A DNA stretch of 64,000 bases from a virus. This document shows, one piece after another, positions 1-64,000 of this stretch. The notes beneath the pieces were generated by a model that worked only from the letters and a program-made list of their open reading frames with translations, was not told the origin of the DNA and searched no databases. The translations under genes were made by a program, and so were the position numbers. Location: positions 22,090 through 86,089 of the IMG/VR virus record IMGVR_UViG_3300037086_000458; one strand, written 5' to 3'. Every line of letters begins with the position of its first letter. Within the stretch, counting starts at the first letter, position 1.

Positions 1-224
1 GGCCAAGACATCCCTCGTGATTCAATGAGACCGTTGTCTTTGATTAGCACAATATCTGTGTGCGAAGGTACATCTTTTATAGTACAACCAAGCAGCCCAC
101 GCCAGAAGCCTGCTTTGCGATCAATCTCTCCAAAGGAAACAAGATCTGATATTATACTCGCTGAATCTTTCCATAGACAAAAGGCCCCTGTGCATAAAAC
201 TGAAGTATCAAGTACTGATTTCAT
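1..224 (-). CDS. Partial hypothetical protein (N-terminal part, runs off the left edge)
   Basis: An ATG at 224 on the minus strand opens a frame that stays open for 74 codons to the window edge. It is preceded by a good ribosome binding site (AAAGGAAT) that lies across the stop of the upstream gene ending at 227, so it is probably the last visible gene of the minus-strand operon. The peptide begins MKSVLDTSVLCTGAFCLW and includes FGEIDRKAGFWRG. I recognise no family and the C-terminus is missing. Confidence 0.6.
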   Translation of the reverse strand, partial: MKSVLDTSVLCTGAFCLWKDSASIISDLVSFGEIDRKAGFWRGLLGCTIKDVPSHTDIVLIKDNGLIESRGMSW

Positions 225-226
225 TT

Positions 227-883
227 TTATTCCTTTTGGTTTATTGGATTCAAAGGTTCTGGCACTATTTTATTAGCTGCTGCATGATCTTTTTGGAATT
301 TCCACAATCTGTATTCAGGGCTTTGGTTTAATTCTCTTTCTATCTGCTCATACTCTAAAAGAAGACTTTTAGATTTTTCTAAGTTTGGTCTTCTTTTAAG
401 AAGAACTGATTTTATAGCTTCAAGTCTTTTTAATGGCTTTATAACTTTTTTATATCTCTTTGTTGCCCCTAAAAGCGATGAAGAATTTTTTAAACCATGA
501 CATTTTTTACACTGATATATTTGTTCTTTGTCTTTATAGTTATTAGGTAAATAAAGCTTTAAGCAAATTTTTTTACATTGAGGGCACAAGACATACCATC
601 TATACCCTCCTAAATAATTCTTCCTATATGAATATTCAAAAGTTTGTCCATTAAGGTTAAATTTTTTGAGACTCCTCTGGATCATTGCATGGACTAGCTC
701 TTCATTCGCTTCTATGTCTCTATTTTTAATTTGTGAGGGTAATATCGTGGGCCAAAGATCTATCATTTCCTCAGGAGTTAAAGTATTTAATTTCTCCTTC
801 ATCTCTTTTTTTATTCTCAGACATAATTCTGAAAAACAAAAATACGTAGCAGATTCTGAAGGGATATATTTTGTTTTATTCAT
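227..883 (-). CDS. Zinc-ribbon hypothetical protein
   Basis: This 218-residue protein has a central four-cysteine zinc ribbon: CPQC near residue 100, then CKKC about 28 residues later, after the sequence GGYRWYVL. The C-terminal third is basic and predicted helical. Zinc ribbons of this type occur in many uncharacterised phage and mobile-element proteins and suggest nucleic-acid binding, but no specific role can be assigned. It is read with the minus-strand recombination operon, and the next gene starts three bases after its stop. Confidence 0.7.
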   Translation of the reverse strand: MNKTKYIPSESATYFCFSELCLRIKKEMKEKLNTLTPEEMIDLWPTILPSQIKNRDIEANEELVHAMIQRSLKKFNLNGQTFEYSYRKNYLGGYRWYVLCPQCKKICLKLYLPNNYKDKEQIYQCKKCHGLKNSSSLLGATKRYKKVIKPLKRLEAIKSVLLKRRPNLEKSKSLLLEYEQIERELNQSPEYRLWKFQKDHAAANKIVPEPLNPINQKE

Positions 884-960
884 ATTTACTTGAAATATTA
901 TTTATTCTTATAAGTATCTTGCATATATTTAATGAAAAATTATGCATAGGATATTACAAA

Positions 961-1431
961 TTATCTATCATCCATCAGTCTTTTTTGATCTTTAACAGTA
1001 ATTTTTATAATGCTCTCAAGAAAATTTATAGCTATAACTATTATTTTTACAAAAATAGATGGATTCTTTTTAGCATCATCAAGAGATTTGTCGAGGATCC
1101 ATTCCAAACAATTTAATTCCGGGTATTTTTTATTTCTTAATGTAGGATTTTTAAGTTCATTATTGAATTCATCCTCGATATCTTTTTTTGAAAATTTGTA
1201 AACGAAGGCATTACAACCATCTGGATTATTACACACATCTAAACCATTATTAAGATTTTTATTATATAAGCATACGTATAATTTTAAATGCTTGCTTCCA
1301 TCTATGATTTCTAACTCCTTCCCATAAAAGCAATTTTTAGCCAACTTTTTTTTAGCATCTTGTAATTTATCAAACAATATTTTTCTCTTTAATTGCCTGT
1401 ATCTGCGATATATTACGCCTGGACTTTTCAT
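961..1431 (-). CDS. Hypothetical protein
   Basis: This 156-residue protein overlaps the stop of the upstream NYN gene by four bases (ATGA), so it is probably translationally coupled to it. The N-terminus is strongly basic (YRRYRQLKRK). A central segment carries spaced cysteines (C33, then three more around residues 54-73) that could bind a metal. The C-terminal third has one hydrophobic helix (IFVKIIVIAINFLESIIK). I do not recognise the family. The 77 bases downstream hold no gene. Confidence 0.65.
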   Translation of the reverse strand: MKSPGVIYRRYRQLKRKILFDKLQDAKKKLAKNCFYGKELEIIDGSKHLKLYVCLYNKNLNNGLDVCNNPDGCNAFVYKFSKKDIEDEFNNELKNPTLRNKKYPELNCLEWILDKSLDDAKKNPSIFVKIIVIAINFLESIIKITVKDQKRLMDDR

Positions 1432-1949
1432 TTTTTTTCTTCTTTACTTTTTTCATAATAAAAAAAGTTTTCATTTAAGAAATGTACACTGTCAGCATAG
1501 TCGCAAAGTTTCTTATTAAAACTAAGGCCTGGCAGCGACCATATCTCAACAGTTTTATTATTGGTCTTTAAGTGATCGCATAAATCAATGAAATCCCCGT
1601 CACCGCTCATAAGCACCCATTTATCAAATTCATCTATACGCTTCATACAATCTACGCATATAGACATATCCTGATCAGTACCTTTATAAAATTTTTTACC
1701 ATCAGATCTTGTTACTACAGTAGCTATTTTAGAAGACAGTGTATACCCAAGGGATTTTAATAGGTTCTCAAAATTATATCCTTTTGATGAGGGCTCATTA
1801 CTTCGAGCAGTGTAAGCTACCATGTCTACGATCGTTTCATCTTTTCTACTGTAGAAATGTTCCTTGATTTTATTGAAATCTATTTTTTTCCCTATGTTTT
1901 TTGCTGAAAGAAATAAATTCTGCACATCAAGTTGTATAAAAGTTCTCAT
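1428..1949 (-). CDS. NYN-domain (PIN-like, LabA/DUF88-type) predicted nuclease
   Basis: The 173-residue protein matches the NYN fold from end to end. An N-terminal strand carries the acidic motif LDVQNLF, a middle motif KGTDQDMSICVDC supplies further acidic residues, and LMSGDGDFIDLCDHL gives the SGDGDF signature. A typical C-terminal strand-helix (VEIWSLPG and ADSVHFL) completes the domain. NYN proteins are metal-dependent nucleases related to PIN domains, usually acting on RNA. The acidic residues appear intact, so activity is plausible. The gene overlaps both neighbours by four bases. Confidence 0.8.
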   Translation of the reverse strand: MRTFIQLDVQNLFLSAKNIGKKIDFNKIKEHFYSRKDETIVDMVAYTARSNEPSSKGYNFENLLKSLGYTLSSKIATVVTRSDGKKFYKGTDQDMSICVDCMKRIDEFDKWVLMSGDGDFIDLCDHLKTNNKTVEIWSLPGLSFNKKLCDYADSVHFLNENFFYYEKSKEEKK

Positions 1950-2557
1950 TTTGCTTTTTCAATCTCCAGACTATTGTTTTTGGATGTATACCTGAAGGAG
2001 TTCTCTGTCCTGTCAGAAAATCCAAGATTGTGTGTTACTAATAAGGCATCCAATTTTAATTTCTTGGATAGGTGATCCATCAGTTTTCCGACATTTTCTA
2101 TGTACTCGGAATCTACGGCGTCAAATGTTTCATCCATAAGTAACAAACGTGCTTTTTTCATTTTTATAATACAGATCATTCGTAAAAGCAGGCTCTCTAT
2201 CACTGATACACTACTTCTGGAGCTTGGATCTACTGTTTCTCCATTATAAATAGTTTGAAGATTTATCTTTATTTTACTACCTCTTTCTTCAATATCTGAT
2301 TTAAAAGAAAGATTTTTATCCGGGAAAACCGTATTTAATCCGTATGTGATAAGCATATCCATTTTACTCAGGTCTTCTTTGACTAATTTATCTATAAGAT
2401 ATTTCAAAGCTTTTTCTGTTTTTATAAGTAATAGCTCTCTCTTCTCAAGATTTCTAACAGTATCTTGGAGATTTTTTTTAATCTCTTTTTTATTCTGGCA
2501 AACTCCATCTAAATAGAGAAGCCTTGCTTTAACATTGTCAAAAAATTCGAAATCCAT
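1946..2557 (-). CDS. SbcC/Rad50-like ATPase, C-terminal half (separately encoded)
   Basis: This 203-residue protein is only the C-terminal part of an SMC-type recombination ATPase. A coiled-coil start (residues 20-65) leads into a head domain with Walker B and D-loop (LLLMDETFDAVD, 138-149) and an H-loop (VTHN, 174-177). The ABC signature position reads PSSRSSVS (111-118) instead of SGGE, so it is degenerate. The matching N-terminal half is at 6772-7935. Together they total 590 residues, close to the size of T4 gp46. The two are inferred to associate into one head that works with the Mre11-like nuclease at 5777-6775. Confidence 0.8.
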   Translation of the reverse strand: MDFEFFDNVKARLLYLDGVCQNKKEIKKNLQDTVRNLEKRELLLIKTEKALKYLIDKLVKEDLSKMDMLITYGLNTVFPDKNLSFKSDIEERGSKIKINLQTIYNGETVDPSSRSSVSVIESLLLRMICIIKMKKARLLLMDETFDAVDSEYIENVGKLMDHLSKKLKLDALLVTHNLGFSDRTENSFRYTSKNNSLEIEKAK

Positions 2558-2844
2558 TATATTTTTTTCTCTTTATTGATTTTTTGAAGTTTTCTACCAC
2601 AATGAGGACAGTATTTAAAACCAACTTCAATGAAACCTTCACGGATATGCGGTCGATCACACTCATTACATATTATTACTTTTGAGTTACTTTCTTTTAA
2701 TTGGGCCTCAATTAATAACTTTGAGTCCCTTTCTTTTAATAGTTTCCAAAATTGTTTGCATCGTTTGTCATTTGGTTGGACTTTGAGACTGCAAATAAAA
2801 CCTATTAAACAATTATTGCATTTTACGGATAAAAGATTAGACAT
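2557..2844 (-). CDS. Small double zinc-ribbon protein
   Basis: This 95-residue protein has an N-terminal CNNC pair with further cysteines (C18, C29) and a clear C-terminal zinc ribbon, CNEC followed by CPHCGRKL. The final region is basic. It overlaps the downstream ATPase-half gene by one base (TAATG). No enzymatic motif is visible. It could be a nucleic-acid or protein adaptor, but the role is unknown. Confidence 0.7.
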   Translation of the reverse strand: MSNLLSVKCNNCLIGFICSLKVQPNDKRCKQFWKLLKERDSKLLIEAQLKESNSKVIICNECDRPHIREGFIEVGFKYCPHCGRKLQKINKEKKI

Positions 2845-2910
2845 ATAAATCCTTAATATAGGTATTAATATTTTATTTTTTAAAAATGCTGTGTCTCGCT
2901 GTTAAATTAT

Positions 2911-3213
2911 TTATTTTACTTTCAATTTGTCAACTCGAGAATCGGTATAACTATTACATTTCTTCTCCAATACAGGCAAATCACAATTTAACAGATCACC
3001 TCTACATTTTGCAAGGTCATCTGCCGCATTTTTAGACTCATAGCTAATTTGCAGCGAGACTTCATTGAACCTTTGCCAGACATTCATTAGCTGATCTGTA
3101 TGTCCTTTAACAGTCTTCCTCAACTTAAGCACTATCACTACCAAAGCAACAATAACAATTATCACCGCAGCAGTAATAACACCTAAACTGAATGAAGTTA
3201 CTTCAATATTCAT
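2911..3213 (-). CDS. Single-pass membrane protein, hypothetical
   Basis: I choose the ATG at 3213 because GGAGG lies four bases upstream. A longer frame begins only with TTG at 3246. The resulting protein is 100 residues. After a short N-terminus a strongly hydrophobic segment (GVITAAVIIVIVALVVIVL) forms one transmembrane helix, followed by a basic stop-transfer patch and a mostly helical soluble tail. The tail has two CRGD/NCD-like cysteines that could form disulfides. The function is unknown, and membrane anchoring within a replication operon is notable. Confidence 0.65.
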   Translation of the reverse strand: MNIEVTSFSLGVITAAVIIVIVALVVIVLKLRKTVKGHTDQLMNVWQRFNEVSLQISYESKNAADDLAKCRGDLLNCDLPVLEKKCNSYTDSRVDKLKVK

Positions 3214-3242
3214 AACGCCTCCGATTTGCGAGGCACAGCATT

Positions 3243-3494
3243 TCAAGCATGGTGAAGTTTTCCAGCTATAATAGCAACAAACTTATCTCGCACTTCGGAA
3301 CACTGCGTACGAGTTAGATAATTATTACGAATCAAGTGATTGAGTTGGTCATCAACAACCTGACAAATCTGCGATAGCTCGGTAGTCTCAGTATCTACTT
3401 CAGCTATGGATTCCTCGATGCATAGATCACATTTTTCAACAGTTGTGTGATGGACTATACCGTGCTTTTTACATCGTTTAAAATTTATTGGCAT
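3243..3494 (-). CDS. Small zinc-finger-like protein
   Basis: The 83-residue product starts MPINFKRCKKHGIVHHTTV and then has CDLC, so a C-x-x-H plus C-x-x-C metal site is likely in the first 26 residues. The rest is helical with an acidic stretch. Many phages carry such short Cys/His proteins without a known role. It sits between the sliding clamp and the membrane protein on the same strand. Confidence 0.65.
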   Translation of the reverse strand: MPINFKRCKKHGIVHHTTVEKCDLCIEESIAEVDTETTELSQICQVVDDQLNHLIRNNYLTRTQCSEVRDKFVAIIAGKLHHA

Positions 3495-3505
3495 TTTAAA
3501 TCATC

Positions 3506-4672
3506 TTAATTTGATTTTTGGCGTATCTTTGAATAGGCCCCTACACCTACTGTCATATATTTTATATCTTTTTTTTCTTCTTTTACTGATTCAATAACTT
3601 TAAAGAAAGATCCCGATGTGTTAATATAAATGTTTATGCTATCAGTTATAAAAGAAGAAATTTCTGTAATAAATAATTTATAATCCAATATGTGTTTTAT
3701 TTCTTCTGTTGAGTCATCGTTGACCCTTTTACAGTTAATTCTTTCTTTTGCTTTTAAATTAGATAGCAGAGCTATATCTAAAAAGGAATTATCCCCAGCC
3801 CCAGATAATACTATTTCTATACCCGCTCCTATCATGGTTGCTCTTGTGGACCCCAACCTATTAAGCTTTTTTACTAACTCGATACGATTTATCTCTGTAA
3901 AAGGTCCGTCTTTCTTAAGATAACTGAGATCCATCTTGGGGGCTTCAACAGCCGATTTTAGACAACTAAAATAGGTGCTAAGATTATCAGTGCGTATAAC
4001 CACATCATTATCTGATTCCCCTAGGATTAAAGTATCTTCGGGTATTTTTTCTAAAACTGATATAAAAAGTGGGGTTGCATTTTTTCTTATTTTTATATTA
4101 TTTATGCCTCTGAAATTAGGAGCAACAAAATACCCCATTTTATTTAATCCGTTTGCAGAAAAAATAACGCCATTGTTTATAATTACAAAGTCAAATTTTT
4201 TATTTTCTTCATTGGCGGCTTCAAGATATTTTACAGAGAATTTTAAGGATGCTAATAAAACCTCTCTGCTAATTGTGTGCGTGATATTAAGAGCTTTATC
4301 AACATTACTTACGGTAAGCATTTTATCTGGCGGGAACGATTGTAATGTATTAAAAGACTGCTCATCCACTGTAGTGAATACCTTTAAAGTAAGGTTACTC
4401 TGATCAAACTCCATTTTAACGGTATCACTATCAATCTTCGTTAAAAGCTTATCCAACATCTTAGGATCGGCTGTAAAGGAGCATTCTGTGTCACACTCAA
4501 TTACAGGGATAACACTCTGGGCTTTTAGGTCATTGTTAGTCCCTGAAATTTTCATTTCAGTTTTTGTTACTTTAAAAAGTAAATGCCCTCTTTCAACTTG
4601 TATTACAGCTTTAGAAAGAGCTTTAGAAGATATGGCTATAGCTTCTTTTAATTTATCCTTGGATATTTTCAT
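3506..4672 (-). CDS. dnaN: DNA polymerase III beta-type sliding clamp
   Basis: This 388-residue protein has the length and repeated three-domain pattern of bacterial beta clamps. Each third shows the typical start of helix followed by strands (for example ISKDKLKEAIAISSKAL, HTISREVLLASLKFSVKY and EINRIELVKKLNRLGS). Beta clamps form a dimeric ring around DNA that tethers the replicative polymerase. The clamp-loader subunits that would open it are encoded on the other arm at 18385-20302 and 23770-25137. The identification rests on overall pattern rather than one catalytic motif, since clamps have none. Confidence 0.75.
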   Translation of the reverse strand: MKISKDKLKEAIAISSKALSKAVIQVERGHLLFKVTKTEMKISGTNNDLKAQSVIPVIECDTECSFTADPKMLDKLLTKIDSDTVKMEFDQSNLTLKVFTTVDEQSFNTLQSFPPDKMLTVSNVDKALNITHTISREVLLASLKFSVKYLEAANEENKKFDFVIINNGVIFSANGLNKMGYFVAPNFRGINNIKIRKNATPLFISVLEKIPEDTLILGESDNDVVIRTDNLSTYFSCLKSAVEAPKMDLSYLKKDGPFTEINRIELVKKLNRLGSTRATMIGAGIEIVLSGAGDNSFLDIALLSNLKAKERINCKRVNDDSTEEIKHILDYKLFITEISSFITDSINIYINTSGSFFKVIESVKEEKKDIKYMTVGVGAYSKIRQKSN

Positions 4673-4675
4673 GCC

Positions 4676-4942
4676 TTAACCCTCTTCGATAACGGATAAT
4701 TTTTTTGAGACATCTTGAAGTCCAGATTCAAAGAGAGCCAGCTCTTCTTTAAGCTCAGTTTCTTTCTTTTGGATAACTGATTTTAAATCTTTTGGCTCAT
4801 ATCCGGCATCTTTGATTTCCTTAATAAGATTCTTTAACTCTGCTTCTTTGCTTTTGCACTGTTCTTCCAGGCGAATTTTTTTAGTTTTTAATTCGTCTTG
4901 AGTCTTCTTAAGCTCTACAAATTTTTGAGTTTCCGTATCCAT
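4676..4942 (-). CDS. Small coiled-coil protein
   Basis: The 88-residue protein is almost entirely a heptad-type coiled coil rich in Lys, Glu and Leu, from KKTQDELKTKKIRLEEQ to the C-terminus. It sits three bases upstream of the clamp gene and one base downstream of the exonuclease gene, so it belongs to the same transcript. It could be a subunit or tether for one of the recombination proteins, but nothing in the sequence shows which. Confidence 0.6.
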   Translation of the reverse strand: MDTETQKFVELKKTQDELKTKKIRLEEQCKSKEAELKNLIKEIKDAGYEPKDLKSVIQKKETELKEELALFESGLQDVSKKLSVIEEG

Positions 4943-4943
4943 A

Positions 4944-5780
4944 TTAATCCTCTCCTACGCCGAGAGAAATTATTCCACCCTCGGTATCTGTGTGTAATTT
5001 GGATCTTTTTTTAGCGTTAGCTTCTTTTTTTTCTAAATAAGGATTACATGTTATCCTGTATGCACACCAAGCGCATGTTTTACTTAACTTAACTACTGAT
5101 TCAAAAATCTTATCTTTTTTTATGGCTTCTTTAGCCATAGCTAACTTATTTTTGAATTTTAACAGGATATCTGAGTTGAAATCTATGTACTGGATAGTTT
5201 TGTATTTATAGAATAAAAATCCTAATCTCTTAGGTAACTTTTCATGTTTAAGAAAATATAATAATGCGTAGAAAAATAATTGCTCAGGATCTACCCTATC
5301 TAAATGAGTTGTACTTTTACCATCTAATATCTCTACGGATCCATCTAGGCATTTTCTGATAAAATCTAATCTACCGTTTAAAATGTCCCCGCTTTTTTTA
5401 AGTTTTATCTCTATGTTTACTTCAGACTTGCACTCATTAAATAAAGGGAAAGTTTTTATATTCTCAAGTATGTCTTTAAACGCTTCCTCGAAGATCTCGT
5501 CAGCTGTTTGTTTTACCCAGGGATCCTTCCAGTTGACATAATTTTTTTCTAATATTTTTTCCCATTGTTTTTTTAATACAGCCCTCACTAATTCAGGGGT
5601 AATAGTAATCGTGCTGTTAATGAGGACGTTGGAGTATTCTTGAAAGAACCTTTGAATTAATATACCATATAAAGCAAAATATTTACTGTCTTCCATGGGT
5701 GGCTTTATACCATCCAATTCATATTTAAATTTACGAGGGCATTTTAAATAGGTGTCATATTTCGAGAAGGATAGCTTCAT
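4944..5780 (-). CDS. PD-(D/E)XK exonuclease with Fe-S cysteines (AddB/Cas4/RecB-nuclease type)
   Basis: This 278-residue protein has the full RecB-nuclease arrangement. It starts with YLKCPRKFKYEL (C14), then GRLDF and VEILDGKST for the catalytic Asp and D-x-K, and QLFFYALLY for the motif after the active site. A C-terminal CAWCAYRITC supplies three more cysteines that, with C14, would hold a 4Fe-4S cluster. Family members resect DNA ends. It overlaps the Mre11-like gene by four bases, so it probably joins it in end processing. All expected residues appear present. Confidence 0.85.
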   Translation of the reverse strand: MKLSFSKYDTYLKCPRKFKYELDGIKPPMEDSKYFALYGILIQRFFQEYSNVLINSTITITPELVRAVLKKQWEKILEKNYVNWKDPWVKQTADEIFEEAFKDILENIKTFPLFNECKSEVNIEIKLKKSGDILNGRLDFIRKCLDGSVEILDGKSTTHLDRVDPEQLFFYALLYFLKHEKLPKRLGFLFYKYKTIQYIDFNSDILLKFKNKLAMAKEAIKKDKIFESVVKLSKTCAWCAYRITCNPYLEKKEANAKKRSKLHTDTEGGIISLGVGED

Positions 5781-6775
5781 CTGAATATTTCCTTTATTGC
5801 TAAATCTGCTTGTTCTAAGTAATATTTAACGGAATCTATTATTTCTTTCTCAGCCTGGAGATTACTAATCTCGTACTCTATGGAGTTTGTATTCGTTAAC
5901 CCTTCGTCCAAATTTTTTTGTAATTTTTCTACAAATTCCTCTGTGGCCGATATTTTGTCCTTTTCGGCTTTCTTTTCTTCTAAATCAAAAACTTCTTCCG
6001 CAGGCTTTACCTTGAGTTTTATAGCCTGGGCTTTAATAGTAATTTTTCCTGAATCTTCTTTTGTTATTTCTACATAACCTATTTTAGGATCTCTTTTGAT
6101 ATTATCCTCAGAAGTAGTCCCTCTACTTACTGCTCCTACGTTAATGAAATATTGCAAATGTCCATTATTTACTTGTGTTTGGATACCTTGATCAATATGG
6201 TAGTGACCTAAGATATAGATATCGTAACCAAGCTCTCCTAATTCTTTATAAGAAAAAAGTTTGTTTTTAAACAGCACCCCTCCGTCTGAGGAAGAATATA
6301 AGTGTAAGGCACAGATATTAACGTCATGTTTGTCTCTTTGTGCTTTGCTTGCGGTACATTCCCACTCTTTAAATTGGAACCCCATTAAGGATACGTTGAC
6401 CCCTTTTATACCTATCTCAATTTCTCTTAGTTGCGTTAGAGTGTTGCTGGTATATAATACTTTTAAAGGCTGCTCATCAAAATTATTATAGCTGCCCCTA
6501 AGATCGTGGTTCCCTTCGATAGAGTAGATAGGTGCCCCAAAATCTTTAAAAACTTCCATAAGAGTAGTGTTTAGATGGTGCGTATTTTTTATAGGGGCTT
6601 TTATATGATAAAGATCACCAGCAAACACATAAAAATCTACCCCTAATTTTTTCCCAGCAGCTCCTATTTGCTTAAGTTTAAGAAGTATATCCTTTTTATA
6701 ACTTCCAAGACGTGCAGAAGGATTAATATCACTTATATGAACGTCTGAAAAGGATATAAACTTTATTTTTGTCAT
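5777..6775 (-). CDS. sbcD: SbcD/Mre11-like recombination nuclease
   Basis: The calcineurin-type phosphoesterase motifs are all visible in order: SDVHISD, AGDLYH, GNHDLRG, CALHLY and GHYHID. These bind two metal ions and cut DNA in SbcD, Mre11 and T4 gp47. I place the start at the ATG at 6775, which overlaps the TGA of the upstream SbcC-like gene (ATGA), giving 332 residues. A further in-frame ATG at 6790 lacks a ribosome binding site. The C-terminal helices likely contact the ATPase coiled coil. Partners are the split SbcC halves at 6772-7935 and 1946-2557. Confidence 0.88.
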   Translation of the reverse strand: MTKIKFISFSDVHISDINPSARLGSYKKDILLKLKQIGAAGKKLGVDFYVFAGDLYHIKAPIKNTHHLNTTLMEVFKDFGAPIYSIEGNHDLRGSYNNFDEQPLKVLYTSNTLTQLREIEIGIKGVNVSLMGFQFKEWECTASKAQRDKHDVNICALHLYSSSDGGVLFKNKLFSYKELGELGYDIYILGHYHIDQGIQTQVNNGHLQYFINVGAVSRGTTSEDNIKRDPKIGYVEITKEDSGKITIKAQAIKLKVKPAEEVFDLEEKKAEKDKISATEEFVEKLQKNLDEGLTNTNSIEYEISNLQAEKEIIDSVKYYLEQADLAIKEIFR

Positions 6776-7935
6776 AATTTTGATCCGCATGCTGGGCAGC
6801 GATCATAAATACTTAATTCTTTATCCACTTTTATTAGCTCTTCCCCGGCGATTTTAATTGAACTTCTGGTCTTATTAACATCGGTGACGAGATCCGCAGT
6901 TTTATCATATAAAAATTTCAAATTGTTTATAAATTCAATTTTTGTATCAGGTACTTCAGGTATTTTAATATCTTTAATATTTTTTAAGACATTAACAGAG
7001 GTTGCTAAAGAATCATATCTTGATTGAAAGTTTCTGAGATTTTTGATCTCTGATAATTTGCTTTCAATTTCAGATGTTTCCTTTTCGGATATAATGATAC
7101 TGTTAACTTCCCTGAGGCGTAAAAAATCTTTTTTTATATCTTGGATATCTGAAAGAAAATTTTTTATTTTATCACACTCTACTATGTTTTTCTCTATAGA
7201 AATATACGATGGAATCTCGATACTTTTAACTGGTTTAAATCTTTTTATTTCTTCTGTATTTTTTTCATAAATATAAAACCAAGATTTTAATCCGAAGATG
7301 TCATCATATTTCTTGTTTAGTTTTATTTTTTCATCATCAAGACTTTTAGCTACTATCTTTACCTTATCAAAATCTTCAAATCTTTCTAAATCTTTTTCGG
7401 CTTGATCAAAATCGTTTTTTCTTAATTTACAAAGATTTGAATTTTCTCTTTGATCCCTAGCACACAAATCTATAGCTTTATAAAGCTTATCAAGACCGTA
7501 GATAGAAATAAGTAAGTCTGCGCTCTTAGTATCAAGCCTATCAACGAGGAATAGTGGAAAAAATTGCTCTGCATAAAATAAATTTATTTTTTCTTTGCCA
7601 ACATTTAATAAACCAAACCCAGCGTCTATAAGGGGCTTAGGAGGGGGTTGATTGCCAACCTTGTCATAGACATCCTCGTTATTTATCTTGTAGAAATTAT
7701 TACCGCTTTCCTTATGCCATAGTAATTCTATGTCGGTTGTCTTAATTTTTACTTCACAGAATTTCTCACCCCACCTAATAAAGTCTGTACCTTGTTGATT
7801 GGTAAGTGCAGCATTAATGGCTCTTAATGATGCACTTTTACCAATAAAATTCCTACCTACAATAGTAGTGAATCCCTCAAACTTAAGAGATAAGTTTTTT
7901 ATAGACTGAAAGTTTGTTATATCAACTTCGAACAT
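6772..7935 (-). CDS. SbcC/Rad50-like ATPase, N-terminal half ending at a zinc hook
   Basis: This 387-residue protein starts like Rad50/SbcC/T4 gp46 (VDITNFQSIKNLSLKFEG) with Walker A GRNFIGKSAS at 27-36. It continues through a Q-loop-like region and a long coiled coil, then stops just after a CPAC pair (C380 and C383), the Rad50 zinc-hook motif at the coiled-coil tip. It contains no Walker B or signature. These lie in the separate protein at 1946-2557. The break is therefore exactly at the hook. Coupling with the downstream sbcD-like gene by ATGA overlap supports a shared complex. Confidence 0.85.
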   Translation of the reverse strand: MFEVDITNFQSIKNLSLKFEGFTTIVGRNFIGKSASLRAINAALTNQQGTDFIRWGEKFCEVKIKTTDIELLWHKESGNNFYKINNEDVYDKVGNQPPPKPLIDAGFGLLNVGKEKINLFYAEQFFPLFLVDRLDTKSADLLISIYGLDKLYKAIDLCARDQRENSNLCKLRKNDFDQAEKDLERFEDFDKVKIVAKSLDDEKIKLNKKYDDIFGLKSWFYIYEKNTEEIKRFKPVKSIEIPSYISIEKNIVECDKIKNFLSDIQDIKKDFLRLREVNSIIISEKETSEIESKLSEIKNLRNFQSRYDSLATSVNVLKNIKDIKIPEVPDTKIEFINNLKFLYDKTADLVTDVNKTRSSIKIAGEELIKVDKELSIYDRCPACGSKL

Positions 7936-9296
7936 TATCCTTGTTCTCCACTACCCATAACGGATTTAAGATCGTCGAGTTCCTCTTTACCATCTTCAGA
8001 TATTTCAACGGAATCAATTTTGTCATCTACCTCAACTTCTAAAGAGTCATCGTCGAGTATAGATCCTTTTAACTGACTCCTAAGTTTATTCAATTCCTCG
8101 AGGTCATCTTTGGAAAGATCCTTTTCATCCATACCCTCAAGTTCCTTTTTCCTCTCTATCATAGCTTCTGTGCTGGCTGATGGGATAAGGTATGGGGTTA
8201 CTGCTTCCAATATCTCAGAGTGTTCCTCTAAGTATTTAACAACATTCATTCTGCCTTGGATGTTAAAACTATACTTACCGTTAGGGTCTTCCCAGGAGAT
8301 ATATCCAGCAGCTTTATCTTTGAATACCTTTGTATTTTCCCCAAGATAAACTAAAGACAAGATATTATCTACACCTTTTCCGAAAGTAATGTAAATAGGT
8401 CCAGATTTATAGGCTACATCAAATTTATTTTTTACACATATAGCTTTAACCATCTGGCTGACCATTTTCTTTTCGCTTAATCCAGAGAGATTGCTAACAC
8501 CCATTACGCTTTCTCTTTCACTGGTTTGCTTAAGCTCTATCCTTACGGTCGTGTAATATTTAGGTGCCTGACCTCCTGAGCTTATTTTCTTAGGACCACC
8601 ATGCATCCCAGGCATCGAAGACATTTTAATATCTACACGGGTTTGATTGATAAGTACAAGGGCAGTGTTGTACTTGTCTAATCTTTTTGTTATCCAATTC
8701 AAAAATTGGCTTGTAAGCTTTGCATGTTTTCCTATCTGGACCATTTTTGTTGGATCTTCGTTATCTTCAGATTCAGGAATCATACCGGTAACTGAATCTA
8801 TGACTATAATAGCTGGGTGATAAGCTACCATGGCTTTGGCTATTTTTTCCACGCCACTCTCAAAATTCATGGGAGTAATACCAAAAAAATTTGGGGAGTT
8901 TGTATCAATCCCTAAATTTTCTACGTAAGTTTTTTGTAGACGAAGGCTGTGTTCAAAATCTGCCCATACTACAGGCTCCCCAGCATCCAAAACATTTTTG
9001 CAAGCGAGGAGGGCTAGTGTAGTTTTACCCGTAGCTTCATCACCAAATATTTCTGTTACACCGCCTCTGGGGAATCCACCTGGTTCGTTATTTAAAGAGC
9101 CATTCCCTATTAATCGGTTCAATATAAGAGAACCAGTAGGTATGACTTCTATTTTTTTCATATGGAGATAAGTGCCTTCTTTCTCACACTCGGCCCTTAA
9201 CTCTTTTTTAAGATCGCCTTTTCCTTTTGGCTTACTTTTATTTTCTTCAGGTTCCGGAGTCTTCTTCTTTCCCCAGGTCCCTTTTTTCTTTTGCAT
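7935..9296 (-). CDS. recA: RecA/UvsX-like recombinase
   Basis: The 453-residue protein has a RecA ATPase core: Walker A GDEATGKT (85-92), the catalytic glutamate segment WADFEHSLRL, Walker B AIIVIDS (162-168) and VLINQTR near 216. The N-terminus is lysine-rich and about 45 residues longer than the core requires, and the last 90 residues are acidic and probably disordered. It would form the strand-exchange filament for repair and recombination-dependent replication. Its start lies 50 bases inside the RuvC-like gene and has AAGGAG upstream, so the overlap is real rather than a misplaced start. Confidence 0.9.
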   Translation of the reverse strand: MQKKKGTWGKKKTPEPEENKSKPKGKGDLKKELRAECEKEGTYLHMKKIEVIPTGSLILNRLIGNGSLNNEPGGFPRGGVTEIFGDEATGKTTLALLACKNVLDAGEPVVWADFEHSLRLQKTYVENLGIDTNSPNFFGITPMNFESGVEKIAKAMVAYHPAIIVIDSVTGMIPESEDNEDPTKMVQIGKHAKLTSQFLNWITKRLDKYNTALVLINQTRVDIKMSSMPGMHGGPKKISSGGQAPKYYTTVRIELKQTSERESVMGVSNLSGLSEKKMVSQMVKAICVKNKFDVAYKSGPIYITFGKGVDNILSLVYLGENTKVFKDKAAGYISWEDPNGKYSFNIQGRMNVVKYLEEHSEILEAVTPYLIPSASTEAMIERKKELEGMDEKDLSKDDLEELNKLRSQLKGSILDDDSLEVEVDDKIDSVEISEDGKEELDDLKSVMGSGEQG

Positions 9297-9951
9297 CCTC
9301 TAATCTCCTTTTGATTTTTTTAAAATCGAAGAACATTTCGTTTTCCCGATAGATATATCCGACATACTCTGTAAATCCTGTTTTTATACCTTTAGTAAAA
9401 GTATGCTTACCACAAAAAACTTCTCGCTCATACTTGCCGAGATCTTCTTCTTTAAGATTTTTTAAAATAAAAAATTTGTAAAATCTTTTTCCAAAATACC
9501 CAGCCCAATAAGCGTCAGCTATGTCGTTTGCTAACCTGTGCCCTTGCATCCCTAAGATGGTTTTGGCGGCATCAACCATATGGGCTTTTCCGACATCTTG
9601 AACACTCAGATCCGGTCTAACCAATTTTTTAAGCTGCTGTGGCGGGAATGCAACAACAAATGTGCCAAGATCCAGGAAGGTTTTATGTATGAATTGATTT
9701 AAAGCAAATAGATGCTCTGCTTCATTACCACCAAAAAAAGGGGCTTCCATCCCAACAATATTGATGTTATGTTCAAGTAGCTTATCCTTAATCTGCTTTT
9801 GCTGTTTAAGAATACGCTGGATTAAAATACCATCAAGTTCGGATGTTTTTAATAAACCCTTATCTATAAGCTTATCGTCTGGGCCATCTATGTCTAAAAC
9901 AACATATCCGGCCTTTCGTAGAGATGGGTCCATCCCTAATATATAGGCCAT
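9247..9951 (-). CDS. ruvC: RuvC-like Holliday-junction resolvase (RNase H fold)
   Basis: The 234-residue protein shows the RuvC acidic residues in order: YILGMDPSLRKAGY, GMEAPFFGGN and RLANDIADAYW. These coordinate metal ions for symmetric cleavage of four-way junctions. The C-terminal 70 residues are extra, basic and rich in Lys/Glu. I use the ATG at 9951 with GGGG six to seven bases upstream. A TTG at 9963 is the only in-frame alternative. A strong terminator hairpin just upstream (9964-9996) separates it from the previous gene, so it may have its own promoter or rely on read-through. Confidence 0.82.
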   Translation of the reverse strand: MAYILGMDPSLRKAGYVVLDIDGPDDKLIDKGLLKTSELDGILIQRILKQQKQIKDKLLEHNINIVGMEAPFFGGNEAEHLFALNQFIHKTFLDLGTFVVAFPPQQLKKLVRPDLSVQDVGKAHMVDAAKTILGMQGHRLANDIADAYWAGYFGKRFYKFFILKNLKEEDLGKYEREVFCGKHTFTKGIKTGFTEYVGYIYRENEMFFDFKKIKRRLEDAKEKRDLGKEEDSGT

Positions 9952-9963
9952 ACATATCCCCAA

Positions 9964-9996
9964 AAAAGGTACCTGTAGGACTTACAGGTACCTTTT
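9964..9996. terminator. Perfect 14-bp hairpin, terminator for the minus-strand gene at 10008
   Basis: Arms 9964-9977 and 9983-9996 pair perfectly (AAAAGGTACCTGTA with its complement) around the loop GGACT. On the minus strand the hairpin is followed by six T residues in total, the classical rho-independent form. It lies 12 bases after the stop of the probable ssDNA-binding protein, as expected for a highly expressed gene, and abuts the start of the RuvC-like gene. The symmetry and flanking A/T runs could allow action in both directions. Confidence 0.85.
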
Positions 9997-10007
9997 AATT
10001 CGGTGTT

Positions 10008-10649
10008 TTAAATGCCTTCCAACACGTCGCCTACAGCAACATCGGTAGCTGCATCCTGTGAGCCAGGAGCATCTACCCCAAGGAGTTCTCTAATCTCTTC
10101 GATACTGAGATCTTGGCCTAGGTTGCTTTTTGCATCTTCTAACACCGCTGGATATTCAGCAAGGACCTTTTTCTGAAGCTCAGGATTCTTTCTCCAGATA
10201 GAGTCATTACAAGCTATGACCTCTATGTTCTGGAATTCCTCCACCTTACACTTGAGCTTTATATCATGTGAAATGAGGGCGAATTCATTATTGGTTTCTT
10301 TAAGAGTATTATACATGCTCTCTCCAAAAACCCATGGAAGGAGTTCCCAACCCATCAACTTTGGTTTGCCATCTTTTACTTGGATATCATAAACAATAAT
10401 TGCGGCTGCTATTCTCCATTTTGGCTTGTTTTTTTCATAGCTGGTAGTGCAACAAATGGCTTTGCTTTCTTTTGTTGATTTACATACAAAGTATTTGTCC
10501 TTATAATGGATCATGGCACCTTTGTATATATTTTTAGGGTCGGTAAAAATAATACCTACGCGGTCTGTTTGACCTTCTTTACCTTTGTAACTCTTGAATT
10601 TTGTGGAACGGATGTCATCTCTTTCCATTCCAAAGGATTCCACTGTCAT
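10008..10649 (-). CDS. Probable single-stranded DNA-binding protein (tentative)
   Basis: The 213-residue protein has no catalytic motif. It contains a beta-rich core with conserved-looking aromatic and cysteine positions (IHYKDKYFVCKS, ICCTTSYEKNKPKWRIA, AIIVYDIQV) followed by helical and acidic C-terminal parts ending DVAVGDVLEGI. An acidic tail after a beta-rich core, a strong dedicated terminator and a position among RecA, RuvC and HU-like genes fit a phage SSB of the gp32-like functional class. This is inference from context. A structural comparison with OB folds would decide it. Confidence 0.45.
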   Translation of the reverse strand: MTVESFGMERDDIRSTKFKSYKGKEGQTDRVGIIFTDPKNIYKGAMIHYKDKYFVCKSTKESKAICCTTSYEKNKPKWRIAAAIIVYDIQVKDGKPKLMGWELLPWVFGESMYNTLKETNNEFALISHDIKLKCKVEEFQNIEVIACNDSIWRKNPELQKKVLAEYPAVLEDAKSNLGQDLSIEEIRELLGVDAPGSQDAATDVAVGDVLEGI

Positions 10650-10660
10650 TGTAACTCTCC

Positions 10661-10981
10661 TTATAGAAATTGTTTTATAAAATCCCCGGGTTTATAAATG
10701 ACACGGTTACCTCTAATTTTTTTTGTAACCATGCCTTTGACTTTTTTGTCAAAAACTTTTTTATCTTTTTCACCAATATTTTTGATAAGTACTGTACCAA
10801 AACCGCTTACAAGGTTTAGTTTTTTATCTTTAAGTAAATTATAGAAAATTTCTTCCGTTAGTTTTTTGTATATTTCTTTTTTTACAGGCTTTGAAAGAGC
10901 CCTCTTAAGTACTTTTTTTTCTATTCCCCTACTGGATAATACATTGATAAGAGTGTCAGAAATAATATCTTCCATAGCCAT
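10661..10981 (-). CDS. HU/IHF-like DNA-bending protein, divergent
   Basis: The 106-residue protein aligns in pattern with HU/IHF. Two N-terminal helices (residues 25-50) are followed by NLVSGFGTVLIKNIG, which corresponds to the conserved GFGTF beta segment. A basic arm (KKVKGMVTKKIRGNRVIY) and the C-terminal KPGDFIKQFL complete the pattern. HU-like proteins bend and compact DNA and help replication and recombination complexes. It starts 3 bases downstream of the stop of the acidic protein encoded at 10985-12211 and is 11 bases upstream of the SSB-like gene. Confidence 0.65.
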   Translation of the reverse strand: MAMEDIISDTLINVLSSRGIEKKVLKRALSKPVKKEIYKKLTEEIFYNLLKDKKLNLVSGFGTVLIKNIGEKDKKVFDKKVKGMVTKKIRGNRVIYKPGDFIKQFL

Positions 10982-10984
10982 AAA

Positions 10985-12211
10985 TTAGAGATTGCTAAGG
11001 TCATCTAAGATATTATCTATGTTCACTTCCCCTGAGATAGTTGCAGTATCTCCTTTTGGTGCAGTCTTAGGACTTTTCTCTTTGGATGAAGGCTCTCCTT
11101 GGCCTGACTTTTTTGCAGGTTTATTGGTGACCACCGGAACATCTTCAGAAAGTATGTCTTCTAAGATAGTGCCCGCGTTACTCTCATCAATTATCTCGGC
11201 AGAAGATCCTTGATCAACATCTATCAAAGTATTCTCCTCTGACCCGACATCAGTAGCTGCTTCTATTTCCGCATCAGCAGTTGATGCGACATTAGTAGGC
11301 CTTGAATCAATATCTACAGGAGCGTCCCCCTCAGAAATATTATCCAAACCGTCTAAAACAGTATCCATATCTAAATCTGAATCCTCACCATCTTCTGGAT
11401 TTTCACCATCAGATGTTTGAGATTCTTCTTCAGATGAGACGCTGTCTGGTTCAATAACCGTTGAACCTTTAGAATCTGTATTACCTAAATCAAAATCTGA
11501 AGTATCTACTTCTGTAGAAGATGACACTTTAGGTTCTTGTAAGGTAACGTCTGACGGCACAGGATCTGATTCAAGCGTAATATCCATATCTTTATTATCG
11601 ACGGTAACATCCTCTTCTTGTTCTATAAATTCTTTTCCTTCTTCAGCTTCGAGACTTCTTTCAAGCGCCTCTACTCCTCCCAAAGCTTTCATTAATTTAG
11701 CTGTATCTTTATCATCTGGTAGGGGCACATTGATCTTAAGAAGGTCACTCATCATCCTGGATTGATCTTGGATGTTTCTCATCTTTTTTATTATAATACT
11801 CTGCTTAGTCTTTATAAGACCAGAGAGACTCCTAAGAGCAAGAATCTTACGGCTAAGTTTATTAAATTCAGCCATACTGTCTTTCATTAATAGCTCTATG
11901 GCTGATTCACGCTCTTTACCGGTTGCATATTTTTTTAGGAGGTCTTGGTTATTGGCGAACTCATTTCTTTTTTTATTATTTATTTCTTCTTCGACTATAC
12001 TCTGGCGTATCTCATAGTTCGTAAGCTCGCGGACTACCTTAGTATTGATTTTGTCTAATAAGTCAAGTGCTTTATCACATTCAACAATTTTTTGATCTAT
12101 ATAATGCCTGTTATAAGTGCTCTGCATCTCCAAAGGGACTTCTATTTTGGAGATTTGATCATAGATAAAATTTGTATCTAAATTCTGTAGAGATTTTTCA
12201 AAGTCGCCCAT
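10985..12211 (-). CDS. Coiled-coil protein with long acidic disordered C-terminus
   Basis: The start is the ATG at 12211 with AGAGG seven bases upstream. A GTG six bases earlier is the only longer option. Of 408 residues, the first 180 or so are helical with several basic coiled-coil stretches (for example SIVEEEINNKKRNEF and LIKTKQSIIIKKMRN). The next 200 are low-complexity Asp/Glu/Ser/Thr/Val sequence with repeated D-x-D elements, followed by a Lys/Pro-rich stretch and a terminal helix (VNIDNILDDLSNL). No family is recognised. It heads the HU/SSB transcript and may be a scaffold or chaperone in replication, but this is unproven. Confidence 0.65.
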   Translation of the reverse strand: MGDFEKSLQNLDTNFIYDQISKIEVPLEMQSTYNRHYIDQKIVECDKALDLLDKINTKVVRELTNYEIRQSIVEEEINNKKRNEFANNQDLLKKYATGKERESAIELLMKDSMAEFNKLSRKILALRSLSGLIKTKQSIIIKKMRNIQDQSRMMSDLLKINVPLPDDKDTAKLMKALGGVEALERSLEAEEGKEFIEQEEDVTVDNKDMDITLESDPVPSDVTLQEPKVSSSTEVDTSDFDLGNTDSKGSTVIEPDSVSSEEESQTSDGENPEDGEDSDLDMDTVLDGLDNISEGDAPVDIDSRPTNVASTADAEIEAATDVGSEENTLIDVDQGSSAEIIDESNAGTILEDILSEDVPVVTNKPAKKSGQGEPSSKEKSPKTAPKGDTATISGEVNIDNILDDLSNL

Positions 12212-12353
12212 AAGCACCTCTGCCTTTATCTTAATTATAGTTTTCTTAACATCTAAATATAATGATGTTGTTATTAATTATTAAAGTGGTTTTTTATTAT
12301 TTTTTAAGCAATTTATTTTGTTATGCCTGTGGTAGTTGGCTCGGGTGTTATTA

Positions 12354-12527
12354 CTAACATTTGTGCTCTGATATAATGAGTGTTAATACATTGTCTCGTA
12401 GTTGAAATGTTTGCTTTGCTCCACAATCAACGCACTCAATCTCAAAAATCTGATCGCCTTTTGGTATATCATACCCATATTTTGTTATATTTTTTGCTAC
12501 CTTCTCGCCCTTCCAAACATTACCCAT
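12354..12527 (-). CDS. Small 57-residue protein with a CVDC metal-binding pair
   Basis: This short gene fills most of the gap between 12212 and 12560. The ATG at 12527 has AAAAGGAG seven bases upstream and the frame runs to TAG at 12354. The peptide begins MGNVWKGEKVAKNITKYG and contains IECVDCGAKQTF, with a final HKC, giving a possible C-x-x-C plus H/C zinc site. The strong ribosome binding site is the main support. The remaining 140 bases to 12212 are AT-rich and hold nothing I recognise. Confidence 0.6.
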   Translation of the reverse strand: MGNVWKGEKVAKNITKYGYDIPKGDQIFEIECVDCGAKQTFQLRDNVLTLIISEHKC

Positions 12528-12560
12528 AATAAACTCCTTTTACTGTTATTTTACATCTTA

Positions 12561-13040
12561 TTATTCTGTAGCAGCTGATTCCAGCTGTGTTATTTCAAAA
12601 AAAGCTTTTTTAGAATCAATATCGTGTTTGGTATCTTTAACATTATTTAAAAATTCAACAGCTAACTCATCATCTATATCGCCAAAAAAATACAGCTCAT
12701 GTATGTCTGCCTGATAGAGTAATTTTAATTCATCTATATGCGGGAAATAAGTTAGAAAGGCAGCTCCTCCAGATCCTTGAACTTCTCTTCCATCGTCTGT
12801 AGAACTTTTTCCAGAGAGATAGGATCTAATTGCTTCGAAGATTGGCGATGTGAAGACTGGGTGTAATTCGGTTGACTCTCTGAATTTTCCAACCTCTTCT
12901 GCAAAGATACACTTGTTGTACCCGATTCCGCAGATGCTCTCTCCTCGAACAATAAGAGCTGCTTTAGGGTTTCTGCATTCTGATAGTTGCTTGGATTGTT
13001 GTACAACTGTCGCAAAGAAGTTCCTTTGTTTTCCATCCAT
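12561..13040 (-). CDS. dCMP deaminase-like protein lacking catalytic residues; overlaps helicase tail
   Basis: The 159-residue product follows the deoxycytidylate-deaminase pattern: an N-terminal helix, NPKAALIVRGESICGIGYN for the first strands, then FTSPIFEAIRSYL where the family has H-A-E, and FLTYFPHIDELKLLYQAD where it has P-C-x-x-C. The zinc ligands H/C/C and catalytic Glu are therefore missing, so it is probably a pseudoenzyme. AAAGGA lies upstream of the ATG. The first 289 bases overlap the helicase gene in another frame. Fold conservation argues that this frame is truly coding. Confidence 0.6.
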   Translation of the reverse strand: MDGKQRNFFATVVQQSKQLSECRNPKAALIVRGESICGIGYNKCIFAEEVGKFRESTELHPVFTSPIFEAIRSYLSGKSSTDDGREVQGSGGAAFLTYFPHIDELKLLYQADIHELYFFGDIDDELAVEFLNNVKDTKHDIDSKKAFFEITQLESAATE

Positions 13041-15244
13041 TCTGCAATCCTTTGTGAAAAAAGAGTGTTTCTTTCTTGGATCTTATCATTTTCAATAGCA
13101 CCAACTATAGCTGACCCTTGCCCAAAAACTATGATTTTTTTTCTAGCCCGGGTAATAGCCGTATATAATAAATTCCTTTGCAGGATACGTTTGCCGTGAA
13201 ATTTAATGAAGGGTAATAGAACAAGGTCATATTCCATGCCTTCCGCTTTATGTACAGTAATTGCGTATGCAAGTTTTAAAAGTTCATCCGCAATCTCTAT
13301 AGGGATATTAACTTCTTTTTTACCCTCATAATCATCTATTTCAACAAGGATGTCTGTAGCTAAAAATTTTATTACCTTACCTATATCACCATTAAACACT
13401 CCTAATTGATAATCATTTTTTCTTATTAAAACTCGGTCTCCTATCCTAATAACTCCTCCATTAACATAAATTTCTCTATCTCCTTCAACTTTTGGGTTCA
13501 AACTTTCTTGAAGGGCTATATTCAGAGTGTCTACAGATAAAGGTCCGCTGTTTCGAGGAGTTATTATCTGGAAAGTCTTCTTAAGACCTTTTGCCTTGAT
13601 CTGATCTTTTAAATCCTTAGCTAATTTTATTATGGTCTTTTCGAGCTCTTTTATGTTCTGGTTCCTTATAAACCATATATCAGCCTTAGGATCGCTTTTA
13701 AATAAAGATAAATCTATATCTCCTTCTCTTATTTTTTTAGCCTCTTTAATAATATCAGACTGCTCCTCTTGCCGGAAGATATTCTTTAGAGAGATAGTCT
13801 TTATGACGTTGCTCTTAATAAGTTCGTTTAAAACACGTCCGGGGCCTACAGAAGGCAGTTGATCGTTATCCCCTACAAACACCAGCTTGGTGTGGGTGTA
13901 GAGGGCAGAAACAAGCCTGTAGAACACTTCCATGTCGACCATGCTCATTTCGTCGATTACTGCAACAGATGTGTCATATTTGTTGTTTATATTATAGTCC
14001 CAGCTGTTACCTTTATATCCAAGTTTCCTATGGATCGTGTAGGCTTCGTACCCAGCTGTTACACCTAATTTTTTTGATGCTATCCCGGTAGGGGTTAAGA
14101 GATCAAAATTTATTTTATTTTTAATCATTAATTCTACGAAAGATTTAATAATCGTGGTTTTTCCCGTACCCGGTGAGCCGGTTACTATTAAAATTTTTTC
14201 TTTTATAAATGATCTTATGGCGTCTCTTTGTTCTTCACTTAACTTAAATGCTCCTGGTTTTGTTGGATCCTGTTGTGATAGCTCATACTCTTCAATGAAC
14301 TTTTCAGTATCTATATGACTTAAATCACAACTATCAGGCTTATTGGCTATTAAACTTAAGATCCTCGCTGATTCGTTCTCATAAAAGAATAAGTTTACCT
14401 CATAATATTTATCACCATTCCTGACCAAATATCCTTCATTTTCTAAATGGATTAAGTGAGCTTCTATATCCTGTAGAGTTATTTCTGAGCTTTTAAATTT
14501 AAAAGTTGTTCCTTGGTTATAGACATTAATTGCTTTTATAATTTGATGATCATATAAAAACAGATGCCCTGAGTTTACAGCTTCTTTAAGGACCCACAAT
14601 ATAAAATGGGTGTATCTTAGCTTATCCTCGGCTGAGAAGTGTAATTTCCCTGCTATAAAGTCACAAGTGGTAAATCCAAACCCAGCGAAGCATAATAGAT
14701 ATGGATTCTCTTTTATTTTGGTCTCAGCGTCTATCCCAAATCGAAGGAGTATCTTTTTAATGTTATTTTCTGATAGTCCTAACGAATAAAGAAATATTTT
14801 TACGCTTTTCTCTTCTCTATGCTCATTCCAGGCTTTGACTATGTTTTGAGCTATTTTTTCACCAATGTTAGGTACTTCGCAGAGTCTTTCCGGATGATTT
14901 TCTATGATATCTTCAAGTTCTTCACCGAAGTGGTTGGCGAGGTCATGTGATTTTATAGGTCCAACGAATTTTGCAATAGACTGAAGATATAAAGCTAAGC
15001 TTATTGTTGAGGTTTTGTCATAGGTGAATGTGTGGGCTTTTGCTCTAAAACCTTTTCCATACTTTGGATGATCTCGATAATCTCCATGTACTTCTATCGA
15101 AACACCCTCTACTATCTCCTGAAAATCGCCTGAGACAGTACTATACTGACCATTTTTATTTTTCAAGATAAAAATTTTGAAGTTGTTGTCTTTTTCTGGG
15201 GATGTCCATACTATCCTGTGGACAGTGCCTGTGAGTGTTTCCAT
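12752..15244 (-). CDS. recD2: RecD2-like SF1B DNA helicase
   Basis: The 830-residue protein has the RecD2 layout. An N-terminal OB-like part (TLTGTVHRIVWTS) and a helix-hairpin-helix region (EVPNIGEKIAQNIVKAW) precede the motor: Walker A GSPGTGKTTIIKSF near residue 355, motif II VIDEMSMVD, motif III GDNDQLPSVGPG, AITVHKAEGMEYD and YTAITRARKK. SF1B helicases move 5'-3' on single-stranded DNA. The family usually ends near the LFSQRI segment (about 735). The last 95 residues are Gln/Ser-rich, probably disordered, overlap another gene and end in KDLEELPF, resembling the acidic SSB tip. Confidence 0.88.
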   Translation of the reverse strand: METLTGTVHRIVWTSPEKDNNFKIFILKNKNGQYSTVSGDFQEIVEGVSIEVHGDYRDHPKYGKGFRAKAHTFTYDKTSTISLALYLQSIAKFVGPIKSHDLANHFGEELEDIIENHPERLCEVPNIGEKIAQNIVKAWNEHREEKSVKIFLYSLGLSENNIKKILLRFGIDAETKIKENPYLLCFAGFGFTTCDFIAGKLHFSAEDKLRYTHFILWVLKEAVNSGHLFLYDHQIIKAINVYNQGTTFKFKSSEITLQDIEAHLIHLENEGYLVRNGDKYYEVNLFFYENESARILSLIANKPDSCDLSHIDTEKFIEEYELSQQDPTKPGAFKLSEEQRDAIRSFIKEKILIVTGSPGTGKTTIIKSFVELMIKNKINFDLLTPTGIASKKLGVTAGYEAYTIHRKLGYKGNSWDYNINNKYDTSVAVIDEMSMVDMEVFYRLVSALYTHTKLVFVGDNDQLPSVGPGRVLNELIKSNVIKTISLKNIFRQEEQSDIIKEAKKIREGDIDLSLFKSDPKADIWFIRNQNIKELEKTIIKLAKDLKDQIKAKGLKKTFQIITPRNSGPLSVDTLNIALQESLNPKVEGDREIYVNGGVIRIGDRVLIRKNDYQLGVFNGDIGKVIKFLATDILVEIDDYEGKKEVNIPIEIADELLKLAYAITVHKAEGMEYDLVLLPFIKFHGKRILQRNLLYTAITRARKKIIVFGQGSAIVGAIENDKIQERNTLFSQRIAEWMENKGTSLRQLYNNPSNYQNAETLKQLLLFEERASAESGTTSVSLQKRLENSESQPNYTQSSHRQSSKQLDPISLEKVLQTMEEKFKDLEELPF

Positions 15245-15487
15245 TTACTTCTTTGATTTTAGATTGATATTAATTTTGAACAGGTGCAGGAAGGTATTCC
15301 GTAGACTCCAAGCTACTAAGACTATCCCGAAGCACATTAATATTACCACCAAGGCTGCACAGAATACTATACCGATCCACCTTATGACTACAAACACCAT
15401 AGGCTCATATTTGCAAAATAAAATGATGCCTATGACGGATAATAAGGTTGGTGTAAAATAAAGAAGACCTTTAAGAACGTTTTTCAT
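15245..15487 (-). CDS. Small membrane protein with two transmembrane helices
   Basis: The 80-residue protein has two or three hydrophobic segments (LYFTPTLLSVIGIILFC, then VIRWIGIVFCAALVVIL and MCFGIVLVAW) and a basic C-terminal tail (ININLKSKK). It abuts the helicase start without a gap and overlaps the upstream KptA-like gene by four bases, so it is co-translated. No function can be assigned. It is too far from lysis genes to call a holin on context. Confidence 0.6.
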   Translation of the reverse strand: MKNVLKGLLYFTPTLLSVIGIILFCKYEPMVFVVIRWIGIVFCAALVVILMCFGIVLVAWSLRNTFLHLFKININLKSKK

Positions 15488-16377
15488 AATACCCCCTTGA
15501 TATACTCTTTTTTTACGTCTGTTATGATATATTCACCCTCTTCATACGTTGAAAATTTTAACCCATCCCCATATGCTTTTTTTGCATCGATTACTAATAA
15601 GGATATTTTGTCATCCATATGTACTGCAAATTTTTTTGCGAAGTTTGTTGCATTGTCCTTATTGCAGTAAAGTTTGATATATTTTTTTGTATTGCTAAAA
15701 ATACCTTTATCTTTCATTTTGTTGGCTAAGTTTGTTAGGGTGCCAAAATAGAGCTCATCAGGAGGGCAGAGATACACTTTCAATTTATATTTAATAAGAT
15801 TTTGGTCTTTAAATATTATTTTTCTATGCTTATCTTTAAAAAAGAGCTCTATGATGTGATTTTTGGTTATGTAGGATAAAAATGGCATTCTTTTTTTGAT
15901 GGTTCCACAAAGATCGTTAACCTTAAAATATCCCTCCGTGTCTTTATCTAAACTAGCAATATTGTTACGTAGAAGATGCACTGAGGAAATAAGAGTGGTG
16001 TCTAAATCACTTTGACTTGAAAATAAGGTGGAGGTTGGCTTACCTACGTGTAATATTTCTGTTGCCTGAACCTGAGAGTCAATGTCATATTTTATGTAAT
16101 CGTCATCTTTAAATGAAATTTTCCTTACCAGATCTTTGAAATAAAATTCAATGATGTGATTTCTGTTGATATAATATAAGGCTGGTATTTTGTCTTTTAA
16201 GGTGGATATTATGTAATTTATTGGAAAAAATCCATCAGAGTCCATAGGAAGATAAGAATAAGCTGAATATAAAATTTCTACGGAAGCAGTTAAAGCCATA
16301 TCAAGATCTTTTTGAGATTTATAGAAAGTAGGAGAAGGTCTAACATCAAGCTCGTTAAGGATCATTTTATTCCCCAT
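15484..16377 (-). CDS. KptA/Tpt1-like RNA 2'-phosphotransferase fold with duplicated N-domain
   Basis: The last 95 residues follow the KptA ADP-ribosyltransferase lobe: ELYFGTLTNLANKMKDKG (family LYHGT), YIKLYCN (family YVHLS) and LLVIDAKKAYGDGLKF followed by EYIITDVKKEYIKG. The first 200 residues are two copies of the N-terminal winged-helix part (14-100 and 113-200; compare NRNHIIEFYFKD with TKNHIIELFFKD). The family Arg-His of the N-domain and the His of H-G-T are not conserved, so activity is doubtful. An in-frame ATG at 16365 has GGGGA upstream and may be the true start. Confidence 0.65.
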   Translation of the reverse strand: MGNKMILNELDVRPSPTFYKSQKDLDMALTASVEILYSAYSYLPMDSDGFFPINYIISTLKDKIPALYYINRNHIIEFYFKDLVRKISFKDDDYIKYDIDSQVQATEILHVGKPTSTLFSSQSDLDTTLISSVHLLRNNIASLDKDTEGYFKVNDLCGTIKKRMPFLSYITKNHIIELFFKDKHRKIIFKDQNLIKYKLKVYLCPPDELYFGTLTNLANKMKDKGIFSNTKKYIKLYCNKDNATNFAKKFAVHMDDKISLLVIDAKKAYGDGLKFSTYEEGEYIITDVKKEYIKGVL

Positions 16378-16383
16378 TTTGAT

Positions 16384-16716
16384 TTAATTTCCATCAAATA
16401 GCTTCTTTTTCTTTAAAAGCTCACTTAATATTATATTAGTGGTTCCTGAGATAACTTTGAAATCCTCATAAATATCCGTAATAAAAGCTGAAATTTTAGC
16501 TTTTTCTAATAAAGCTCTTTTAATAGAATTATCCTTGGAGTCCGTAATTGAATTTATAATGTCTGATAATTCTCTTAGGACTCTTGTATTATAATTCATC
16601 TTTTTTTGGAGGATTTCTTGAATATCTTTAGTAATTCCCTCAATAGAGAAAGTCATAGCCATATTCTTGAAGATTTGCTCATTTTTTTCTTCATCAGGCA
16701 GTTTGTTAGAATTCAT
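16384..16716 (-). CDS. Hypothetical helical protein, first gene of the minus-strand operon
   Basis: The 110-residue protein is predicted almost wholly helical, with no cysteine and no known motif (for example IEGITKDIQEILQKKMNYN and REL SDIINS). AAAGGATG precedes the ATG at 16716. It opens the leftward transcript directly after the divergent AT-rich spacer, so it is probably expressed early. I recognise no family. Confidence 0.6.
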   Translation of the reverse strand: MNSNKLPDEEKNEQIFKNMAMTFSIEGITKDIQEILQKKMNYNTRVLRELSDIINSITDSKDNSIKRALLEKAKISAFITDIYEDFKVISGTTNIILSELLKKKKLFDGN

Positions 16717-16956
16717 AACATCCTTTCTTTCACTGATAAATATAAATACTCCGATTTTTGTTTTTAAAGTAGATTCTTCTTTTTCTTTAATTATTATATA
16801 TTATTTATTATCTTTTATTATTAACGTAGTTAATAGAAAAGCAATAGATATAGTAATGGTTATATATTCAGATTAAGTTTAAGAAAAAGGTATTTTAAAA
16901 TTTTCCTTTAATTTTAAATATTCTTAATCTTATATTTAAATATCAAAAGGAGACTT
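16717..16956. promoter_or_regulatory. Divergent AT-rich intergenic control region
   Basis: The 240 bases between two divergent genes are extremely AT-rich, with long A/T runs around 16790-16830, several TATAAT-like hexamers on the minus strand, a short inverted repeat TTAAC-GTA-GTTAA at 16821-16833 and the first copy of the 60-bp repeat at 16841-16900. Transcription of both arms must start here. Such a divergent AT-rich spacer is also a reasonable candidate for a replication origin. No clear -35/-10 pair at standard spacing stands out. Confidence 0.5.
16841..16900 (+). repeat. 60-bp direct repeat, copy 1
   Basis: This 60-base segment (starting GCAATAGATATAGTAATGG and ending GGTATTTTAAAA) recurs at 17646-17705 with a single difference, at position 10 (A here, T in copy 2). 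Both copies lie upstream of plus-strand genes and carry a TATATATT core, so a shared promoter or regulator site is plausible. The conservation extends well beyond the size of a minimal promoter. Confidence 0.85.
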
Positions 16957-17331
16957 ATGAAGATTGTTACTGTAATTTCTCCGGATAAATTAAGTATGAC
17001 TATGTTCTATGACTTTTATAAATCCGTCTATGTAGGGGATGGGTCTTTATCTGTTTTAGATATAAATTGTTTATTTTCTAAAGAAGTTCAGAATGCTAAG
17101 ACCAGAGAATTTATAAAGGCTAATGAGAATTCAGAGAATATTTTGATTAAATATAAGATTAAACTTAAAACAGTATTATCATTACCGGCTGAAATTGAGC
17201 AGAATTCTGATTATATAATTAAATTTGATATGTTTTCCAATCATCCTGAGCTCTTAAAAGATAAGGATGAAAAAGGAAAAGCTATGATCGAGAGATATAT
17301 TTTAAACGTTACGAACATGAACAAAGGTTAA
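16957..17331 (+). CDS. Hypothetical protein
   Basis: The 124-residue protein is the first rightward gene, preceded by AAAGGAG four bases before the ATG and by the 60-bp repeat 56 bases upstream. It has a beta-alpha pattern (MKIVTVISPDKLSMTMFYDF, then IKYKIKLKTVLSLPAEIEQ) and no recognisable motif. It is isolated from the next gene by about 600 bases of non-coding sequence, which suggests separate control. Confidence 0.6.
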   Translation: MKIVTVISPDKLSMTMFYDFYKSVYVGDGSLSVLDINCLFSKEVQNAKTREFIKANENSENILIKYKIKLKTVLSLPAEIEQNSDYIIKFDMFSNHPELLKDKDEKGKAMIERYILNVTNMNKG

Positions 17332-17645
17332 AGGAGGTATCTGGCAATATTATCTGCTGTAGCTTATAAGGAACCTCTTATTCGGGATAAGCAGTGGAGA
17401 TCGTAACCCGACTGACCATGGTGGCCTTAATAACGTTCCCCAAGCGGCTATAGTGCTTTTAATGAGGTTTCTTGAAATCTCTCTTGAGTGCCTCACCCTG
17501 GAATAAGTGATGAGGGTAGATTCACCTTGAAATAGCCAAGCTATCCCCCTACACTAGCGAGTAGGGGAGTAAGGCGCTAAGATTATGATTATCAATAAAT
17601 AAATGATCTTAGCTTAAACAAATGTTTAAAATCACCATCGACAAA
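17332..17645 (+). ncRNA. Candidate structured non-coding RNA region A (uncharacterised)
   Basis: No frame of useful length covers this stretch, yet it is markedly less AT-rich than its surroundings and full of short complementary arms. Examples are the perfect stem 17546-17552 with 17561-17567 (CCCCTAC around ACTAGCGA), CGGG/CCCG arms around 17383-17407 and ACCCT/AGGGT arms around 17495-17520. AAAGGAGG at 17330-17337 looks like a ribosome binding site but has no ATG in range, only a possible 20-codon peptide from a CTG. I could not match it to a tRNA, group I intron or known riboswitch. Confidence 0.4.
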
Positions 17646-17705
17646 GCAATAGATTTAGTAATGGTTATATATTCAGATTAAGTTTAAGAAAAAGGTATTT
17701 TAAAA
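17646..17705 (+). repeat. 60-bp direct repeat, copy 2
   Basis: Fifty-nine of 60 bases match 16841-16900. Here the repeat precedes the structured segment 17749-17822 and the gene at 17939, the first of the long rightward replication transcript. Its placement upstream of each early rightward unit suggests that it carries their promoter or operator. Confidence 0.85.
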
Positions 17706-17748
17706 ATTCTGTCTCTCTCTTTGAGGGGCATAAAAATTTATTTTTTAA

Positions 17749-17822
17749 GATGGAACTAGAGCATCCCTAATGTGTTATATAAGTTACCACACTTCAACAG
17801 TGGCGAGAGTGACCGTTCCATC
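17749..17822 (+). ncRNA. Compact structured leader element closed by an 8-bp stem
   Basis: GATGGAAC at 17749-17756 pairs perfectly with GTTCCATC at 17815-17822, closing 58 bases that contain further short arms such as CAC-TTCAACA-GTG near 17790-17802. The 74-nt size and closing stem look tRNA-like, but there is no T-loop or anticodon arm, so it is not a tRNA. It sits in the leader of the gene at 17939, about 40 bases after repeat copy 2, and may be a cis-regulatory or stable small RNA. Confidence 0.4.
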
Positions 17823-17938
17823 CATTAATTTATAATAAAGATTCTAAAGAAGGTTAGCATGACTTTTGTTGGGTTATAAAAGTGGTGGCTATAGTTGCTG
17901 GATAAGCTACCTTGGTGTAGATAAGAAGAAGGTTTAAA

Positions 17939-18382
17939 ATGGTAAAAAATTATACATCTACCGTTGCTGCTTCTCGATCTGTTCAACATATAGAAGAGAG
18001 ATTAGTTGAGCACGGAGCAATGAACATTCTTAAACTCTACGAAGATAAACATCTTGTTGGGATCGCATTTATTCTTGATAATAATGGTGAGCAGCTTCCT
18101 TTCCGACTCCCCGCTAGAATAAGCAATGTTGAGAAACAACTTAAATCCGAAGTCAAACGCCCACGTAAGAGTACATTCAATAACATTAAAGAACAAGCAG
18201 AACGAACAGCTTGGAAGCTACTTTCTGATTGGGTGGACATACAATGTAGCCTTGTGGAACTACAACAGGTAAAATTTATGGAAGTGTTTTTGCCATATGT
18301 TTATGATCCTGTTAAAAAACAAACTTTTTTTGAAAAGTTAGAAGAAACAGGATTTAAACAGCTATCTTTTAAGAAAGAGTAA
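17939..18382 (+). CDS. Conserved phage-type hypothetical protein
   Basis: The 147-residue protein has the pattern of a conserved but uncharacterised family I know from phage replication regions: an opening NYTSTV-x-ASRSV, a strand pair with LPFRLPARI, and the helix AWKLLSDWVDIQCSLVELQ followed by FLPYVYD. AGAAGG precedes the ATG. It is the first gene of the rightward clamp-loader operon, ending two bases before the next ATG. The biochemical role is unknown. Confidence 0.7.
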   Translation: MVKNYTSTVAASRSVQHIEERLVEHGAMNILKLYEDKHLVGIAFILDNNGEQLPFRLPARISNVEKQLKSEVKRPRKSTFNNIKEQAERTAWKLLSDWVDIQCSLVELQQVKFMEVFLPYVYDPVKKQTFFEKLEETGFKQLSFKKE

Positions 18383-18384
18383 GA

Positions 18385-19386
18385 ATGTTTTTTCAAAAAA
18401 TAAAAGGCCATGAGGAATTATTAAATGAATTTAAAGAATGGCTTCTTAATGATAAGTTTGAGGGTGTTTATTTATTTGAAGGCCCAAAAGGTGTAGGTAA
18501 ATATTCTATAGCTAAAACCCTCGCAAAATATATAGTGTGCCCCGGGGTTAAGGATGATTCCTGCAACTGCGAAAATTGTAAGTTATTCCCAGCTATCCCT
18601 GATTATATAGAAATATCTTCAGATGAAGAAAGCGTAATCAAAGTATCTGACATAGAAGCCATCGAAGAATTTGTAACTTTAATGCCTTTCAGAGGCAAAA
18701 ATAAAGTTATTCTGATAGATGATGCAGAGAGATTAAATAATTCCTCAGCGAGCCAACTGCTAAAGACCCTCGAAGATTTAAAAAGCCATGTAATAATTTT
18801 TTTAATCTCAAGCTACCCGGAGAGAATAATACCGACCGTGTTATCGAGGTCGAAGAGGATTGCTTTTAAGCAGCTCCATCAGGATATCCTCTTAGAGCTA
18901 TTAAAAGAAAAAAATATTAATGTAAAGAACATCGAGGAACTTAATAGAATAATCCCTTTTCTATCTAAGAGTATACTTGCAAATTATCCTATTTACTCTA
19001 AACAGATATTATTTGTTCAGGATTTTTTGTTGAACTTCAGTAAAAGGGAAGAGGATGAAATACTCTCAATAATAAATGATATAGACATAGAAGGTGAGCT
19101 TGTCTATTTTCTGGAGATATTACTCATTTATGTTTGTGACATTCTAAAGATACATTTTGATGATAATAATATAATTTTCAATGAAGGAAACAATGCAGTC
19201 TTGGATAGAATGACTATAGGATGGAAGAGTGATATCTGTGTAGCTATGCTTGAGAAAATCAGACCTATTATAAAGGATTACAAAAAAGGTATCAATATTA
19301 AACTTAAGCCCAGGATAGCGTCTTTGATGTCTTGGATATTTTTAATGCTTAAGAAAGAAAAGAAAGACACTTTAAATGCTGGATAG
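18385..19386 (+). CDS. holB: DNA polymerase III delta'-type clamp-loader subunit
   Basis: The 333-residue AAA+ protein has Walker A GPKGVGKY (33-40), a four-cysteine zinc module (C52, C60, C62, C65), Walker B-like VILIDDAERL and a sensor/SRSK segment (VLSRSKRIAF). Delta' is the stator of the loader that opens the sliding clamp. Here the P-loop still looks usable, unlike many delta' proteins. The other loader subunits are encoded at 19376-20302 (delta) and 23770-25137 (gamma/tau), and the clamp at 3506-4672. Confidence 0.82.
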   Translation: MFFQKIKGHEELLNEFKEWLLNDKFEGVYLFEGPKGVGKYSIAKTLAKYIVCPGVKDDSCNCENCKLFPAIPDYIEISSDEESVIKVSDIEAIEEFVTLMPFRGKNKVILIDDAERLNNSSASQLLKTLEDLKSHVIIFLISSYPERIIPTVLSRSKRIAFKQLHQDILLELLKEKNINVKNIEELNRIIPFLSKSILANYPIYSKQILFVQDFLLNFSKREEDEILSIINDIDIEGELVYFLEILLIYVCDILKIHFDDNNIIFNEGNNAVLDRMTIGWKSDICVAMLEKIRPIIKDYKKGINIKLKPRIASLMSWIFLMLKKEKKDTLNAG

Positions 19387-20302
19387 AACTTCAATAAAGA
19401 AAAATAAGAAATTTTTGATTAATTGTTCTGATTCCTATATGGCGAATGTGTTTATTGAGGAATGTAAAACAATTTATAGTGATTATACAGTAAAAATGTG
19501 TTTTAACGCCCAGGAATTTATTGAAGAGCTGAATGGCGGGTTTTTGTTTAATTCAGATAAGAAAATTTTAGCATTGATGAATTTTTCCGATGAGAACATA
19601 CAGGATATAGAACCATTTCTGGACTATGAGACTGAAGATATTATAATTTTGGTCGAGCATAGCGCCATTAAAAAGAATAAAGCTTATATTAAAATAAAAA
19701 GCGATTATGCTTATCAAAAACTTGAAGACATGTCCGAGAAAGAGTGTAGGAGTTGGTTACATACATTTATGGTTAAGGTGGATCTTAAATTCCAGCCAGA
19801 GATACCATCTTTTATAATTAGTAGGAGGGGTAAGGACCCAAGAGCTCTTACAAATGAAGTTAAAAAATTAAAATATTTAAATAAGGAAGTTACTGAATCG
19901 TTGTGCTCAGCAATAGTGTGTGAATCATATGATTCAAATTTTTTTGAGCTTATGGATCATTTTTCGCACAGAAGATCGGAACAATGCTTAAAAGAATTTA
20001 ATAAAGTAGATGAATCAAAGTATATACAGCTATTGCATTTCATAATAGGGCAATTCGAAAAATTGTACAAAGTTACTATCTATAAAGAGCAGAAAAAGTC
20101 AGCCGAGGAGATATCAGATATAATAGGAGTCCCAAAATTCATAGTACAAACGAAGCTATATACAGCTATAAGTATTTTTAACAAGGTTAAAATTTTGAAA
20201 GTTATTGATTTATTAAATGACCTTGATGTACAATTAAGGTTGTCAAAATATAGTAATAAGCTTATATTTGAGTCATATATACTGAAGATATTCAATTTAT
20301 GA
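19376..20302 (+). CDS. holA: DNA polymerase III delta-type clamp-loader subunit
   Basis: The 308-residue protein overlaps the delta' gene by 11 bases. It lacks a P-loop, as delta does, but keeps the delta layout. An N-terminal domain beginning FLINCSDSYMANVFIEEC is followed by PSFIISRRGKDPRALTNEV in the lid region and a C-terminal collar domain with LLHFIIGQFEKLYKV and EEISDIIGVPKFIVQ. Delta binds the clamp and opens it. The match is by pattern and gene order rather than by catalytic residues. Confidence 0.75.
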   Translation: MLDRTSIKKNKKFLINCSDSYMANVFIEECKTIYSDYTVKMCFNAQEFIEELNGGFLFNSDKKILALMNFSDENIQDIEPFLDYETEDIIILVEHSAIKKNKAYIKIKSDYAYQKLEDMSEKECRSWLHTFMVKVDLKFQPEIPSFIISRRGKDPRALTNEVKKLKYLNKEVTESLCSAIVCESYDSNFFELMDHFSHRRSEQCLKEFNKVDESKYIQLLHFIIGQFEKLYKVTIYKEQKKSAEEISDIIGVPKFIVQTKLYTAISIFNKVKILKVIDLLNDLDVQLRLSKYSNKLIFESYILKIFNL

Positions 20303-20616
20303 TAGATAGATCAAACGATAAAATAGATTTAGATATAGATAAGGGTCGGATACGAGAAATCGTTGAAGAAGCTTTGAGGATGATTTATGAGTATGTAGGT
20401 GGAGAATATACCTTATCCAGGCAAGATGTTTTAAAAGAATTGGAATTATTTTTAAATAACGGTCAGATATCAACTCAATTTTTCCTTAAGATTGGAAGTA
20501 AGAAAATACCTGATTTATTATTGAGGGTTGATCCAAGAAGACGAAAAGTCCTTGGTATATCCGGTTTAAAGAAAAGAGCAGCCAAGATTAACATTTTTCT
20601 TAGGATTCTGGGATGA
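20299..20616 (+). CDS. Hypothetical protein
   Basis: The 105-residue protein overlaps both neighbours by four bases, so it is translated in a coupled series. It has an acidic N-terminus, two helices (REIVEEALRMIYEYVGG and RQDVLKELELFLNNG) and a basic C-terminus (RVDPRRRKVLGISGLKKR). The charge pattern suggests nucleic-acid or protein binding, but no family is recognised. Confidence 0.6.
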   Translation: MIDRSNDKIDLDIDKGRIREIVEEALRMIYEYVGGEYTLSRQDVLKELELFLNNGQISTQFFLKIGSKKIPDLLLRVDPRRRKVLGISGLKKRAAKINIFLRILG

Positions 20617-21086
20617 GAAATGAACCTCTGTTTATAAGATATGGCAACGGGCTTGTAGAGCCTGCTCAAGTTATTCAGTCTTTTCTTGAATCAAATTTTG
20701 ATGAAAAGTCGAAAGTGATTGCTGAAGAAGCTCTGAAGAATCCCCCAGACTTAACATTATTTAAAAAAGATTTCAGGAACCTTTTGATAGATATAATCGA
20801 CAATGGAATAAATAAGCAAGCTATCAATTATATTAATAATTATATGAAACCTTCTCTTGAAGAGATTGTAGAAGGTGGTACCAGCAGGGCGGGGGAGAAA
20901 AGACAAGTTATACTAAAGAACAAAGATGCCCCCTGGGTTGAGGCTATTATATGTTACAACTTAACGCTTTATATAAAGATGTATGGTATCCCTGAGATTA
21001 AGTTATGCCCTATATGCTCAAGATTTTTTAGTAATAAAGGTAAGTATGCAAAGTATTGTAGCGAAATATGTAAAGGAAATAAATGA
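20613..21086 (+). CDS. Hypothetical protein with C-terminal CGNR-like zinc finger
   Basis: The 157-residue protein ends in a compact zinc finger (CPICSRFF, then YCSEIC), the arrangement seen in CGNR and related treble-clef fingers. The N-terminal 110 residues are helical with no motif. It is chained by four-base overlaps to the delta-subunit operon and to the methyltransferase gene downstream. Nucleic-acid binding is likely, but a more precise role cannot be read. Confidence 0.65.
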   Translation: MRNEPLFIRYGNGLVEPAQVIQSFLESNFDEKSKVIAEEALKNPPDLTLFKKDFRNLLIDIIDNGINKQAINYINNYMKPSLEEIVEGGTSRAGEKRQVILKNKDAPWVEAIICYNLTLYIKMYGIPEIKLCPICSRFFSNKGKYAKYCSEICKGNK

Positions 21087-21688
21087 TATCAAGTGTCATA
21101 TATGACGATGTTGAAGCTATTAAAAGTGCTTTAAAGCTTCATTGTGATAATCAAAATATAGATCTTGATCCAACATATAGTACTGGCGGTTTCTATAAAG
21201 GCGGCTTTATTAAAAAGCCACGTTTTTGTTTTGACATTGATCCACAAGTTCCTGGGGTAATAAAAGCAGATGCATCTAAATTACCTTTGGCTAATTTTTC
21301 AGTTAAGACAATTATTTTTGATCCTCCGTTTTTAGCGACTACAGGACCCTCTTTAAAAAGTAAAAATAAGAATAATAAACTTAATAAGAGATTTGGAGTT
21401 TTTCCAAATGAACCGGCTCTTTTTAAGTTTTACGAGGATGCTATTAAAGAACTTTATCGTGTATGTAGTGAAAGTGGTACGTTAATATTTAAATGTCAGG
21501 ATAAAGTTAGTTCTGGAAAGCAGTATTTTTCTCATTGTTTTATATATAATAAGGCAATTGAAGTTGGTTGGCATCCTGTAGATTTTTTTATTATGATATC
21601 TAAAAGAAGATTGATAGCAAATTGGCAGAGAGCAAATCAGTTACATGCTAGGAAATTTCATTGTTATTACTGGATTTTTAAGAAATGA
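21083..21688 (+). CDS. DNA methyltransferase (N6-adenine/N4-cytosine type)
   Basis: The 201-residue protein has DPPF at 80-83, the catalytic motif IV of amino-methyltransferases, and a motif resembling SAM-dependent DNA methylases at DLDPTYSTGGFYKG (27-40). The order and short size fit a compact beta-class enzyme without an obvious target-recognition domain. An N-terminal FCFDIDP-type strand precedes the catalytic loop. It could modify phage DNA against host restriction. No cognate nuclease is next to it, so it is probably an orphan. Confidence 0.7.
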   Translation: MISSVIYDDVEAIKSALKLHCDNQNIDLDPTYSTGGFYKGGFIKKPRFCFDIDPQVPGVIKADASKLPLANFSVKTIIFDPPFLATTGPSLKSKNKNNKLNKRFGVFPNEPALFKFYEDAIKELYRVCSESGTLIFKCQDKVSSGKQYFSHCFIYNKAIEVGWHPVDFFIMISKRRLIANWQRANQLHARKFHCYYWIFKK

Positions 21689-22203
21689 ACTTAGTAATAG
21701 GCTGCGGATTACAAAAGAGTTATTTTAATCCTAAAGGTTCAAGATATTTAGGTGAAAAAGCCGATGTCTTAGACGTTAGATTAAAATCTTATTTCAAGTC
21801 TTTAAGTTTAGATAAAAATATTGTATATATCTTAAGAGAGATCCACCAACCTGATGATTCTTTTTTTTCAGGTCAGAAATCTGGTTCTATAGTCGGTTCA
21901 GAGGATATAGAGATACCAGAATTTTATAAATCTTATTGTAAATTTGTGTATAATATTATAAGATATAATGGGTTTTATAAGACCCCTTTGGACTCAGAGG
22001 TTTATAAGCTAAAACCTGAAAAAGTTTATATTGTTGGTGTGGAGACACACACCACCGTACTTTTCACCGCAGAAGAATTCAGAAATAGGGGCTACTCAGT
22101 GAATGTTATTGAGCCTCTCGTGTCAGCTAAAGAAGATTATCTTCATGCAGTGGGGATAACTCTTTTGAGAAATTATCTGAGCGTTAATATACAACAGGGG
22201 TGA
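21685..22203 (+). CDS. Isochorismatase-like hydrolase fold, catalytic triad not conserved
   Basis: The 172-residue protein follows the isochorismatase/nicotinamidase fold: NLVIGCGLQKSYF, ILREIHQPDDSF, and a strong C-terminal match VYIVGVETHTTVLFTAEEF then RGYSVNVIEPLVSA. In active members the first motif contains Asp and the later one reads T-x-x-C-V. Here those positions are Gly8 and Thr124. The enzyme is therefore probably inactive as a cysteine hydrolase. It may bind a nicotinamide-like or other small ligand, or a partner protein. It overlaps the methyltransferase gene by four bases. Confidence 0.6.
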   Translation: MNLVIGCGLQKSYFNPKGSRYLGEKADVLDVRLKSYFKSLSLDKNIVYILREIHQPDDSFFSGQKSGSIVGSEDIEIPEFYKSYCKFVYNIIRYNGFYKTPLDSEVYKLKPEKVYIVGVETHTTVLFTAEEFRNRGYSVNVIEPLVSAKEDYLHAVGITLLRNYLSVNIQQG

Positions 22204-22553
22204 AAGTTATGTCTTATTGTCAATACAAAATACAATGCTCAAATTGTCAGGCTGAAACACATCTTATAAGTTTGGAATGCAACCCTATTGTTTATAGGTG
22301 CAATAGTTGTAATAGAGTTGTCGTAATCCATAATGATAGAGCTTATACTATTAGTGAAAATTTTTTCATTAAGATGGCTTTGATTCATAATATAAAATAT
22401 TGCGGACAAGTAATTAAATGCTCCCAAAAAAATGAGTGCAAGTCCTACACGAAGCTAGTTAAGAGAGAAAGAATAACAGAATCCGATATAATTAAACTGC
22501 ATGAGTTCCTAGATAAAAACAAAGATTCGTCAGAAATTATTGATAAGCTGTAA
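22200..22553 (+). CDS. Zinc-ribbon hypothetical protein
   Basis: The 117-residue protein has two N-terminal cysteine pairs, CSNC and CNSC, in a zinc-ribbon arrangement, plus later cysteines (KYCGQVIKCSQKNECK). An ATG nine bases downstream (22209) is an alternative start. It is the last gene of this tightly overlapping series. A 97-base gap with a small hairpin follows. Confidence 0.6.
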   Translation: MKVMSYCQYKIQCSNCQAETHLISLECNPIVYRCNSCNRVVVIHNDRAYTISENFFIKMALIHNIKYCGQVIKCSQKNECKSYTKLVKRERITESDIIKLHEFLDKNKDSSEIIDKL

Positions 22554-22578
22554 CTATATTTTGAAGAGTAATATGTTT

Positions 22579-22609
22579 CACTCATTTATGAGTGTATGAA
22601 TTGAAATAA
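22579..22609 (+). promoter_or_regulatory. Hairpin plus 17-base motif shared with a late-gene leader
   Basis: CACTCAT at 22579-22585 pairs with ATGAGTG at 22588-22594, without a following T-run. Immediately after, TGTATGAATTGAAATAA (22593-22609) is identical to 48563-48579, upstream of the decoration-like gene. A similar shorter form (GTGTATTGAAATTAAA) lies upstream of the gene at 42765. The shared intergenic position suggests a phage promoter element rather than a terminator. Confidence 0.4.
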
Positions 22610-22650
22610 ATAAACCTTTAAAATTTGTTAGAATTACGTTATATTAGTGT

Positions 22651-23061
22651 ATGGAAACTATTAATGATAAAGACTTAGCGGGGCGTTTAGTCTATTTAAC
22701 AAGGTATCTTGAAAAGTGGTATAAGGAACTCAATCCAGCTTTTAATGTACCTATAGCAAATAGATTGGCCAAGGTAGTAAAGGTATTCGATTGGGATACA
22801 GATGAAGGAAAACTTTTACTAAGTGAGAGAGAAAAAACAGGTAAGTGGAAAAGTTTAGAACCGAAGCTTTTTAAATTCGTACTAAAAGTATATTACCCAG
22901 AACTTATACTTAAAAATTCTAAGAAGGTAATGATAGAGGAGGTAGTGTCTCAGTATTACCCTGGTACTGAAAATAAAATGTTCTGTTTGTTACCAGATTG
23001 GATGGTAGAAGATCTGAATAAAGAACAAAAGAATATTTTTACTATAGTGAAAAAAGATTGA
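22651..23061 (+). CDS. Hypothetical protein next to primase
   Basis: The 136-residue protein ends two bases before the primase-core gene starts. It is charged, with a Trp-rich middle (EKWYKELNP, VFDWDTDEG, GKWKSLEP) and no cysteines, so it is not the missing zinc-binding part of the primase. No ribosome binding site is evident upstream of the ATG. I recognise no family. The context suggests a replication accessory role. Confidence 0.6.
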   Translation: METINDKDLAGRLVYLTRYLEKWYKELNPAFNVPIANRLAKVVKVFDWDTDEGKLLLSEREKTGKWKSLEPKLFKFVLKVYYPELILKNSKKVMIEEVVSQYYPGTENKMFCLLPDWMVEDLNKEQKNIFTIVKKD

Positions 23062-23062
23062 T

Positions 23063-23752
23063 ATGTATTTGGACGAATTTACTGAGCATGCCAATAAGGT
23101 AATGCTTGAATACGAAGAGCCTTTAAAATATTTATCAGGGCGAGGTTTTAATAAAGAAGATATCCTTAATTTCAAATTAGGTTTTTTAAAAGTAGCAAAA
23201 ATAAAAAAGGAAAACTCTGAAGATTATAAAAAGTTACATGACGAGACCTACCATTTTAAATCTTTAGAAAATCGTATCATAATGCCCTTAAGGAACGTTT
23301 TGGGCAAAGTTAATGGGTTAATAGTAAGGTCTATAAAAGAAAAAAAATATAATCTATACTTGTTGAAAGAGGCGAGAGATATAGGGGCTTGGTTTGGTCT
23401 ATACGAGGCATTGCCGTATGCCATTAAATCCGGGAAGATATTTATTCATGAGGGTGGGTTTAATTCAATAGCATTCTCAAAAGTTTTTAAGAACTCAGCA
23501 GCCTCTCTTACTTCTTTTATAAATGATCAGCAATATGATACTTTAAGGATGTTCGTTGATTTGATCATCCTTGTCTATGATTCAGATAAGGCTGGTATGA
23601 TAGGTACAGCCTCTTTAAAGAAAAGATACGGAAAAAGTATAGAGTCTATAACACTCGGTTACGATGACCCTAATAGCTGTTTACAGAAAATGGGGCAATC
23701 CCCATTCATAAACTATATAAAAAACAAAGTTCCTGTCCTACTACAAAATTAG
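23063..23752 (+). CDS. dnaG: DnaG-type primase catalytic core (TOPRIM), without zinc domain
   Basis: The 229-residue protein carries the DnaG core. A basic N-terminal lobe includes ENRIIMPLRNVLGKVNG, and the TOPRIM motifs are IFIHEGGFNSIAFSK (E130) and LVYDSDKAG (D173 and D175). These bind metal for RNA primer synthesis. The usual N-terminal CHC2 zinc domain that recognises template and the C-terminal helicase-binding domain are both absent, so the protein is roughly a third of normal DnaG size. It may need other subunits for template recognition. Confidence 0.78.
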   Translation: MYLDEFTEHANKVMLEYEEPLKYLSGRGFNKEDILNFKLGFLKVAKIKKENSEDYKKLHDETYHFKSLENRIIMPLRNVLGKVNGLIVRSIKEKKYNLYLLKEARDIGAWFGLYEALPYAIKSGKIFIHEGGFNSIAFSKVFKNSAASLTSFINDQQYDTLRMFVDLIILVYDSDKAGMIGTASLKKRYGKSIESITLGYDDPNSCLQKMGQSPFINYIKNKVPVLLQN

Positions 23753-23769
23753 GATATTAAGAGATAATT

Positions 23770-25137
23770 ATGTTTGGAACAAAATACAGACCGTTAGATT
23801 TTGATAGTGTTTTAGGGTTGGATAATGTCAAGGACATATTGAAGGCTATCATTAAATCTGGTAGTTATGATCCGGCATATCTTTTTGAAGGGGACTATTC
23901 CTCAGGAAAGACAACGTTAGCAAGGCTTTTTGCGAGGAGTATTTTATGTAATAATAAAAAAGATGATATGTCCCCCTGTAATGAGTGTCCTTCCTGCAAA
24001 GACTTCCTATCTGAAAGAAACCCTTCTTACATAGAAATAGATGCTGCTAACAACGGATCAAAAGAAAAAATCCAAGAGTTGTTGGAAAAACTAAAATATG
24101 AGACAGTATCCGGGGTTGTGATAATATTCCTGGATGAATGTCACGAAATAAGTAAGGCCGGTAAAGATGCTCTTTTAATAGAGCTTGAAAAGGAAAATAA
24201 GAACGTTATATTCCTTTTTGGGACAACAAGCATAGATAAGATGCCACCTGAATTACGATCTCGCTGTGTAGAATTTCAACTCCCCCAACCAACCGAAGCC
24301 TACGTATTAAAAAAACTACAAAAAATCTGTGAATTAAATAGTCTTCAATACACTCAAGATGCTTTATTTACTATAGTACAATCTTCAGGGAGGCATTATC
24401 GTGATGCAGAGATAAAACTTGAGGTAACTTCAAGATTAGGGGATATAAATGAAGAGAATGTCGCCAAAGTAGTGACACTGTATATTAAAGAGATAGCCTA
24501 CTTATTGATAGCTTTGCCCTATGATCTATCCAAGACTTTTAAAGCCGCTGAGTACTTAATTAGTAGAATGAATATTAAAGATTTGTACGGAAATATACTT
24601 ATGATGATTAACGACACCATAAAGTATTCTCAAGGTTTTACTTTTGAGAGTGCTTCTTATGTAGAGATACTTAAGATGCTATCAAAGCAATACTCTGCTT
24701 CTGCGTTTGAGGTGCTAGATTATCTTCTATCGAGACAACGATTAAACGATCTCACACTTTTTCATTCTGATTTGCTTATTTTACATTATAAGTTCCTCCA
24801 AGGTCACTTTGATAAAAAGGAGTTGGTTTTACCCAAAGTTGTTACTCCTAAAGTTTATCCCAGTAATAATGATGCTGAAAAAAAATCTGGTCGTGAAATA
24901 GGACTGGACTATATAAATCAGCATGCCCCTTGGGAAAGGGAAGAACTTGTAAGACAGATTAAGAATAAAAAGTCTAAAGAGAATCAGGATAATCGCATAG
25001 AAGAGAATGTTTCTAAAGAATGGGGCCCTCAAATAAAAGGATCCACAGCTGACAGAAAAGCTATACTTAGAGGACAGATCACCAAGGAAGCTTTTAAAGA
25101 AGCTGTTAAGGGGTCTCTTGATGGGCTCAAAGTATAA
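23770..25137 (+). CDS. dnaX: DNA polymerase III gamma/tau-type clamp-loader ATPase
   Basis: The 455-residue AAA+ protein starts in canonical DnaX style (MFGTKYRPLDFDSVLG). It has Walker A GDYSSGKT (41-48), the zinc module cysteines C60, C70, C73 and C76, Walker B IIFLDECHE and the arginine-finger region LRSRCVEFQLP. The C-terminal 90 residues are charged and lack the polymerase-binding domain of full tau, which fits a gamma-like form. It would form the motor of the loader with the delta and delta' proteins encoded upstream. Confidence 0.88.
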   Translation: MFGTKYRPLDFDSVLGLDNVKDILKAIIKSGSYDPAYLFEGDYSSGKTTLARLFARSILCNNKKDDMSPCNECPSCKDFLSERNPSYIEIDAANNGSKEKIQELLEKLKYETVSGVVIIFLDECHEISKAGKDALLIELEKENKNVIFLFGTTSIDKMPPELRSRCVEFQLPQPTEAYVLKKLQKICELNSLQYTQDALFTIVQSSGRHYRDAEIKLEVTSRLGDINEENVAKVVTLYIKEIAYLLIALPYDLSKTFKAAEYLISRMNIKDLYGNILMMINDTIKYSQGFTFESASYVEILKMLSKQYSASAFEVLDYLLSRQRLNDLTLFHSDLLILHYKFLQGHFDKKELVLPKVVTPKVYPSNNDAEKKSGREIGLDYINQHAPWEREELVRQIKNKKSKENQDNRIEENVSKEWGPQIKGSTADRKAILRGQITKEAFKEAVKGSLDGLKV

Positions 25138-25756
25138 GAAAAGTATAGTAAAAGAAAAAGTCAAAAGAGCATACAAGAAAAAATCCTGCAAAGATATCGT
25201 CCCTGCCATTGAGAAAGAATTCCAGGATATTAAATATCGATTTAAGAATAATACCGAAAAATGGATGACCATAATTTTAAATGAGAGCTGTGTACTACTC
25301 GAATCCTATAAGGCCATTGAAAATGAAATAGAAGATCTTTTCGGAGAGGATACTATTTATTTCATTCCTGTATATATAGAAAAAGAGAATAATGCCGATA
25401 TTGGATTCCAGTTGTTTGATGGATACATTTTTGTAAAGCGTTCCGAAGCCGCTAATAAAGAGTCTTTTAAAAAAACAGAACACCTCGATAAAATTCTGTA
25501 TAAAGGCTCTAACCCCTATTCTGCTACTAATAGAGATATTAACAAATTCAAGACTAAGATGAAATTGGATCTCATTAAAAGAATCCCTAAAAAAGGATCT
25601 AAAATAATAGCTAAAGAGGGTACTTTTAAGAATCAAGAGGGTACTGTTTTGTCGGTAAATACAAGGAAGAAAACAGCAATAATTGAATTTCGTAAGAGGA
25701 CAAGAATAGTCACAGCTAAATTATCAGTTATAAATTTTGAACTGAAGGATGATTAA
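25121..25756 (+). CDS. NusG/RfaH-like transcription factor
   Basis: The 211-residue protein combines a divergent NGN-type domain (WMTIILNESCVLLESYK, IYFIPVYIE and FDGYIFVKR) with a clear C-terminal KOW module (GSKIIAKEGTFKNQEGTVL then KTAIIEFRKR). A basic N-terminal extension of about 40 residues precedes it. NusG proteins bind RNA polymerase and control pausing or termination. The ATG at 25121 has AAGGGG upstream, and the gene overlaps the dnaX-like gene by 17 bases. It is a candidate antiterminator for the long late transcript. Confidence 0.7.
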   Translation: MGSKYKKSIVKEKVKRAYKKKSCKDIVPAIEKEFQDIKYRFKNNTEKWMTIILNESCVLLESYKAIENEIEDLFGEDTIYFIPVYIEKENNADIGFQLFDGYIFVKRSEAANKESFKKTEHLDKILYKGSNPYSATNRDINKFKTKMKLDLIKRIPKKGSKIIAKEGTFKNQEGTVLSVNTRKKTAIIEFRKRTRIVTAKLSVINFELKDD

Positions 25757-26682
25757 TGCATAATTTTATTATAGACGGCAATAACCTTGTTTATCGGTCC
25801 CATAACGCTAACTTTGAATTAAAGACAGCTGCCGGTCTTTTTTCTGGTATGCTATTTGGATTTACCAGAACGTTAGTGTCTTTAAGAAAAAAGTATCGAG
25901 ATTTTAATTTTTCAGTGGCATGGGATAATCGTGCTAAAGAAAAGTTTGAAATACAGCCCGATTATAAAGCAGGGAGATCATCGTTACCAGCAGCTGTTTG
26001 GGATCAAGTATCGGATATTAGGGATCTTTTAGAAAATACGGGTGTTGATCAGTATGAAAAAGAAGGTCAGGAAGCTGACGATGTTATTGCAAGTTTATCA
26101 AAAGAATTCAAAAAAGATGGAAAAGTTTATATCTATACCAACGATAAAGATCTATTACAGTTGGTAGAAGATGGTAAAGTTATTGTATATAAGCCAAAGG
26201 TAGGAGTTAATCCTGAAAAATTTTATGATGAAGAGGCAGTGAGGGATCTTTTTGGAGTTCCTCCAAGAAAATTGGGGATATATAGAAGTTTTGATGGGGA
26301 TGATAGTGATAATATAAAAGGTATCTCCAGGGTGCCTAGAAAGATTGTGGCCAGTTTAGTAAATAAGTACTCGAGTATAGATGAAGTTTATGCCAATCTT
26401 TCTGAAGTTAAATTGACTGATTTTCAGAAAGGATCCTTTGAAGAAGCTAAAGAGCGTATTAAAAAGAATGCCAAGATTGTCTCTCTTAATAGGGACTTAA
26501 CTGAGATAAATAAACGTGAAGCTTCTTTTAATAAAGAAAAAGTAAATACATTGTTAGAAAAATATGAGATTAAATCTTTGAAAGCGGATGATATAGTAGA
26601 ATTGTTTTTGTCCACTATAAACATGAGATATAGCGATCCTATGGAGGGGGTAAAATTAGAATTTTTTAGTCTCTTTGGTTAA
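25756..26682 (+). CDS. 5'-3' exonuclease / flap endonuclease (Pol I N-domain type)
   Basis: The 308-residue protein shows the FEN/5'-exonuclease residues in order: FIIDGNNLVYRSHN, VAWDNRAKEKF, GQEADDVIASL, IYTNDKDLLQLV and FDGDDSDNIKGI, followed by the H3TH-type helices. These clusters hold the metals that cut RNA primers and flaps. Its length fits the stand-alone phage enzymes such as T5 D15 and T4 RNase H. It overlaps the NusG-like gene by one base. Confidence 0.88.
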   Translation: MHNFIIDGNNLVYRSHNANFELKTAAGLFSGMLFGFTRTLVSLRKKYRDFNFSVAWDNRAKEKFEIQPDYKAGRSSLPAAVWDQVSDIRDLLENTGVDQYEKEGQEADDVIASLSKEFKKDGKVYIYTNDKDLLQLVEDGKVIVYKPKVGVNPEKFYDEEAVRDLFGVPPRKLGIYRSFDGDDSDNIKGISRVPRKIVASLVNKYSSIDEVYANLSEVKLTDFQKGSFEEAKERIKKNAKIVSLNRDLTEINKREASFNKEKVNTLLEKYEIKSLKADDIVELFLSTINMRYSDPMEGVKLEFFSLFG

Positions 26683-26720
26683 TTTTTTTAAATTAATAGC
26701 AGAAGGGATGGCGGAGGATC

Positions 26721-27371
26721 ATGAATAAAATAATAGACAGGAATATGGACCCTTATGAGTTACAAAACAGATTTTGTGACGATAACGACAACGAATTTGA
26801 TGGAGAAGTCCAATTATTAAATTCGGTAAGTGACAGGAACCTTTTTAGATTTGAGGATTTTGAACCGTTCATACAGAAGCTCCCGCAGAGGGAAATAGAT
26901 CTTATTGAGATGTATTATAAGGATAGGAAGAAGCAGAAGGAGATAGCTGATTTTTTTGGAGTTACGCAAGGAGCCGTCTCTCATAGGTTATCTCGGGCTG
27001 AGAAGAGATTAGATTTTCTTAAAAAAATGCCTAAGCTTTCTGAAGATATTAGAAAAATTTTAAATAAGCATTTTATTATTTTTGAGATAGATCTTATTAA
27101 TTATATGATTGAAACAACTTGCCAGTCTAAAACAGCGGAACTCTTAAATAAAAAGTATAAACTACAAGGTAAAAATGTAATGACTCAAATTAAGGTCAGG
27201 CATAAATTTGATCGTTATATAGATAAAATGAAAAAACTTAAGAGGACATATAAAGATTTAATGGATTGTTATAAATTGGCTCAATATATAAAGAATAACC
27301 TCTATATGCTTCACGAAGTGGTACTCCCCCACTTTGACAAAGGGTATAAAGTTAACTATAACCACCGTTAA
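26721..27371 (+). CDS. Sigma-factor-like protein with region 4 helix-turn-helix
   Basis: The 216-residue protein has a clear sigma region 4: LPQREIDLIEMYYKDRKKQ followed by KEIADFFGVTQGAVSHRLS and RAEKRL at about residues 55-100. The rest is helical, basic toward the C-terminus, and has no obvious region 2, so it is not a complete sigma70. GGAGG lies five to six bases before the ATG. Phage sigma-like proteins of this type direct polymerase to late promoters. Its position just before the virion block supports this role. Confidence 0.68.
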   Translation: MNKIIDRNMDPYELQNRFCDDNDNEFDGEVQLLNSVSDRNLFRFEDFEPFIQKLPQREIDLIEMYYKDRKKQKEIADFFGVTQGAVSHRLSRAEKRLDFLKKMPKLSEDIRKILNKHFIIFEIDLINYMIETTCQSKTAELLNKKYKLQGKNVMTQIKVRHKFDRYIDKMKKLKRTYKDLMDCYKLAQYIKNNLYMLHEVVLPHFDKGYKVNYNHR

Positions 27372-27408
27372 TTAAAAGTTTGAAGTTAATAACCTTTTCA
27401 TAATTTTT

Positions 27409-27457
27409 CACCATTAGAATTCTAAAAGTATCAGTAAAATTCTAATGGTGATTTTTT
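27409..27457 (+). terminator. Perfect 13-bp hairpin with T-run, overlapping the next ribosome binding site
   Basis: CACCATTAGAATT (27409-27421) pairs perfectly with 27438-27450, and A then six T residues follow directly, so the form is a rho-independent terminator after the sigma-like gene. The T-run ends at the ATG of the next gene, and the only ribosome-binding-site-like bases (GGTGA) are in the right arm. The hairpin could therefore also control translation of the gene at 27458. Confidence 0.75.
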
Positions 27458-27865
27458 ATGTATATTTCTATAGCAAATAGAGTCCGTAAATTAGCTAGAG
27501 TCATGATAGCTGATAATCCTGACACGGATCAATATACGTATACAAATCCTAGCAATGATTACCCCTCAGATATAACCTATGACGTATGGCCTGGCGAACC
27601 TAGTAATAAATTAAATGATCCCGCTTCTAAGATAGATGATTTAAAGAAAAAATATGATATGCATTTAATAGGCCCCGGGCCTATAGAAGATGATGAGATC
27701 CATGTAGGTGAGCGGCCTAGTTTCCTAGAAGACCCTGATTCTCCTAAGACTGATGATCAAAATAAAGTTCAGGATTTTGTAACGTCAAAAGGGGAAGAAG
27801 ATTCTGATGTCTTAGATAGAGAGACATGGGTCGGAGAAGGTATAATAGATCCTTTTAGTTTTTAA
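27458..27865 (+). CDS. Hypothetical acidic protein
   Basis: The 135-residue protein opens with a basic helix (ISIANRVRKLARVMIA) and continues as an acidic, Pro/Asp-rich, probably disordered chain with two W-P/G elements (YDVWPGEPSN and ETWVGEGIID). The N-terminal pattern recurs in other virion-region proteins here, such as 42765 and 47440, so it may be a structural or packaging-associated protein. No known family is recognised. Confidence 0.55.
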   Translation: MYISIANRVRKLARVMIADNPDTDQYTYTNPSNDYPSDITYDVWPGEPSNKLNDPASKIDDLKKKYDMHLIGPGPIEDDEIHVGERPSFLEDPDSPKTDDQNKVQDFVTSKGEEDSDVLDRETWVGEGIIDPFSF

Positions 27866-27870
27866 TTATT

Positions 27871-28536
27871 ATGACAACTATAGATGGTATCCCTTTTGAA
27901 TGTATTAAGTGTGGCAGATGCTGCAAGTGGAAAGGGTATGTTTTTTTATCTAAGCCAGATGTAACGAGCATGGCTAATGCCCTTACTGATGAAGATGAAA
28001 ATGAGTTTTTAGATCAATATACAAGGATGCTTGATAAGGGTAAATATCTTGTTTTAAAGGACAAGCCTGATTCAAGAGAGTGTATGTTTTTAGAAAATAA
28101 TGAATGTTCCATATATAAAATCAGACCAGAGCAATGTAAAATATTCCCTGTAAGTTATACGGAGGAATGCCCTGGTTTTATGATAAAAGGAGATGAACCT
28201 ATGGATAAGATGTCTGAAAAAGTAACAGGAGTACAAGAGAAATTGTCAACGGATAATTTTGAAAAAGCCGTTACAAATAATCTCTATGAAGATCTTAAGA
28301 CTAACCTGAAGGCTGCTAATGTCGCTGCAAGAGCCATAGAAGGCGGAGTCAGTATGTTTTTTGATCAGAGTAGGATTAAAATATCAAGTTTAGATGATTT
28401 ATTTGCTTTTAGCAGGGTAGACGATAAGCATATAGTCCATAAGTCTACACAAGATTTGTGGTCTATTGAATCGGATGATTCTGGGGAAGTTCATATAACA
28501 AGGCTTTTTGAATCGGGTAAACCCATAAAAGGATAA
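27871..28536 (+). CDS. YkgJ-type cysteine-cluster protein
   Basis: The 221-residue protein has the YkgJ pattern: CIKCGRCCKWKGYVFLS at the N-terminus, then CMFLENNECSIYKIRPEQC followed by KIFPVSY. These eight or so cysteines probably hold a metal or iron-sulfur cluster. The C-terminal 100 residues are specific to this protein. Such proteins occur sporadically in phages and their role is unknown. It lies at the start of the virion gene block. Confidence 0.72.
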   Translation: MTTIDGIPFECIKCGRCCKWKGYVFLSKPDVTSMANALTDEDENEFLDQYTRMLDKGKYLVLKDKPDSRECMFLENNECSIYKIRPEQCKIFPVSYTEECPGFMIKGDEPMDKMSEKVTGVQEKLSTDNFEKAVTNNLYEDLKTNLKAANVAARAIEGGVSMFFDQSRIKISSLDDLFAFSRVDDKHIVHKSTQDLWSIESDDSGEVHITRLFESGKPIKG

Positions 28537-28540
28537 AAAT

Positions 28541-29203
28541 ATGGCAAGAGAAAGATTAACAAACAGAATGGTAACAGCAGCTTCTGATCCTAAAAAGAAA
28601 AAGGAAAAAGAAGAAGGTGCCAGGAATTTGGATGGCTTTGAATTTGATAAATCCAAAGCAAAGATTCTTAAAGAATCCCTTCATAATATGAATGTTGCTC
28701 TGGGGACGCTTGTTTCAGCTATGAAGGAACTCGCCATACTGAGAGGTTCCGACATTACTCCTGACGGAAAAATTGGCGGGCGAGGATTTATTATGGAGTT
28801 CAAGGAAATTAAGAGCGTACTGAGCAGAGTCATTGAGGATCTGTCCAACGTTACAGATTCTATTGCTGATGAGCTTACTAACCCTAAATGGGGTCTTAAG
28901 GACAAAGAATTAAAGGTAGTAGAAAAAGAAAAAGAGGATGTGGAAGAAGAGAAAGAGGACGTTAAGGAAAATATTGCTGATAAAAAAATACAGCCAAGCG
29001 ATACCCAGGAAATTAAGAGAGATAATGATGAAGAAGGAAAAATATTTGAAGAAGTTATCGAAGATGATATTAAACCCGGGGATGTTAAAGATGCTTCTTT
29101 TTTAGATAGATATAAGGAGCTTTTAGGTAATAATGCAAAAGATAAAGTTGCAAGTGTGCTTAGCAAAAGAATATTAGCAAACATTTCTATTAAAGATAAA
29201 TAA
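28541..29203 (+). CDS. Hypothetical coiled-coil protein
   Basis: The 220-residue protein has a basic N-terminus, a helical middle (KESLHNMNVALGTLVSAMK and RVIEDLSNVTDSIADEL), a Lys/Glu/Val coiled coil around residues 122-150 and a short C-terminal helix. It ends 11 bases before the next gene, which has its own ribosome binding site (AAAGGAG). No catalytic motif is present. A virion or assembly role is likely from position only. Confidence 0.58.
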   Translation: MARERLTNRMVTAASDPKKKKEKEEGARNLDGFEFDKSKAKILKESLHNMNVALGTLVSAMKELAILRGSDITPDGKIGGRGFIMEFKEIKSVLSRVIEDLSNVTDSIADELTNPKWGLKDKELKVVEKEKEDVEEEKEDVKENIADKKIQPSDTQEIKRDNDEEGKIFEEVIEDDIKPGDVKDASFLDRYKELLGNNAKDKVASVLSKRILANISIKDK

Positions 29204-29214
29204 AGGAGTAAAAA

Positions 29215-31176
29215 ATGGAACGCGAAAATAAGCCCGATATGATGGATTTCATGGGCGATAAAAATGCTTCAGCAATTAAGGTCCCTGATCTCGATTGGTT
29301 GGCACTTTCAGCAACTGATGTGAAGAATATTCCTGTGCCGCTTAATATTGAGATTGTACCCCAGCTTCAGGAGAATTGGAAGAGTTTTAATGACTCAAAT
29401 CTAAATCTTATAGCAAATACAATTAAATCTGAGGAGATTCCTTCTTCAGATAAAGTCACGCCAGAAACCATAAGAGATGTTGTGTATGCTGCTAAGAAAG
29501 ATATGATGAAGGGTATTACTGGAAAAGCTTTGGCTCAAAAGTTAGCCTCAACATACCCAAAGAATCTTATTAAGGCAGCTGGAGAAGACCTGAAGAAGCT
29601 TGCCAATGAGCAAGGTCTCTTGGGTAATGTTTACATCGACCTTACTCCTTTTGACAGTTGTTCTGAAGCTGCTCGAGTTTTAGGTGCAGGTAAGATTAAG
29701 TTGGCCAGATATGTTACTGGTAATCCACGCGGGCATATGTGCTCGTCTCATACTACAGGGTATTGCAAGGAACTCCGTAAAAATGTAGTTGCCTCTATGG
29801 AGTATTCAGAAGAGCTTCTTAAGAGTTATACGACACACCTTAGGATAGCAGGTATGATAGGGCCTAATGATGTTATAGATTCTAAGGATCTTCTTAGGAC
29901 AGTTCTTCTAAGATCAGCGGAGGATAAGAAACCATCAGCTTTAGTAGATCCTACAGTGGATAAGTTTAGTTTTACAACAGTTGAAGCCGATTCAATGATG
30001 GATGATTTTACAAATCTTCTAATTAAAGAGGCTTCACAAGTTGAAAAGAATCCTGAATTAACCCGTTTTATGGAAGTCAGACCTGTTCTGGCCTTTATCC
30101 AGGATGAAATGCTTAAAGGAAAAATAGGTGGTGATCTTAAAGAATCTATTAATCATAAATTTACCCCTGACATTATTGAGAAGTATTCTTCTGAGATTAA
30201 AAGGATAGCTTCACTACAAGGTTTATTGGGTAATGTTTATGTAGATATCTCCTACTATAAAGATGCGGATGATGCCATTAAAGCTATTAAGACAGCGGCA
30301 GTAAATCCTTCATATCTTATTCAGAGTTATTCTAAGGGTAAATTTGATGATATCCTTAGAAAAGTTGCATTGAATACTGGATGTGAAATTCTTCCTAGAG
30401 ATGGGAAGATCAGTAATAAAGTTGCAAGTAGCTACATAGATGATTTGCAATTCAATCAAAGGATTTCTTCCGATAAGGCTGATTATTCAAGAAGAAGAAT
30501 TGAAGCAGGAGATAATGTTTTAAGTGTTCTTAGGGATGTATTCCTGAATACTATTAGCTATACCCCCAGAACCCGTGAAGGTGGCGTAAAAGCTCATTTC
30601 TACCAAGAGCCTGCAAAAAAGTACGCACATAGGGACAAGCTTAAAGAAGCGGTTTATAAAGCAGTGGAGGCGGGTCTACCTATAGAAAGTATAGAGAATA
30701 AACTTATACAACATATACCTACAGCAGAAGCTGTAAGTATTGTGAGAAATGTCATTGCTTCTGTTAAAGAAATAGATGCAAATGTACTTACTAAATGTGC
30801 CGTAGAGAAGTATCAGTTTAGTCCTGATGTATCTCTTAAGAAAGCAAAAAAGTGTGATGATTGTATCATGTGCTCAACAGCTGGATGCACTAAGCATGGG
30901 TTAATTTTTGCTAAGGATAAGTCTAATAAGGAAGATAAGAAAGAGAATACAAAGCAAGACAAACCAAAAGCTAACATAGATACTAAGACTGAAAAAGTCC
31001 TTCTTGAAGAGAATCCTGATCTTACCCAAATGAATATTAGGAAGGAATTTGACATGCCTGATTATCTGGGTTCGAATATTAATGTTTCTTTGGAAAAAAT
31101 GAGAGGTCAGAATAAGCTTAGCATGGATATCAGTTTTAATACAGAAGGCTTAGACGACAATCTAAAAAATTTATAA
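29215..31176 (+). CDS. Large hypothetical virion-region protein with internal duplication
   Basis: The 653-residue protein contains two related modules, each with a helical part followed by a GLLGNVY motif: NEQGLLGNVYIDLTPF and SLQGLLGNVYVDISYY, about 200 residues apart. A short cysteine cluster (CDDCIMC then GCTKHG) follows near residue 545, and the C-terminus is charged. The repeated module suggests duplication of a structural or DNA-associated domain. I know the GLLGNVY motif from uncharacterised phage proteins only. It precedes the terminase gene by one gene. Confidence 0.6.
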   Translation: MERENKPDMMDFMGDKNASAIKVPDLDWLALSATDVKNIPVPLNIEIVPQLQENWKSFNDSNLNLIANTIKSEEIPSSDKVTPETIRDVVYAAKKDMMKGITGKALAQKLASTYPKNLIKAAGEDLKKLANEQGLLGNVYIDLTPFDSCSEAARVLGAGKIKLARYVTGNPRGHMCSSHTTGYCKELRKNVVASMEYSEELLKSYTTHLRIAGMIGPNDVIDSKDLLRTVLLRSAEDKKPSALVDPTVDKFSFTTVEADSMMDDFTNLLIKEASQVEKNPELTRFMEVRPVLAFIQDEMLKGKIGGDLKESINHKFTPDIIEKYSSEIKRIASLQGLLGNVYVDISYYKDADDAIKAIKTAAVNPSYLIQSYSKGKFDDILRKVALNTGCEILPRDGKISNKVASSYIDDLQFNQRISSDKADYSRRRIEAGDNVLSVLRDVFLNTISYTPRTREGGVKAHFYQEPAKKYAHRDKLKEAVYKAVEAGLPIESIENKLIQHIPTAEAVSIVRNVIASVKEIDANVLTKCAVEKYQFSPDVSLKKAKKCDDCIMCSTAGCTKHGLIFAKDKSNKEDKKENTKQDKPKANIDTKTEKVLLEENPDLTQMNIRKEFDMPDYLGSNINVSLEKMRGQNKLSMDISFNTEGLDDNLKNL

Positions 31177-31194
31177 TATTAAATTGGAGATAAA

Positions 31195-32109
31195 ATGGAA
31201 GATAATATGAAAGATGGCGATGAGGATGATGGTGATGTGGGTGTTGGTGTAAATATTAATATTGAAGATATCCTGGTTGATCCATCTCTTGAAAAAGAGA
31301 TTAGGGAGATTGAAAGTAGGTATATTGAAAGGGACATTATTAATCCTCCTAAGCAAAATATTATAAAAGATGTCCTTAGTAACTATAATGCAGATATAGG
31401 TCTGGATGAATTGGATAACTTTGAGGATATTGAAAATAAGGGTATTGATAGGAATATTATTAATCCACCTAGACAAATTTCAGAAACCCCTACCCCATCT
31501 ATTACTATAAAAGATATTCTAAAAGGACCTAAGATAGATGTAAAGCAAGAGATGGTAAAGATGGTACAGGATCAGGAAAAGATACCTATTCCTATTGAAC
31601 ATCCTATAGTAAATGATCCAAGTGAGATACTTGAAGGGACTATTAATCCTGCTGAGATAATACAGCAATTAATAGCAGACCCATTAAAAAATGACGCATT
31701 ATACGCTATTATAAGAAAAGAAGATTCTACTAACAATTTATTAGTACAGGTAATGAAGGAGATAGCTGAAGAGTTATCATATTTAAAAGCATATAGAAAA
31801 GTTCATTTTCTTGCAAATGAAGATGTCTCTGAAGTATCCGTTAAAAGAGTAAAATCATTAAAGATGTTAGTGGAAACTATTATAGAAAAAGAGAAGCTAC
31901 AAAACGTATCGTTTGACGGTAAAATAGATTTTAGTGGTGAGAAATTCGAAAAAGTCATGGAATTTATTCTTACCACCGTTAAAGAAACTTTTGAAAAAGT
32001 CGGGATACCAGAACAGTTTAATGATATCTTTTTCATACAATTAGCTCAAAATCTTGAGGGTTTTGAGAAGAAAGTAGAAAAGATTTATTACGGGACACAG
32101 AAAAAATAA
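31195..32109 (+). CDS. Hypothetical acidic protein directly upstream of terminase
   Basis: The 304-residue protein has an acidic N-terminus, two repeated elements (RDIINPPKQNIIKDVL and RNIINPPRQISETP), and a helical C-terminal half. It overlaps the large terminase start by one base. Small terminase subunits are often placed here, but I see no helix-turn-helix, so that is only a possibility. GGAG precedes the ATG. Confidence 0.55.
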   Translation: MEDNMKDGDEDDGDVGVGVNINIEDILVDPSLEKEIREIESRYIERDIINPPKQNIIKDVLSNYNADIGLDELDNFEDIENKGIDRNIINPPRQISETPTPSITIKDILKGPKIDVKQEMVKMVQDQEKIPIPIEHPIVNDPSEILEGTINPAEIIQQLIADPLKNDALYAIIRKEDSTNNLLVQVMKEIAEELSYLKAYRKVHFLANEDVSEVSVKRVKSLKMLVETIIEKEKLQNVSFDGKIDFSGEKFEKVMEFILTTVKETFEKVGIPEQFNDIFFIQLAQNLEGFEKKVEKIYYGTQKK

Positions 32110-33992
32110 TGACTATTTCAAATATCTGTACTAACTTCATAAAGAGCAAAACTAGCTCCAAAGCTGCTGCTGAAAAGGATATAATTGAGTTTTGTTCCGC
32201 AGAGTGGGGTCTTGGGTTAGGTACGGTTACTGGAACTCCCCCTCTTTATCCTGCTCAGAAATTTATTTTAAAATGTTATTATGGATTGGAATTAGATGGT
32301 AGTAGTAATAGAAATATTATAATAAATGATCAATTTAATGAAACTGAGAGATATCGTTTTAATGAAATTGAATATGCAAAATATCTGTTTGATGAAGGTA
32401 GGATAAATAAACCCCTTATAGATCATGCATTTGATCATATAGTTTTAGTAGTTGGAAGAAGGGGCGGAAAAACCTCTTTAACTTCTTGTATAATAGCATA
32501 TGAAGCATATAAACTTTTATCGAGATACAGCCCCCAAGAATATTTTGGTATAATGCCAGAGGATGATATAAGACTTACCTGCGTTTCTACAAGTAAAGAA
32601 ACAGCCTCTGAGTTGTTTAATAAAGTTACGGGTCATTTAGACAGATCTGAATTTTTTAGAAGATATAGATTAGAGTCTACAAAACAATCTATGTATCTTC
32701 AGACCCAAAGAGATATAGAAAAATATGGTAGAGGTAAAAGAGCCACTATATCAATACATGTGGCTCCTTGTAGCGCAAAAGGTGTTCGTGGTCATGGATC
32801 TATAGTTATAGGTTTGGATGAAATGGCCCATTTTTTTGAAGATGAAAAAGCTAAGGGTTTAGTTACTGGTAGTGATAAAAATGATAGGTCAATATACAAT
32901 GCTATAACTCCTGGTGTAGCTAAATTTAAAAGTGCTATCGATAATGTTTTTTGTGGCAAGATTATATGTATATCTTCCCCAAGTATTAAATCAGGAAAGT
33001 TTTATGAAGAATATGAAAGGTCGTTTAAATCCGATGTAAATGATCTGCTTATGATCCAGGCTCCTTCTTGGGAACTTGATCCAAATATGTCATCGGAGTA
33101 TTTAAGAAGTAAATTCAGGGAAAATCCAATAGTTTTCAGATGTGAGCACGGTGCAGCATTTGATGATAGGTTAAAAGGTTGGATAGAAGATCCTGAAGTA
33201 GTTCGTCAAAATATTGTACCTGGGTTAAGGTATAAGGATAGATCTTCTGAGCGTATTGCCCATTTTATGGGGATAGATATTGGTTTAAAAAATGATGGTA
33301 CTGCAATAGTAATATGTCATAGTGTCCAGGAGATAGTAGGGGGTATTAGACAGAATCTACTAGAGATAGATGCCGCTGAAGTGCGATATGCATCATTGGA
33401 AAATAAATCTCATTTTGTACCAGATGAAATGGCTGATTGGATAGCAGGATTTACACAGAAGTTCTATATAATTAAAGGATTGATGGACCAATGGTATGGA
33501 ATGGCTATCGTACCACTTTTGGAGGGAAAAGGATTAAAGCAATTCGAATATAGAGAATTTAATGAAAATACAAATTCAACAGTGTTTCAAAATTTGTTAA
33601 CACATTTTATTTCTCAGACGATAAGATTCCCTGATGTTGATAAGGTAATGTCTAATAAAGTTGGAGATACAGAATTAATTGCTGAAATATTATCGTTACA
33701 AGCGCATCAAAAATCAAAATACATAATAGCTGTTGCAGCTCCAGAACGTGATGGGGCACACGACGACTTAAGCAGCGCATTATCAAGAGCTGTTTTGTTG
33801 GCGTCAGATTATAAAAATAAAGGATATGGAATTAAATTTGCAAATGTAGGAACTACTCAAGCTAAATCATTTGGATTGTCCAGGCATAAAGAATTAATGA
33901 AAATGTCTTTGAATAGACCGTCCAGGGGATCAATGTCCGCAAGAGACATGTTTAGTCGATCAGTTTATAGTTCAAATATGCGAACAAGATAG
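32109..33992 (+). CDS. terL: Terminase large subunit
   Basis: The 627-residue protein has the packaging ATPase motifs (Walker A VVGRRGGKTSL near residue 115 and Walker B VIGLDEMAHF) and a C-terminal RNase H-like nuclease (HFMGIDIGLKNDGTAIVI and the late acidic motif GAHDDLSSALS). The segment CVSTSKETASELF is the usual coupling region. It pumps and cuts concatemeric DNA into procapsids. All catalytic residues appear present and there is no intein or intron in this copy. Confidence 0.93.
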   Translation: MTISNICTNFIKSKTSSKAAAEKDIIEFCSAEWGLGLGTVTGTPPLYPAQKFILKCYYGLELDGSSNRNIIINDQFNETERYRFNEIEYAKYLFDEGRINKPLIDHAFDHIVLVVGRRGGKTSLTSCIIAYEAYKLLSRYSPQEYFGIMPEDDIRLTCVSTSKETASELFNKVTGHLDRSEFFRRYRLESTKQSMYLQTQRDIEKYGRGKRATISIHVAPCSAKGVRGHGSIVIGLDEMAHFFEDEKAKGLVTGSDKNDRSIYNAITPGVAKFKSAIDNVFCGKIICISSPSIKSGKFYEEYERSFKSDVNDLLMIQAPSWELDPNMSSEYLRSKFRENPIVFRCEHGAAFDDRLKGWIEDPEVVRQNIVPGLRYKDRSSERIAHFMGIDIGLKNDGTAIVICHSVQEIVGGIRQNLLEIDAAEVRYASLENKSHFVPDEMADWIAGFTQKFYIIKGLMDQWYGMAIVPLLEGKGLKQFEYREFNENTNSTVFQNLLTHFISQTIRFPDVDKVMSNKVGDTELIAEILSLQAHQKSKYIIAVAAPERDGAHDDLSSALSRAVLLASDYKNKGYGIKFANVGTTQAKSFGLSRHKELMKMSLNRPSRGSMSARDMFSRSVYSSNMRTR

Positions 33993-34001
33993 GAATAAAA
34001 A

Positions 34002-37000
34002 ATGGCAATTATACCTTTCCATGGACAATGGTACTCTGATGTAATCATTTATGATGAACGTAAAAAATATTTTTACATGTGGGCCCGTAAGAATAAGCCT
34101 CTCTTAGATGATGAAATCAGAAACATGAATCTGGCTATTGTGGATCAGATTAGAAGATCCATGCAGAAAACTTTTGGTGAAGTCGGATCTCCTACAGAAC
34201 CATACTCCAATAGTTCTGCTGTAGGTGTTAATAGCGCTTTTAAGATATTGTCGGCTTCACCAGCTAATGGGGGGTCTGGGGACATAGCAGATAATTTTTT
34301 GATTACTGGTGGTGGAAATATAGAGAACCCAGCAGTATTGTTTGCAAAAGGTTTTTATGTTTTCCTCTCAGGAAATATAGAATATAATCAACAAAATGAT
34401 ATTGGGAAAGGTTTAACTGATGATGGGTTTACTGAGACTCCGATCCCAGATTTAATTTATTCCCCTCCAGGTATCAATAGAGTCGATATAGTCTATATCG
34501 ATCTTCATTTTTCTGAAGTTTCTGCGGTACAAGGCCTCAATCAAAGTGAATACCAGGATTTAAATCTCAAGAATCCTATCGTAGGTACTGAAACAGCAAA
34601 TAGAGCAAGAGCTGTTTTTGATGTACGTGTATGGGAAAATTGGAGATTTACTAATCTTAACGGTACCCCAAGAAGTCCAAGCCAGATATCTAATTTAAGA
34701 ATAAGTGAAGATATTTTTAATAGTAGTGATTTTCTTGGTTCAATAGATACGGAGATGATGTCTGATCCAAACCCTATAAATAAACATTATAGGATACCAA
34801 TAGCTATACTCTATCGCAGAGGTGGCGTACATGAAATATATGATACGGATATTGTTAATTTATTAGACCTTTATAATAAAAGGATACTTAGTCTTCAGGA
34901 GCTAACTTATAGAGTAAATCATGGTGGGTATACTCAGGCTGATGTTGATGAACTTAACCTCATGAATACCTATGCTGGGTTTACTGGTTTAATGACTCCA
35001 AGATTCCCTTATGCAATAGTTGATGAAAGTGCCGGTGCTACCGGAGCAAACCAGGGTTTAGATACAGAGGCTTTTAATTCTAATTCTGTTACTCCTCGAG
35101 TCCTTGATAATGAAGGTAAGTTCCAAGTACAGGCTTTATATGTCGGGGATCAGGATCAAAGTAATTTACCCGCAACAGGACCTAACGACTTAAATGATGG
35201 GGAGCTTTTAGCAGAAGATATCTCTGCACAGTCTATTTATGTTGGTTATGATGTAGGAGTACCTGGAGCCCGGGAATATACTGACAGAATAAATGTAAAT
35301 ATGCAAGGGATGACCGGGGGATCAGGTGTAGAAATTATTAATGAAACGGGCGAAACAGGAACTGCGTGCGTCAACATTCTTACCAATGATAATTCTATTA
35401 CCGTAGACTATAAAGGTAGGTTAGGTTTAAATACAGATATTCCTGGAGTGACCGGCCCTGATAGTGTCTGGGATACGGAAAGATTTACAGGAACTTTTGA
35501 TGCAGTAAATATAGTCGAAGACATAAATGATTCTGAAATAATCAGGGAACATCTGTTTGTAGAAAAAGACACCTATATAAAACGGGATACTTATGGCCCT
35601 ACATGGAAAATCCCTGGAGTGATAGATAGAGATAATCCTGCTTTATTTGGGTTTACAGGCATGCCACGGGAAGGTGTCACAGGATCCCCTGCAAGTCTTC
35701 AGGTGGTCCCCGGGATAGCCGTAAGAGGCGTTACTGGAAGCCTGAGAGGGTACACAGGTACTTACGGGTTCTATGATATCTATGATGCTGATGGCGAGCG
35801 TGTAGCCACTATAGGAAGCAAAGGGGACAATTTTGATAGACAAGTCCTATCATTGTATGGAACTTCTGAAAGAAGCCTTTATATATCTTCTGTAGATTTT
35901 TTGCACTTGCCTGATAATTATGTTGGTACGGAATTAACCAGCGGGGACCATGTAACATATACAATTACTCTTTTAAGTGGGAATATTACCAAACGGGTAA
36001 CTCTGACCAATGGTGGATATAGCGGATTATTTGAAGTAGCTGATAATATTAATAGTAATAGTCCGACAGGGGCTGGTTTTAACAGGACTTTTAGTTATCA
36101 GTATGCTGTTACACAGGAATTTGGGGACACTGGTCCAATAACTTACATAACAAAAACCGGTGAAGCTTTTGGAGCTGCTTTAAATTATGAAGATCCAGCT
36201 GATGGTTTGTTTTTAAGACTCCTTGTAAAATCCATGCCTGAGATAAATCTCCCTGTAGATCAGGTTGTGTTGAGTATAAATAGAAGCGGATATTCCCCCG
36301 ATCTCTCTGTAGATTTTATCAGATCAGGTGCTTACGGGTCTTCCACATACGGAGGGGATGTATTAGATCTTCGTTTCTTAAAATTTGATTTAGGTGAAGC
36401 AGCTGATGCTTTTATGTTTAATGGGGATGTTTATTTTAATGGTGGAGGATTGCTCAATAAAGTTACTTTCAGTCCTATAGCCATATTCAGAGATGACGTT
36501 TATATTTATGGAAAATTGTCAGCAGATCGATTATTGATACAGCTTGCTCAATTTACTAATCTTACAGTTGATAGAGATGCTCAAATATCAGAATACTTGA
36601 GTGTTTTAGATGGTGTTGCTGTAGGATTTGGACCCTATGCTATTAATGGGTTAAATCAACTTTCATTGATGTTGGGTTCAGAGTATGGAACCAGGTATGA
36701 CCTTAAGATGCTTATCAATGGCGGGATACAAGCTAATAATATTAATCTTAGGCAGAGCGGTAGTTCTGATTATATAGATTTTGGAGTTAATTGGGAATTG
36801 ACCCGGTCCAGGCTTACAGCAGAAGCTCTCGTTTATGTTTTAATGAATGGATCTGTTGATCCTAATTATCCTTTTGGTCTTCATATAATTGATAGACGTG
36901 GTTCCCCTGATCCATATGGGTTGTTTGTTTTTGATGGTAGCGATGGATCGGGTAATCCTTTTAATGTACAAATGTGGATAAAGGGAGGATTACAAGTAGG

Positions 37001-38174
37001 TGATCCTACTGATCCTAATAGTACTGGAGCTATTTTAGCAAAAAGACTTACTTTAGGTTTGGCTGCGTCTGCTGTAGATGAGCAGTATATATTATCTCTT
37101 AAAACCGGGCCAGCTTTTATAGATAGTCTCACTGTAAATAGCTTACAATTTAATGCTAATAATCCTTCAAGTGGCGCGATATTTACTAATCCTCAGAATA
37201 TCATAGTTGTTAAACCTACTACGGGTGATGTTACTTTTAATAAGAATGACGGGATTACTCGCAGGAAAGAGTTCTCATTTGATACATTTACAGACCCTCC
37301 TGCTATAATGAATAATACTTTAAGTGGGGGTGGTTCTTCAGATTATGATACTTTAAGTAGCGAAGGAACAGCTGTCTGGGCTAATGACACTTTGAGTTTT
37401 ACTAAGCAGTTAATTGAAGACATGACTGCAACAGCAGGTAGAAATGATGATACTATTATAACAACCGATTTTAATGTTCAATCTTTTTCTTTTTACAAAA
37501 AATGGGAATATTATAGAAATAATTTCAGTAGAATTATCATAGCTAATTTAGGAGTTTTAAAGATAACCTGGGTAGGTTATGATAATGTTCCAGCAGGATC
37601 AGGTCCTTCTACAGATCAAGATATTGCTATATCTGATTTAATTAATGCCGGAGGTATTAAAGGATATCAATTTAGCTCGTCTCTGTTTAAATCTGATCCA
37701 AGTGGAAACAATGTATTTGATTGGCAGAGTCCTACTAATAATTTTGTAACTACTTTAAGGGCATCTTTTAATAATAATAATTATGTTAATTCCATTCTTT
37801 ATAATCTTACTAAAATGATGGAAATATTTATACCAATATCTTCTTGGAGTGTGAGAGAAATTAAACAAGTTACACCGGGAATAGGGACTTACTATGAAAG
37901 AGTGTTCTATTATCCATATGCAAATAGTATACTAAATTTTAATGTCCTAAATTTTGATCAGCAATATCCTGCCACACCTGACAAGGTGTGGCAAGCAGCA
38001 CTATATCCTCGAATAATTCAGCAGAAGATGTATAGCGTGGATACACAGAATCAGAATGTTAGTAGCGCATATAAGATTTATGAGGCATTGTGGAATGTTG
38101 ATGTTGTAGTATATCCTGTAAATAGCGGGACGTGTAATAACTTGGTAGGGGATCTGTTGATTTCTTATATGTAA
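34002..38174 (+). CDS. Very large tail/baseplate-type structural protein
   Basis: The 1390-residue protein starts with DERKKYFYMWARKNKPLLDDE, a beginning I associate with phage baseplate or fibre-hub proteins. It continues as a long beta-rich, Gly/Thr/Asn/Asp-rich chain with G-x-T-G elements (GVTGS, GATGANQG) and repeated short strand motifs, typical of fibres. No enzymatic motif is visible. AGGAA precedes the ATG and a strong terminator follows. Its length and composition support a virion protein at the tail or host interface, but the exact part is inferred. Confidence 0.65.
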   Translation: MAIIPFHGQWYSDVIIYDERKKYFYMWARKNKPLLDDEIRNMNLAIVDQIRRSMQKTFGEVGSPTEPYSNSSAVGVNSAFKILSASPANGGSGDIADNFLITGGGNIENPAVLFAKGFYVFLSGNIEYNQQNDIGKGLTDDGFTETPIPDLIYSPPGINRVDIVYIDLHFSEVSAVQGLNQSEYQDLNLKNPIVGTETANRARAVFDVRVWENWRFTNLNGTPRSPSQISNLRISEDIFNSSDFLGSIDTEMMSDPNPINKHYRIPIAILYRRGGVHEIYDTDIVNLLDLYNKRILSLQELTYRVNHGGYTQADVDELNLMNTYAGFTGLMTPRFPYAIVDESAGATGANQGLDTEAFNSNSVTPRVLDNEGKFQVQALYVGDQDQSNLPATGPNDLNDGELLAEDISAQSIYVGYDVGVPGAREYTDRINVNMQGMTGGSGVEIINETGETGTACVNILTNDNSITVDYKGRLGLNTDIPGVTGPDSVWDTERFTGTFDAVNIVEDINDSEIIREHLFVEKDTYIKRDTYGPTWKIPGVIDRDNPALFGFTGMPREGVTGSPASLQVVPGIAVRGVTGSLRGYTGTYGFYDIYDADGERVATIGSKGDNFDRQVLSLYGTSERSLYISSVDFLHLPDNYVGTELTSGDHVTYTITLLSGNITKRVTLTNGGYSGLFEVADNINSNSPTGAGFNRTFSYQYAVTQEFGDTGPITYITKTGEAFGAALNYEDPADGLFLRLLVKSMPEINLPVDQVVLSINRSGYSPDLSVDFIRSGAYGSSTYGGDVLDLRFLKFDLGEAADAFMFNGDVYFNGGGLLNKVTFSPIAIFRDDVYIYGKLSADRLLIQLAQFTNLTVDRDAQISEYLSVLDGVAVGFGPYAINGLNQLSLMLGSEYGTRYDLKMLINGGIQANNINLRQSGSSDYIDFGVNWELTRSRLTAEALVYVLMNGSVDPNYPFGLHIIDRRGSPDPYGLFVFDGSDGSGNPFNVQMWIKGGLQVGDPTDPNSTGAILAKRLTLGLAASAVDEQYILSLKTGPAFIDSLTVNSLQFNANNPSSGAIFTNPQNIIVVKPTTGDVTFNKNDGITRRKEFSFDTFTDPPAIMNNTLSGGGSSDYDTLSSEGTAVWANDTLSFTKQLIEDMTATAGRNDDTIITTDFNVQSFSFYKKWEYYRNNFSRIIIANLGVLKITWVGYDNVPAGSGPSTDQDIAISDLINAGGIKGYQFSSSLFKSDPSGNNVFDWQSPTNNFVTTLRASFNNNNYVNSILYNLTKMMEIFIPISSWSVREIKQVTPGIGTYYERVFYYPYANSILNFNVLNFDQQYPATPDKVWQAALYPRIIQQKMYSVDTQNQNVSSAYKIYEALWNVDVVVYPVNSGTCNNLVGDLLISYM

Positions 38175-38177
38175 GAG

Positions 38178-38210
38178 AAAAGGGATGGTTTTTAAATTCA
38201 TCCCTTTTTT
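38178..38210. terminator. Terminator between convergent genes
   Basis: AAAAGGGATG (38178-38187) pairs with CATCCCTTTT (38199-38208), followed by more T residues. It lies four bases after the stop of the 1390-residue protein gene and six bases before the stop of the minus-strand gene at 38216. The A-run before and T-run after the stem make it usable from both strands. Confidence 0.85.
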
Positions 38211-38215
38211 GGTAA

Positions 38216-38518
38216 TTATATACTTGATTTTATGTTCTTCTGTATAATACGACAACTTTTCAATCTCTGATATTCACGTTCAAGTTCCAGCCCCACAGCT
38301 TTAAGCTCTTTATTGAATCTTTTTGAATCCATTTTGCTCACTATTCGTTTATATAATTTATCTAATGGTTTGTAAGAATCAAGTCCAGAAGCAAGAAATT
38401 TTTTATGGAATTCTTCCGAATCAATTCTATCACAAATACGTTCATATAATTCATCAGCTGGAATTAGGAAGTGTCCTACTTGAATCATTGTTTTTTTAAT
38501 CATTACCTTTTTTGTCAT
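38216..38518 (-). CDS. Small hypothetical protein with internal repeat
   Basis: The 100-residue protein contains two copies of a helical unit: ADELYERICDRIDSEEFHKK and LDKLYKRIVSKMDSKRFNKE, each followed by a G-L-D/E turn. AGAGG precedes the ATG. It is the second gene of a two-gene minus-strand insert in an otherwise plus-strand block, 15 bases downstream of the secreted protein gene. The function is unknown. Confidence 0.6.
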   Translation of the reverse strand: MTKKVMIKKTMIQVGHFLIPADELYERICDRIDSEEFHKKFLASGLDSYKPLDKLYKRIVSKMDSKRFNKELKAVGLELEREYQRLKSCRIIQKNIKSSI

Positions 38519-38532
38519 GTTTTCCTCTGTTT

Positions 38533-39141
38533 TTAGCGTAATGTAATTTTGTCTGTTTTTTTGTAGTTTCCGGCTTTAAACACTTGTAAATAAGTCCCAG
38601 CGTAATTCATAATAGGTATAGAATAATCGCCAGCATTTTGCTCTTTGTTTACGAATCTACCTATTACCTTGCCTTGCAGATCATAATAAGCTATGCTAAC
38701 AAAACAAGTTTTTGTAAGGTTATAACTTAATATGTTAGAATAATTGTTAATAATAGGCATATTGCTTCTGATTATTTTTGATGGTTTTACCTCAGTTATT
38801 TTGAAATAAGATTTAAAAGATAGACTTGTTATATTACTATTTTTTGTAGTTATTATTGTGCTTTCTGGGGTAAAACAATAGCTATTTTTATCAAAATTTA
38901 TAGGCATTATTGTTATATTAGAACTGTCAGGTATATTGCTTATCAAAAAGGATGCCGTTGTTAGGTTACTCATGCGTGGTGTAAAAGGCTTCCCATTAGT
39001 GGTACCTGTAGCTTCTATGTTTATGGATCCAATTCCTGGTGTACCTGAAATAAGAACTGTTCCGCTTATTGTAAGAGAAGCAAAAGACACCACCGAGAAC
39101 ATCAGAATCATCACGACTGTCAGTAAAAAACTCTTTTTCAT
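38533..39141 (-). CDS. Secreted protein with C-terminal FlgD/T9SS-like sorting fold (moron-like)
   Basis: I start at the ATG at 39141, which has AAGGAG seven bases upstream and a textbook signal peptide (KKSFLLTVVMILMFSVVSF then AS). The 202-residue product has a carboxypeptidase-like beta domain (ISGTVLISGTPGIGSINIE) and a C-terminal Ig-like part (SIAYYDLQGKVIGRF then QNAGDYSIPI and AGTYLQVF) resembling FlgD/Por-secretion sorting domains. It is alone on this strand with its own sigma70-type promoter, as expected for a lysogenic-conversion or accessory gene. Confidence 0.6.
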   Translation of the reverse strand: MKKSFLLTVVMILMFSVVSFASLTISGTVLISGTPGIGSINIEATGTTNGKPFTPRMSNLTTASFLISNIPDSSNITIMPINFDKNSYCFTPESTIITTKNSNITSLSFKSYFKITEVKPSKIIRSNMPIINNYSNILSYNLTKTCFVSIAYYDLQGKVIGRFVNKEQNAGDYSIPIMNYAGTYLQVFKAGNYKKTDKITLR

Positions 39142-39181
39142 AAAAACTCCTTGGTAAATGGTTAAATATCTTTCCCTACTG

Positions 39182-39210
39182 ATTATATTATACTTTTTTA
39201 AAAAACTCAA
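39182..39210 (-). promoter_or_regulatory. Sigma70-type promoter for the secreted-protein gene
   Basis: On the minus strand TTGAGT (39205-39210) and TATAAT (39182-39187) are separated by exactly 17 bases, with the -10 hexamer fully consensus. A start site near 39175 would leave a leader of about 34 bases with the ribosome binding site. This is the clearest host-type promoter I see in the window. Confidence 0.6.
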
Positions 39211-39347
39211 GCTTTTTTCTTCACTCATATAATCTCCTTTCTGCCTCCTAATCACAATATACTATTTTAAAATGGTTTTCCCCAAGACTTTTTTTAATAA
39301 CGTACTAATATTTTTTCCCCTTCTAATAAGTCTTTTTATTTTGGGCT

Positions 39348-39376
39348 TTTAGGCATGCTATGCCTAAATCTCTATT
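39348..39376 (+). terminator. Hairpin with T-rich tail upstream of 39402
   Basis: TTTAGGCAT (39348-39356) pairs with ATGCCTAAA (39360-39368) around GCT, followed by TCTATTTTTTTT. It could stop transcription entering the plus-strand portal transcript or form a leader hairpin. The stem overlaps an in-frame ATG at 39360, which argues against that ATG being a start. Confidence 0.5.
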
Positions 39377-39401
39377 TTTTTTATTAGCTAAAGAGGTTCT
39401 A

Positions 39402-39635
39402 ATGCCAGGTGAGTTAGGTAATGAGTCTGAAAGCCAGCAGCCCGGTTACTATGAACATAGATATCAGCCTCAATCTGAAGTGATGGATGATAATAGATTT
39501 GTTCAAGAAGAGGAGGATTCAAAAAAAAGACAGACTCAGCAGGAAAGACTTATCAAAAGATGGAAAAGAAAACTTTATGTACAAGATCCAGAACATTCAA
39601 ATCTACCTGATGGCGGACCTTCGCCTGGTAAGTAA
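39402..39635 (+). CDS. Small charged hypothetical protein
   Basis: The start is taken at the ATG at 39402, preceded by AGAGG, rather than at 39360 inside a hairpin. The 77-residue product is Gln/Glu/Arg-rich with a basic stretch (QERLIKRWKRKLYVQD) and a Pro/Gly end. It begins the portal transcript. No family is recognised. Confidence 0.55.
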   Translation: MPGELGNESESQQPGYYEHRYQPQSEVMDDNRFVQEEEDSKKRQTQQERLIKRWKRKLYVQDPEHSNLPDGGPSPGK

Positions 39636-39649
39636 GATAGGAATATAAA

Positions 39650-39970
39650 ATGCCAGATGTTAATAAGATAAAAGATGATGTAGATACATTGACAAAGAAA
39701 ATTAAGACTGACCTTGGGACTCTTGGGAGAATATATAGTGATTTCAGCTCTGAAGTTGAATCACGGTTTAAAGATGAGTTTAGAGAACAAAAAGGTAAAA
39801 TGGATGGTCTCGAGGATTTTTATAGCTTAAAGCTTATTGTTAATAGGAATAGTCAGAGTATCAATAATGCCCTTGGTATAATAACCAGATTAAAAAATGT
39901 TTCTGATTTTAATATATCTGAGTTGGTAGATAAGTCAGAAGATAAAATGATAAAAGAATTGATTAAATAA
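39650..39970 (+). CDS. Small helical hypothetical protein
   Basis: The 106-residue protein is nearly all amphipathic helix (IKDDVDTLTKKIKTDLG and FRDEFREQKGK-like repeats) and ends 26 bases before the portal gene. GGAA precedes the ATG. It could be a head or neck accessory component by position, but nothing in the sequence proves it. Confidence 0.55.
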   Translation: MPDVNKIKDDVDTLTKKIKTDLGTLGRIYSDFSSEVESRFKDEFREQKGKMDGLEDFYSLKLIVNRNSQSINNALGIITRLKNVSDFNISELVDKSEDKMIKELIK

Positions 39971-39996
39971 AATTACTTAAAAAAGGATATAAAATT

Positions 39997-41994
39997 ATGG
40001 CAGAAAATGAAGTTAGTGGAATTAATGCTGGAGCGGATAACCCAGTATCTCGTACCAGAACAAGAGTTAGTAAAACAGCTTCTACTGCATCGGATACGGC
40101 AAGAAAAATGACCAGAGCAAAAAGGGCTGTAATAGTCCAGGACGATACCCCAGCAAGGGCCCAACCTCTTACAGAGAATGAAATGAAGGCCCGGGCATTT
40201 AAAAAATATTCAACGACCACATTTGGTTTTAATAGCCGAGTAGCTTATTCAGGTATGGGTAGCGTAGACGTATCTGGAAGCTCTCAGGGTAATTTCTACT
40301 CCCCACAGCTATCTACAGACTTCCTGGAAAAACCACAGAACCTTCGTGAAAGAAGAGCTTGGTATAGGACCTTCTATAATGGCAATGAGTTCGTAGGACA
40401 AGCTATAGATCTCCACTCTACATTACCTATATCAAAAATTAAGCTCGATAAACCTAAATCTGAAAATCAGGATTTTGCCGATTATATATATGACTTTTAT
40501 GTTGATATGTGTAATGATCTAAAGTTGACAAAGGTATTATTAGAGACAAGTCATGAGTATCATTTAATGGGGAACGCATTTTTATATAATGAGGATCATG
40601 ATCCCTATAGTAAAGTAGATGAAGTTGGTAAAGAAGCTTTAAAAGAAACTGGTAGAGCAAGAACAAAAGAACTGTATGAAAAGTTTAAAATAATAGATAA
40701 AGATCCTAATTATAAAGGTTTTAGAAAAATAATTATACTCCCACCCGACCAGGTTAGAATTAAGAAAATACCTCTGTCGGATGAATCTCTTATAGAGTTT
40801 GTACCAGATCCTGAAACAAAAAAGACTATTCTTGGTATGGTTGAGGGAAATCCTCTTTCCTACGATTATAGAATATCTGATATAGATAAACAAAAAATAC
40901 AAGAAGATCTTCCTGAAGTCCTTTATGAAAAATTAAAGGATGGTGGAGCAATACCCCTGGATACTGATCCTAATAGTGGGTCACATTGCTACCATCTTTC
41001 AAGAAAAAAATCTCAATATGAGACTATGGGTGTTTCAATACTTGAAAGATGCGTAAACACCCTTCTGTATCAGGATAAACTTCGTCAGTCACAAACTTCC
41101 ATAGCCTCAAGGCACATGACCCCTATTAGAGTTATATGGGCTGAGGGTATGAGCGATAATGATACTGATGTCCTTAGAGAACAAGTTGATTTGGCTCTTG
41201 TAGACCCAGATTTCTCCCTTATATCAAATTTCGAGATACATTGGGAAGAAATGGGATCTAATGGTAGATTATTAGAGCTTTCATCTGAGTTTGAGCATAT
41301 TGAAAATGCTTTATTTGCAGGATTGGGAGTTACAAGAGAGTTGTTAACTGGTGAAGGTACTTATTCTGGGAATAAGATAAATCTTGAAATTCTTAATACA
41401 CAGTATCTTTTATTCAGGGAGCAATTGATAGAATATGTTGAAAACAATATATTCAAGCCTGTAGCAGTTAAAAAAGGATTTGAAGAGACAGATAAATTTG
41501 GTCGTAAGAAGCTTCTTTATCCTCATTTAAGTTTCTCACGATTGGCCGTAAGAGATAATGATGCCTTCTTTGATCAAGCTTTTAACATGTTTAATAAAGG
41601 ATCATTATCTGTAGATATCATCCATGACATAATGAATATAGATACGCATACTAATAAGAAGAAAATAGAAGCGGATCTATTCACGGTTAATGATGCGAAC
41701 TTCAATCAATTCCTTCAGAATCTCTATACATCCCTTGGTACTGTTATCGCTGAAAAATATGATATCTCTGATAAGTTAGCGGCATATCTTGGTTTAAAGC
41801 AATTACCACAACCCGTAGAAAATGCTGAGGGAGGGGAAGCAGGTGGTGGTCTTCCTGGTATGGGAAGATTCTCGAGTAGTTTAGGTAAAGATAAACAAGC
41901 AGCTTTGATGAAGATTATGGAAGCCGCCCTTAAACATCCGGAAAAATTGGATAAGATTTCAAAATTTTTAAACGGGAATGGAACGAATGCGTAA
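39997..41994 (+). CDS. Portal protein
   Basis: The 665-residue protein shows portal features. A long N-terminal arm is followed by RERRAWYRTFYNGNEFVGQ and HEYHLMGNAFLYNEDHD in the wing, and the C-terminal part carries FAGLGVTRELLTGEGTYSG with the long helices (LLFREQLIEYVENN) expected for the stem and crown. Its size and its position between terminase and head protease support the call. Portals form the dodecameric DNA channel at one capsid vertex. Confidence 0.82.
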   Translation: MAENEVSGINAGADNPVSRTRTRVSKTASTASDTARKMTRAKRAVIVQDDTPARAQPLTENEMKARAFKKYSTTTFGFNSRVAYSGMGSVDVSGSSQGNFYSPQLSTDFLEKPQNLRERRAWYRTFYNGNEFVGQAIDLHSTLPISKIKLDKPKSENQDFADYIYDFYVDMCNDLKLTKVLLETSHEYHLMGNAFLYNEDHDPYSKVDEVGKEALKETGRARTKELYEKFKIIDKDPNYKGFRKIIILPPDQVRIKKIPLSDESLIEFVPDPETKKTILGMVEGNPLSYDYRISDIDKQKIQEDLPEVLYEKLKDGGAIPLDTDPNSGSHCYHLSRKKSQYETMGVSILERCVNTLLYQDKLRQSQTSIASRHMTPIRVIWAEGMSDNDTDVLREQVDLALVDPDFSLISNFEIHWEEMGSNGRLLELSSEFEHIENALFAGLGVTRELLTGEGTYSGNKINLEILNTQYLLFREQLIEYVENNIFKPVAVKKGFEETDKFGRKKLLYPHLSFSRLAVRDNDAFFDQAFNMFNKGSLSVDIIHDIMNIDTHTNKKKIEADLFTVNDANFNQFLQNLYTSLGTVIAEKYDISDKLAAYLGLKQLPQPVENAEGGEAGGGLPGMGRFSSSLGKDKQAALMKIMEAALKHPEKLDKISKFLNGNGTNA

Positions 41995-42361
41995 ATGTAT
42001 AACTTATATCTTGAGGAAGGTAGTCGCTACCTTTCAGCAAGATGATACCCCCTACGATAACGATATCGTTGAAAAAAAGTATACGATAGAAAATCCCATA
42101 ACATCGATAAAGTTAAAAAATCAAGAATCATCTGATGAATCTAAAGGATCTGAAAAGCAAGAAGAGTCCAAAGGATCAGAGGAAAGATCAAATAAACCCC
42201 TTATAGATGTGCAGGAAAGAGATGTCCGGGATGCAAAAAGACCTGATATAAAACCTTCTCGTAGGCAGGAATCACATAGGTCTAAGTGGAAAGGTGAAGG
42301 GTCCCGGGAAGTTAGAAAAGATTATCAGAAACAATATCGTGTCGATAATGGAAACACTTAA
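41978..42361 (+). CDS. Hypothetical disordered basic/acidic protein
   Basis: The 127-residue protein starts 17 bases inside the portal gene, with a later in-frame ATG at 41987. It is Lys/Glu/Ser/Arg-rich with ESKGSEKQEESKGSEE tandem similarity and no structured domain apparent. It may be a small virion or assembly protein. No family is recognised. Confidence 0.55.
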   Translation: MERMRKCITYILRKVVATFQQDDTPYDNDIVEKKYTIENPITSIKLKNQESSDESKGSEKQEESKGSEERSNKPLIDVQERDVRDAKRPDIKPSRRQESHRSKWKGEGSREVRKDYQKQYRVDNGNT

Positions 42362-42370
42362 GGAGATATT

Positions 42371-42673
42371 ATGTCAAAAGTACCAAAACCTTTGGTTAAG
42401 CAGATTGAGAATTTTAATGAGATCATGGAAGCCTTAAACGGCCTTATTGATGGCAGTAAGATAAAACTTGAGAATTATGACGATGATTTTTTAGAGATTC
42501 TTACAGATATTCGTAAGAAGGGTTTAGAGCTTAGAGATCAGATAGAAGTGTTTAAAAATAAGTTAGAGGAATCTGTTTCTGATGAATATGATACTAGCTC
42601 AAACTCTAGATTTGCCTCTACAGAAAGAGTAATTGATTCTTTTTTAACAAGTAATGCGGAGTGTAAGTTCTAA
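42371..42673 (+). CDS. Small helical hypothetical protein
   Basis: The 100-residue protein is acidic and helical (VKQIENFNEIMEALNGL, DIRKKGLELRDQIEVFK). AAGGAG precedes the ATG. It lies between portal and head-assembly genes, with an AT-rich 91-base spacer downstream that contains GTGTATTGAAATTAAA, similar to a motif found upstream of 22651 and 48663. Confidence 0.55.
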   Translation: MSKVPKPLVKQIENFNEIMEALNGLIDGSKIKLENYDDDFLEILTDIRKKGLELRDQIEVFKNKLEESVSDEYDTSSNSRFASTERVIDSFLTSNAECKF

Positions 42674-42764
42674 TAAGTTTCTAATAGTCTATTAATATAT
42701 TTCCGAACTTTTGAAGTTAATGTCTTTAAATGACATGTGTATTGAAATTAAATAGAGGAATATT

Positions 42765-43931
42765 ATGGCAAAAGAAGAAAAGAAAAAAGTAAAGCCTTCT
42801 GATAATAAGATGGTTCAGAATATTCTATTAAAACATCCTGAAGTTATAAATAATGCTCGTCATCTATTTAGAAATGAAAACGGAACTACAATAGTTGAAG
42901 ATAGAGTCCCTCGAGGTGATCCTGAAAGAGGAACAGTGGGCCAGCCTTTTTGTCAGGGGGATCTTACTGATGCAGATTTACGGGACCTGGCTAAGTATGC
43001 TACTGAAATAGTAGATGAAGGCATCCTTCGCTACGATGAAAAAACAGCCTATGAAGATGCTTTACATAGAGCCATAGGAACTAAAGATGGTGGAAAATAT
43101 TCAGGAAAAGTAAATGCAGTTACCTATGGTTTAATACTTTCCTCTATGAATAAAAAGAAAGCTGCTCCTATAGATAAAAAAGCTAGTGAAAATATAGAAG
43201 AAAAAACACATTCAATAGATTCATCAAAGGACCCTAAGGAGGACCACATGTCAAATTTAGGCGAATTGGCAAAAATTGCTGAGTTCATAGCCAAACAAAG
43301 TCCGGATCAGATGGTTATACTCAGAGCAATGGTAAAAGAAGCTGCGGATCAGAATGATCCTAAGCGTTGGCAGAAAACCATGGATGCCATAGGTATCAAG
43401 GCTCCAAAGGCTAAGAGTGCTAGTGAAGAAGATGAGACTCCTGGGCAGGAAGAAGCTATGAGTGCAAAACATGACGAAGATAAGCCTGATACCAAAGAAG
43501 AAAAGAAAATAGAAGAGAAAGCAATGGGTAAGGGTCATGATGAAGACGAACCAGGACACGAAGAAAAAGAAACTCCAGCAGAGAAAAAAACTGAAGAAAA
43601 AGCTGTAGATAAAGCCAAAGAAGAAGAAAAAGATGCTTCTTCTCCTATAGTTGATGAGCTCGACAAAATTGCTGAAGAACTAGAGCAGTCTGGTGATTAT
43701 GAGCTTTTCAAAGTTGCATATCAGTTAGATCAGGTTTCTGATGTTCTACAGGGTAAGAAAACAGCGGCTGCTCTGGAAAGCGAACCAGATGAAAAGTATA
43801 TGAAAGACGCTTTCAAATCAACTATCCGTCAGAAAGATAAAGATGAAGGATACATGGAGTCTTTTGCTACGGATAAGACCCAGGAAGTTTCCAAAGCTTA
43901 TTCCAAAAGACCTTACGGAATAGTGAAATAA
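42765..43931 (+). CDS. Hypothetical charged virion-region protein
   Basis: The 388-residue protein has a more ordered N-terminal 130 residues (HPEVINNARHLFRNENGTT, QGDLTDADLRDLAKYATEI) and a long Lys/Glu/Asp-rich tail with repeated elements such as KGHDEDEPGHEEK. The helix LAKIAEFIAKQSPDQM separates them. GAGGAA precedes the ATG. Its composition resembles scaffold or internal head proteins. No specific family is recognised. Confidence 0.58.
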   Translation: MAKEEKKKVKPSDNKMVQNILLKHPEVINNARHLFRNENGTTIVEDRVPRGDPERGTVGQPFCQGDLTDADLRDLAKYATEIVDEGILRYDEKTAYEDALHRAIGTKDGGKYSGKVNAVTYGLILSSMNKKKAAPIDKKASENIEEKTHSIDSSKDPKEDHMSNLGELAKIAEFIAKQSPDQMVILRAMVKEAADQNDPKRWQKTMDAIGIKAPKAKSASEEDETPGQEEAMSAKHDEDKPDTKEEKKIEEKAMGKGHDEDEPGHEEKETPAEKKTEEKAVDKAKEEEKDASSPIVDELDKIAEELEQSGDYELFKVAYQLDQVSDVLQGKKTAAALESEPDEKYMKDAFKSTIRQKDKDEGYMESFATDKTQEVSKAYSKRPYGIVK

Positions 43932-43956
43932 GTTTTAAAAATAAAGGGAGTCAGTA

Positions 43957-44526
43957 ATGCAGCCATATCCTCCAAATAAGTCTGCGGTAGCTACCAATTT
44001 CAAAATTGGTGATGCAGTAAAATGGGTCATTAGTGAAACGCAGATTTCTCCTTATATCGGTGTTATAACAGAGATATGTCCCGGTATCAATAAGGTATGG
44101 GCTGAAATGCCTATTGGGGGTAACCAACAATTTGATCCTAGCGATCTTATTTTGGTCCCCCCGGAGCAAGGGACTCCTTTAGTTAAGAAAAATACTGGGT
44201 ATAGTAGTTATGATAAGGAGAAATCGCATAAGGAGTTTGGTAATATCGGGGATAAAAAGGTCGTAAAGCTTGCTGAAGAACTTTTAGCTAAAAAGTTAAA
44301 CATTGATGTAGGTATCTATCATATAAACAAGATGGCTTCTACGATTGCCCATAAGTACGCTTCAGAAGTGATTGAAAAAATATCCTCGGATATCCTTAAA
44401 TGCAAAGATAGTGGATTAACAGATATACAAGCCTATCAAGATATTTATAAGAAATATGCTTCAAAATGCTCTGATGGTTTTATGAAGCATGCAATCCAAA
44501 AGATATATGCATTGAAGGAAGAATAA
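43957..44526 (+). CDS. Hypothetical protein with SH3-like N-terminus
   Basis: The 189-residue protein begins with a beta-rich segment (FKIGDAVKWVISETQISPY then GVITEICPGINKVWAEMP) resembling small SH3-like barrels, followed by a helical C-terminus with several conserved-looking Tyr and Lys residues. It ends six bases before the head protease gene. GGGAG precedes the ATG. A head-assembly role is inferred only from position. Confidence 0.55.
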   Translation: MQPYPPNKSAVATNFKIGDAVKWVISETQISPYIGVITEICPGINKVWAEMPIGGNQQFDPSDLILVPPEQGTPLVKKNTGYSSYDKEKSHKEFGNIGDKKVVKLAEELLAKKLNIDVGIYHINKMASTIAHKYASEVIEKISSDILKCKDSGLTDIQAYQDIYKKYASKCSDGFMKHAIQKIYALKEE

Positions 44527-44532
44527 AAATAT

Positions 44533-47337
44533 ATGTCAATGCTAAGATTTGGGAATGCAGCTTTAGTGACCAGAATAGTCGATCCATTTAAATGGGTCGA
44601 CAAAAAAGTCCCTGCCGGTAGAGTTAAAGTTGCTAGAAATATAATAGCTAAGTATGATCCCTCTAAGTGGCTTTTAAGTCATGTCTCTATTATAGCTTCC
44701 GTTGATGTAGAGCTTGCAGATCAAAAAGATAAAAAAAGCAATTATTTAATTAAGCCAGAATATTCAGCTTTTGTAAATAATAATGGGGATTCTTGGGAGC
44801 GTGAACTTCTTAAAGCTACTTACAAAACTTTTTTAGGTGCTGATAATTATGTAGAGCATGTCCAAATCCCTGAGTTATCAAAAGGGAAAGTAATTGATGT
44901 TGCTTTAAGAGAAGTCCCAATAGGAAAAGATATAGATGGTAAAGATCTTACAACCCTTTATGTTGATATCCTTATAGCCACCAATAAGACTCACACTGAT
45001 TTAATTGAAAAAATTAAAGATGGTACATATAACGCAACTAGCATGGGTTGTGGGATAGCTGGTACAAAGATAATTCTACCTAATGGTTCTATTAAATTTA
45101 TAGAGAATGTTATGGTAGGGGATGAGGTATTAACGCATACCGGTAAATCAAAAAAAGTTACGGCATTATTTAATAAATATGTTTCAGATGTTTCTTTATA
45201 TTCTGTTGATTATATAGGTGCTGAAGAACCCTTAAGATTAACTGGAGAGCACCCTATTTTAATAGCATTTTCTGATTCCGTAAAATGTACCTATCAAAAA
45301 AGTAGGTGTAGGGTTGATAGAAATCAAAGTATGTGTTCTTGGAATAGTAAGGGTGGTAAGAAAAAAATAGAATGTGGTAGAGATAAAAATACCTATGAAT
45401 ATGGTTTTAAATTTGTTCCTATATCTGAGGTATCTAAAGGAGATTATATAGTTAGAGTTTTTCCTACAGATACAACTGATAGCGAAATTTTTACAGAGGA
45501 CATTTGTAGATTGTTGGGTATATATGCTGGGGATGGTTATATAGGTTGGCAATGGGCTACTAATATAGATCATATTACTCAACAAAAAACGTATACAAAA
45601 AGATACCCGGCGTATATTGGTTTTTGTTTAGGGTTAAAAGAAAAGAAGTTACAAGAAGAAGTTTTAGAACTACTTAATAAAATATCACCAAGTGTAACTA
45701 TTACAAGTAAGGAAGTTCCTGAAAGAAATGGTTTTTATATAAATGTTTATGATAAAGATTTATCAAAACTTTTTTATGAAAATTGTGGAGAAGGTGCTTG
45801 GACTAAATCTTTTTCAGATAAAGTGATGGTTTTACCTAAAGATAAGCAGCTAAAAATTATATCAGGTATGTTTGATACTGATGGGTGCTATCAAGAAAAA
45901 ACTAATAGCTTACACTATTCTTCTGCCTCTATAAATTTATTAAATCAGCTACATTTACTTCTTTTAAGAAATGGCATAGGTAATGCAAGGGAAAGGGTAT
46001 TAAGAAAAGATACAGGTAAGAAAAAAGGCCAAGGAAAATATTTTCAAGAAACAGTTACAGTTAATAAAAATTTTTCATTTAAAGTTCCAAGTTGTAAAAA
46101 TAAAAGTTTTGGTATTGAGCCTAAAATTAAAAAAGAAGATTGCTTCTTTTTTAATAACTATTATTTATCCCAAATAAAGACTATAACACATTTAAGATTT
46201 TCAGGTAATATTTATAATTTTTCTGTAGAAGAAGATGAATCTTATTCTGTAGATAATGTAGCTGTTCATAATTGTTTAATTGCTTATAGTCAGTGTTCTC
46301 AATGCGGTAATATAGCTGAAGACGAACCAAAGTTATGTAAACATGTACGTTATTTCAAGAATAACTTTTTCATAGATAAAAATGGTGTAAAAAGGATAAT
46401 AGCCGAGCTTTGTGGAAGAGCTGAAGATCCGGGTAGTAATAAGTTTATTGATGCAAGCTGGGTTAAAAAACCTGCTTTCGAAGGGGCTTTATTAAGAAAT
46501 CTGGTTGAGCCTTCTGAGGATATATCAGAAAAGCTTAATAAAGCGATGTTATTTCCTTCATTTCAACCTCAGCCTGGAATGCTCTTAAGAGCTGCCTCAC
46601 AATCAGCAGCAGCTCTTGTAAATGAGATACAAGCTCAGAATGAAGCTGCCCCTGATCCAGCCTCTTCCCCTGCTCCTAAGGAACCTAAAGAACCTGCTGG
46701 TGATGATACTGATTTTCCTGCAGCACCAGAAGGTGATACTCCTTTGAAACTTGATGAACCTCCTGCAGAAGAAGCACCAGCAGCAGAAGCACCTGTTCCA
46801 GAAGCTCCAGCAGCACCCCAGCCTCAGATCCAAGAGCCTGCCGAGGATGCAACTGTTAAAGAAGTAGAAGATCTCTTTACAAAAAATATCCTTAATAAAA
46901 TAAGAAAAAAACTATTAAAGGATGATGCAGAGTTAAAGACTGCTCCTGGTGATAAACCAATAGTTAGTGAATCCTTAAATGATAATTTTATAAAAACTTC
47001 AGATAGTAAAAATCACCTGATTAAACTAGCTAGAACTACAGGTAATAAAAGATTGATAAATGGTTTTATGATCCTTTCTAATATTGAAAATTGGGAAAGT
47101 TTAAAAAGATATGGGTATGATCGTAGAGATGTGTTAGGAATGCTTCATTTCATAGACAAAAACATGTCTTCTAACCCAGTAGGATCTGATGCAGTTTTAG
47201 CTTTGTCTAAGATTAAAACAGCAAATAGTAGCCCTCAATCTTTTTTTACTGAGATGATTATAGAAATTGGCAGACAGCCCTCAGTAAAAGAAGCTAAAAA
47301 GCTAATTAAGTGGGCTAAAATATTATCAAAATTATAG
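44533..47337 (+). CDS. Prohead protease/scaffold-type protein interrupted by an intein
   Basis: The 934-residue product is a host protein split by an intein at residues 173-580. The joined exteins (526 residues) read SMG then CLIAYSQCSQCGNIAEDE, RIIAELCGRAEDPGSNKF and IDASWVKKPAFEGALLRN, a pattern I associate with prohead core/protease proteins of large phages. The C-terminal extein continues with an Ala/Pro-rich linker and a charged helical end that fits a scaffold part. Splicing would restore the head protein in front of the capsid genes. Confidence 0.72.
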   Translation: MSMLRFGNAALVTRIVDPFKWVDKKVPAGRVKVARNIIAKYDPSKWLLSHVSIIASVDVELADQKDKKSNYLIKPEYSAFVNNNGDSWERELLKATYKTFLGADNYVEHVQIPELSKGKVIDVALREVPIGKDIDGKDLTTLYVDILIATNKTHTDLIEKIKDGTYNATSMGCGIAGTKIILPNGSIKFIENVMVGDEVLTHTGKSKKVTALFNKYVSDVSLYSVDYIGAEEPLRLTGEHPILIAFSDSVKCTYQKSRCRVDRNQSMCSWNSKGGKKKIECGRDKNTYEYGFKFVPISEVSKGDYIVRVFPTDTTDSEIFTEDICRLLGIYAGDGYIGWQWATNIDHITQQKTYTKRYPAYIGFCLGLKEKKLQEEVLELLNKISPSVTITSKEVPERNGFYINVYDKDLSKLFYENCGEGAWTKSFSDKVMVLPKDKQLKIISGMFDTDGCYQEKTNSLHYSSASINLLNQLHLLLLRNGIGNARERVLRKDTGKKKGQGKYFQETVTVNKNFSFKVPSCKNKSFGIEPKIKKEDCFFFNNYYLSQIKTITHLRFSGNIYNFSVEEDESYSVDNVAVHNCLIAYSQCSQCGNIAEDEPKLCKHVRYFKNNFFIDKNGVKRIIAELCGRAEDPGSNKFIDASWVKKPAFEGALLRNLVEPSEDISEKLNKAMLFPSFQPQPGMLLRAASQSAAALVNEIQAQNEAAPDPASSPAPKEPKEPAGDDTDFPAAPEGDTPLKLDEPPAEEAPAAEAPVPEAPAAPQPQIQEPAEDATVKEVEDLFTKNILNKIRKKLLKDDAELKTAPGDKPIVSESLNDNFIKTSDSKNHLIKLARTTGNKRLINGFMILSNIENWESLKRYGYDRRDVLGMLHFIDKNMSSNPVGSDAVLALSKIKTANSSPQSFFTEMIIEIGRQPSVKEAKKLIKWAKILSKL
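45049..46272 (+). mobile_element. Intein with LAGLIDADG homing endonuclease domain
   Basis: The 408-residue insert begins with Cys173 (CGIAGTKI), has block B TGEHPIL, the two endonuclease motifs LLGIYAGDGYIG and ISGMFDTDGCY, and the C-terminal splice motif NVAVHN, immediately followed by the +1 Cys of the C-extein. All residues needed for standard (class 1) protein splicing are present: N-terminal Cys, block B His, penultimate His, terminal Asn and extein Cys. The endonuclease motifs are intact, so homing is possible. Confidence 0.92.
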
Positions 47338-47439
47338 AGATTTATAATAACCTATTCATATTGAATTTTTAAGTGATTGAAATTTTAGATCGATAGCAAT
47401 GGTGAAACTGAATATAAAATTATCACAGGAGGTTATTTC

Positions 47440-48558
47440 ATGAGAAACCGCTTAACTTCAAGAGTAGCTGCGGATACAGTAGCGGACAAAGGTACTGGGA
47501 TCATGAACGATCCGTACCAAGTTAACAATCCGGAACATGAAAAGAATGATCCGGAGATGTCAAGTTATGTTATAGGAGATCCTGAAAAGTTTGGTGAAGG
47601 CGTGAATAAGGATGATCTCTGGAAAAAAGATAAGAGAGATCCTGGAACGCACATTCCTGAGATTACCGCTAAGATGGCAGCGGATGCTATTAAAGCTGGT
47701 CGCAATCTCGAAGAAAAAGCTGTAAAGTGTATCGTCGCTTCTCAACGTATTCTTCCTGGTGCTGTAGATGCTGTTATTGAAAGCCAAGCGGCAGATCTCA
47801 TGCAGCTTCCTGACACTATGATTAATTCTCTTCTTAGTCGTCAAGAAGACCTGGCAAATTCTATTGCTAAGGCTGCTGAAGACACTTCTGAAAAAGTAGA
47901 AGAAAAAGAAGAGAAAGAAGAGAAGGATGAGAAGGATGCTTCTAAGGCTTGCAAAAAAGAAGATGAAGAGAGTGAAGAAGTAGATGCTTCTAAAGCTTGT
48001 AAAAAAGATGATGAGGATGAAGAAGTAGAAGCTGCTGCTAAGAAACTCGAAGAACTCCAGGCCTCAGTTATTAAACTTGCTGGTGAGATCCCTGCTGCTT
48101 TGAAGGCTTATCAGGAAGCTCAGAAAGCAAAAAAAGGTGAGAAGCCCGAAGAAAAAGAAGAAGAAAAAGATGCTGGTGCAATTCCTGAGGGTTTGAAAAA
48201 ATTTCAGGAAGAGCAAAAGGCAAAAAAAGGTGAGAAGCCCGAAGAAGATGAAAAGGATGCAGGTAAAAAAGTAGAACCTGCTGAAGAGAAAAAGGAAGAA
48301 GAAGAAGTAAAAGATGCTGCTAAGAAAGAGGAAAAGAAGCCTGAAGAAGAGATCACTTTTGGAGATACTGGTGAAGGCGAAGGAAAAGATGCTTCACAGA
48401 ATCTTCTTGATGATATCTTTTCAAGCGTTATCGCTTCTGATACGAAAAAGGGAGCAAAGAGTCTTAGTGGTTTAGTTAAGAAAGAAGCTTCTGAGGCAAA
48501 AGATCCGTTGGATGGCATATGGAATGCTCCTCCGGACGTTTCATCGCATTTTCAATAA
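47440..48558 (+). CDS. Scaffold-like highly charged protein
   Basis: The 372-residue protein has an ordered part to about residue 145 (TAKMAADAIKAGRNLEEKA, CIVASQRILPGAVDAVIES) and then long Lys/Glu-rich repeats with two related units (QKAKKGEKPEEKEEEKDAG and QKAKKGEKPEEDEKDAG) and a repeated DASKACKK element. The end returns to a short ordered segment. AGGAGG precedes the ATG. Its position just upstream of capsid genes and its composition fit a scaffolding or internal head protein. Confidence 0.6.
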   Translation: MRNRLTSRVAADTVADKGTGIMNDPYQVNNPEHEKNDPEMSSYVIGDPEKFGEGVNKDDLWKKDKRDPGTHIPEITAKMAADAIKAGRNLEEKAVKCIVASQRILPGAVDAVIESQAADLMQLPDTMINSLLSRQEDLANSIAKAAEDTSEKVEEKEEKEEKDEKDASKACKKEDEESEEVDASKACKKDDEDEEVEAAAKKLEELQASVIKLAGEIPAALKAYQEAQKAKKGEKPEEKEEEKDAGAIPEGLKKFQEEQKAKKGEKPEEDEKDAGKKVEPAEEKKEEEEVKDAAKKEEKKPEEEITFGDTGEGEGKDASQNLLDDIFSSVIASDTKKGAKSLSGLVKKEASEAKDPLDGIWNAPPDVSSHFQ

Positions 48559-48562
48559 TGGA

Positions 48563-48579
48563 TGTATGAATTGAAATAA
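48563..48579 (+). promoter_or_regulatory. 17-base motif upstream of decoration-like gene
   Basis: TGTATGAATTGAAATAA is identical to 22593-22609. It lies 84 bases upstream of the start at 48663, in a spacer that also contains AAGGAGG. Both copies are intergenic and on the plus strand upstream of genes, so a shared promoter element is possible. Confidence 0.35.
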
Positions 48580-48662
48580 TAATAGGTAGATAGTTTTTTA
48601 ATACCCGCCAAAGAAAATTTTTTGGGTTGGGTGAGTTTAAATAATCTTAAGGAGGTTTTACT

Positions 48663-49214
48663 ATGATCGGTGAAGCAAGCGGCATAGTCCCAGATCGTGG
48701 GATGAATATTCTCTACAGAGTTACCCTTAATTCATTGGGTAAACTGACAGACGCTGGTTTAACAAAGGCTAACTACTCTTCTCTCCAGCAGCAAGCAAAC
48801 ACTCGTTTGAGTTCTTCAACTCCAAACGGTATTCTTGCTGGTAGCGTTGTAGCGGTTGGTGCAACTAGCGGGACAATCGTTGCGGCTAATGCGGATACTC
48901 TCACAGTTGTGGGTATCGCTGAGAACAATGCGGTTGGTTATCCGTATGAGTCTTCAAGTGGTGTTGGTTCCGGTAAGTGCCCTTACCTCTCAGGCGCAGG
49001 TTCATGCTTTGCAACTGACCTTTATGAGACAGCGACTGCTGGCGGAAACGCATCTATTATGACCGGTTATACTCCTGGTGCCCTTCTGTACGCTTCTGCA
49101 AATGGTCTTTTGACCAATTCTACAGATAGTGTTAAAGGCACAGTAGTTATCGGTGTTGTTTTGTCTGCTCCGTCAACAAGTGATCCGTTCATGGTTGTTC
49201 AGATGAGGATATAA
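48663..49214 (+). CDS. Head decoration/fibre-like structural protein
   Basis: The 183-residue protein is Gly/Ala/Ser/Thr/Val-rich and beta-like (VVAVGATSGTIVAANADTL, VVGIAENNAVGYPYE), with two central cysteines (KCPYLSGAGSCFATD) that could form a disulfide. AAGGAGG gives it a very strong ribosome binding site, suiting an abundant virion component. It lies directly upstream of the capsid gene, where decoration proteins are common. The base composition is less AT-rich than average, as in the capsid gene. Confidence 0.6.
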   Translation: MIGEASGIVPDRGMNILYRVTLNSLGKLTDAGLTKANYSSLQQQANTRLSSSTPNGILAGSVVAVGATSGTIVAANADTLTVVGIAENNAVGYPYESSSGVGSGKCPYLSGAGSCFATDLYETATAGGNASIMTGYTPGALLYASANGLLTNSTDSVKGTVVIGVVLSAPSTSDPFMVVQMRI

Positions 49215-49219
49215 TGGTG

Positions 49220-49250
49220 AGTGAGGTGTAACAGCCTCACTTTATTATTA
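49220..49250 (+). terminator. Weak hairpin between decoration-like and capsid genes
   Basis: AGTGAGG (49220-49226) pairs with CCTCACT (49235-49241), followed by a T-rich but interrupted stretch (TTATTATTAT). It may partly terminate or process the transcript between two highly translated genes. Confidence 0.4.
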
Positions 49251-49311
49251 TAAAACTCTGAATACACATGAAATTGGGTAATCTAAAAAAAGTTTTAAGG
49301 AGGTTTTTATT

Positions 49312-50190
49312 ATGTCTGAGATCAGTAACGAAGTCAAACAGCAGCTTATAGGCGATTTCATTAAGACTGCTGCAGGCCGTGCAAAACTTGCTGCTTCCAT
49401 GATTCAGCCTTTACGTCTGAGAAGGGATTATACCTCAGTAGCACGTAAGGCTTTCTTGGTTGAGCAGCTTCCTGATGGCGCACTCCCAATCTATGACAAA
49501 GATCCGAACGTTACGGCCTTTGTTGTTGGTGAAGAGGGCGAGAACATTCTTGCTATTACCAAGCCTCGTCGCGTGATTTTCCCGTTGTTCGAAATTGCAT
49601 CGAACCCTGAAATTCCGTTGACACAGGTTAAAGAAAGACGCTTCGACCTTATTGAAAGAGCACAAGATCTTGCTAAGGCACAGATTCAGGCTGCGGAAGA
49701 TGCCAGAGCTTTTGACGTTATGGATGCAGTGTCAACGGTTGGTTTTGACAACCTTGGTTCTGCCTATGTAAATGCTCAGGTTAATGCTACTGCCCCGATC
49801 AAGCCCGCTGATTTTATTGATGCTTTCGCTCGCATCGAGACCCATGATCTGAGAGTTGCCCGAGTCTTTATGAACGCTTTGGATTATGCTGATGTGCGTA
49901 AATGGGGAAGAGACGTCCTTGACATCGAGAGTCAGGCCAGTCTGTTAAAGACAGGTTTGATGGCTACGGTTTGGGGCGCACAGATCATCGTAACGAGAAA
50001 AGTCAACCCCGGGTATGCATATGTATGTGCAGAGCCGGAGTTCTTCGGCAGAATTCCCGTTAGAACCGAGTTGACCGTACTTTCTGCTGACGATCCAAAA
50101 GCTCGCCGTATCGGTTTTAGCTGCTTCGAAAATCTTGGTATTGGTTGCCATAACCCATTGGCACTTACCAGAATTAAGATAGCTAGATAA
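49312..50190 (+). CDS. Major capsid protein (HK97-fold type)
   Basis: The 292-residue protein has the expected capsid layout: a short N-terminal helix, a P-domain-like middle (KERRFDLIERAQDLAKAQIQ) and A-domain strands (ARVFMNALDYADVRKWG, GAQIIVTRKVNPGYAYVCA). The ribosome binding site AAGGAGG and an almost ideal terminator after the stop fit the most abundant virion protein. Its less AT-rich codons are also typical of highly expressed phage genes. It follows the protease and decoration-like genes. Confidence 0.78.
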   Translation: MSEISNEVKQQLIGDFIKTAAGRAKLAASMIQPLRLRRDYTSVARKAFLVEQLPDGALPIYDKDPNVTAFVVGEEGENILAITKPRRVIFPLFEIASNPEIPLTQVKERRFDLIERAQDLAKAQIQAAEDARAFDVMDAVSTVGFDNLGSAYVNAQVNATAPIKPADFIDAFARIETHDLRVARVFMNALDYADVRKWGRDVLDIESQASLLKTGLMATVWGAQIIVTRKVNPGYAYVCAEPEFFGRIPVRTELTVLSADDPKARRIGFSCFENLGIGCHNPLALTRIKIAR

Positions 50191-50217
50191 CTTTATAAAT
50201 CATAAGGTTATATACAT

Positions 50218-50254
50218 AAAGACTTGGCCTAATAAGCCAGGTCTTTTGTTTTTT
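50218..50254 (+). terminator. Strong terminator after the capsid gene
   Basis: AAAGACTTGGC (50218-50228) pairs with GCCAGGTCTTT (50236-50246) with one G-T pair, followed by TTGTTTTTT. It ends the capsid transcript and isolates it from the TnpB element beginning near 50333. The 80 bases between them hold nothing I recognise. Confidence 0.8.
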
Positions 50255-50332
50255 ATAAGCTATTTATTTAACTTCATATTTTCCTCTATGTAAACACGAA
50301 TTTTTTGTTTTTATGAGTCTTACGAGAGAAAA

Positions 50333-51570
50333 CCACGGGCCTTGTGCCCGTGGATGAATCGAGTCATTAAATAGTTTAAAATAAACCTTATATTTTGTGT
50401 AAAACAGAGTATATTACTATCAAATGCGCAAAACCTTTAAATATCGTCTATACCCTACAAGACTTCAGATAACCAAGATGAATAATATCCTGGAACTGAC
50501 TCGTTGGGTATACAATGAAACCCTTGCGCTTCGAAAAAACGCCTGGGAGTCTGAAAAGAAATCCATCTCTTTGTATGATACTGCTAATCATCTTCCTATT
50601 TGGAAATCTCAGAGACCAGAACTTCATGATGTACACTCTCAAATTTTGCAGAATGCTCAAATCAGAGTAGACCTTGCTTTTAAAGCTTTCTGGAAAAGAT
50701 GTAAACAAGGTCAGAAACCAGGATTTCCTCGCTTCAAAGGAAAAGGCTGGTATGACTCTTTTACTTATCCTCAGTCTGGCTTCAGACTTCATCCTGACGG
50801 GGTATATCTTTCTAAGATCGACCGTGTCAAGATTGTTCTTCATAGACCGCTCGAAGGGAAAATTAAAACCTGTACCGTTAAAAAGACTCCTACAGGAAAA
50901 TGGTATGTATATTTTTCCTGTATAGTTGAAACTCCTGAGCCTCTTCCAAAAACTGGTAAGATAGTTGGAATAGATTTGGGTCTTATCACTTATGTTCAAT
51001 GTTCTGATGGGACTAAAATTGATAAGCCTCGATTTTTTAATGAAGAGAAAAAATCTCTTGCTCAGGCCAAGCGGCGTGAGAATATAACTTTTAAAGCCAA
51101 ACATAAAAGAGTTTTGGCTATGATCCACGAGAGGATAAAAAACAAGAGAGAGGATTTTTGTCATAAGACTTCCAAGAAACTTGTAGATAAATATGATTTC
51201 ATTGCTCATGAAGACCTTAACGTTAAAAATCTTATTGAGAAAAAAGAAAATAGTAAAAATATCTCTGATGCCGCTTGGTCTACGCTGATCCAATACATGA
51301 CCGCCAAGGCTGAAAGTGCCGGGCGGATCATAGTAGCAGTAGACCCAAGGGGTACATCTCAGAGATGTTCCCAATGTGGGACTGATGTTCCTAAGAGTCT
51401 TGAAGTTCGAGTACATCATTGTCCTCATTGTGGTTTCAAAACTGGCAGAGATTTAAACTCTGCCTTAGAGATACTCAGACTTGGGATGAAGTCTGTTGAG
51501 CGACCATTGCATCGCCGCAAGGCGTGTGCAGCGGTCTGACTCATGGAAGCCACGGGGCTTGTCCCCGTGG
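50333..51570 (+). mobile_element. IS605-family-type tnpB element (no tnpA) with matching palindromic ends
   Basis: The left palindrome CCACGGGC-CTTGT-GCCCGTGG (50333-50353) and right palindrome CCACGGGG-CTTGT-CCCCGTGG (51550-51570) share the same loop and almost the same stem, bracketing a single tnpB gene. IS200/IS605 elements carry such subterminal hairpins. There is no TnpA transposase, so it depends on one in trans or is immobile. TTAC lies 10 bases left of the first hairpin, at 50320-50323, and could be the target-adjacent motif. The exact ends cannot be fixed from one copy. Confidence 0.75.
50424..51539 (+). CDS. tnpB: TnpB RNA-guided nuclease (IS605 OrfB family)
   Basis: The 371-residue protein has the TnpB layout: an N-terminal helix-turn-helix part (MRKTFKYRLYPTRLQ), a RuvC-like domain with D184 in VGIDLGL, E263 in AHEDLNV and D343 in GRDLNSA, and a zinc ribbon (C315, C318, C333, C336). 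All catalytic and zinc positions are intact, so it should be active. TnpB cuts DNA guided by an RNA made from the element's right end, which here would overlap the 3' end of the gene and the hairpin at 51550-51570. Confidence 0.9.
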   Translation: MRKTFKYRLYPTRLQITKMNNILELTRWVYNETLALRKNAWESEKKSISLYDTANHLPIWKSQRPELHDVHSQILQNAQIRVDLAFKAFWKRCKQGQKPGFPRFKGKGWYDSFTYPQSGFRLHPDGVYLSKIDRVKIVLHRPLEGKIKTCTVKKTPTGKWYVYFSCIVETPEPLPKTGKIVGIDLGLITYVQCSDGTKIDKPRFFNEEKKSLAQAKRRENITFKAKHKRVLAMIHERIKNKREDFCHKTSKKLVDKYDFIAHEDLNVKNLIEKKENSKNISDAAWSTLIQYMTAKAESAGRIIVAVDPRGTSQRCSQCGTDVPKSLEVRVHHCPHCGFKTGRDLNSALEILRLGMKSVERPLHRRKACAAV

Positions 51571-51599
51571 AGCATTCACTTTTATGCTATATTAACTAT

Positions 51600-53501
51600 A
51601 TGACAAAACCAGGACCAAAAATCCCAGATATTTCAGATGAGATATTAACTAAGCTCCTTGTAGAGGATAAAAAAACAGATAAGGAAGCTGCAGCTATTTT
51701 AAATGTTAGTAGGAATACTATCGCCAGGTCCCGCAACAGGTTGAATATCCCAATAAAGCCAAAGTGTAAAAAATCAGAGTTCACATCAGAACAGGATGAA
51801 TATTTAAAAAAATTATATATTGAAGAATCAAAAAATGATTATGAAGTGGCAAGTTTGTTACACATAGGAAGAACCCGTTTAATGTGCTGGCGAAGAAAAA
51901 ATAATATTAAATCAAAAACTAATAAAAAAGATCTGCCTAATAATATATGTTCTGAAATCAAATCTAAATTGCAAAATGGAGAAACTTTAACAGTTATAGG
52001 AAAATCTTTAAATGTAAAAGGATATTCTATAGCTCGTTTGTTAAAAAGAAATAATTATGAAACAGGATTTAGTATTAGATCAAGCCCACCAGGTATTCTT
52101 GATTATTCTCTTTCAACTACACAAGAATCTGTATTAATGGGAGAAATGTTTGGGGATGGAGGCCTTGTTAAAGGGGGTCCCGCCACAGCTTATTATCAGT
52201 GTGGGCATAGTATAGAACAGAAAGATTTTGTTAACTGGAAATATGATATTTTTTATCCTTTGAGTTGCAGGAAAAAAGAGAATGCTAACACCATAACTAT
52301 GGCTACATGGTCAAATAAATCTCTTTTTAATTACTGGAAATGGTTTTATCCTACTGGTAGAGGGGATAAGGTTTTATTACCTGAAATGATATCTAAGCTG
52401 GATTGGCTTAGTCTTGCTGTTTGGTTTATGGGTGATGGGGCAAGAGATCGTAAACAAGTAAGATTTTCTGTAGGAAAAGATCAAAATTTAATTCCTGTTG
52501 TAGAATCTATGAATCAAAAATTTGGAAACATGTTTGAAGCTTGCCTGTATGAAAAGGAGTGGTTTTTAAAAATTCGAGATAATGAATCATTTTTTAAAGA
52601 AATATCCCCTTATTTATTACCCTATTTTTCTTATAAGATTCCTTGTGCTACACCTATAATTAATAAACTCAACTCATCAAAAAAATGTCACCAGAAAATA
52701 ATGAAGGAAGAGAAGTTAGAAGCTGATCTTAAAAATTTGTCTTTTGATCCTAAAACTTGCCCTATTGATGAATATATTTTTTCTAAAGAAGATTTTTCTG
52801 ATGAAATCAAAGAATTTTTAAAATCATATGAGTGGCTTAAATCTGTTGGTGTTTCTTCTAAGTGGTGTTTTACAATGCGTTTAAAAGGTCATTTAGCTGG
52901 CGTACAAATACTGAATGAGCCAGCTGCTTATAGTAAATTATTAGACACGGTTAGTATGAAATTAGAATGCCTTGTTCAGAGGGGTTGTACGGTATCATGG
53001 GCACATCAGCATTTAGGGAGTAAGATGTTGATGGCTTCTGTGAATTGGATGGTACAGAATACTGAAAAGAGATTATTTGTTGGATATGCTGATCCGGCTG
53101 CAGCAGAGGTTGGGATAATTTATCAGGCGACAAATTTTAAATATTTAGGGGAAAATTTTGGTGGAAATTGTCTTTACAAGCATCCTACGTATAGAAATGG
53201 AAAAGAGTTTTCGGCCCATTCTTTAAAAAGGACTAGTATTTTTAAGGCTTGGTGCAAACAAAATAGTATCGCTATTGAATCATCTTGGATTAAGTCTAAT
53301 GGATTTAAAGATTTGAAACAGATACCCGTGGACATTAAAAATTCCTGGTATGATTGGGCTAAAAAATTAATATCAGAGTCTGAAAAAATTAAAATTTCTT
53401 TAAAAGGAAAATATGTTTTATTAAGGGGTAGAGATCGACGAGAGCATAAAATTTTAAATTCTTTGTTTAAAGTAAAGACATTCCCTTATCCTAAAAGATA
53501 A
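51600..53501 (+). CDS. Helix-turn-helix / LAGLIDADG endonuclease / Mom-like acyltransferase fusion
   Basis: From the ATG at 51600 (a longer frame starts at 51543 inside the IS hairpin region) the 633 residues divide into three parts. The first 150 hold three tandem HTH units (KEAAAILNVSRNTIARSR, YEVASLLHIGRTRLMCW and VIGKSLNVKGYSIARLL). Residues 175-370 carry two LAGLIDADG motifs (VLMGEMFGDGGL and SLAVWFMGDGAR). The last 220 match the Mom/GNAT pattern (GHLAGVQILNEP, FVGYADPAAAEVGIIYQ). Mom modifies adenine in phage Mu DNA. No intein splice ends are visible, so this looks like a true fusion. Confidence 0.6.
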   Translation: MTKPGPKIPDISDEILTKLLVEDKKTDKEAAAILNVSRNTIARSRNRLNIPIKPKCKKSEFTSEQDEYLKKLYIEESKNDYEVASLLHIGRTRLMCWRRKNNIKSKTNKKDLPNNICSEIKSKLQNGETLTVIGKSLNVKGYSIARLLKRNNYETGFSIRSSPPGILDYSLSTTQESVLMGEMFGDGGLVKGGPATAYYQCGHSIEQKDFVNWKYDIFYPLSCRKKENANTITMATWSNKSLFNYWKWFYPTGRGDKVLLPEMISKLDWLSLAVWFMGDGARDRKQVRFSVGKDQNLIPVVESMNQKFGNMFEACLYEKEWFLKIRDNESFFKEISPYLLPYFSYKIPCATPIINKLNSSKKCHQKIMKEEKLEADLKNLSFDPKTCPIDEYIFSKEDFSDEIKEFLKSYEWLKSVGVSSKWCFTMRLKGHLAGVQILNEPAAYSKLLDTVSMKLECLVQRGCTVSWAHQHLGSKMLMASVNWMVQNTEKRLFVGYADPAAAEVGIIYQATNFKYLGENFGGNCLYKHPTYRNGKEFSAHSLKRTSIFKAWCKQNSIAIESSWIKSNGFKDLKQIPVDIKNSWYDWAKKLISESEKIKISLKGKYVLLRGRDRREHKILNSLFKVKTFPYPKR

Positions 53502-53522
53502 ATTTAATAATTTTACTTCATC

Positions 53523-53556
53523 AAAAGGCAGAGACCACCAAATCCCTGCCTTTTTT
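53523..53556 (+). terminator. Terminator after the HTH/LAGLIDADG/Mom-like gene
   Basis: AAAAGGCAG (53523-53531) pairs with CTGCCTTTT (53546-53554), with a T-run to 53556. It ends the transcript that carries the endonuclease-fusion gene. Confidence 0.8.
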
Positions 53557-53585
53557 GTTAACCTTCTAATTTTATATCCTTGACT

Positions 53586-53777
53586 ATGAATGAAAAAGTA
53601 TTAGAAAGAGATCTTAATTCTATAGCTTTTAAATATAAAAATATTCCTATGGATTGTGATGTTATAGAACAGTCCTATATAAATGAGATGGCCAATCTTC
53701 TTGTTGATTCATCGGTAGATGGAGAAGAATTTTATTCAATAATGAAATTCTTTAAAACTTTCCAGGAAGATGAGTAA
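53586..53777 (+). CDS. Small hypothetical protein
   Basis: The 63-residue protein is acidic and helical (RDLNSIAFKYKNIPM, YINEMANLLVDSSVDGEEF). I use the ATG at 53586. A TTG six bases earlier is the only longer option, and no clear ribosome binding site is seen, so confidence is moderate. Confidence 0.45.
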   Translation: MNEKVLERDLNSIAFKYKNIPMDCDVIEQSYINEMANLLVDSSVDGEEFYSIMKFFKTFQEDE

Positions 53778-53807
53778 TATCCTTTTAATAAATCTACCTT
53801 CTATATT

Positions 53808-54497
53808 ATGCTTAAACCAATAGCCTCTCATATCCGTATTGTTTCCGCAAAAATAAAAGAGAAATCTGAAGATGACCGTATTTATGAGGAAATTAAAGAC
53901 GAATATAATGTCACGGTATTACCTGGAAATAAAATAGAAAACGTAAAGAAGCTGTATGAAGCTTTAAAGAAGCTTCCTACGCAGTTAGTAAGAGATTGCA
54001 AAATAGTGACGATGGATTTTAAGGATTTGGGCCCTTCTAAAGAATTCTACCCTAATCACGGTCGATATCAAAGGGGAATCCTTACTTTAAATGAGAGGAT
54101 ACTTAAAGATACTTCTGTGGAAGTAGATAAACAGACTAATAAGAAAGCTACTAAGTTTGAGCATACTTATTATCACGAGTTAGGTCATGGTTTTGATGAA
54201 AAGAAGCATGAGAGAGATAAATGGTTAAGCCTGAAGGATGATTGGCTTGAATTATCAGGGTGGTCTGAAAGCCCTAAACCAGGATATAAAAGATTAATTA
54301 TTAGAGAAGAGGGTGCTCCAGAATTAAAGGGAGAGTGGTATTATTCTCCTGATGCAAAGTTTTCAAGGTTCTATGGTAAGCGTAATCCGTGGGATGACTT
54401 CGCAGACTCTTTTTCGTATATGGTAGCGGGTTTGAAAAGTTATCTGCCTCATAACAAAAGAAAATATTTTGATGATCTTTTAAAAGAATATTATTAG
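53808..54497 (+). CDS. Zinc metallopeptidase-like protein (HExxH)
   Basis: The 229-residue protein has TYYHELGHGFDEK, an HExxH zinc site, with a third ligand candidate in NPWDDFADSFSYM about 60 residues later, as in compact gluzincins related to the anthrax lethal-factor C-domain type. The N-terminal 115 residues are mixed alpha/beta. It lies just before a holin-like gene. It could be a virion-linked peptidase or part of lysis, but the substrate is unknown. Confidence 0.62.
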   Translation: MLKPIASHIRIVSAKIKEKSEDDRIYEEIKDEYNVTVLPGNKIENVKKLYEALKKLPTQLVRDCKIVTMDFKDLGPSKEFYPNHGRYQRGILTLNERILKDTSVEVDKQTNKKATKFEHTYYHELGHGFDEKKHERDKWLSLKDDWLELSGWSESPKPGYKRLIIREEGAPELKGEWYYSPDAKFSRFYGKRNPWDDFADSFSYMVAGLKSYLPHNKRKYFDDLLKEYY

Positions 54498-54537
54498 AAG
54501 CCATATTTAGATTCACTTTAACATATTGGAGGATTTT

Positions 54538-54819
54538 ATGAAGATTCTGAAGACACTTATTTTGAAGGCAGAGGGTGGTTTTTCTTGGACTAAGTTTTTT
54601 TATTGGGTAACTACAATATGTGGTATAGTAACTCTGCTTCCTGGTGAAATGACACAGTTAGGTTTAACTGTTGCACCAAAAATTCAGCATTTAGTAGTTG
54701 TAGCCGGTATGGTATCTTTTTTGATTGCTGGTATCAGGAATAGGAATGCATCGTCTGTGATACCTGATCCTACACCTGTTGCACCAGCTGAACCTGTAAA
54801 AGAAGAACCTAAAGCTTAA
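54538..54819 (+). CDS. Holin-like small membrane protein
   Basis: The start ATG at 54538 has GGAGG five bases upstream, which decides it over an in-frame codon at 54526. The 93-residue product has two hydrophobic segments (FFYWVTTICGIVTLLPG and HLVVVAGMVSFLIAGI) separated by a short loop and a charged, Pro-rich C-terminal tail. This topology fits class II holins. No endolysin is adjacent unless the peptidase at 53808 serves that role, so the call is tentative. Confidence 0.45.
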   Translation: MKILKTLILKAEGGFSWTKFFYWVTTICGIVTLLPGEMTQLGLTVAPKIQHLVVVAGMVSFLIAGIRNRNASSVIPDPTPVAPAEPVKEEPKA

Positions 54820-54833
54820 ATTTTATAATGTAT

Positions 54834-54865
54834 TTGAAGGAAGAGCGTAATGACTCTTCCTTCAA
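54834..54865 (+). other. Perfect 12-bp hairpin without T-run
   Basis: TTGAAGGAAGAG (54834-54845) pairs perfectly with 54854-54865 around CGTAATGA. It is followed by TAAAAAATTG, not by a T-run, so it is not a standard terminator. It could be an RNA-processing or stability element between the holin-like gene and the next gene at 54884. Confidence 0.5.
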
Positions 54866-54883
54866 TAAAAAATTGTATAAATT

Positions 54884-56266
54884 ATGCCTAACATATCAAA
54901 ATATAAAAGTAAGCCTAACTGGATGTCCGACTGTATGAGAATTAATAAAAGTGAAGGCAAAAAAAATGACCAAAGTTTAGCAATCTGTTTGTCCCAATGG
55001 AGACAGAAGCATAGGGGGAAAGATGCATCGGATTATTCTAAATATCTGGAATTTTCTCCAGGTAATGGTTTAGAATATTATGTACTAAGGATACCCAAAG
55101 ATGCCACTCCTCCTAAAGAAGGGGATTCTTTAAAACTAAATGGAGTTGATGTTATAGTCCATTCTGTAAGTACTCCTGATGATATTCGTAAAGGTAGAGG
55201 TGGACCTGCTGCTGATAGCTTAGAAAAGGCAGGCATAGGTTGGGATGTTAATTGTTTGCCTAAAGGTCATAAATGGCTTAAGCAAGCCGGTTACTTTTCT
55301 TCTTTAATGATTAGAATCGCTGATGATTTTCAGGTGGATATAGATAAAGCTAAAGAAGAGGGTCTTCCTTCAGTTTTTCTCGGAGGATATTGTGAGGATG
55401 GTAATAAATGGCGTGAGGAGATAAAAAAAGAGTTCAAGGAAGACTTTTTATTTATAGATCCTTACGATCCAGATTGGGAAGCAGAAGATAATATTTATAA
55501 TGAATTAGCAGCAATTTTAAATGTCGATCATGTTATATTCTACAGAGGCGGAAGAGGTACGGAAAAAGAAAAAGAATTTATGAAGAATACAGACAGTGAC
55601 TATAAAAGCTTTGGTAATTTAAATGAGTTGAAAGATTACTTAAAATCATTATCATTCCGTGTAGCTAAAAAAGCATGTATTTCTGCTTATTTGAGAAAGA
55701 TAGCTTCTCATATAATAGAAGTTAAAAAAATAAGCAAAGTTGCAAAACTAAATGGCTCTTATGATTATTCAAGTTTGCAGATACAGTTACCCGAAGATTT
55801 ATCAGAATCAGTTGTTACTTGGGGTAAAGATAACATCCCTGAGGAGCTCCTTCATAATAATGAGAAAGAAACTAAAGGGCGAGAGGATGATATTCATGTT
55901 ACATTAATTTTTGGTATTGAAAGCCCTGATTATACTGAATCAGAGGAAATATTAGAGAAAGAAAAGTCTTTTGATATTCGATTAGGCCTTGTTACAGCTT
56001 TTAAAGATGATCCAGATTATGATGTTATTAAAATAGATGTTGAATCGTCAAAACTTCATCAACTTCATTATAAATTAAGAGATAAGATTAAAGTTAATAT
56101 AACGCATCCAAGTTATTTTCCTCATATTACTGTTGCGTATGTTAAAAAGGATTCATCAGATAATTTAATAGGTAATGATTTTTTTAGAGGTAAAAAATTT
56201 ATTGTAAGTAATGTTGTATTTAGTTCTAAAAACGGTAATAAAAAAGTTATAGAAATTGGTAGATAA
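54884..56266 (+). CDS. Nucleoside deoxyribosyltransferase-like domain fused to 2H phosphoesterase
   Basis: The 460-residue protein has a short N-terminal element (MSDCMRINKSEGKKNDQ) and a middle domain at 160-225 (PSVFLGGYCEDGNKWREE, FIDPYDPDWEAEDNI, NELAAILNVDHVIFYRGG) matching the nucleoside deoxyribosyltransferase fold. The C-terminal domain carries two H-x-T motifs, DDIHVTLIFG (H338) and FPHITVAYV (H414), of 2H phosphoesterases. 2H enzymes cleave cyclic or 2'-5' phosphodiesters, and the phage anti-CBASS protein Acb1 is one. The combination suggests nucleotide-signal destruction or salvage. This is inference. Confidence 0.6.
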   Translation: MPNISKYKSKPNWMSDCMRINKSEGKKNDQSLAICLSQWRQKHRGKDASDYSKYLEFSPGNGLEYYVLRIPKDATPPKEGDSLKLNGVDVIVHSVSTPDDIRKGRGGPAADSLEKAGIGWDVNCLPKGHKWLKQAGYFSSLMIRIADDFQVDIDKAKEEGLPSVFLGGYCEDGNKWREEIKKEFKEDFLFIDPYDPDWEAEDNIYNELAAILNVDHVIFYRGGRGTEKEKEFMKNTDSDYKSFGNLNELKDYLKSLSFRVAKKACISAYLRKIASHIIEVKKISKVAKLNGSYDYSSLQIQLPEDLSESVVTWGKDNIPEELLHNNEKETKGREDDIHVTLIFGIESPDYTESEEILEKEKSFDIRLGLVTAFKDDPDYDVIKIDVESSKLHQLHYKLRDKIKVNITHPSYFPHITVAYVKKDSSDNLIGNDFFRGKKFIVSNVVFSSKNGNKKVIEIGR

Positions 56267-56310
56267 TATCCGTATCAAATTACATCCAAATTAAATGGAA
56301 GGGGTAGATT

Positions 56311-57450
56311 ATGAGTACCTGTAAGGCAATTGATGAATTTAGAGCCAACTTAGATGGCGGAGTAAATCCAGTTTTGGTTAAGAAGGGGACAGTCTTTACC
56401 TATGATGGAAACTTTATGGAAGTTCAGGGTTCTGATGGTGTTGTAAAAAAAGGCAGTGTCCCGATGCTTAAGAGTCAGTTAAATGAATGGTACATTGAAC
56501 TTGAAGGATCTAAGCCCGTTGTGACAGCTCAGGATGCTCCTCAAGTTGAACCAGTACCTCAGGCTGCTCCTCAGCCCGTTAAGCCTGAAATAGCCCATGC
56601 TAAAGAGGTTGTAGATAGCAGTGCAGTAGGAAGTGATAACCTTGGCGAGCTTATTGAGAAATATGAGATTAAATCAGGTCTTAGGGATAGACCTTCTCCG
56701 ACTATTATAGATGATGATGCTACCATAGTTCGTCAGGTTACAAAAACTGCGGGTGAGAGTAAGACTCGGAATACTTCAGGAGTGCAACTTGAGGATTCTG
56801 AAGTTGGAAAAAGGACCGTAGTGTCTCATGAAGAGCGTCTTGTTAAAACTACTCAATATGCTCCTAATCCAACTGTTGATCCTTCGGAGCCAAGGAAGCA
56901 GCGTACTATAGTACGAGACTCAGAAGGTGTTGTAGTTAAAAAGACTTCTGAGAAAGCTATCTTCAGGAATGAAATACATCAAAATAAGATTGTTGAAAAA
57001 AGTGAAGTTTCTGTTGAAGAGGGTGTTGTTAAAGAAGCTTCTTATGCACAGAATAAACCTACGGATGTTGGTTCAACTACACAAGCCCAGGTAGCTTCTA
57101 AACAGTCTGCTGAAAAAAGAGCAGCTGAAAATATAGCAAAGAGAACAAAGCAGGTTTCCGGAGATCAGGATGGGATAGTAGTTGGAAAGGTTAGAAAAGA
57201 TAAAAGTGTAGAAGTTACAGGGGATGGGTTTGTTTCTAAACTTTCTGTAGGTGTGAATGAAGAAAAAATGGGTGAAGTTGAATTCGGTAATAATTCAGAA
57301 GGCGATATCGATGGGATAATTGGAGGAGATGCTGTTGTTTCCGGAGGCGGGATGATTAATGCAGCGGATGCCTCGGATGAAGGTACTGTTGTTAGCTCTT
57401 CAAGCAAAAACGATGATGTTGATATAGGTGATATCATTGAAGGTATTTAA
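56311..57450 (+). CDS. Hypothetical virion-region protein, largely disordered
   Basis: The 379-residue protein has an ordered start (FRANLDGGVNPVLVKKG, EVQGSDGVVKKGSVPM), then a long Val/Lys/Ser/Thr-rich chain with many short V-x-K repeats and an acidic Gly-rich end. AGGGG precedes the ATG. No family is recognised. Its composition suits a filamentous or linker structural protein. Confidence 0.55.
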   Translation: MSTCKAIDEFRANLDGGVNPVLVKKGTVFTYDGNFMEVQGSDGVVKKGSVPMLKSQLNEWYIELEGSKPVVTAQDAPQVEPVPQAAPQPVKPEIAHAKEVVDSSAVGSDNLGELIEKYEIKSGLRDRPSPTIIDDDATIVRQVTKTAGESKTRNTSGVQLEDSEVGKRTVVSHEERLVKTTQYAPNPTVDPSEPRKQRTIVRDSEGVVVKKTSEKAIFRNEIHQNKIVEKSEVSVEEGVVKEASYAQNKPTDVGSTTQAQVASKQSAEKRAAENIAKRTKQVSGDQDGIVVGKVRKDKSVEVTGDGFVSKLSVGVNEEKMGEVEFGNNSEGDIDGIIGGDAVVSGGGMINAADASDEGTVVSSSSKNDDVDIGDIIEGI

Positions 57451-57461
57451 AAAGGCTTAAA

Positions 57462-59459
57462 ATGGATACTCTTACAAGAAATGTTATAGGTAGATATTTT
57501 GAAGATGAACAGGATTCTTTAGACCCTACCATTGATAACGTAGATTTTGTTGAGTATCTTAAAAAGAAGAATCACGAGCCTATCCATGATACTACTGAAG
57601 GAGACGCCACTTATAATCCTTATGATTATAAAGATCCGAGTAGTGAAGTAAAGGATATGGGGGATTCTGAAGATTTTACTAAAGACTATCCCTCATATCC
57701 TGCTTTTGGAAAGAAGAAAGTTTTTGATACTGAAGAACCTTTGGGTTATTGGAGAAAAGTACGTAGGGATGATTCAACAGATGATCCACAAGAACAATCT
57801 CCTGCTATGAGTCTTACTAATAGGTATGCTTCATCTGCTCTAAGGGTTATAAAAGCTTTTAATATCCGTATGGCAACACCTTTTATTAAATTAAAAAAGA
57901 ATCTTGGTGGAGCCACTATTAATGTTGGCTTAGAAAAGTTTGACTTTGAATCAATAAAAAAAATTTACGATGATTTAATTTCAAAAAAAACCGTTAAGAT
58001 ACCGAGTGCTCCAGGGGATATTATCCCTAATCCAATAGTAAGAGAGTTTAAGTTGGAAGATATCGACGATACTGTTATAGGTGTTGGAGGGGTGTCAGAC
58101 AGGGATAGATTAATACATAGTCTTGAGGAGATATTAAAAAAACCTAAAGGTAAATTTATATCAGAAAAGTTTCATCCGTTAAAATATGATGAAATGAAAC
58201 ACGAGTATATTTTAAATCCAGAAAAAGCTTATACTGTCAAAGAATCCTCAGTTAATAATGTGATATCTGAATTTCTTATATCACACATGCCTATTATAAC
58301 CACTCTAAACGAGCTCGGTAATTTAGATCATTGTGATTGTTTAAAGACAGCAGCTACCTTAAATGAGATAGTTTCAAAGCATCACCATAAAAATCTTACG
58401 ACAGGTGTGTTGGAATCAAAAGGTGTAAATGTAGATTGGAAGAAGTTTAACAGTCGTGATGGTATGAAAAAAGGTTTTGTAACCTTTAAAGCAAGAAGTC
58501 AGGACTCTGACAATGAACACACAGTTATATTTCAATTTTTGAAAGATGATGAGGAAGATGTAACTAACCCTGATAAAGCTAAAAGCTATGCAGATCTTCC
58601 GGTAGCTCTATCCTGTTCTTGTGAGTCTTTTCTTTACTACGGAGCCCAATGGTATGCCCTTCAGGGGATGTATATGTACATGCCTGCTTTGAGAAGGTCA
58701 GTATTACCTCCCGTATCAGAATCCAGGATATCTCGAGTTTATCCTGGAAAGGGTTTGAATTTCAGGGTATGTAAACATATTCTGGCATGCTATGAAGTGA
58801 TTAAAACCTGGAAAGTCCAAACAGAATTTAAGAGGATGATAAAGTATACTCCTTTGTCTTTGATTGTAAATCCTCAGCAATGGAAGCAATCTTTCGGAAT
58901 GGATTTTTCGTATAAGAGTATTATGAATTATTTAAGAAAACCTACGCCAATTCCAACAGGTATTAAGAGTTTTTTTAAATATAAAAAAGAGACTACGGAT
59001 CAAAGGGATGCTTTAAAAGCTTTGGATGAATATTTTAAAGATAGGTGGGTTAGAAAATCAGTATCTGAAAAATCCCAGGTATTGAAAGCATATATAAATC
59101 ATCCGGAGGAAGTGTTTTATTTTTTGATGAGAGAAGCTATAAGCAAAAACGGAAACATAAATGACAGGTTAGCGAAAGAGGGTATTATACTTATAGCTAA
59201 AACTATAGATCCTAATTATGCCCGGGTCTTGGTAAGCGGCGATTTTGATGCTGTTCCTGGTAAAGTTTCTATAGAGAAGAGTGAAGAAAAAGGAGCCCCT
59301 AAGGATAAAGTTAAAGGGATGCCCCTAATTAAGCCATATAAGGATGAAATTAAACCAGGATCTGAAAGATTTGAAACAAAAAAGCCAGGAAAAGAAGAAG
59401 GTAGGTTTGAAGGTCCTAAGCAAGTTAAGTCCCCATTAAGGAAAAAATTGGATGAATAA
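57462..59459 (+). CDS. Large virion-region protein with SWIM-like cysteine/histidine motif
   Basis: The 665-residue protein carries ALSCSCESFLYYG and, about 50 residues on, FRVCKHILACYEV, giving a C-x-C...C-x-H arrangement as in SWIM zinc modules. The N-terminal 110 residues are acidic and Pro-rich, and the C-terminal 60 are Lys/Pro-rich. SWIM modules bind DNA or proteins. The protein is probably structural or DNA-associated. The stop overlaps the next gene by eight bases. Confidence 0.55.
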   Translation: MDTLTRNVIGRYFEDEQDSLDPTIDNVDFVEYLKKKNHEPIHDTTEGDATYNPYDYKDPSSEVKDMGDSEDFTKDYPSYPAFGKKKVFDTEEPLGYWRKVRRDDSTDDPQEQSPAMSLTNRYASSALRVIKAFNIRMATPFIKLKKNLGGATINVGLEKFDFESIKKIYDDLISKKTVKIPSAPGDIIPNPIVREFKLEDIDDTVIGVGGVSDRDRLIHSLEEILKKPKGKFISEKFHPLKYDEMKHEYILNPEKAYTVKESSVNNVISEFLISHMPIITTLNELGNLDHCDCLKTAATLNEIVSKHHHKNLTTGVLESKGVNVDWKKFNSRDGMKKGFVTFKARSQDSDNEHTVIFQFLKDDEEDVTNPDKAKSYADLPVALSCSCESFLYYGAQWYALQGMYMYMPALRRSVLPPVSESRISRVYPGKGLNFRVCKHILACYEVIKTWKVQTEFKRMIKYTPLSLIVNPQQWKQSFGMDFSYKSIMNYLRKPTPIPTGIKSFFKYKKETTDQRDALKALDEYFKDRWVRKSVSEKSQVLKAYINHPEEVFYFLMREAISKNGNINDRLAKEGIILIAKTIDPNYARVLVSGDFDAVPGKVSIEKSEEKGAPKDKVKGMPLIKPYKDEIKPGSERFETKKPGKEEGRFEGPKQVKSPLRKKLDE

Positions 59460-60096
59460 ATTAATCATTTTAATAATAGTTTTTAGTATCCCATTTATAA
59501 TCGATGCAAAAACAGGGGTATCAGTAGATATTAATGTAACTGCGCCTGTGCCGGTACCACCTTTTTTTCCTCCTCTTCTTCCTCCTCCCCCTCCTGTTTT
59601 TGTACCAGTTGAACCGCCATTACAGCCTGATGGATATGTTGTAGCAACTGATAATGATGGGGATATGGATAGGGATGATTTAATAATTTATGATAGAAAT
59701 CATGTAGGTTTTTGGTTTTTGTTACCATCGGGTGATTATGTGTTTCGTTGTAGGGCTATGAGATATGATAGAGGAGCTGGTGAATGGTATTATGGGCCAT
59801 GGTATGAAAGGCACAACATAGACTATCATAGATATCATATGATACATTCTCATCCTGAGCATTTTAGGGATTATATGCATAGGAGATATCCAAGATATTA
59901 TGAGAATCATCTTAGACATAATAGAGATTCAAATCAACAGAAAAGACATGAGGACCGGCATTTAGACCATAATAAAAATAATCACGAGGATCGGCATTTA
60001 GATCATAACAGAAATAATCATGAGGATCATCATTTAGATCATAATAAAAACAATCATGATCCTGAACAGGCTCGTGATCACCATGATCATCACTGA
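59452..60096 (+). CDS. Secreted His-rich repeat protein
   Basis: The 214-residue protein starts with a signal peptide (NKLIILIIVFSIPFIIDAK), then a polyproline stretch (PPFFPPLLPPPPP), a short ordered domain (DGYVVATDNDGDMDRDDL, WFLLPSGDYVFRC), and a His-rich end with three tandem 12-residue units of the type HEDRHLDHNKNN. The His repeats suggest metal binding. It overlaps the preceding gene by eight bases. No family is recognised. Export to the periplasm or surface is predicted. Confidence 0.55.
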   Translation: MNKLIILIIVFSIPFIIDAKTGVSVDINVTAPVPVPPFFPPLLPPPPPVFVPVEPPLQPDGYVVATDNDGDMDRDDLIIYDRNHVGFWFLLPSGDYVFRCRAMRYDRGAGEWYYGPWYERHNIDYHRYHMIHSHPEHFRDYMHRRYPRYYENHLRHNRDSNQQKRHEDRHLDHNKNNHEDRHLDHNRNNHEDHHLDHNKNNHDPEQARDHHDHH

Positions 60097-60109
60097 AACA
60101 TAGCCTTAT

Positions 60110-60409
60110 ATGATTTCATATAAACTTGAGTGGAAAAACAGTGATATAAAAGGCGCTATAAAAATAGGTTTTTATTATATGGAAGTCATGGATGAGATAG
60201 TAGGTTTTGTATGCGCCCGTCCGGAGATAATAAAAAAGATAATTTTAAACTTTCCTGAAGATTTTAGATGTGATTTTATTCCAAACGGTGTAGGGATTTT
60301 AAGGACGGCTTATGTTTTATATAAATCTCTTAAGTGGGATGAAATCAGATTCGTAAATAGAGAAAAAACAAAAGAGCTGCAAATAATATTAGTAGATGAT
60401 AAGATATAA
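60110..60409 (+). CDS. Small hypothetical protein
   Basis: The 99-residue protein has mixed alpha/beta character (GAIKIGFYYMEVMDEIVG, VGILRTAYVLYKSLKW) and no motif. The upstream His-rich gene ends 13 bases before its ATG. I recognise no family. Confidence 0.55.
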   Translation: MISYKLEWKNSDIKGAIKIGFYYMEVMDEIVGFVCARPEIIKKIILNFPEDFRCDFIPNGVGILRTAYVLYKSLKWDEIRFVNREKTKELQIILVDDKI

Positions 60410-60436
60410 AATAATAACATATAACAGGAGTGTATC

Positions 60437-60871
60437 ATGCCTACCTATGAGTATCTTTGTCATAAGTGTGAAAAAATAGTAGAGATTGTCCACAGTATTA
60501 AAGAATCCCCGGTTATAAATTGTGAAGATTGTCCCGATGAGGTTTTGGAAAGACTAATTTCTCATAACATAGGCGGTTTTGTAATAAAGGGGGATTCTCC
60601 TTCAAAAGTTGTTAAGGAGACAGGTATCCGTAGAAGAAAGAATGCAGATCTTGGGGTGAGGCAGCTTGAACGCTATGGAAGTGGCCCAAAAGCCGTTCCA
60701 AATGTTGGGGGTACTGAGACAGAGACGTGGTCTGAAGCTGTCAAATTAGCGAAGGATAAGGGCCTTAAAACAGAGACCTATGAACCTATGATTGAGAAAG
60801 AAAAGAAAATAAGTAAAGTTAGCGGGATGGACGATACCAAATGGAAAAAAGCTAAAAATGAAAAATTTTAG
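60437..60871 (+). CDS. FmdB-type zinc-ribbon protein
   Basis: The 144-residue protein begins MPTYEYLCHKCEKIVEIVH with a second pair CEDC, the FmdB-family zinc ribbon, then has a longer basic C-terminal extension than the family core. FmdB-like proteins are small putative regulatory proteins, also common in phages. CAGGAG precedes the ATG. A terminator follows. Confidence 0.75.
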   Translation: MPTYEYLCHKCEKIVEIVHSIKESPVINCEDCPDEVLERLISHNIGGFVIKGDSPSKVVKETGIRRRKNADLGVRQLERYGSGPKAVPNVGGTETETWSEAVKLAKDKGLKTETYEPMIEKEKKISKVSGMDDTKWKKAKNEKF

Positions 60872-60916
60872 TATATTATAAATCAATATCTTATATAGTT
60901 TTTTTAATAATGAGTT

Positions 60917-60955
60917 AATAAGGTGTGTATAGTATACACACCTTATTTTTTTTTG
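60917..60955 (+). terminator. Very strong terminator before the glycosyltransferase genes
   Basis: AATAAGGTGTGTATA (60917-60931) pairs with 60933-60947, with eight to nine T residues overlapping and following the right arm. The loop would open to three to five bases. It separates the virion block from the glycosyltransferase transcript at 60966. Confidence 0.85.
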
Positions 60956-60965
60956 ATAAAATTGT

Positions 60966-61916
60966 ATGATATCTAAAAATATTATTAATAAAATTGTGTG
61001 GCTTACTCCATATGGGCAGGATAAATTATGGGATCCAGCTTTAAGATTACGTCGGGTAAATGTTCATAATCAGTTTCTTAAAATGGGGATAAATTCTAAT
61101 TTCATTTTTAATTGTCTTGGGTATAGTGATGAATATTTATTAAAAGAATTTGAAGATTCAAGCATAGTTGTATTTACTGAACAAAGTGAAAGAGAGTTTA
61201 ATTTAATTAAAGAAGCACGAAAAAGAAAAATTTTGACTATGCGAGATCATTGTGAGTACATGTTTGGTCTTCCATATCAAGATGAATGTTTTAGAGAAAC
61301 AGATCTTATAGTTTGTAGCTCGACTATTATTGCTAAAGAATCAATTAAAAGAGGATATAGAATTTGTGTTATACCCGACATGTGGGAACCAACACCTTTA
61401 TGTACTATAAGAGATACTTCTGATAATTTGAGAGCTATATATATGGGTAGTCAGGGGCCCTTGAGAATATTGTTAAACAATTATGGCAATGCTATTAAAG
61501 AAGCGGGATATGAACTTGATATTATAACGGATATAGATGGAATAGGTAAACGATGGAGTCTTAATACATGGGTCCAAGACTATATCCATGCAGATATATC
61601 TCTATGCCCTCAGGATATAAGATTATTCCCTGGTAAAAGTAATGTGAAGGTGGCTCAATCTCTCGGTACAGGATACCCTACAATTGCTAGCCCGTTGCAG
61701 AGTTATAAAGAAGTTTTTGATGGAGGGATTTGTGGCATTATAGCTTACAGTCCCGAACAATGGAAAGAAGCTTTAATATATTTAAAAGATCCTATTATAC
61801 GTTTGAAGATGCATAGTGCAGCAATTTTACAATCTAATAGATATTCACCTGAGAATATATCAAAAATGTGGTATGCGCAAATGCTATCACTTATTAATAA
61901 GAAAGCTATAAACTAA
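60966..61916 (+). CDS. GT-B-type glycosyltransferase-like protein
   Basis: The 316-residue protein resembles the C-terminal portion of GT4-type enzymes: VWLTPYGQDKLWDPALRLR, ICVIPDMWEPTPL, and FPGKSNVKVAQSLGTGYPT near the end, the region that normally binds the sugar nucleotide. The C-terminal part of the next large gene is a paralogue (similar WLLTGSSLYDPSTRIRR and PAKSNV). Phage glycosyltransferases often modify DNA bases or host surface sugars. The acceptor is unknown. Confidence 0.65.
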   Translation: MISKNIINKIVWLTPYGQDKLWDPALRLRRVNVHNQFLKMGINSNFIFNCLGYSDEYLLKEFEDSSIVVFTEQSEREFNLIKEARKRKILTMRDHCEYMFGLPYQDECFRETDLIVCSSTIIAKESIKRGYRICVIPDMWEPTPLCTIRDTSDNLRAIYMGSQGPLRILLNNYGNAIKEAGYELDIITDIDGIGKRWSLNTWVQDYIHADISLCPQDIRLFPGKSNVKVAQSLGTGYPTIASPLQSYKEVFDGGICGIIAYSPEQWKEALIYLKDPIIRLKMHSAAILQSNRYSPENISKMWYAQMLSLINKKAIN

Positions 61917-61917
61917 A

Positions 61918-62097
61918 ATGGAACGGTTAAATGTCCATTTAGCAGATAGTCAGATAGCTAATCTTAAGATTATATCTGATACTTCAGGGACAGTTAGGTC
62001 TGAGTTGATTCGAAGGGCTGTAGATGAGTATATAGAAAAATATGTTGAGAATCATGATTGTGGGATAACCGGAATACTAAAACAGATAGAAAGATAA
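61918..62097 (+). CDS. Small ribbon-helix-helix (CopG-like) protein
   Basis: The ATG at 61918 follows the preceding stop directly and gives 59 residues: MERLNVHLADSQIANLK, then SGTVRSELIRRAVDEYIEK. This strand-helix-helix with a conserved-looking R-S-E-L-I-R pattern fits ribbon-helix-helix DNA-binding proteins, which act as dimeric repressors. It lies between two glycosyltransferase genes and may regulate them. Confidence 0.6.
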   Translation: MERLNVHLADSQIANLKIISDTSGTVRSELIRRAVDEYIEKYVENHDCGITGILKQIER

Positions 62098-62102
62098 TTA
62101 TA

Positions 62103-64000
62103 ATGTCAAAGAGAATGCTCCTTAGTTTAAATATCATCGTAGCCGCTGGGGAAGAGATAGAATTAAAAAGGTGTTTAGAATTATGTAAGGGGGATCTTTT
62201 TGATGAGATCTGTATAACGATAGCTGCAAAAGAAATGGACGAGAATGTTAAGAAAGTAGCTGAAGAGTATACAGATAATATCACTTTTTTTGAATGGATC
62301 AATGATTTCAGTGCAGCCAGAAATTTTAATTTTGCTCAATCTCATTGTGTAAGTGTACTTTGGCTAGATGCTGACGATGGTATCACCCCTGATAATTATA
62401 AAAAGCTTTTAGATTTAAAACCTTCAATGTCAGAATACGATGTTATCCTGATACAATATATTTATGCTACGGATAAGAATAAGAATCCAATTGTAGTACT
62501 TCCTAGGGAGCGTATAGTTAAGAATTGTGATAAGATAAGATGGCATGATCCTATCCACGAATATCTGGATATGGATCCTAAGTTTAAAATGAGGAAAGAA
62601 GATGATATTTTTATAACTCATTTAAGGACAAAACCTTTCGATAGCGAAAGGAATCTTGATATTTTAAGGCAGGAGTATTTAAAACCCGGATGTTCACCAA
62701 GAGTAAAATTTTATTATGGAAAAGAATTAGCAGATACCGGAGTATGGGAAGAAGCTATCCCTGTATTAGAGGATTGTATCAACTCTGGGGAAGGTTTTAA
62801 AGATAATTTGGCCATAGCAGCCATGAAGCTTTCGAGATATTATTATTCAATAAAAAACAATGATGCTGCAAAAGCCATAGCTCTTAAAGGGATAAGTTTC
62901 AGTAAAAATTATGCGGAGCATTATGTCCTTTTAGGGGATGTGTATTGGGCCCAGAAAGATACAGAAACAGCTATAAAATATTACAAGGAAGCGATGACAA
63001 AGACGTTAGGGACTGCCGGGATGTCCCAGTTGGCAGATTATTATAAATTTATCCCGTGTTGGAGATTAGCCTCCGTTTATGCAGAGCTTAGAGATTATAA
63101 TAAAGCTCTTAGATATTGTGATGCTGCTTTAGAGTGTAAACCCGATCGTAAAGAGCTAATAGAGTTACGTTATTCAATAATAAGATGTTCTGAAAATAAT
63201 AAGATTGATACGGTTATGGATGATACGCTAAAGAAATCTTTTAAAGAGCTGGCCGACAAACTAAATCTCAAACTTGAAATAGAAGATAATAATGTAGAGT
63301 TCGCCAGAATGAAGATAACTAAAACTAATACCATTAAGATAGCGTGGTTATTAACCGGATCAAGCTTATATGATCCATCTACAAGGATACGAAGATATAA
63401 TATACACACTAAGCTAAAAAGTGCCGGGATTAATAGTATCCTCATAGATAATTATAAAGGAAAAAACCTTTATGAATTAAGGAATGTTGTAGGGGATTCT
63501 AATGTCATAGTTTTTACTATGCTTGGACTTGAAGAATTTGAATTAATGAAATACTTCAAATCTTTGGGTAAAAAAATAGTGTACGATTTTAATGAAGCTA
63601 TTTTTGGGTACCCAATGCAACATGAGTGCTTTAAGGAATGTGATTTAATAGCATGCTGTTCTACTGAATTGGCTGAGATGGTAGTAAAAAAAGGGTATCA
63701 TCCAGTATGTGTAGTTAAAGACGCTGTAGAAGATCTTAAAATTAAACCTTCTGCAATATATGAGGATAGATATGATAAGCCAAAAGCTGTTTATATGGGT
63801 ATGGGTGGTAACAGTTTTCTTGTCACGGAATATTTGAAGGATACTATAGAAAAAGCAGGTTATGAACTTGTAATTATAACCGAATGGGATAACGCCACTG
63901 CTAAATGGGATATTAATACATGGCCACAGCTTATGTGTGAGTGTGATGTGGTTTTATGCCCTCAAAGGGTGGATGTTCAGCCAGCTAAAAGTAATGTCAA
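62103..64000 (+). CDS. Multidomain glycosyltransferase (GT2 + TPR + GT-B-like), partial at right edge
   Basis: From the ATG at 62103 a frame of at least 632 codons runs off the window. The first part is a GT2 domain with LNIIVAAGEEIELKRCLEL and the D-x-D-type motif VLWLDADDGITPDNY. Residues about 200-340 form TPR-like helical repeats (LLGDVYWAQKDTETAIKYY, LASVYAELRDYNKALRY). From about 415 a GT-B-like domain (KIAWLLTGSSLYDPSTRIRR, CPQRVDVQPAKSNV) parallels the protein at 60966. It probably modifies a glycan or base, and the truncated end prevents a fuller call. Confidence 0.7.
   Translation, partial: MSKRMLLSLNIIVAAGEEIELKRCLELCKGDLFDEICITIAAKEMDENVKKVAEEYTDNITFFEWINDFSAARNFNFAQSHCVSVLWLDADDGITPDNYKKLLDLKPSMSEYDVILIQYIYATDKNKNPIVVLPRERIVKNCDKIRWHDPIHEYLDMDPKFKMRKEDDIFITHLRTKPFDSERNLDILRQEYLKPGCSPRVKFYYGKELADTGVWEEAIPVLEDCINSGEGFKDNLAIAAMKLSRYYYSIKNNDAAKAIALKGISFSKNYAEHYVLLGDVYWAQKDTETAIKYYKEAMTKTLGTAGMSQLADYYKFIPCWRLASVYAELRDYNKALRYCDAALECKPDRKELIELRYSIIRCSENNKIDTVMDDTLKKSFKELADKLNLKLEIEDNNVEFARMKITKTNTIKIAWLLTGSSLYDPSTRIRRYNIHTKLKSAGINSILIDNYKGKNLYELRNVVGDSNVIVFTMLGLEEFELMKYFKSLGKKIVYDFNEAIFGYPMQHECFKECDLIACCSTELAEMVVKKGYHPVCVVKDAVEDLKIKPSAIYEDRYDKPKAVYMGMGGNSFLVTEYLKDTIEKAGYELVIITEWDNATAKWDINTWPQLMCECDVVLCPQRVDVQPAKSNV

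Follow-up and report, generated by a model that had tools for sequence, protein, structure and literature searches.

The nuclease–modifier fusion gene and its start

Why should a DNA-cutting domain and a DNA-modifying domain share one polypeptide beside the capsid gene of a phage? The question is raised by a gene in the window, the 64,000-nucleotide stretch of an 86-kb viral record that we analysed. The gene (51600..53501, plus strand; identified from its ORF and from Pfam and PHROGs matches, with the start placed by the position of the right end of an IS605-type element) encodes a fusion protein of 633 aa. In a single frame, about three HTH units are followed by a complete two-motif LAGLIDADG nuclease and then by a complete Mom domain. 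Pfam matches occur along the protein in the order HTH, LAGLIDADG_2 and Mom, and those of PHROGs agree, bearing out the domain calls of an earlier note made from the DNA letters (HTH repeats, two LAGLIDADG motifs and a Mom-like C-terminus). The same frame occurs in a second contig of 13,736 bp, which is near-identical and aligns with only two gaps. To judge from these matches, the fusion architecture is far beyond chance. An Rfam search of 47000-55000 returned no match, a PDB sequence search with the single protein returned Myb-like HTHs only, and AlphaFold gave no usable model of the full-length protein when run without an alignment (pLDDT 31.6).

The open frame spans 51543-53501 and would encode 652 aa if read from its first codon. 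Codons 1-19 of this longer frame (MEATGLVPVEHSLLCYINY) derive for the most part from translation of the IS605-type element's right end. Because the segment 51543-51599 consists mostly of this right end and the short gap after it, the true start is most likely the ATG at 51600, which the earlier note had also chosen. From this codon, the N-terminus of the fusion protein aligns with that of a protein of a related locus, L212:10856.

The IS605-type element itself (50334..51571, plus strand) is not part of the fusion. It was recognized by a TnpB CDS (50424-51539, plus strand; Pfam and PHROGs) and by matching hairpins, CCACGGGCCTTGTGCCCGTGG at 50334-50354 and CCACGGGGCTTGTCCCCGTGG at 51551-51571, and a gap of just about 30 nt separates it from the fusion gene downstream. 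An IS605-type guide RNA, if made, would continue into the first part of that gene. A clear GGAGG ribosome site precedes the structural genes at 47440, 48663 and 49312; none precedes TnpB at 50424, the fusion gene at 51600 or its right-hand neighbour at 53808. Further upstream, a 934-aa frame (44533-47337) contains a Hint/LAGLIDADG_3 intein within a protein weakly similar to head maturation protease. On the other side, the product of 54884-56266 joins a weak nucleoside deoxyribosyltransferase-like part to a C-terminal 2H phosphoesterase that scores above the cut-off for Pfam Acb1 (anti-CBASS) and 2_5_RNA_ligase2.

HTH units and a single-chain LAGLIDADG nuclease

HTH unit 1 (HTH_23, residues 19-48; 51654..51743, plus strand) scored above the Pfam cut-off. 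Unit 2 (Myb-like, residues 58-102; 51771..51905, plus strand) is weak alone (E 0.1) and aligns with the repeats of relatives; unit 3 (residues 119-151; 51954..52052, plus strand) is likewise weak alone (HTH_38, E 0.014) and aligns with relatives. The units belong with the nuclease, not with Mom: HTH-LAGLIDADG proteins without Mom are common, examples being those of L242, L092 and the crAss-like P0004.

The LAGLIDADG_2/I-SceI-like nuclease domain occupies 52128..52649 (plus strand) and was identified by Pfam (LAGLIDADG_2, E 2e-14), alignment and profile; PHROGs matched it to LAGLIDADG homing endonuclease at 4e-10. Its catalytic acids, D186 and D279, are invariant in 36 aligned sequences, comprising the fusion protein and 35 relatives, and a profile built from the nuclease alignment matches I-SceI at 1.4e-31. 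The domain thus resembles I-SceI and LAGLIDADG_2 (PF03161) in having two motifs and both acids within one chain, the mark of the family. By contrast, I-SceI is intron-encoded, whereas the nuclease described here is free-standing, with HTH units before it and a modification enzyme after it.

The C-terminus is a predicted Mom domain

The Mom (GNAT-fold) DNA-modification domain occupies 52716..53498 (plus strand), as supported by Pfam, PHROGs, conserved residues and a structural model. Its score against Mom (PF25680) was 32.7 bits, against a curated cut-off of 27.1, and it matched the PHROGs family Mom-like DNA modification (phrog_1384) at 5.7e-14; FVGYADPAAAEVG is part of the Mom core. A model of the last 261 residues, built with 59 aligned sequences, had a pLDDT of 93.6. 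According to both Foldseek (E 4e-9) and VIA, the best PDB match to this model is phage Mu Mom (8bv8), with a Z score of 18.3 over 194 residues versus 14.1 for the runner-up, a general GNAT. The earlier note had made its reading depend on a GNAT-like C-terminal model; the model does have this fold, and its best match is Mu Mom itself.

Beyond the fold, the domain shares active-site residues with Mu Mom. S474 corresponds to S124 of Mu Mom, the serine mutated (S124A) in the 'inactive mutant' structure 8bv8, and the equivalents of R111, D149 and Y159, presumed active-site residues of Mu Mom, are retained as R461, D498 and Y508. The differences are that Mu Mom is free-standing, whereas this domain is the C-terminal part of a nuclease; that identity in the structural alignments is just 11-15%; and that the HY pair of Mu Mom (H58 and Y59, which we presume to be iron ligands) is replaced by E411/W412. 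As the EW pair is invariant within this Mom subfamily, its chemistry may differ from that of Mu. The replacement bears on chemistry and not on membership of the Mom family, whose models do not require the pair. Profile, modelled fold and active-site residues all identify the C-terminus of the fusion as a member of the Mom family, whose enzymatic trait is methylcarbamoylation of adenine. Mu Mom marks many adenines, not one site.

Matches to the model in BFVD (G4KKB0, A0A8S5T2T4 and I7KLM9) are long phage proteins, some of them named endonuclease-like or homing endonuclease, with a Mom-like fold region. Joins of nuclease and GNAT may therefore be widespread under the name homing endonuclease.

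Two other readings of the architecture were rejected. An intein is ruled out: there is no intein family among the Pfam matches of the fusion protein, the C-terminal splice block of relatives' LAGLIDADG inteins is absent from it, and Mom is whole after the nuclease. The earlier note, which had seen no splice motifs, was right in this respect. Its proposal that an endonuclease had inserted in frame into an HTH-Mom protein did not survive comparison with relatives. The homologue check that it proposed covered 118 distinct Mom domains and, among the matches listed, revealed no HTH-Mom protein that lacks a nuclease. Moreover, the HTH units go with the nuclease in proteins that have no Mom, Mom is whole, and a related locus (L014) encodes HTH-LAGLIDADG and Mom as a split pair.

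An insertion hotspot downstream of the capsid gene

The major capsid protein gene (49312..50190, plus strand; PHROGs and relatives) flanks the site at which the fusion gene lies. The capsid protein shares 74% identity with its counterpart in an uncultured 485-kb phage and 40% with the one in Bacillus phage G, values that place the virus in a huge-phage lineage. At the DNA level, relatives resemble the window as far as the capsid stop codon and no further. To describe the site, we sampled at least 80 capsid relatives, chosen regardless of their neighbours, and counted the 52 loci with at least 2.5 kb downstream. Among the matches listed, a LAGLIDADG gene starts within 1 kb of the capsid stop in 32 of the 52 loci; a single-frame LAGLIDADG-methyltransferase fusion is present in 17; and none of the three searched domains starts within 3.5 kb in 17. 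The fusion gene of the window starts 1.4 kb past the capsid stop because the IS605 element sits between them.

Individual loci present empty and filled forms of the site. Downstream of its capsid gene, L218 has a small gene and then one that is metalloprotease-like. L216 has the same two genes, with an 876-aa LAGLIDADG-methyltransferase gene inserted ahead of them after the capsid gene. In L207, whose capsid protein is 95% identical to that of the window, a LAGLIDADG-methyltransferase gene stands where the window has TnpB and LAGLIDADG-Mom. On these comparisons, the HTH-LAGLIDADG genes of this huge-phage family have a hotspot immediately past the major capsid gene, and the fixed position with empty and filled alleles constitutes a homing pattern.

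LAGLIDADG enzymes have rare, long cleavage sites. This rarity and the homing pattern beside the capsid gene both argue against a protein that has no part in homing and mainly degrades host or rival DNA, its Mom domain marking the phage genome at large. We consider such a role highly improbable; what speaks for it is that it was predicted for REase-Mom fusions of jumbo phages, in the passages of PMC7824862 that deal with those fusions.

Nucleases and modifiers are not strictly bound together at the hotspot. Among the matches listed, about half of the LAGLIDADG genes at the capsid site are without a modifier, so self-marking is not obligatory. Some copies are partly decayed: L237:6445-7893 and L243:7536-8867 keep both nuclease motifs and have a truncated methyltransferase, and L213:1578-3362 seems to have lost the LAGLIDADG acids and retains the methylase motif. 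A strict addiction rule, by which no nuclease occurs without a modifier, fails on the modifier-free genes and the truncated methylases.

Several further features of the region were noted. In L215, L217, L222, L245 and L289, an insert splits the capsid gene near codon 30. LAGLIDADG parts are present in the inserts of L217 and L289, and that of L222 has a nuclease-like frame of another kind; these inserts appear to mark a second endonuclease site, within the capsid gene. In L265:2338-4647 and L267:7962-10277, the same type of methyltransferase lies beside the capsid gene, and a zinc-rich, possibly REase-like N-terminus replaces LAGLIDADG. Just downstream of the fusion, a conserved gene (53808-54497) encodes a protein with the zincin-like motif YHELGHGFDE; it adjoins the capsid gene in many relatives and is usable as a right-hand marker of the hotspot.

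Pairing of nucleases and modifiers in relatives

The following counts are of distinct sequences in our sample, a few of them near-copies, and are not frequencies in nature. LAGLIDADG-methyltransferase fusions number at least 34 (32 in the first survey plus two more) and occur at the capsid site and elsewhere. The methyltransferase part is PF01555, with an SPPY-type motif in most of them. These proteins (L207, L209, L212, L216 and others) share with the window fusion the same kind of scaffold, the capsid site and a C-terminal modifier, and differ in having a methyltransferase in place of Mom. At least three LAGLIDADG-Mom fusions were found, those of the window, L287 (707 aa) and L289 (716 aa); the latter two, recovered in a second scan, rule out that the fusion is an oddity unique to the window. 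Both lie just past the capsid gene, directly or closely behind a LAGLIDADG-methyltransferase gene, and the Mom of L287 is 64% identical to that of the window. Mom is also fused to REase/DUF7487 nucleases in at least 19 cases and to HNH nucleases in at least six (L159 included), the HNH label being drawn from motif and PHROG matches, not structures.

LAGLIDADG and Mom are separate overlapping genes beside the capsid gene in L014 and L290, the overlap of the HTH-LAGLIDADG and Mom genes in L014 being 4 nt. Such frames are a small step from fusion and, like the partly decayed copies (the nuclease of L213 and the methylase of L237 and L243), are what would be expected if stop-codon loss had accidentally joined genes crowded at a recombination hotspot, with no functional coupling and one or both parts possibly decaying. 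An accident of this kind is unlikely to account for at least three separate LAGLIDADG-Mom fusions and at least 34 with a methylase, or for both domains having kept their catalytic residues at identities of no more than about 40-65% to their nearest relatives.

In a nuclease tree, built quickly and with weak support on many branches, three separate places are occupied, one by the window, one by L287 and one by the L289/L014/L290 group. An AU test (29 rows) rejected a single nuclease clade for the three LAGLIDADG-Mom fusions (p-AU 7e-48), ruling out a single origin for their nuclease part. The Mom of the window belongs to a group of eight with 98% support, all of them nuclease-linked (among the matches listed). 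Within an enclosing group of twelve with 100% support, two members have only a zinc-finger part of endonuclease VII type, a label that likewise comes from motif and PHROG matches and not structures, and just one, at a contig end, could not be judged. Fifty LAGLIDADG ORFs have at least 150 residues past the domain: these contain a methyltransferase in 29 cases and Mom in one, and 11 of the remaining 20 are intein-like by their splice block. The pairing of nucleases and modifiers is modular in both directions, with swaps of nuclease and swaps of modifier. Other partners were seen as well: LAGLIDADG_2 is fused to a weak nucleoside deoxyribosyltransferase-like domain in L143:4776-6068 and L148, and to a ParB_N domain in L223:7885-9636.

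The main rival to a self-sparing homing gene is that the nuclease only spreads the gene, while Mom or the methyltransferase is useful cargo that shields the whole genome from host restriction, nuclease and modifier acting at different sites. Anti-restriction is the classical role of Mom and of phage methyltransferases; 86 of the 118 Mom homologues (among the matches listed) are without a long N-terminal nuclease part, and Mom proteins unlinked to a nuclease have short N-terminal extensions only (again among the matches listed). The modifier may be either a methylase or Mom, so that no single mark is needed, and nuclease-only copies are present at the capsid site. Free cargo, on the other hand, needs no one-frame fusion. 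In addition, fusion or coupling to three or four types of nuclease is seen within one Mom subclade, and every assessable member of it in the first tree has a nuclease or an endonuclease-VII-like zinc-finger partner (among the matches listed). Weighing these points, we regard the cargo explanation as possible but rather doubtful.

Discussion

On architecture, the fusion has one trait of restriction-modification enzymes, a nuclease and a modifier in one unit. Type IIG restriction-modification enzymes likewise combine nuclease and DNA modification in one chain; the differences here are a LAGLIDADG nuclease, a putative acyl instead of methyl modifier, and the position at a phage hotspot. To our knowledge, no LAGLIDADG restriction enzyme has been described. 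REase-Mom fusions of jumbo phages, of which L012, L016, L023 and others in our sample are likely members, have been proposed as restriction-modification units that mark their own DNA and attack other DNA (PMC7824862), so the idea of a nuclease-Mom unit is not new. Those proteins also hold an endonuclease and Mom in one chain, with a nuclease of REase/DUF7487 type in contrast to the LAGLIDADG nuclease here, and the passages devoted to them do not describe a capsid hotspot, a methylase swap or repeated capture. A literature search of partial coverage found no account of LAGLIDADG-Mom proteins, LAGLIDADG-methyltransferase proteins or the capsid hotspot. Within that coverage, the LAGLIDADG forms are new, and nuclease-Mom fusion as such has already been proposed.

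The model that we favour starts from features read from the sequences: the anatomy, intact catalytic residues, fold, hotspot, presence and absence at the site, and repeated nuclease–modifier pairing. We infer from them the enzymatic activities, the target site and the blocking of this nuclease by the mark. The fusion may be a free-standing, self-sparing homing endonuclease gene at the capsid hotspot, a reading for which we judge the case evenly balanced. An HTH-LAGLIDADG scaffold would have acquired a whole Mom-type domain. The HTH units and the LAGLIDADG part would recognize a long target sequence, which probably lies within the capsid gene of related phages or next to it, and the LAGLIDADG part would cut this target where it is unmarked. 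Repair using the carrier as template would then copy the gene into the cut genome. Meanwhile, the tethered Mom would acylate adenines of the carrier DNA, at such sites or close to them, and cutting there would be blocked. The resulting one-protein self-sparing homing element would also shut out competing phages. The earlier note's idea that the protein cuts unmodified competitors and marks its own DNA fits the recurrent pairing.

A homing endonuclease ordinarily leaves its own genome uncut, either because its gene splits the target site or because the site is different there. This counts against self-sparing by modification, since a mark is superfluous for a gene that disrupts the site it homes to; the modifier-free nuclease genes at the capsid site, the EW replacement in Mom and the many adenines marked by Mu Mom also count against it. 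Nevertheless, the repeated joining of similar cutters to different markers beside one capsid gene suggests a selfish gene able to cut the DNA of rivals while sparing its own. We tentatively put forward that these proteins could form a class of phage homing restriction-modification elements, in which a LAGLIDADG nuclease is self-sparing via an exchangeable Mom or methyltransferase; the target site would be kept intact in the carrier and every unmarked rival cut. If true, the fused modifier would be a second way for a homing endonuclease to spare its own genome, and one protein would unite homing genes with restriction-modification, each a kind of selfish DNA. The repeated fusions provide a ready natural set of proteins for testing self-sparing.

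What the first reader, a model, noticed from the sequence alone, without database searches (positions are those of the whole stretch)
54884..56266. Nucleoside deoxyribosyltransferase-like domain fused to a 2H phosphoesterase
Seen: one 460-residue protein with FLGGYCEDGNKW...NELAAILNVDHVIFY (residues 164-220) and two H-x-T motifs (H338, H414) in a C-terminal 2H domain. Known: 2H enzymes cut cyclic or 2'-5' phosphodiesters, Acb1 of phage T4 destroys CBASS signals this way, and deoxyribosyltransferase-fold enzymes cut nucleosidic bonds and are related to TIR-type NAD-cleaving domains. Inference: the fusion could dismantle a host nucleotide alarm signal in two steps. I know no described protein with this exact order.
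Basis: partly seen in the sequence, partly recalled or inferred. Interest (0 to 1): 0.78.

Follow-up and report, generated by a model that had tools for sequence, protein, structure and literature searches.

The report
Two-enzyme fusion in huge-phage capsid cluster
A very large bacterial virus carries, among its capsid genes, one protein that joins two nucleotide-cutting enzymes, one that breaks phosphate links and one that looks built to clip bases off sugars; related viruses keep the pair together in either order, so it is probably a tool against the host's nucleotide alarm signals or for NAD and RNA repair.

Summary
ORF 54884-56266 (460 aa) has an NDT-fold domain (about residues 148-262) and a C-terminal 2H phosphoesterase (288-460) with HxT at 338-340 and 414-416. 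The window is part of an 86 kb fragment of a huge phage whose capsid protein is 40% identical to that of Bacillus phage G.

The fusion is real and conserved: nine more phage contigs (33-93% identity) carry it at the same place downstream of the capsid gene, with dN/dS about 0.15 in the one close pair measured. Another contig has the reversed order, 2H-NDT, inside an 839-aa protein with an ART-PolyVal domain. Both domains also occur alone in phage structural clusters.

'Deoxyribosyltransferase' needs correction. The nucleophile Glu (E229) is invariant, but the Tyr tied to 2'-deoxy specificity is an invariant Phe (F165), as in MilB and many TIR NADases.

Best reading: a small polyvalent-type effector that degrades host nucleotide or NAD-derived signals. 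Main rival: NAD-dependent RNA repair, because the same window encodes a KptA-like protein. No activity or virion location has been shown. That phage 2H domains counter nucleotide signals is a published prediction; the NDT/2H pairing appears new.

The parts
54884..56266 (+). The finding: 460-aa ORF, [N-terminal module]-[unmatched stretch]-[NDT-like]-[amphipathic linker]-[2H]
   Evidence: synteny; dN/dS about 0.15 in relatives L093/L094
54884..55024 (+). N-terminal 47-aa Cys-containing module, fused here and in L012/L091, a separate small ORF directly upstream in seven relatives
   Evidence: phmmer E 1e-31 to 1e-6
55025..55324 (+). Stretch of residues 48-147 without detectable relatives outside the near-identical contig; mostly low confidence in the model
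55325..55669 (+). NDT-like (DrHyd/NDT/TIR-class) domain, residues 148-262; predicted N-glycosidase
   Evidence: PF15891 in all 11 members; AF2 pTM 0.81; Foldseek 7o62, DNPH1, MilB, BcmB and viral NDTs
55376..55378 (+). F165, aligned to the catalytic Tyr7 of L. leichmannii NDT; Phe in all members
55502..55504 (+). E207, aligned to Asp72 of NDT; invariant
55568..55570 (+). E229, aligned to the nucleophile Glu98 of NDT; invariant
55676..55723 (+). Amphipathic element CISAYLRKIASHIIEV between the two domains; similar S.(L/I)R(R/K).A elements recur in relatives; role unknown
   Evidence: suggestive only
55745..56263 (+). 2H phosphoesterase domain, residues 288-460
   Evidence: PF13563 and PF23474 above cut-off; phrog_755 E 1.5e-12; Acb1 9q2g E 4e-7 with profile; Foldseek probability 1.00
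55877..55903 (+). GREDDIHVT: first HxT (H338, T340)
   Evidence: G, R, E, H and T in 34 of 34 sequences
56123..56131 (+). HIT: second HxT (H414, T416)
   Evidence: 34 of 34 sequences
49312..50190 (+). Major capsid protein; marks the virion gene block and the phage-G relationship
   Evidence: phrog_2522 E 3e-52; phage G 40%, LR745208 74%
53808..54497 (+). Conserved upstream neighbour with an HExxH-like HELGH motif (putative metallopeptidase, read from sequence)
   Evidence: synteny; motif; no confident Pfam hit
57462..59459 (+). Conserved downstream neighbour holding a copy of part of the spacer module that relatives carry between NDT and 2H
   Evidence: phmmer E 2e-4; synteny
15484..16377 (-). 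KptA/Tpt1-like protein (NAD-dependent RNA 2'-phosphotransferase family), relevant to the RNA-repair rival
   Evidence: PF01885 27.4 bits, cut-off 26; weak matches also in G004 and G007

Best explanation
A bifunctional effector encoded in the virion gene block of phage-G-like huge phages. The 2H domain opens cyclic or 2'-5' phosphodiester bonds, as Acb1 and LigT-type enzymes do. The NDT-like domain cleaves an N-glycosidic bond of a substrate that keeps its 2'-OH (a ribonucleotide, or NAD- or ADP-ribose-derived), using E229 as nucleophile. The protein most likely enters the cell with the genome as a packaged cargo protein and removes host nucleotide or NAD-derived immune signals. The two active sites probably act independently on related signals rather than as an obligate relay. 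Shown: sequence, predicted folds, conserved catalytic residues, purifying selection, synteny, and pairing in both orders. Inferred: activities, substrates, packaging, anti-defence role.
For: The fusion is conserved at one syntenic virion locus in the window and nine diverged contigs. Catalytic motifs are invariant in both domains, with dN/dS 0.14-0.16 for each domain. The pair recurs in reversed order in L139, beside an ART-PolyVal domain. 2H also sits in the multi-effector protein gp321 of Tunturi_5, with SprT-like, GNAT and three ART-PolyVal matches, between head-tail and tail genes. Solo NDT genes lie in tail clusters (L126, L140); in L140 the solo NDT shares a leader with three consecutive neighbours, and that leader recurs widely in the related phage genome G002. 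The nearest PDB hit of the 2H profile is phage Acb1, with the shared signature PxYxPHxTxxY. Phe at position 165 in place of Tyr matches MilB F17, whose F17Y mutant switches from CMP to dCMP (PMC4081090), and TIR NADases (PMC11204291).
Against: No substrate, activity or virion location was measured. 2H domains also serve RNA repair, and a KptA-like gene is in the same window. No known packaging signal was identified; the internal amphipathic element is only suggestive. Only the nearest clade has the fusion: nine of 41 loci with enough DNA downstream of this type of capsid gene. The NDT assignment is fold-level: profile-profile comparison with classical NDTs was not significant and Foldseek E-values against PDB are 0.009 to 0.1.
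Confidence: 0.5

Rival explanations
1. NAD-dependent RNA repair. The 2H domain opens 2',3'-cyclic phosphates on RNAs cut by host anticodon nucleases, KptA removes the 2'-phosphate with NAD, giving ADP-ribose 1'',2''-cyclic phosphate, and 2H plus the NDT-like domain dispose of that by-product.
For: The same window encodes a KptA-like protein above the Pfam cut-off (15484-16377 minus); weak KptA matches also occur in two fusion phages, and G002 with a solo NDT has a strong KptA and RNA ligase. Published models link 2H, KptA and ADP-ribose derivatives (PMC9503650). Bacterial and archaeal LigT/CPDases rank top in Foldseek.
Against: No RNA ligase passes the cut-off in the window record or the five fusion-phage records searched (all are fragments). 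No macro domain in any. KptA is not adjacent to the fusion. Repair genes are not expected in a capsid gene block. PMC5512222 reports that polyvalent-type 2H domains were never seen with RNA ligases.
Confidence: 0.25
2. Nucleotide-pool enzyme: the NDT-like domain hydrolyses or exchanges bases of nucleotides for phage DNA synthesis or base modification, and the 2H domain is an unrelated fused activity.
For: Phage NDT-family enzymes such as DmtZ do this (PMC12884076); nearest viral folds include NDTs and a CMP/hydroxymethyl-CMP hydrolase.
Against: The Tyr typical of deoxy-specific NDTs is Phe here in all members. The gene sits among capsid genes, not in a nucleotide-metabolism cluster. A 2H partner has no obvious place in base salvage.
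Confidence: 0.12
3. Non-catalytic virion or assembly protein that reuses old enzyme folds.
For: Conserved within the capsid module with structural neighbours.
Against: Catalytic residues are invariant across members as low as 33% identical.
Confidence: 0.08

Closest known systems
Acb1 (anti-CBASS 2H nuclease of T4, FBB1, BCSR5; PDB 7t26, 9q2g)
   Same: 2H fold, HxT/HxT tetrad, PxYxPHxTxxY signature, phage origin; best profile hit in PDB
   Different: Acb1 is a small single-domain protein; base-contact residues such as E141 and the C-terminal lid were not shown here; this one is fused to an NDT-like domain
Polyvalent proteins of phages with 2H domains (PMC5512222), e.g. Tunturi_5 gp321 by domain content
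   Same: Several enzymatic domains on one chain in the virion gene region; the same kind of 2H domain; a reversed 2H-NDT pair sits in an ART-PolyVal protein (L139)
   Different: This protein is small and has no ART, MuF or portal domain; a NDT-like partner was not found described in the papers read
NDT superfamily: nucleoside 2'-deoxyribosyltransferase, DNPH1, MilB/BcmB (PDB 1f8x, 7o62, 4jem, 4jen) and Pfam PF15891
   Same: Fold, position of the nucleophile Glu
   Different: Catalytic Tyr is Phe (as in MilB), Asp72 is Glu, Asp92 is missing; fused to 2H
RyDEP phage glycosidase for 2'/3'cADPR (PMC13232231)
   Same: Predicted role as a phage glycosidase against nucleotide signals
   Different: Unrelated RyR fold; RyDEP activity is shown, this one is not
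KptA/2H RNA end-repair network (PMC9503650)
   Same: A KptA-like gene and a 2H domain in one phage
   Different: No RNA ligase above cut-off found in the fusion-phage records; the genes are not linked

Membership tests
2H phosphoesterase superfamily | Two H-x-T/S motifs | tested here: met
   H338-T340 and H414-T416, 34 of 34 sequences
2H phosphoesterase superfamily | Two-lobed 2H fold | tested here: met
   AF2 and Foldseek probability 1.00 to LigT, CPDase, Acb1
Acb1 | Scores above the Pfam Acb1 cut-off | tested here: met
   28.3 bits against 27; but 2_5_RNA_ligase2 scores higher and some relatives fall below
Acb1 | Base-stacking aromatics, adenine contact E141 and C-terminal lid | tested here: inconclusive
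   The position six before the second His, which I take as F107 of T4 Acb1, is His in P0001 and mostly Tyr or Phe in relatives; the others were not mapped
Acb1 | Cleaves cyclic di/trinucleotides | not testable with these tools
   Needs a biochemical assay
Nucleoside deoxyribosyltransferase (NDT) family | NDT/DrHyd-type Rossmann-like fold | tested here: met
Nucleoside deoxyribosyltransferase (NDT) family | Nucleophile Glu (Glu98 of 1f8x) | tested here: met
   E229 in the same column in three MAFFT modes, invariant
Nucleoside deoxyribosyltransferase (NDT) family | Catalytic Tyr7 linked to 2'-deoxy specificity, and Asp92 | tested here: not met
   Phe in all members; Asp92 falls in a gap. Therefore not filed as a deoxyribosyltransferase
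Pfam PF15891 Nuc_deoxyri_tr2 | Score above curated cut-off | tested here: inconclusive
   This protein 23.9 bits against 30; relative L091 31.6 bits
Polyvalent proteins | Two or more effector-type enzymatic domains on one chain | tested here: met
   By fold and sequence only
Polyvalent proteins | Encoded in the virion gene block | tested here: met
Polyvalent proteins | ART-PolyVal, MuF or portal type domain in the same chain | tested here: not met
   None in P0001; no ART-PolyVal in the window record; present in the related L139 protein. So described as polyvalent-type, not filed as a member
Polyvalent proteins | Present in the virion and injected | not testable with these tools
   Needs virion proteomics

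The most novel reading that the evidence does not exclude
A virion-delivered, two-activity signal eraser: the 2H domain linearises a cyclic nucleotide or ADP-ribose alarm and the NDT-like glycosidase then strips the base, so that the alarm cannot be re-formed; a class of phage counter-defence not yet described.
Probability: 0.2. Interest if true: 0.85.

Novelty: new variant of a known kind. Interest (0 to 1): 0.6.

Why it matters
If right, huge phages carry into the cell, or make next to their capsid, one protein combining a phosphodiesterase with a base-cleaving glycosidase. Degradation of Thoeris cADPR isomers by a phage glycosidase was reported only in 2026 for an unrelated fold (PMC13232231). 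A second, NDT-type glycosidase family paired with an Acb1-like enzyme would widen the known ways phages switch off nucleotide signalling and would mark a conserved cargo locus next to the capsid gene where further effectors could be looked for. The repeated pairing, in both orders, makes the functional link testable.

Tried and rejected
Assembly artefact or chance fusion: rejected; a second contig with the same sequence and nine diverged relatives carry it.

True deoxyribosyltransferase: lowered, since the catalytic Tyr is absent.

Fixed two-step relay: not favoured, because of order reversal, variable spacer and solo domains.

Cellular origin of the NDT-like domain: a pattern scan of 84,980 species genomes gave no relative; plasmids gave none. 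These searches reach close relatives only.

Profile-profile comparison with classical NDTs: not significant, so residue equivalence rests on MAFFT alignments plus secondary structure.

Leader-like element as packaging signal in the window phage: a matrix scan and a genome search gave few hits beyond the seed sequences; left open.

Part of the solo 2H proteins start with MKTWNKFLDE-like leaders that recall the T4 capsid targeting sequence as I remember it; the T4 sequence was not checked here and about half of the solo proteins lack such a leader.

PADLOC: no hit.

Pfam on genes at the same place in phages lacking the fusion: no families.

Full report
What is there. The ORF at 54884-56266 is intact and encodes 460 residues. 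The window is 64 kb of an 86,089-base virus record. Its major capsid protein (49312-50190) is 40% identical to gp27 of Bacillus phage G, 50% to Tunturi_5 and 74% to a 485 kb uncultured huge phage. Terminase, portal and capsid genes were confirmed with PHROGs, with a weak match to a head maturation protease in the 934-aa ORF. The finding lies 4.7 kb downstream of the capsid gene.

The 2H domain. Residues 288-460 match 2_5_RNA_ligase2 and Acb1 above curated cut-offs, with HxT motifs at H338 and H414 that never vary in 34 aligned sequences. AlphaFold2 gives pLDDT of about 95 over most of it, and Foldseek finds LigT, CPDases, Acb1 and rotavirus/coronavirus 2',5'-PDEs. With a 19-sequence profile the best PDB sequence is Acb1 of phage BCSR5 at E 4e-7. 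The stretch THPSYFPHITVAY resembles DYPDYRPHITLSY of Acb1 7t26. Sequence alone does not separate cyclic-oligonucleotide cleavage from 2',3'-cyclic phosphate processing.

The NDT-like domain. PF15891 matches this protein below its cut-off but matches all eleven members of the first domain alignment, one above the cut-off. Alone it folds to pLDDT 86, pTM 0.81. The first PDB match is a 2'-deoxyribosyltransferase (7o62, TM 0.62 by query length, probability 1.00), followed among others by DNPH1, MilB and TIR domains, all with modest E-values; the named viral matches are mostly annotated NDTs or related hydrolases. Three MAFFT modes with the sequences of 1f8x, 1s2d and 6evs agree: Tyr7 to F165, Asp72 to E207, Glu98 to E229, Asp92 in a gap; the 1f8x sequence was checked against the PDB. 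In MilB the residue is Phe17 and F17Y switches the enzyme from CMP to dCMP (PMC4081090); TIR NADases usually have Phe or Ala there (PMC11204291). So the domain keeps the nucleophile and loses the feature tied to deoxy substrates. This substrate inference has not been tested. An Erwinia jumbo-phage protein with a good PF15891 match also appears to have Phe at this place, so it may be a trait of that wider family.

Conservation. Nine other contigs carry NDT-2H (L091-L099), 33-93% pairwise identical. The order portal, protease, capsid, putative metallopeptidase, small ORF, NDT-2H, two further conserved genes is kept in most of them. In most relatives a spacer module of about 100 aa lies between the two domains; in L092 (L023) it lies before the NDT, and part of a copy sits in the window gene 57462-59459. 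The N-terminal 47 residues are a separate ORF in seven relatives. In the one close pair measured dN/dS is 0.16 for the NDT part and 0.14 for the 2H part. Among 41 capsid loci with more than 4.5 kb downstream, nine carry it, one of them the contig near-identical to the window; all belong to the nearest clade.

Pairing elsewhere. L139, a 90 kb contig with a related capsid gene about 6 kb upstream, encodes an 839-aa protein in the order 2H, NDT, then ART-PolyVal. Whether this is a second fusion or a rearrangement of the first was not tested with trees. Tunturi_5 gp321 combines an SprT-like domain, 2H, GNAT and ART-PolyVal between head-tail and tail genes. About 26 standalone 2H proteins were found; one (L004) lies between terminase-like and portal-like genes (by reading). 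Solo NDT genes lie in tail clusters of L126 and L140. In L140 four consecutive genes, the solo NDT among them, share the leader MKHLAxIQxEFLKxA, and the 329.8 kb record G002 has 15 matches to it with E below 1e-3, two of them seeds. This looks like a sorting or packaging leader, as T4 internal proteins share only a capsid targeting sequence (PMC3012670), but its function is unknown and it was not seen in the window phage.

Mechanism. I commit to a small polyvalent-type effector with two independent nucleotide-degrading activities, most likely aimed at host nucleotide or NAD-derived signals (0.5). Order swapping, a variable spacer and solo copies argue against a fixed relay between the two sites. 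The main rival is NAD-dependent RNA repair (0.25): the window itself has a KptA-like protein, although no RNA ligase above cut-off was found in the records of the window and five fusion phages, which are fragments, and no macro domain.

Novelty. 2H domains in polyvalent and jumbo-phage proteins as counters to nucleotide signals were predicted in 2017 and 2021 (PMC5512222, PMC7824862). The 2022 survey of viral NAD/ADP-ribose systems reports only ARC-type DrHyd domains in viruses within its scope (PMC9503650). No record among 50,697 GenBank phages matches the NDT-like half at a meaningful E-value, and paper searches found no such fusion. These libraries are not complete.

Noticed in passing
15484-16377 (minus): KptA/Tpt1-like protein; by eye the N-terminal part is duplicated before the ART-type C-terminus. 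Weak matches in two other fusion phages.
   Followed up: partly
51543-53501: Mom-like DNA modification protein preceded by helix-turn-helix and LAGLIDADG endonuclease parts in one ORF; matches to this ORF recur downstream of the capsid gene in many related contigs.
   Followed up: no
44533-47337: Putative head maturation protease ORF that appears interrupted by an intein (reads CGIAGTKI... to ...VHNC).
   Followed up: no
50424-51539: Transposase of OrfB/TnpB type between capsid and Mom-like genes (by sequence reading).
   Followed up: no
59452-60096: Protein with a signal-like N-terminus and a His-rich repetitive C-terminus (DHNKNNHED repeats).
   Followed up: no
L140:6417-8363 and record G002: Shared N-terminal leader MKHLAxIQxEFLKxA on four consecutive genes and, with E below 1e-3, at 15 places of a 330 kb phage; a possible packaging or sorting signal.
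   Followed up: partly
L161:2462-4879 (Erwinia phage pEa_SNUABM_54, QXO10977.1): 805-aa hypothetical protein starting with a PF15891 domain above cut-off, also with Phe at the catalytic Tyr position by eye; rest unidentified.
   Followed up: partly
L130:2365-6498: 1378-aa multi-domain phage protein ending in a 2H domain, with a GNAT domain.
   Followed up: no
54884-55024: Conserved small Cys-containing module (CMxxxxxxEGKxxDQSxAxCLxxWR), usually its own ORF; function unknown.
   Followed up: no
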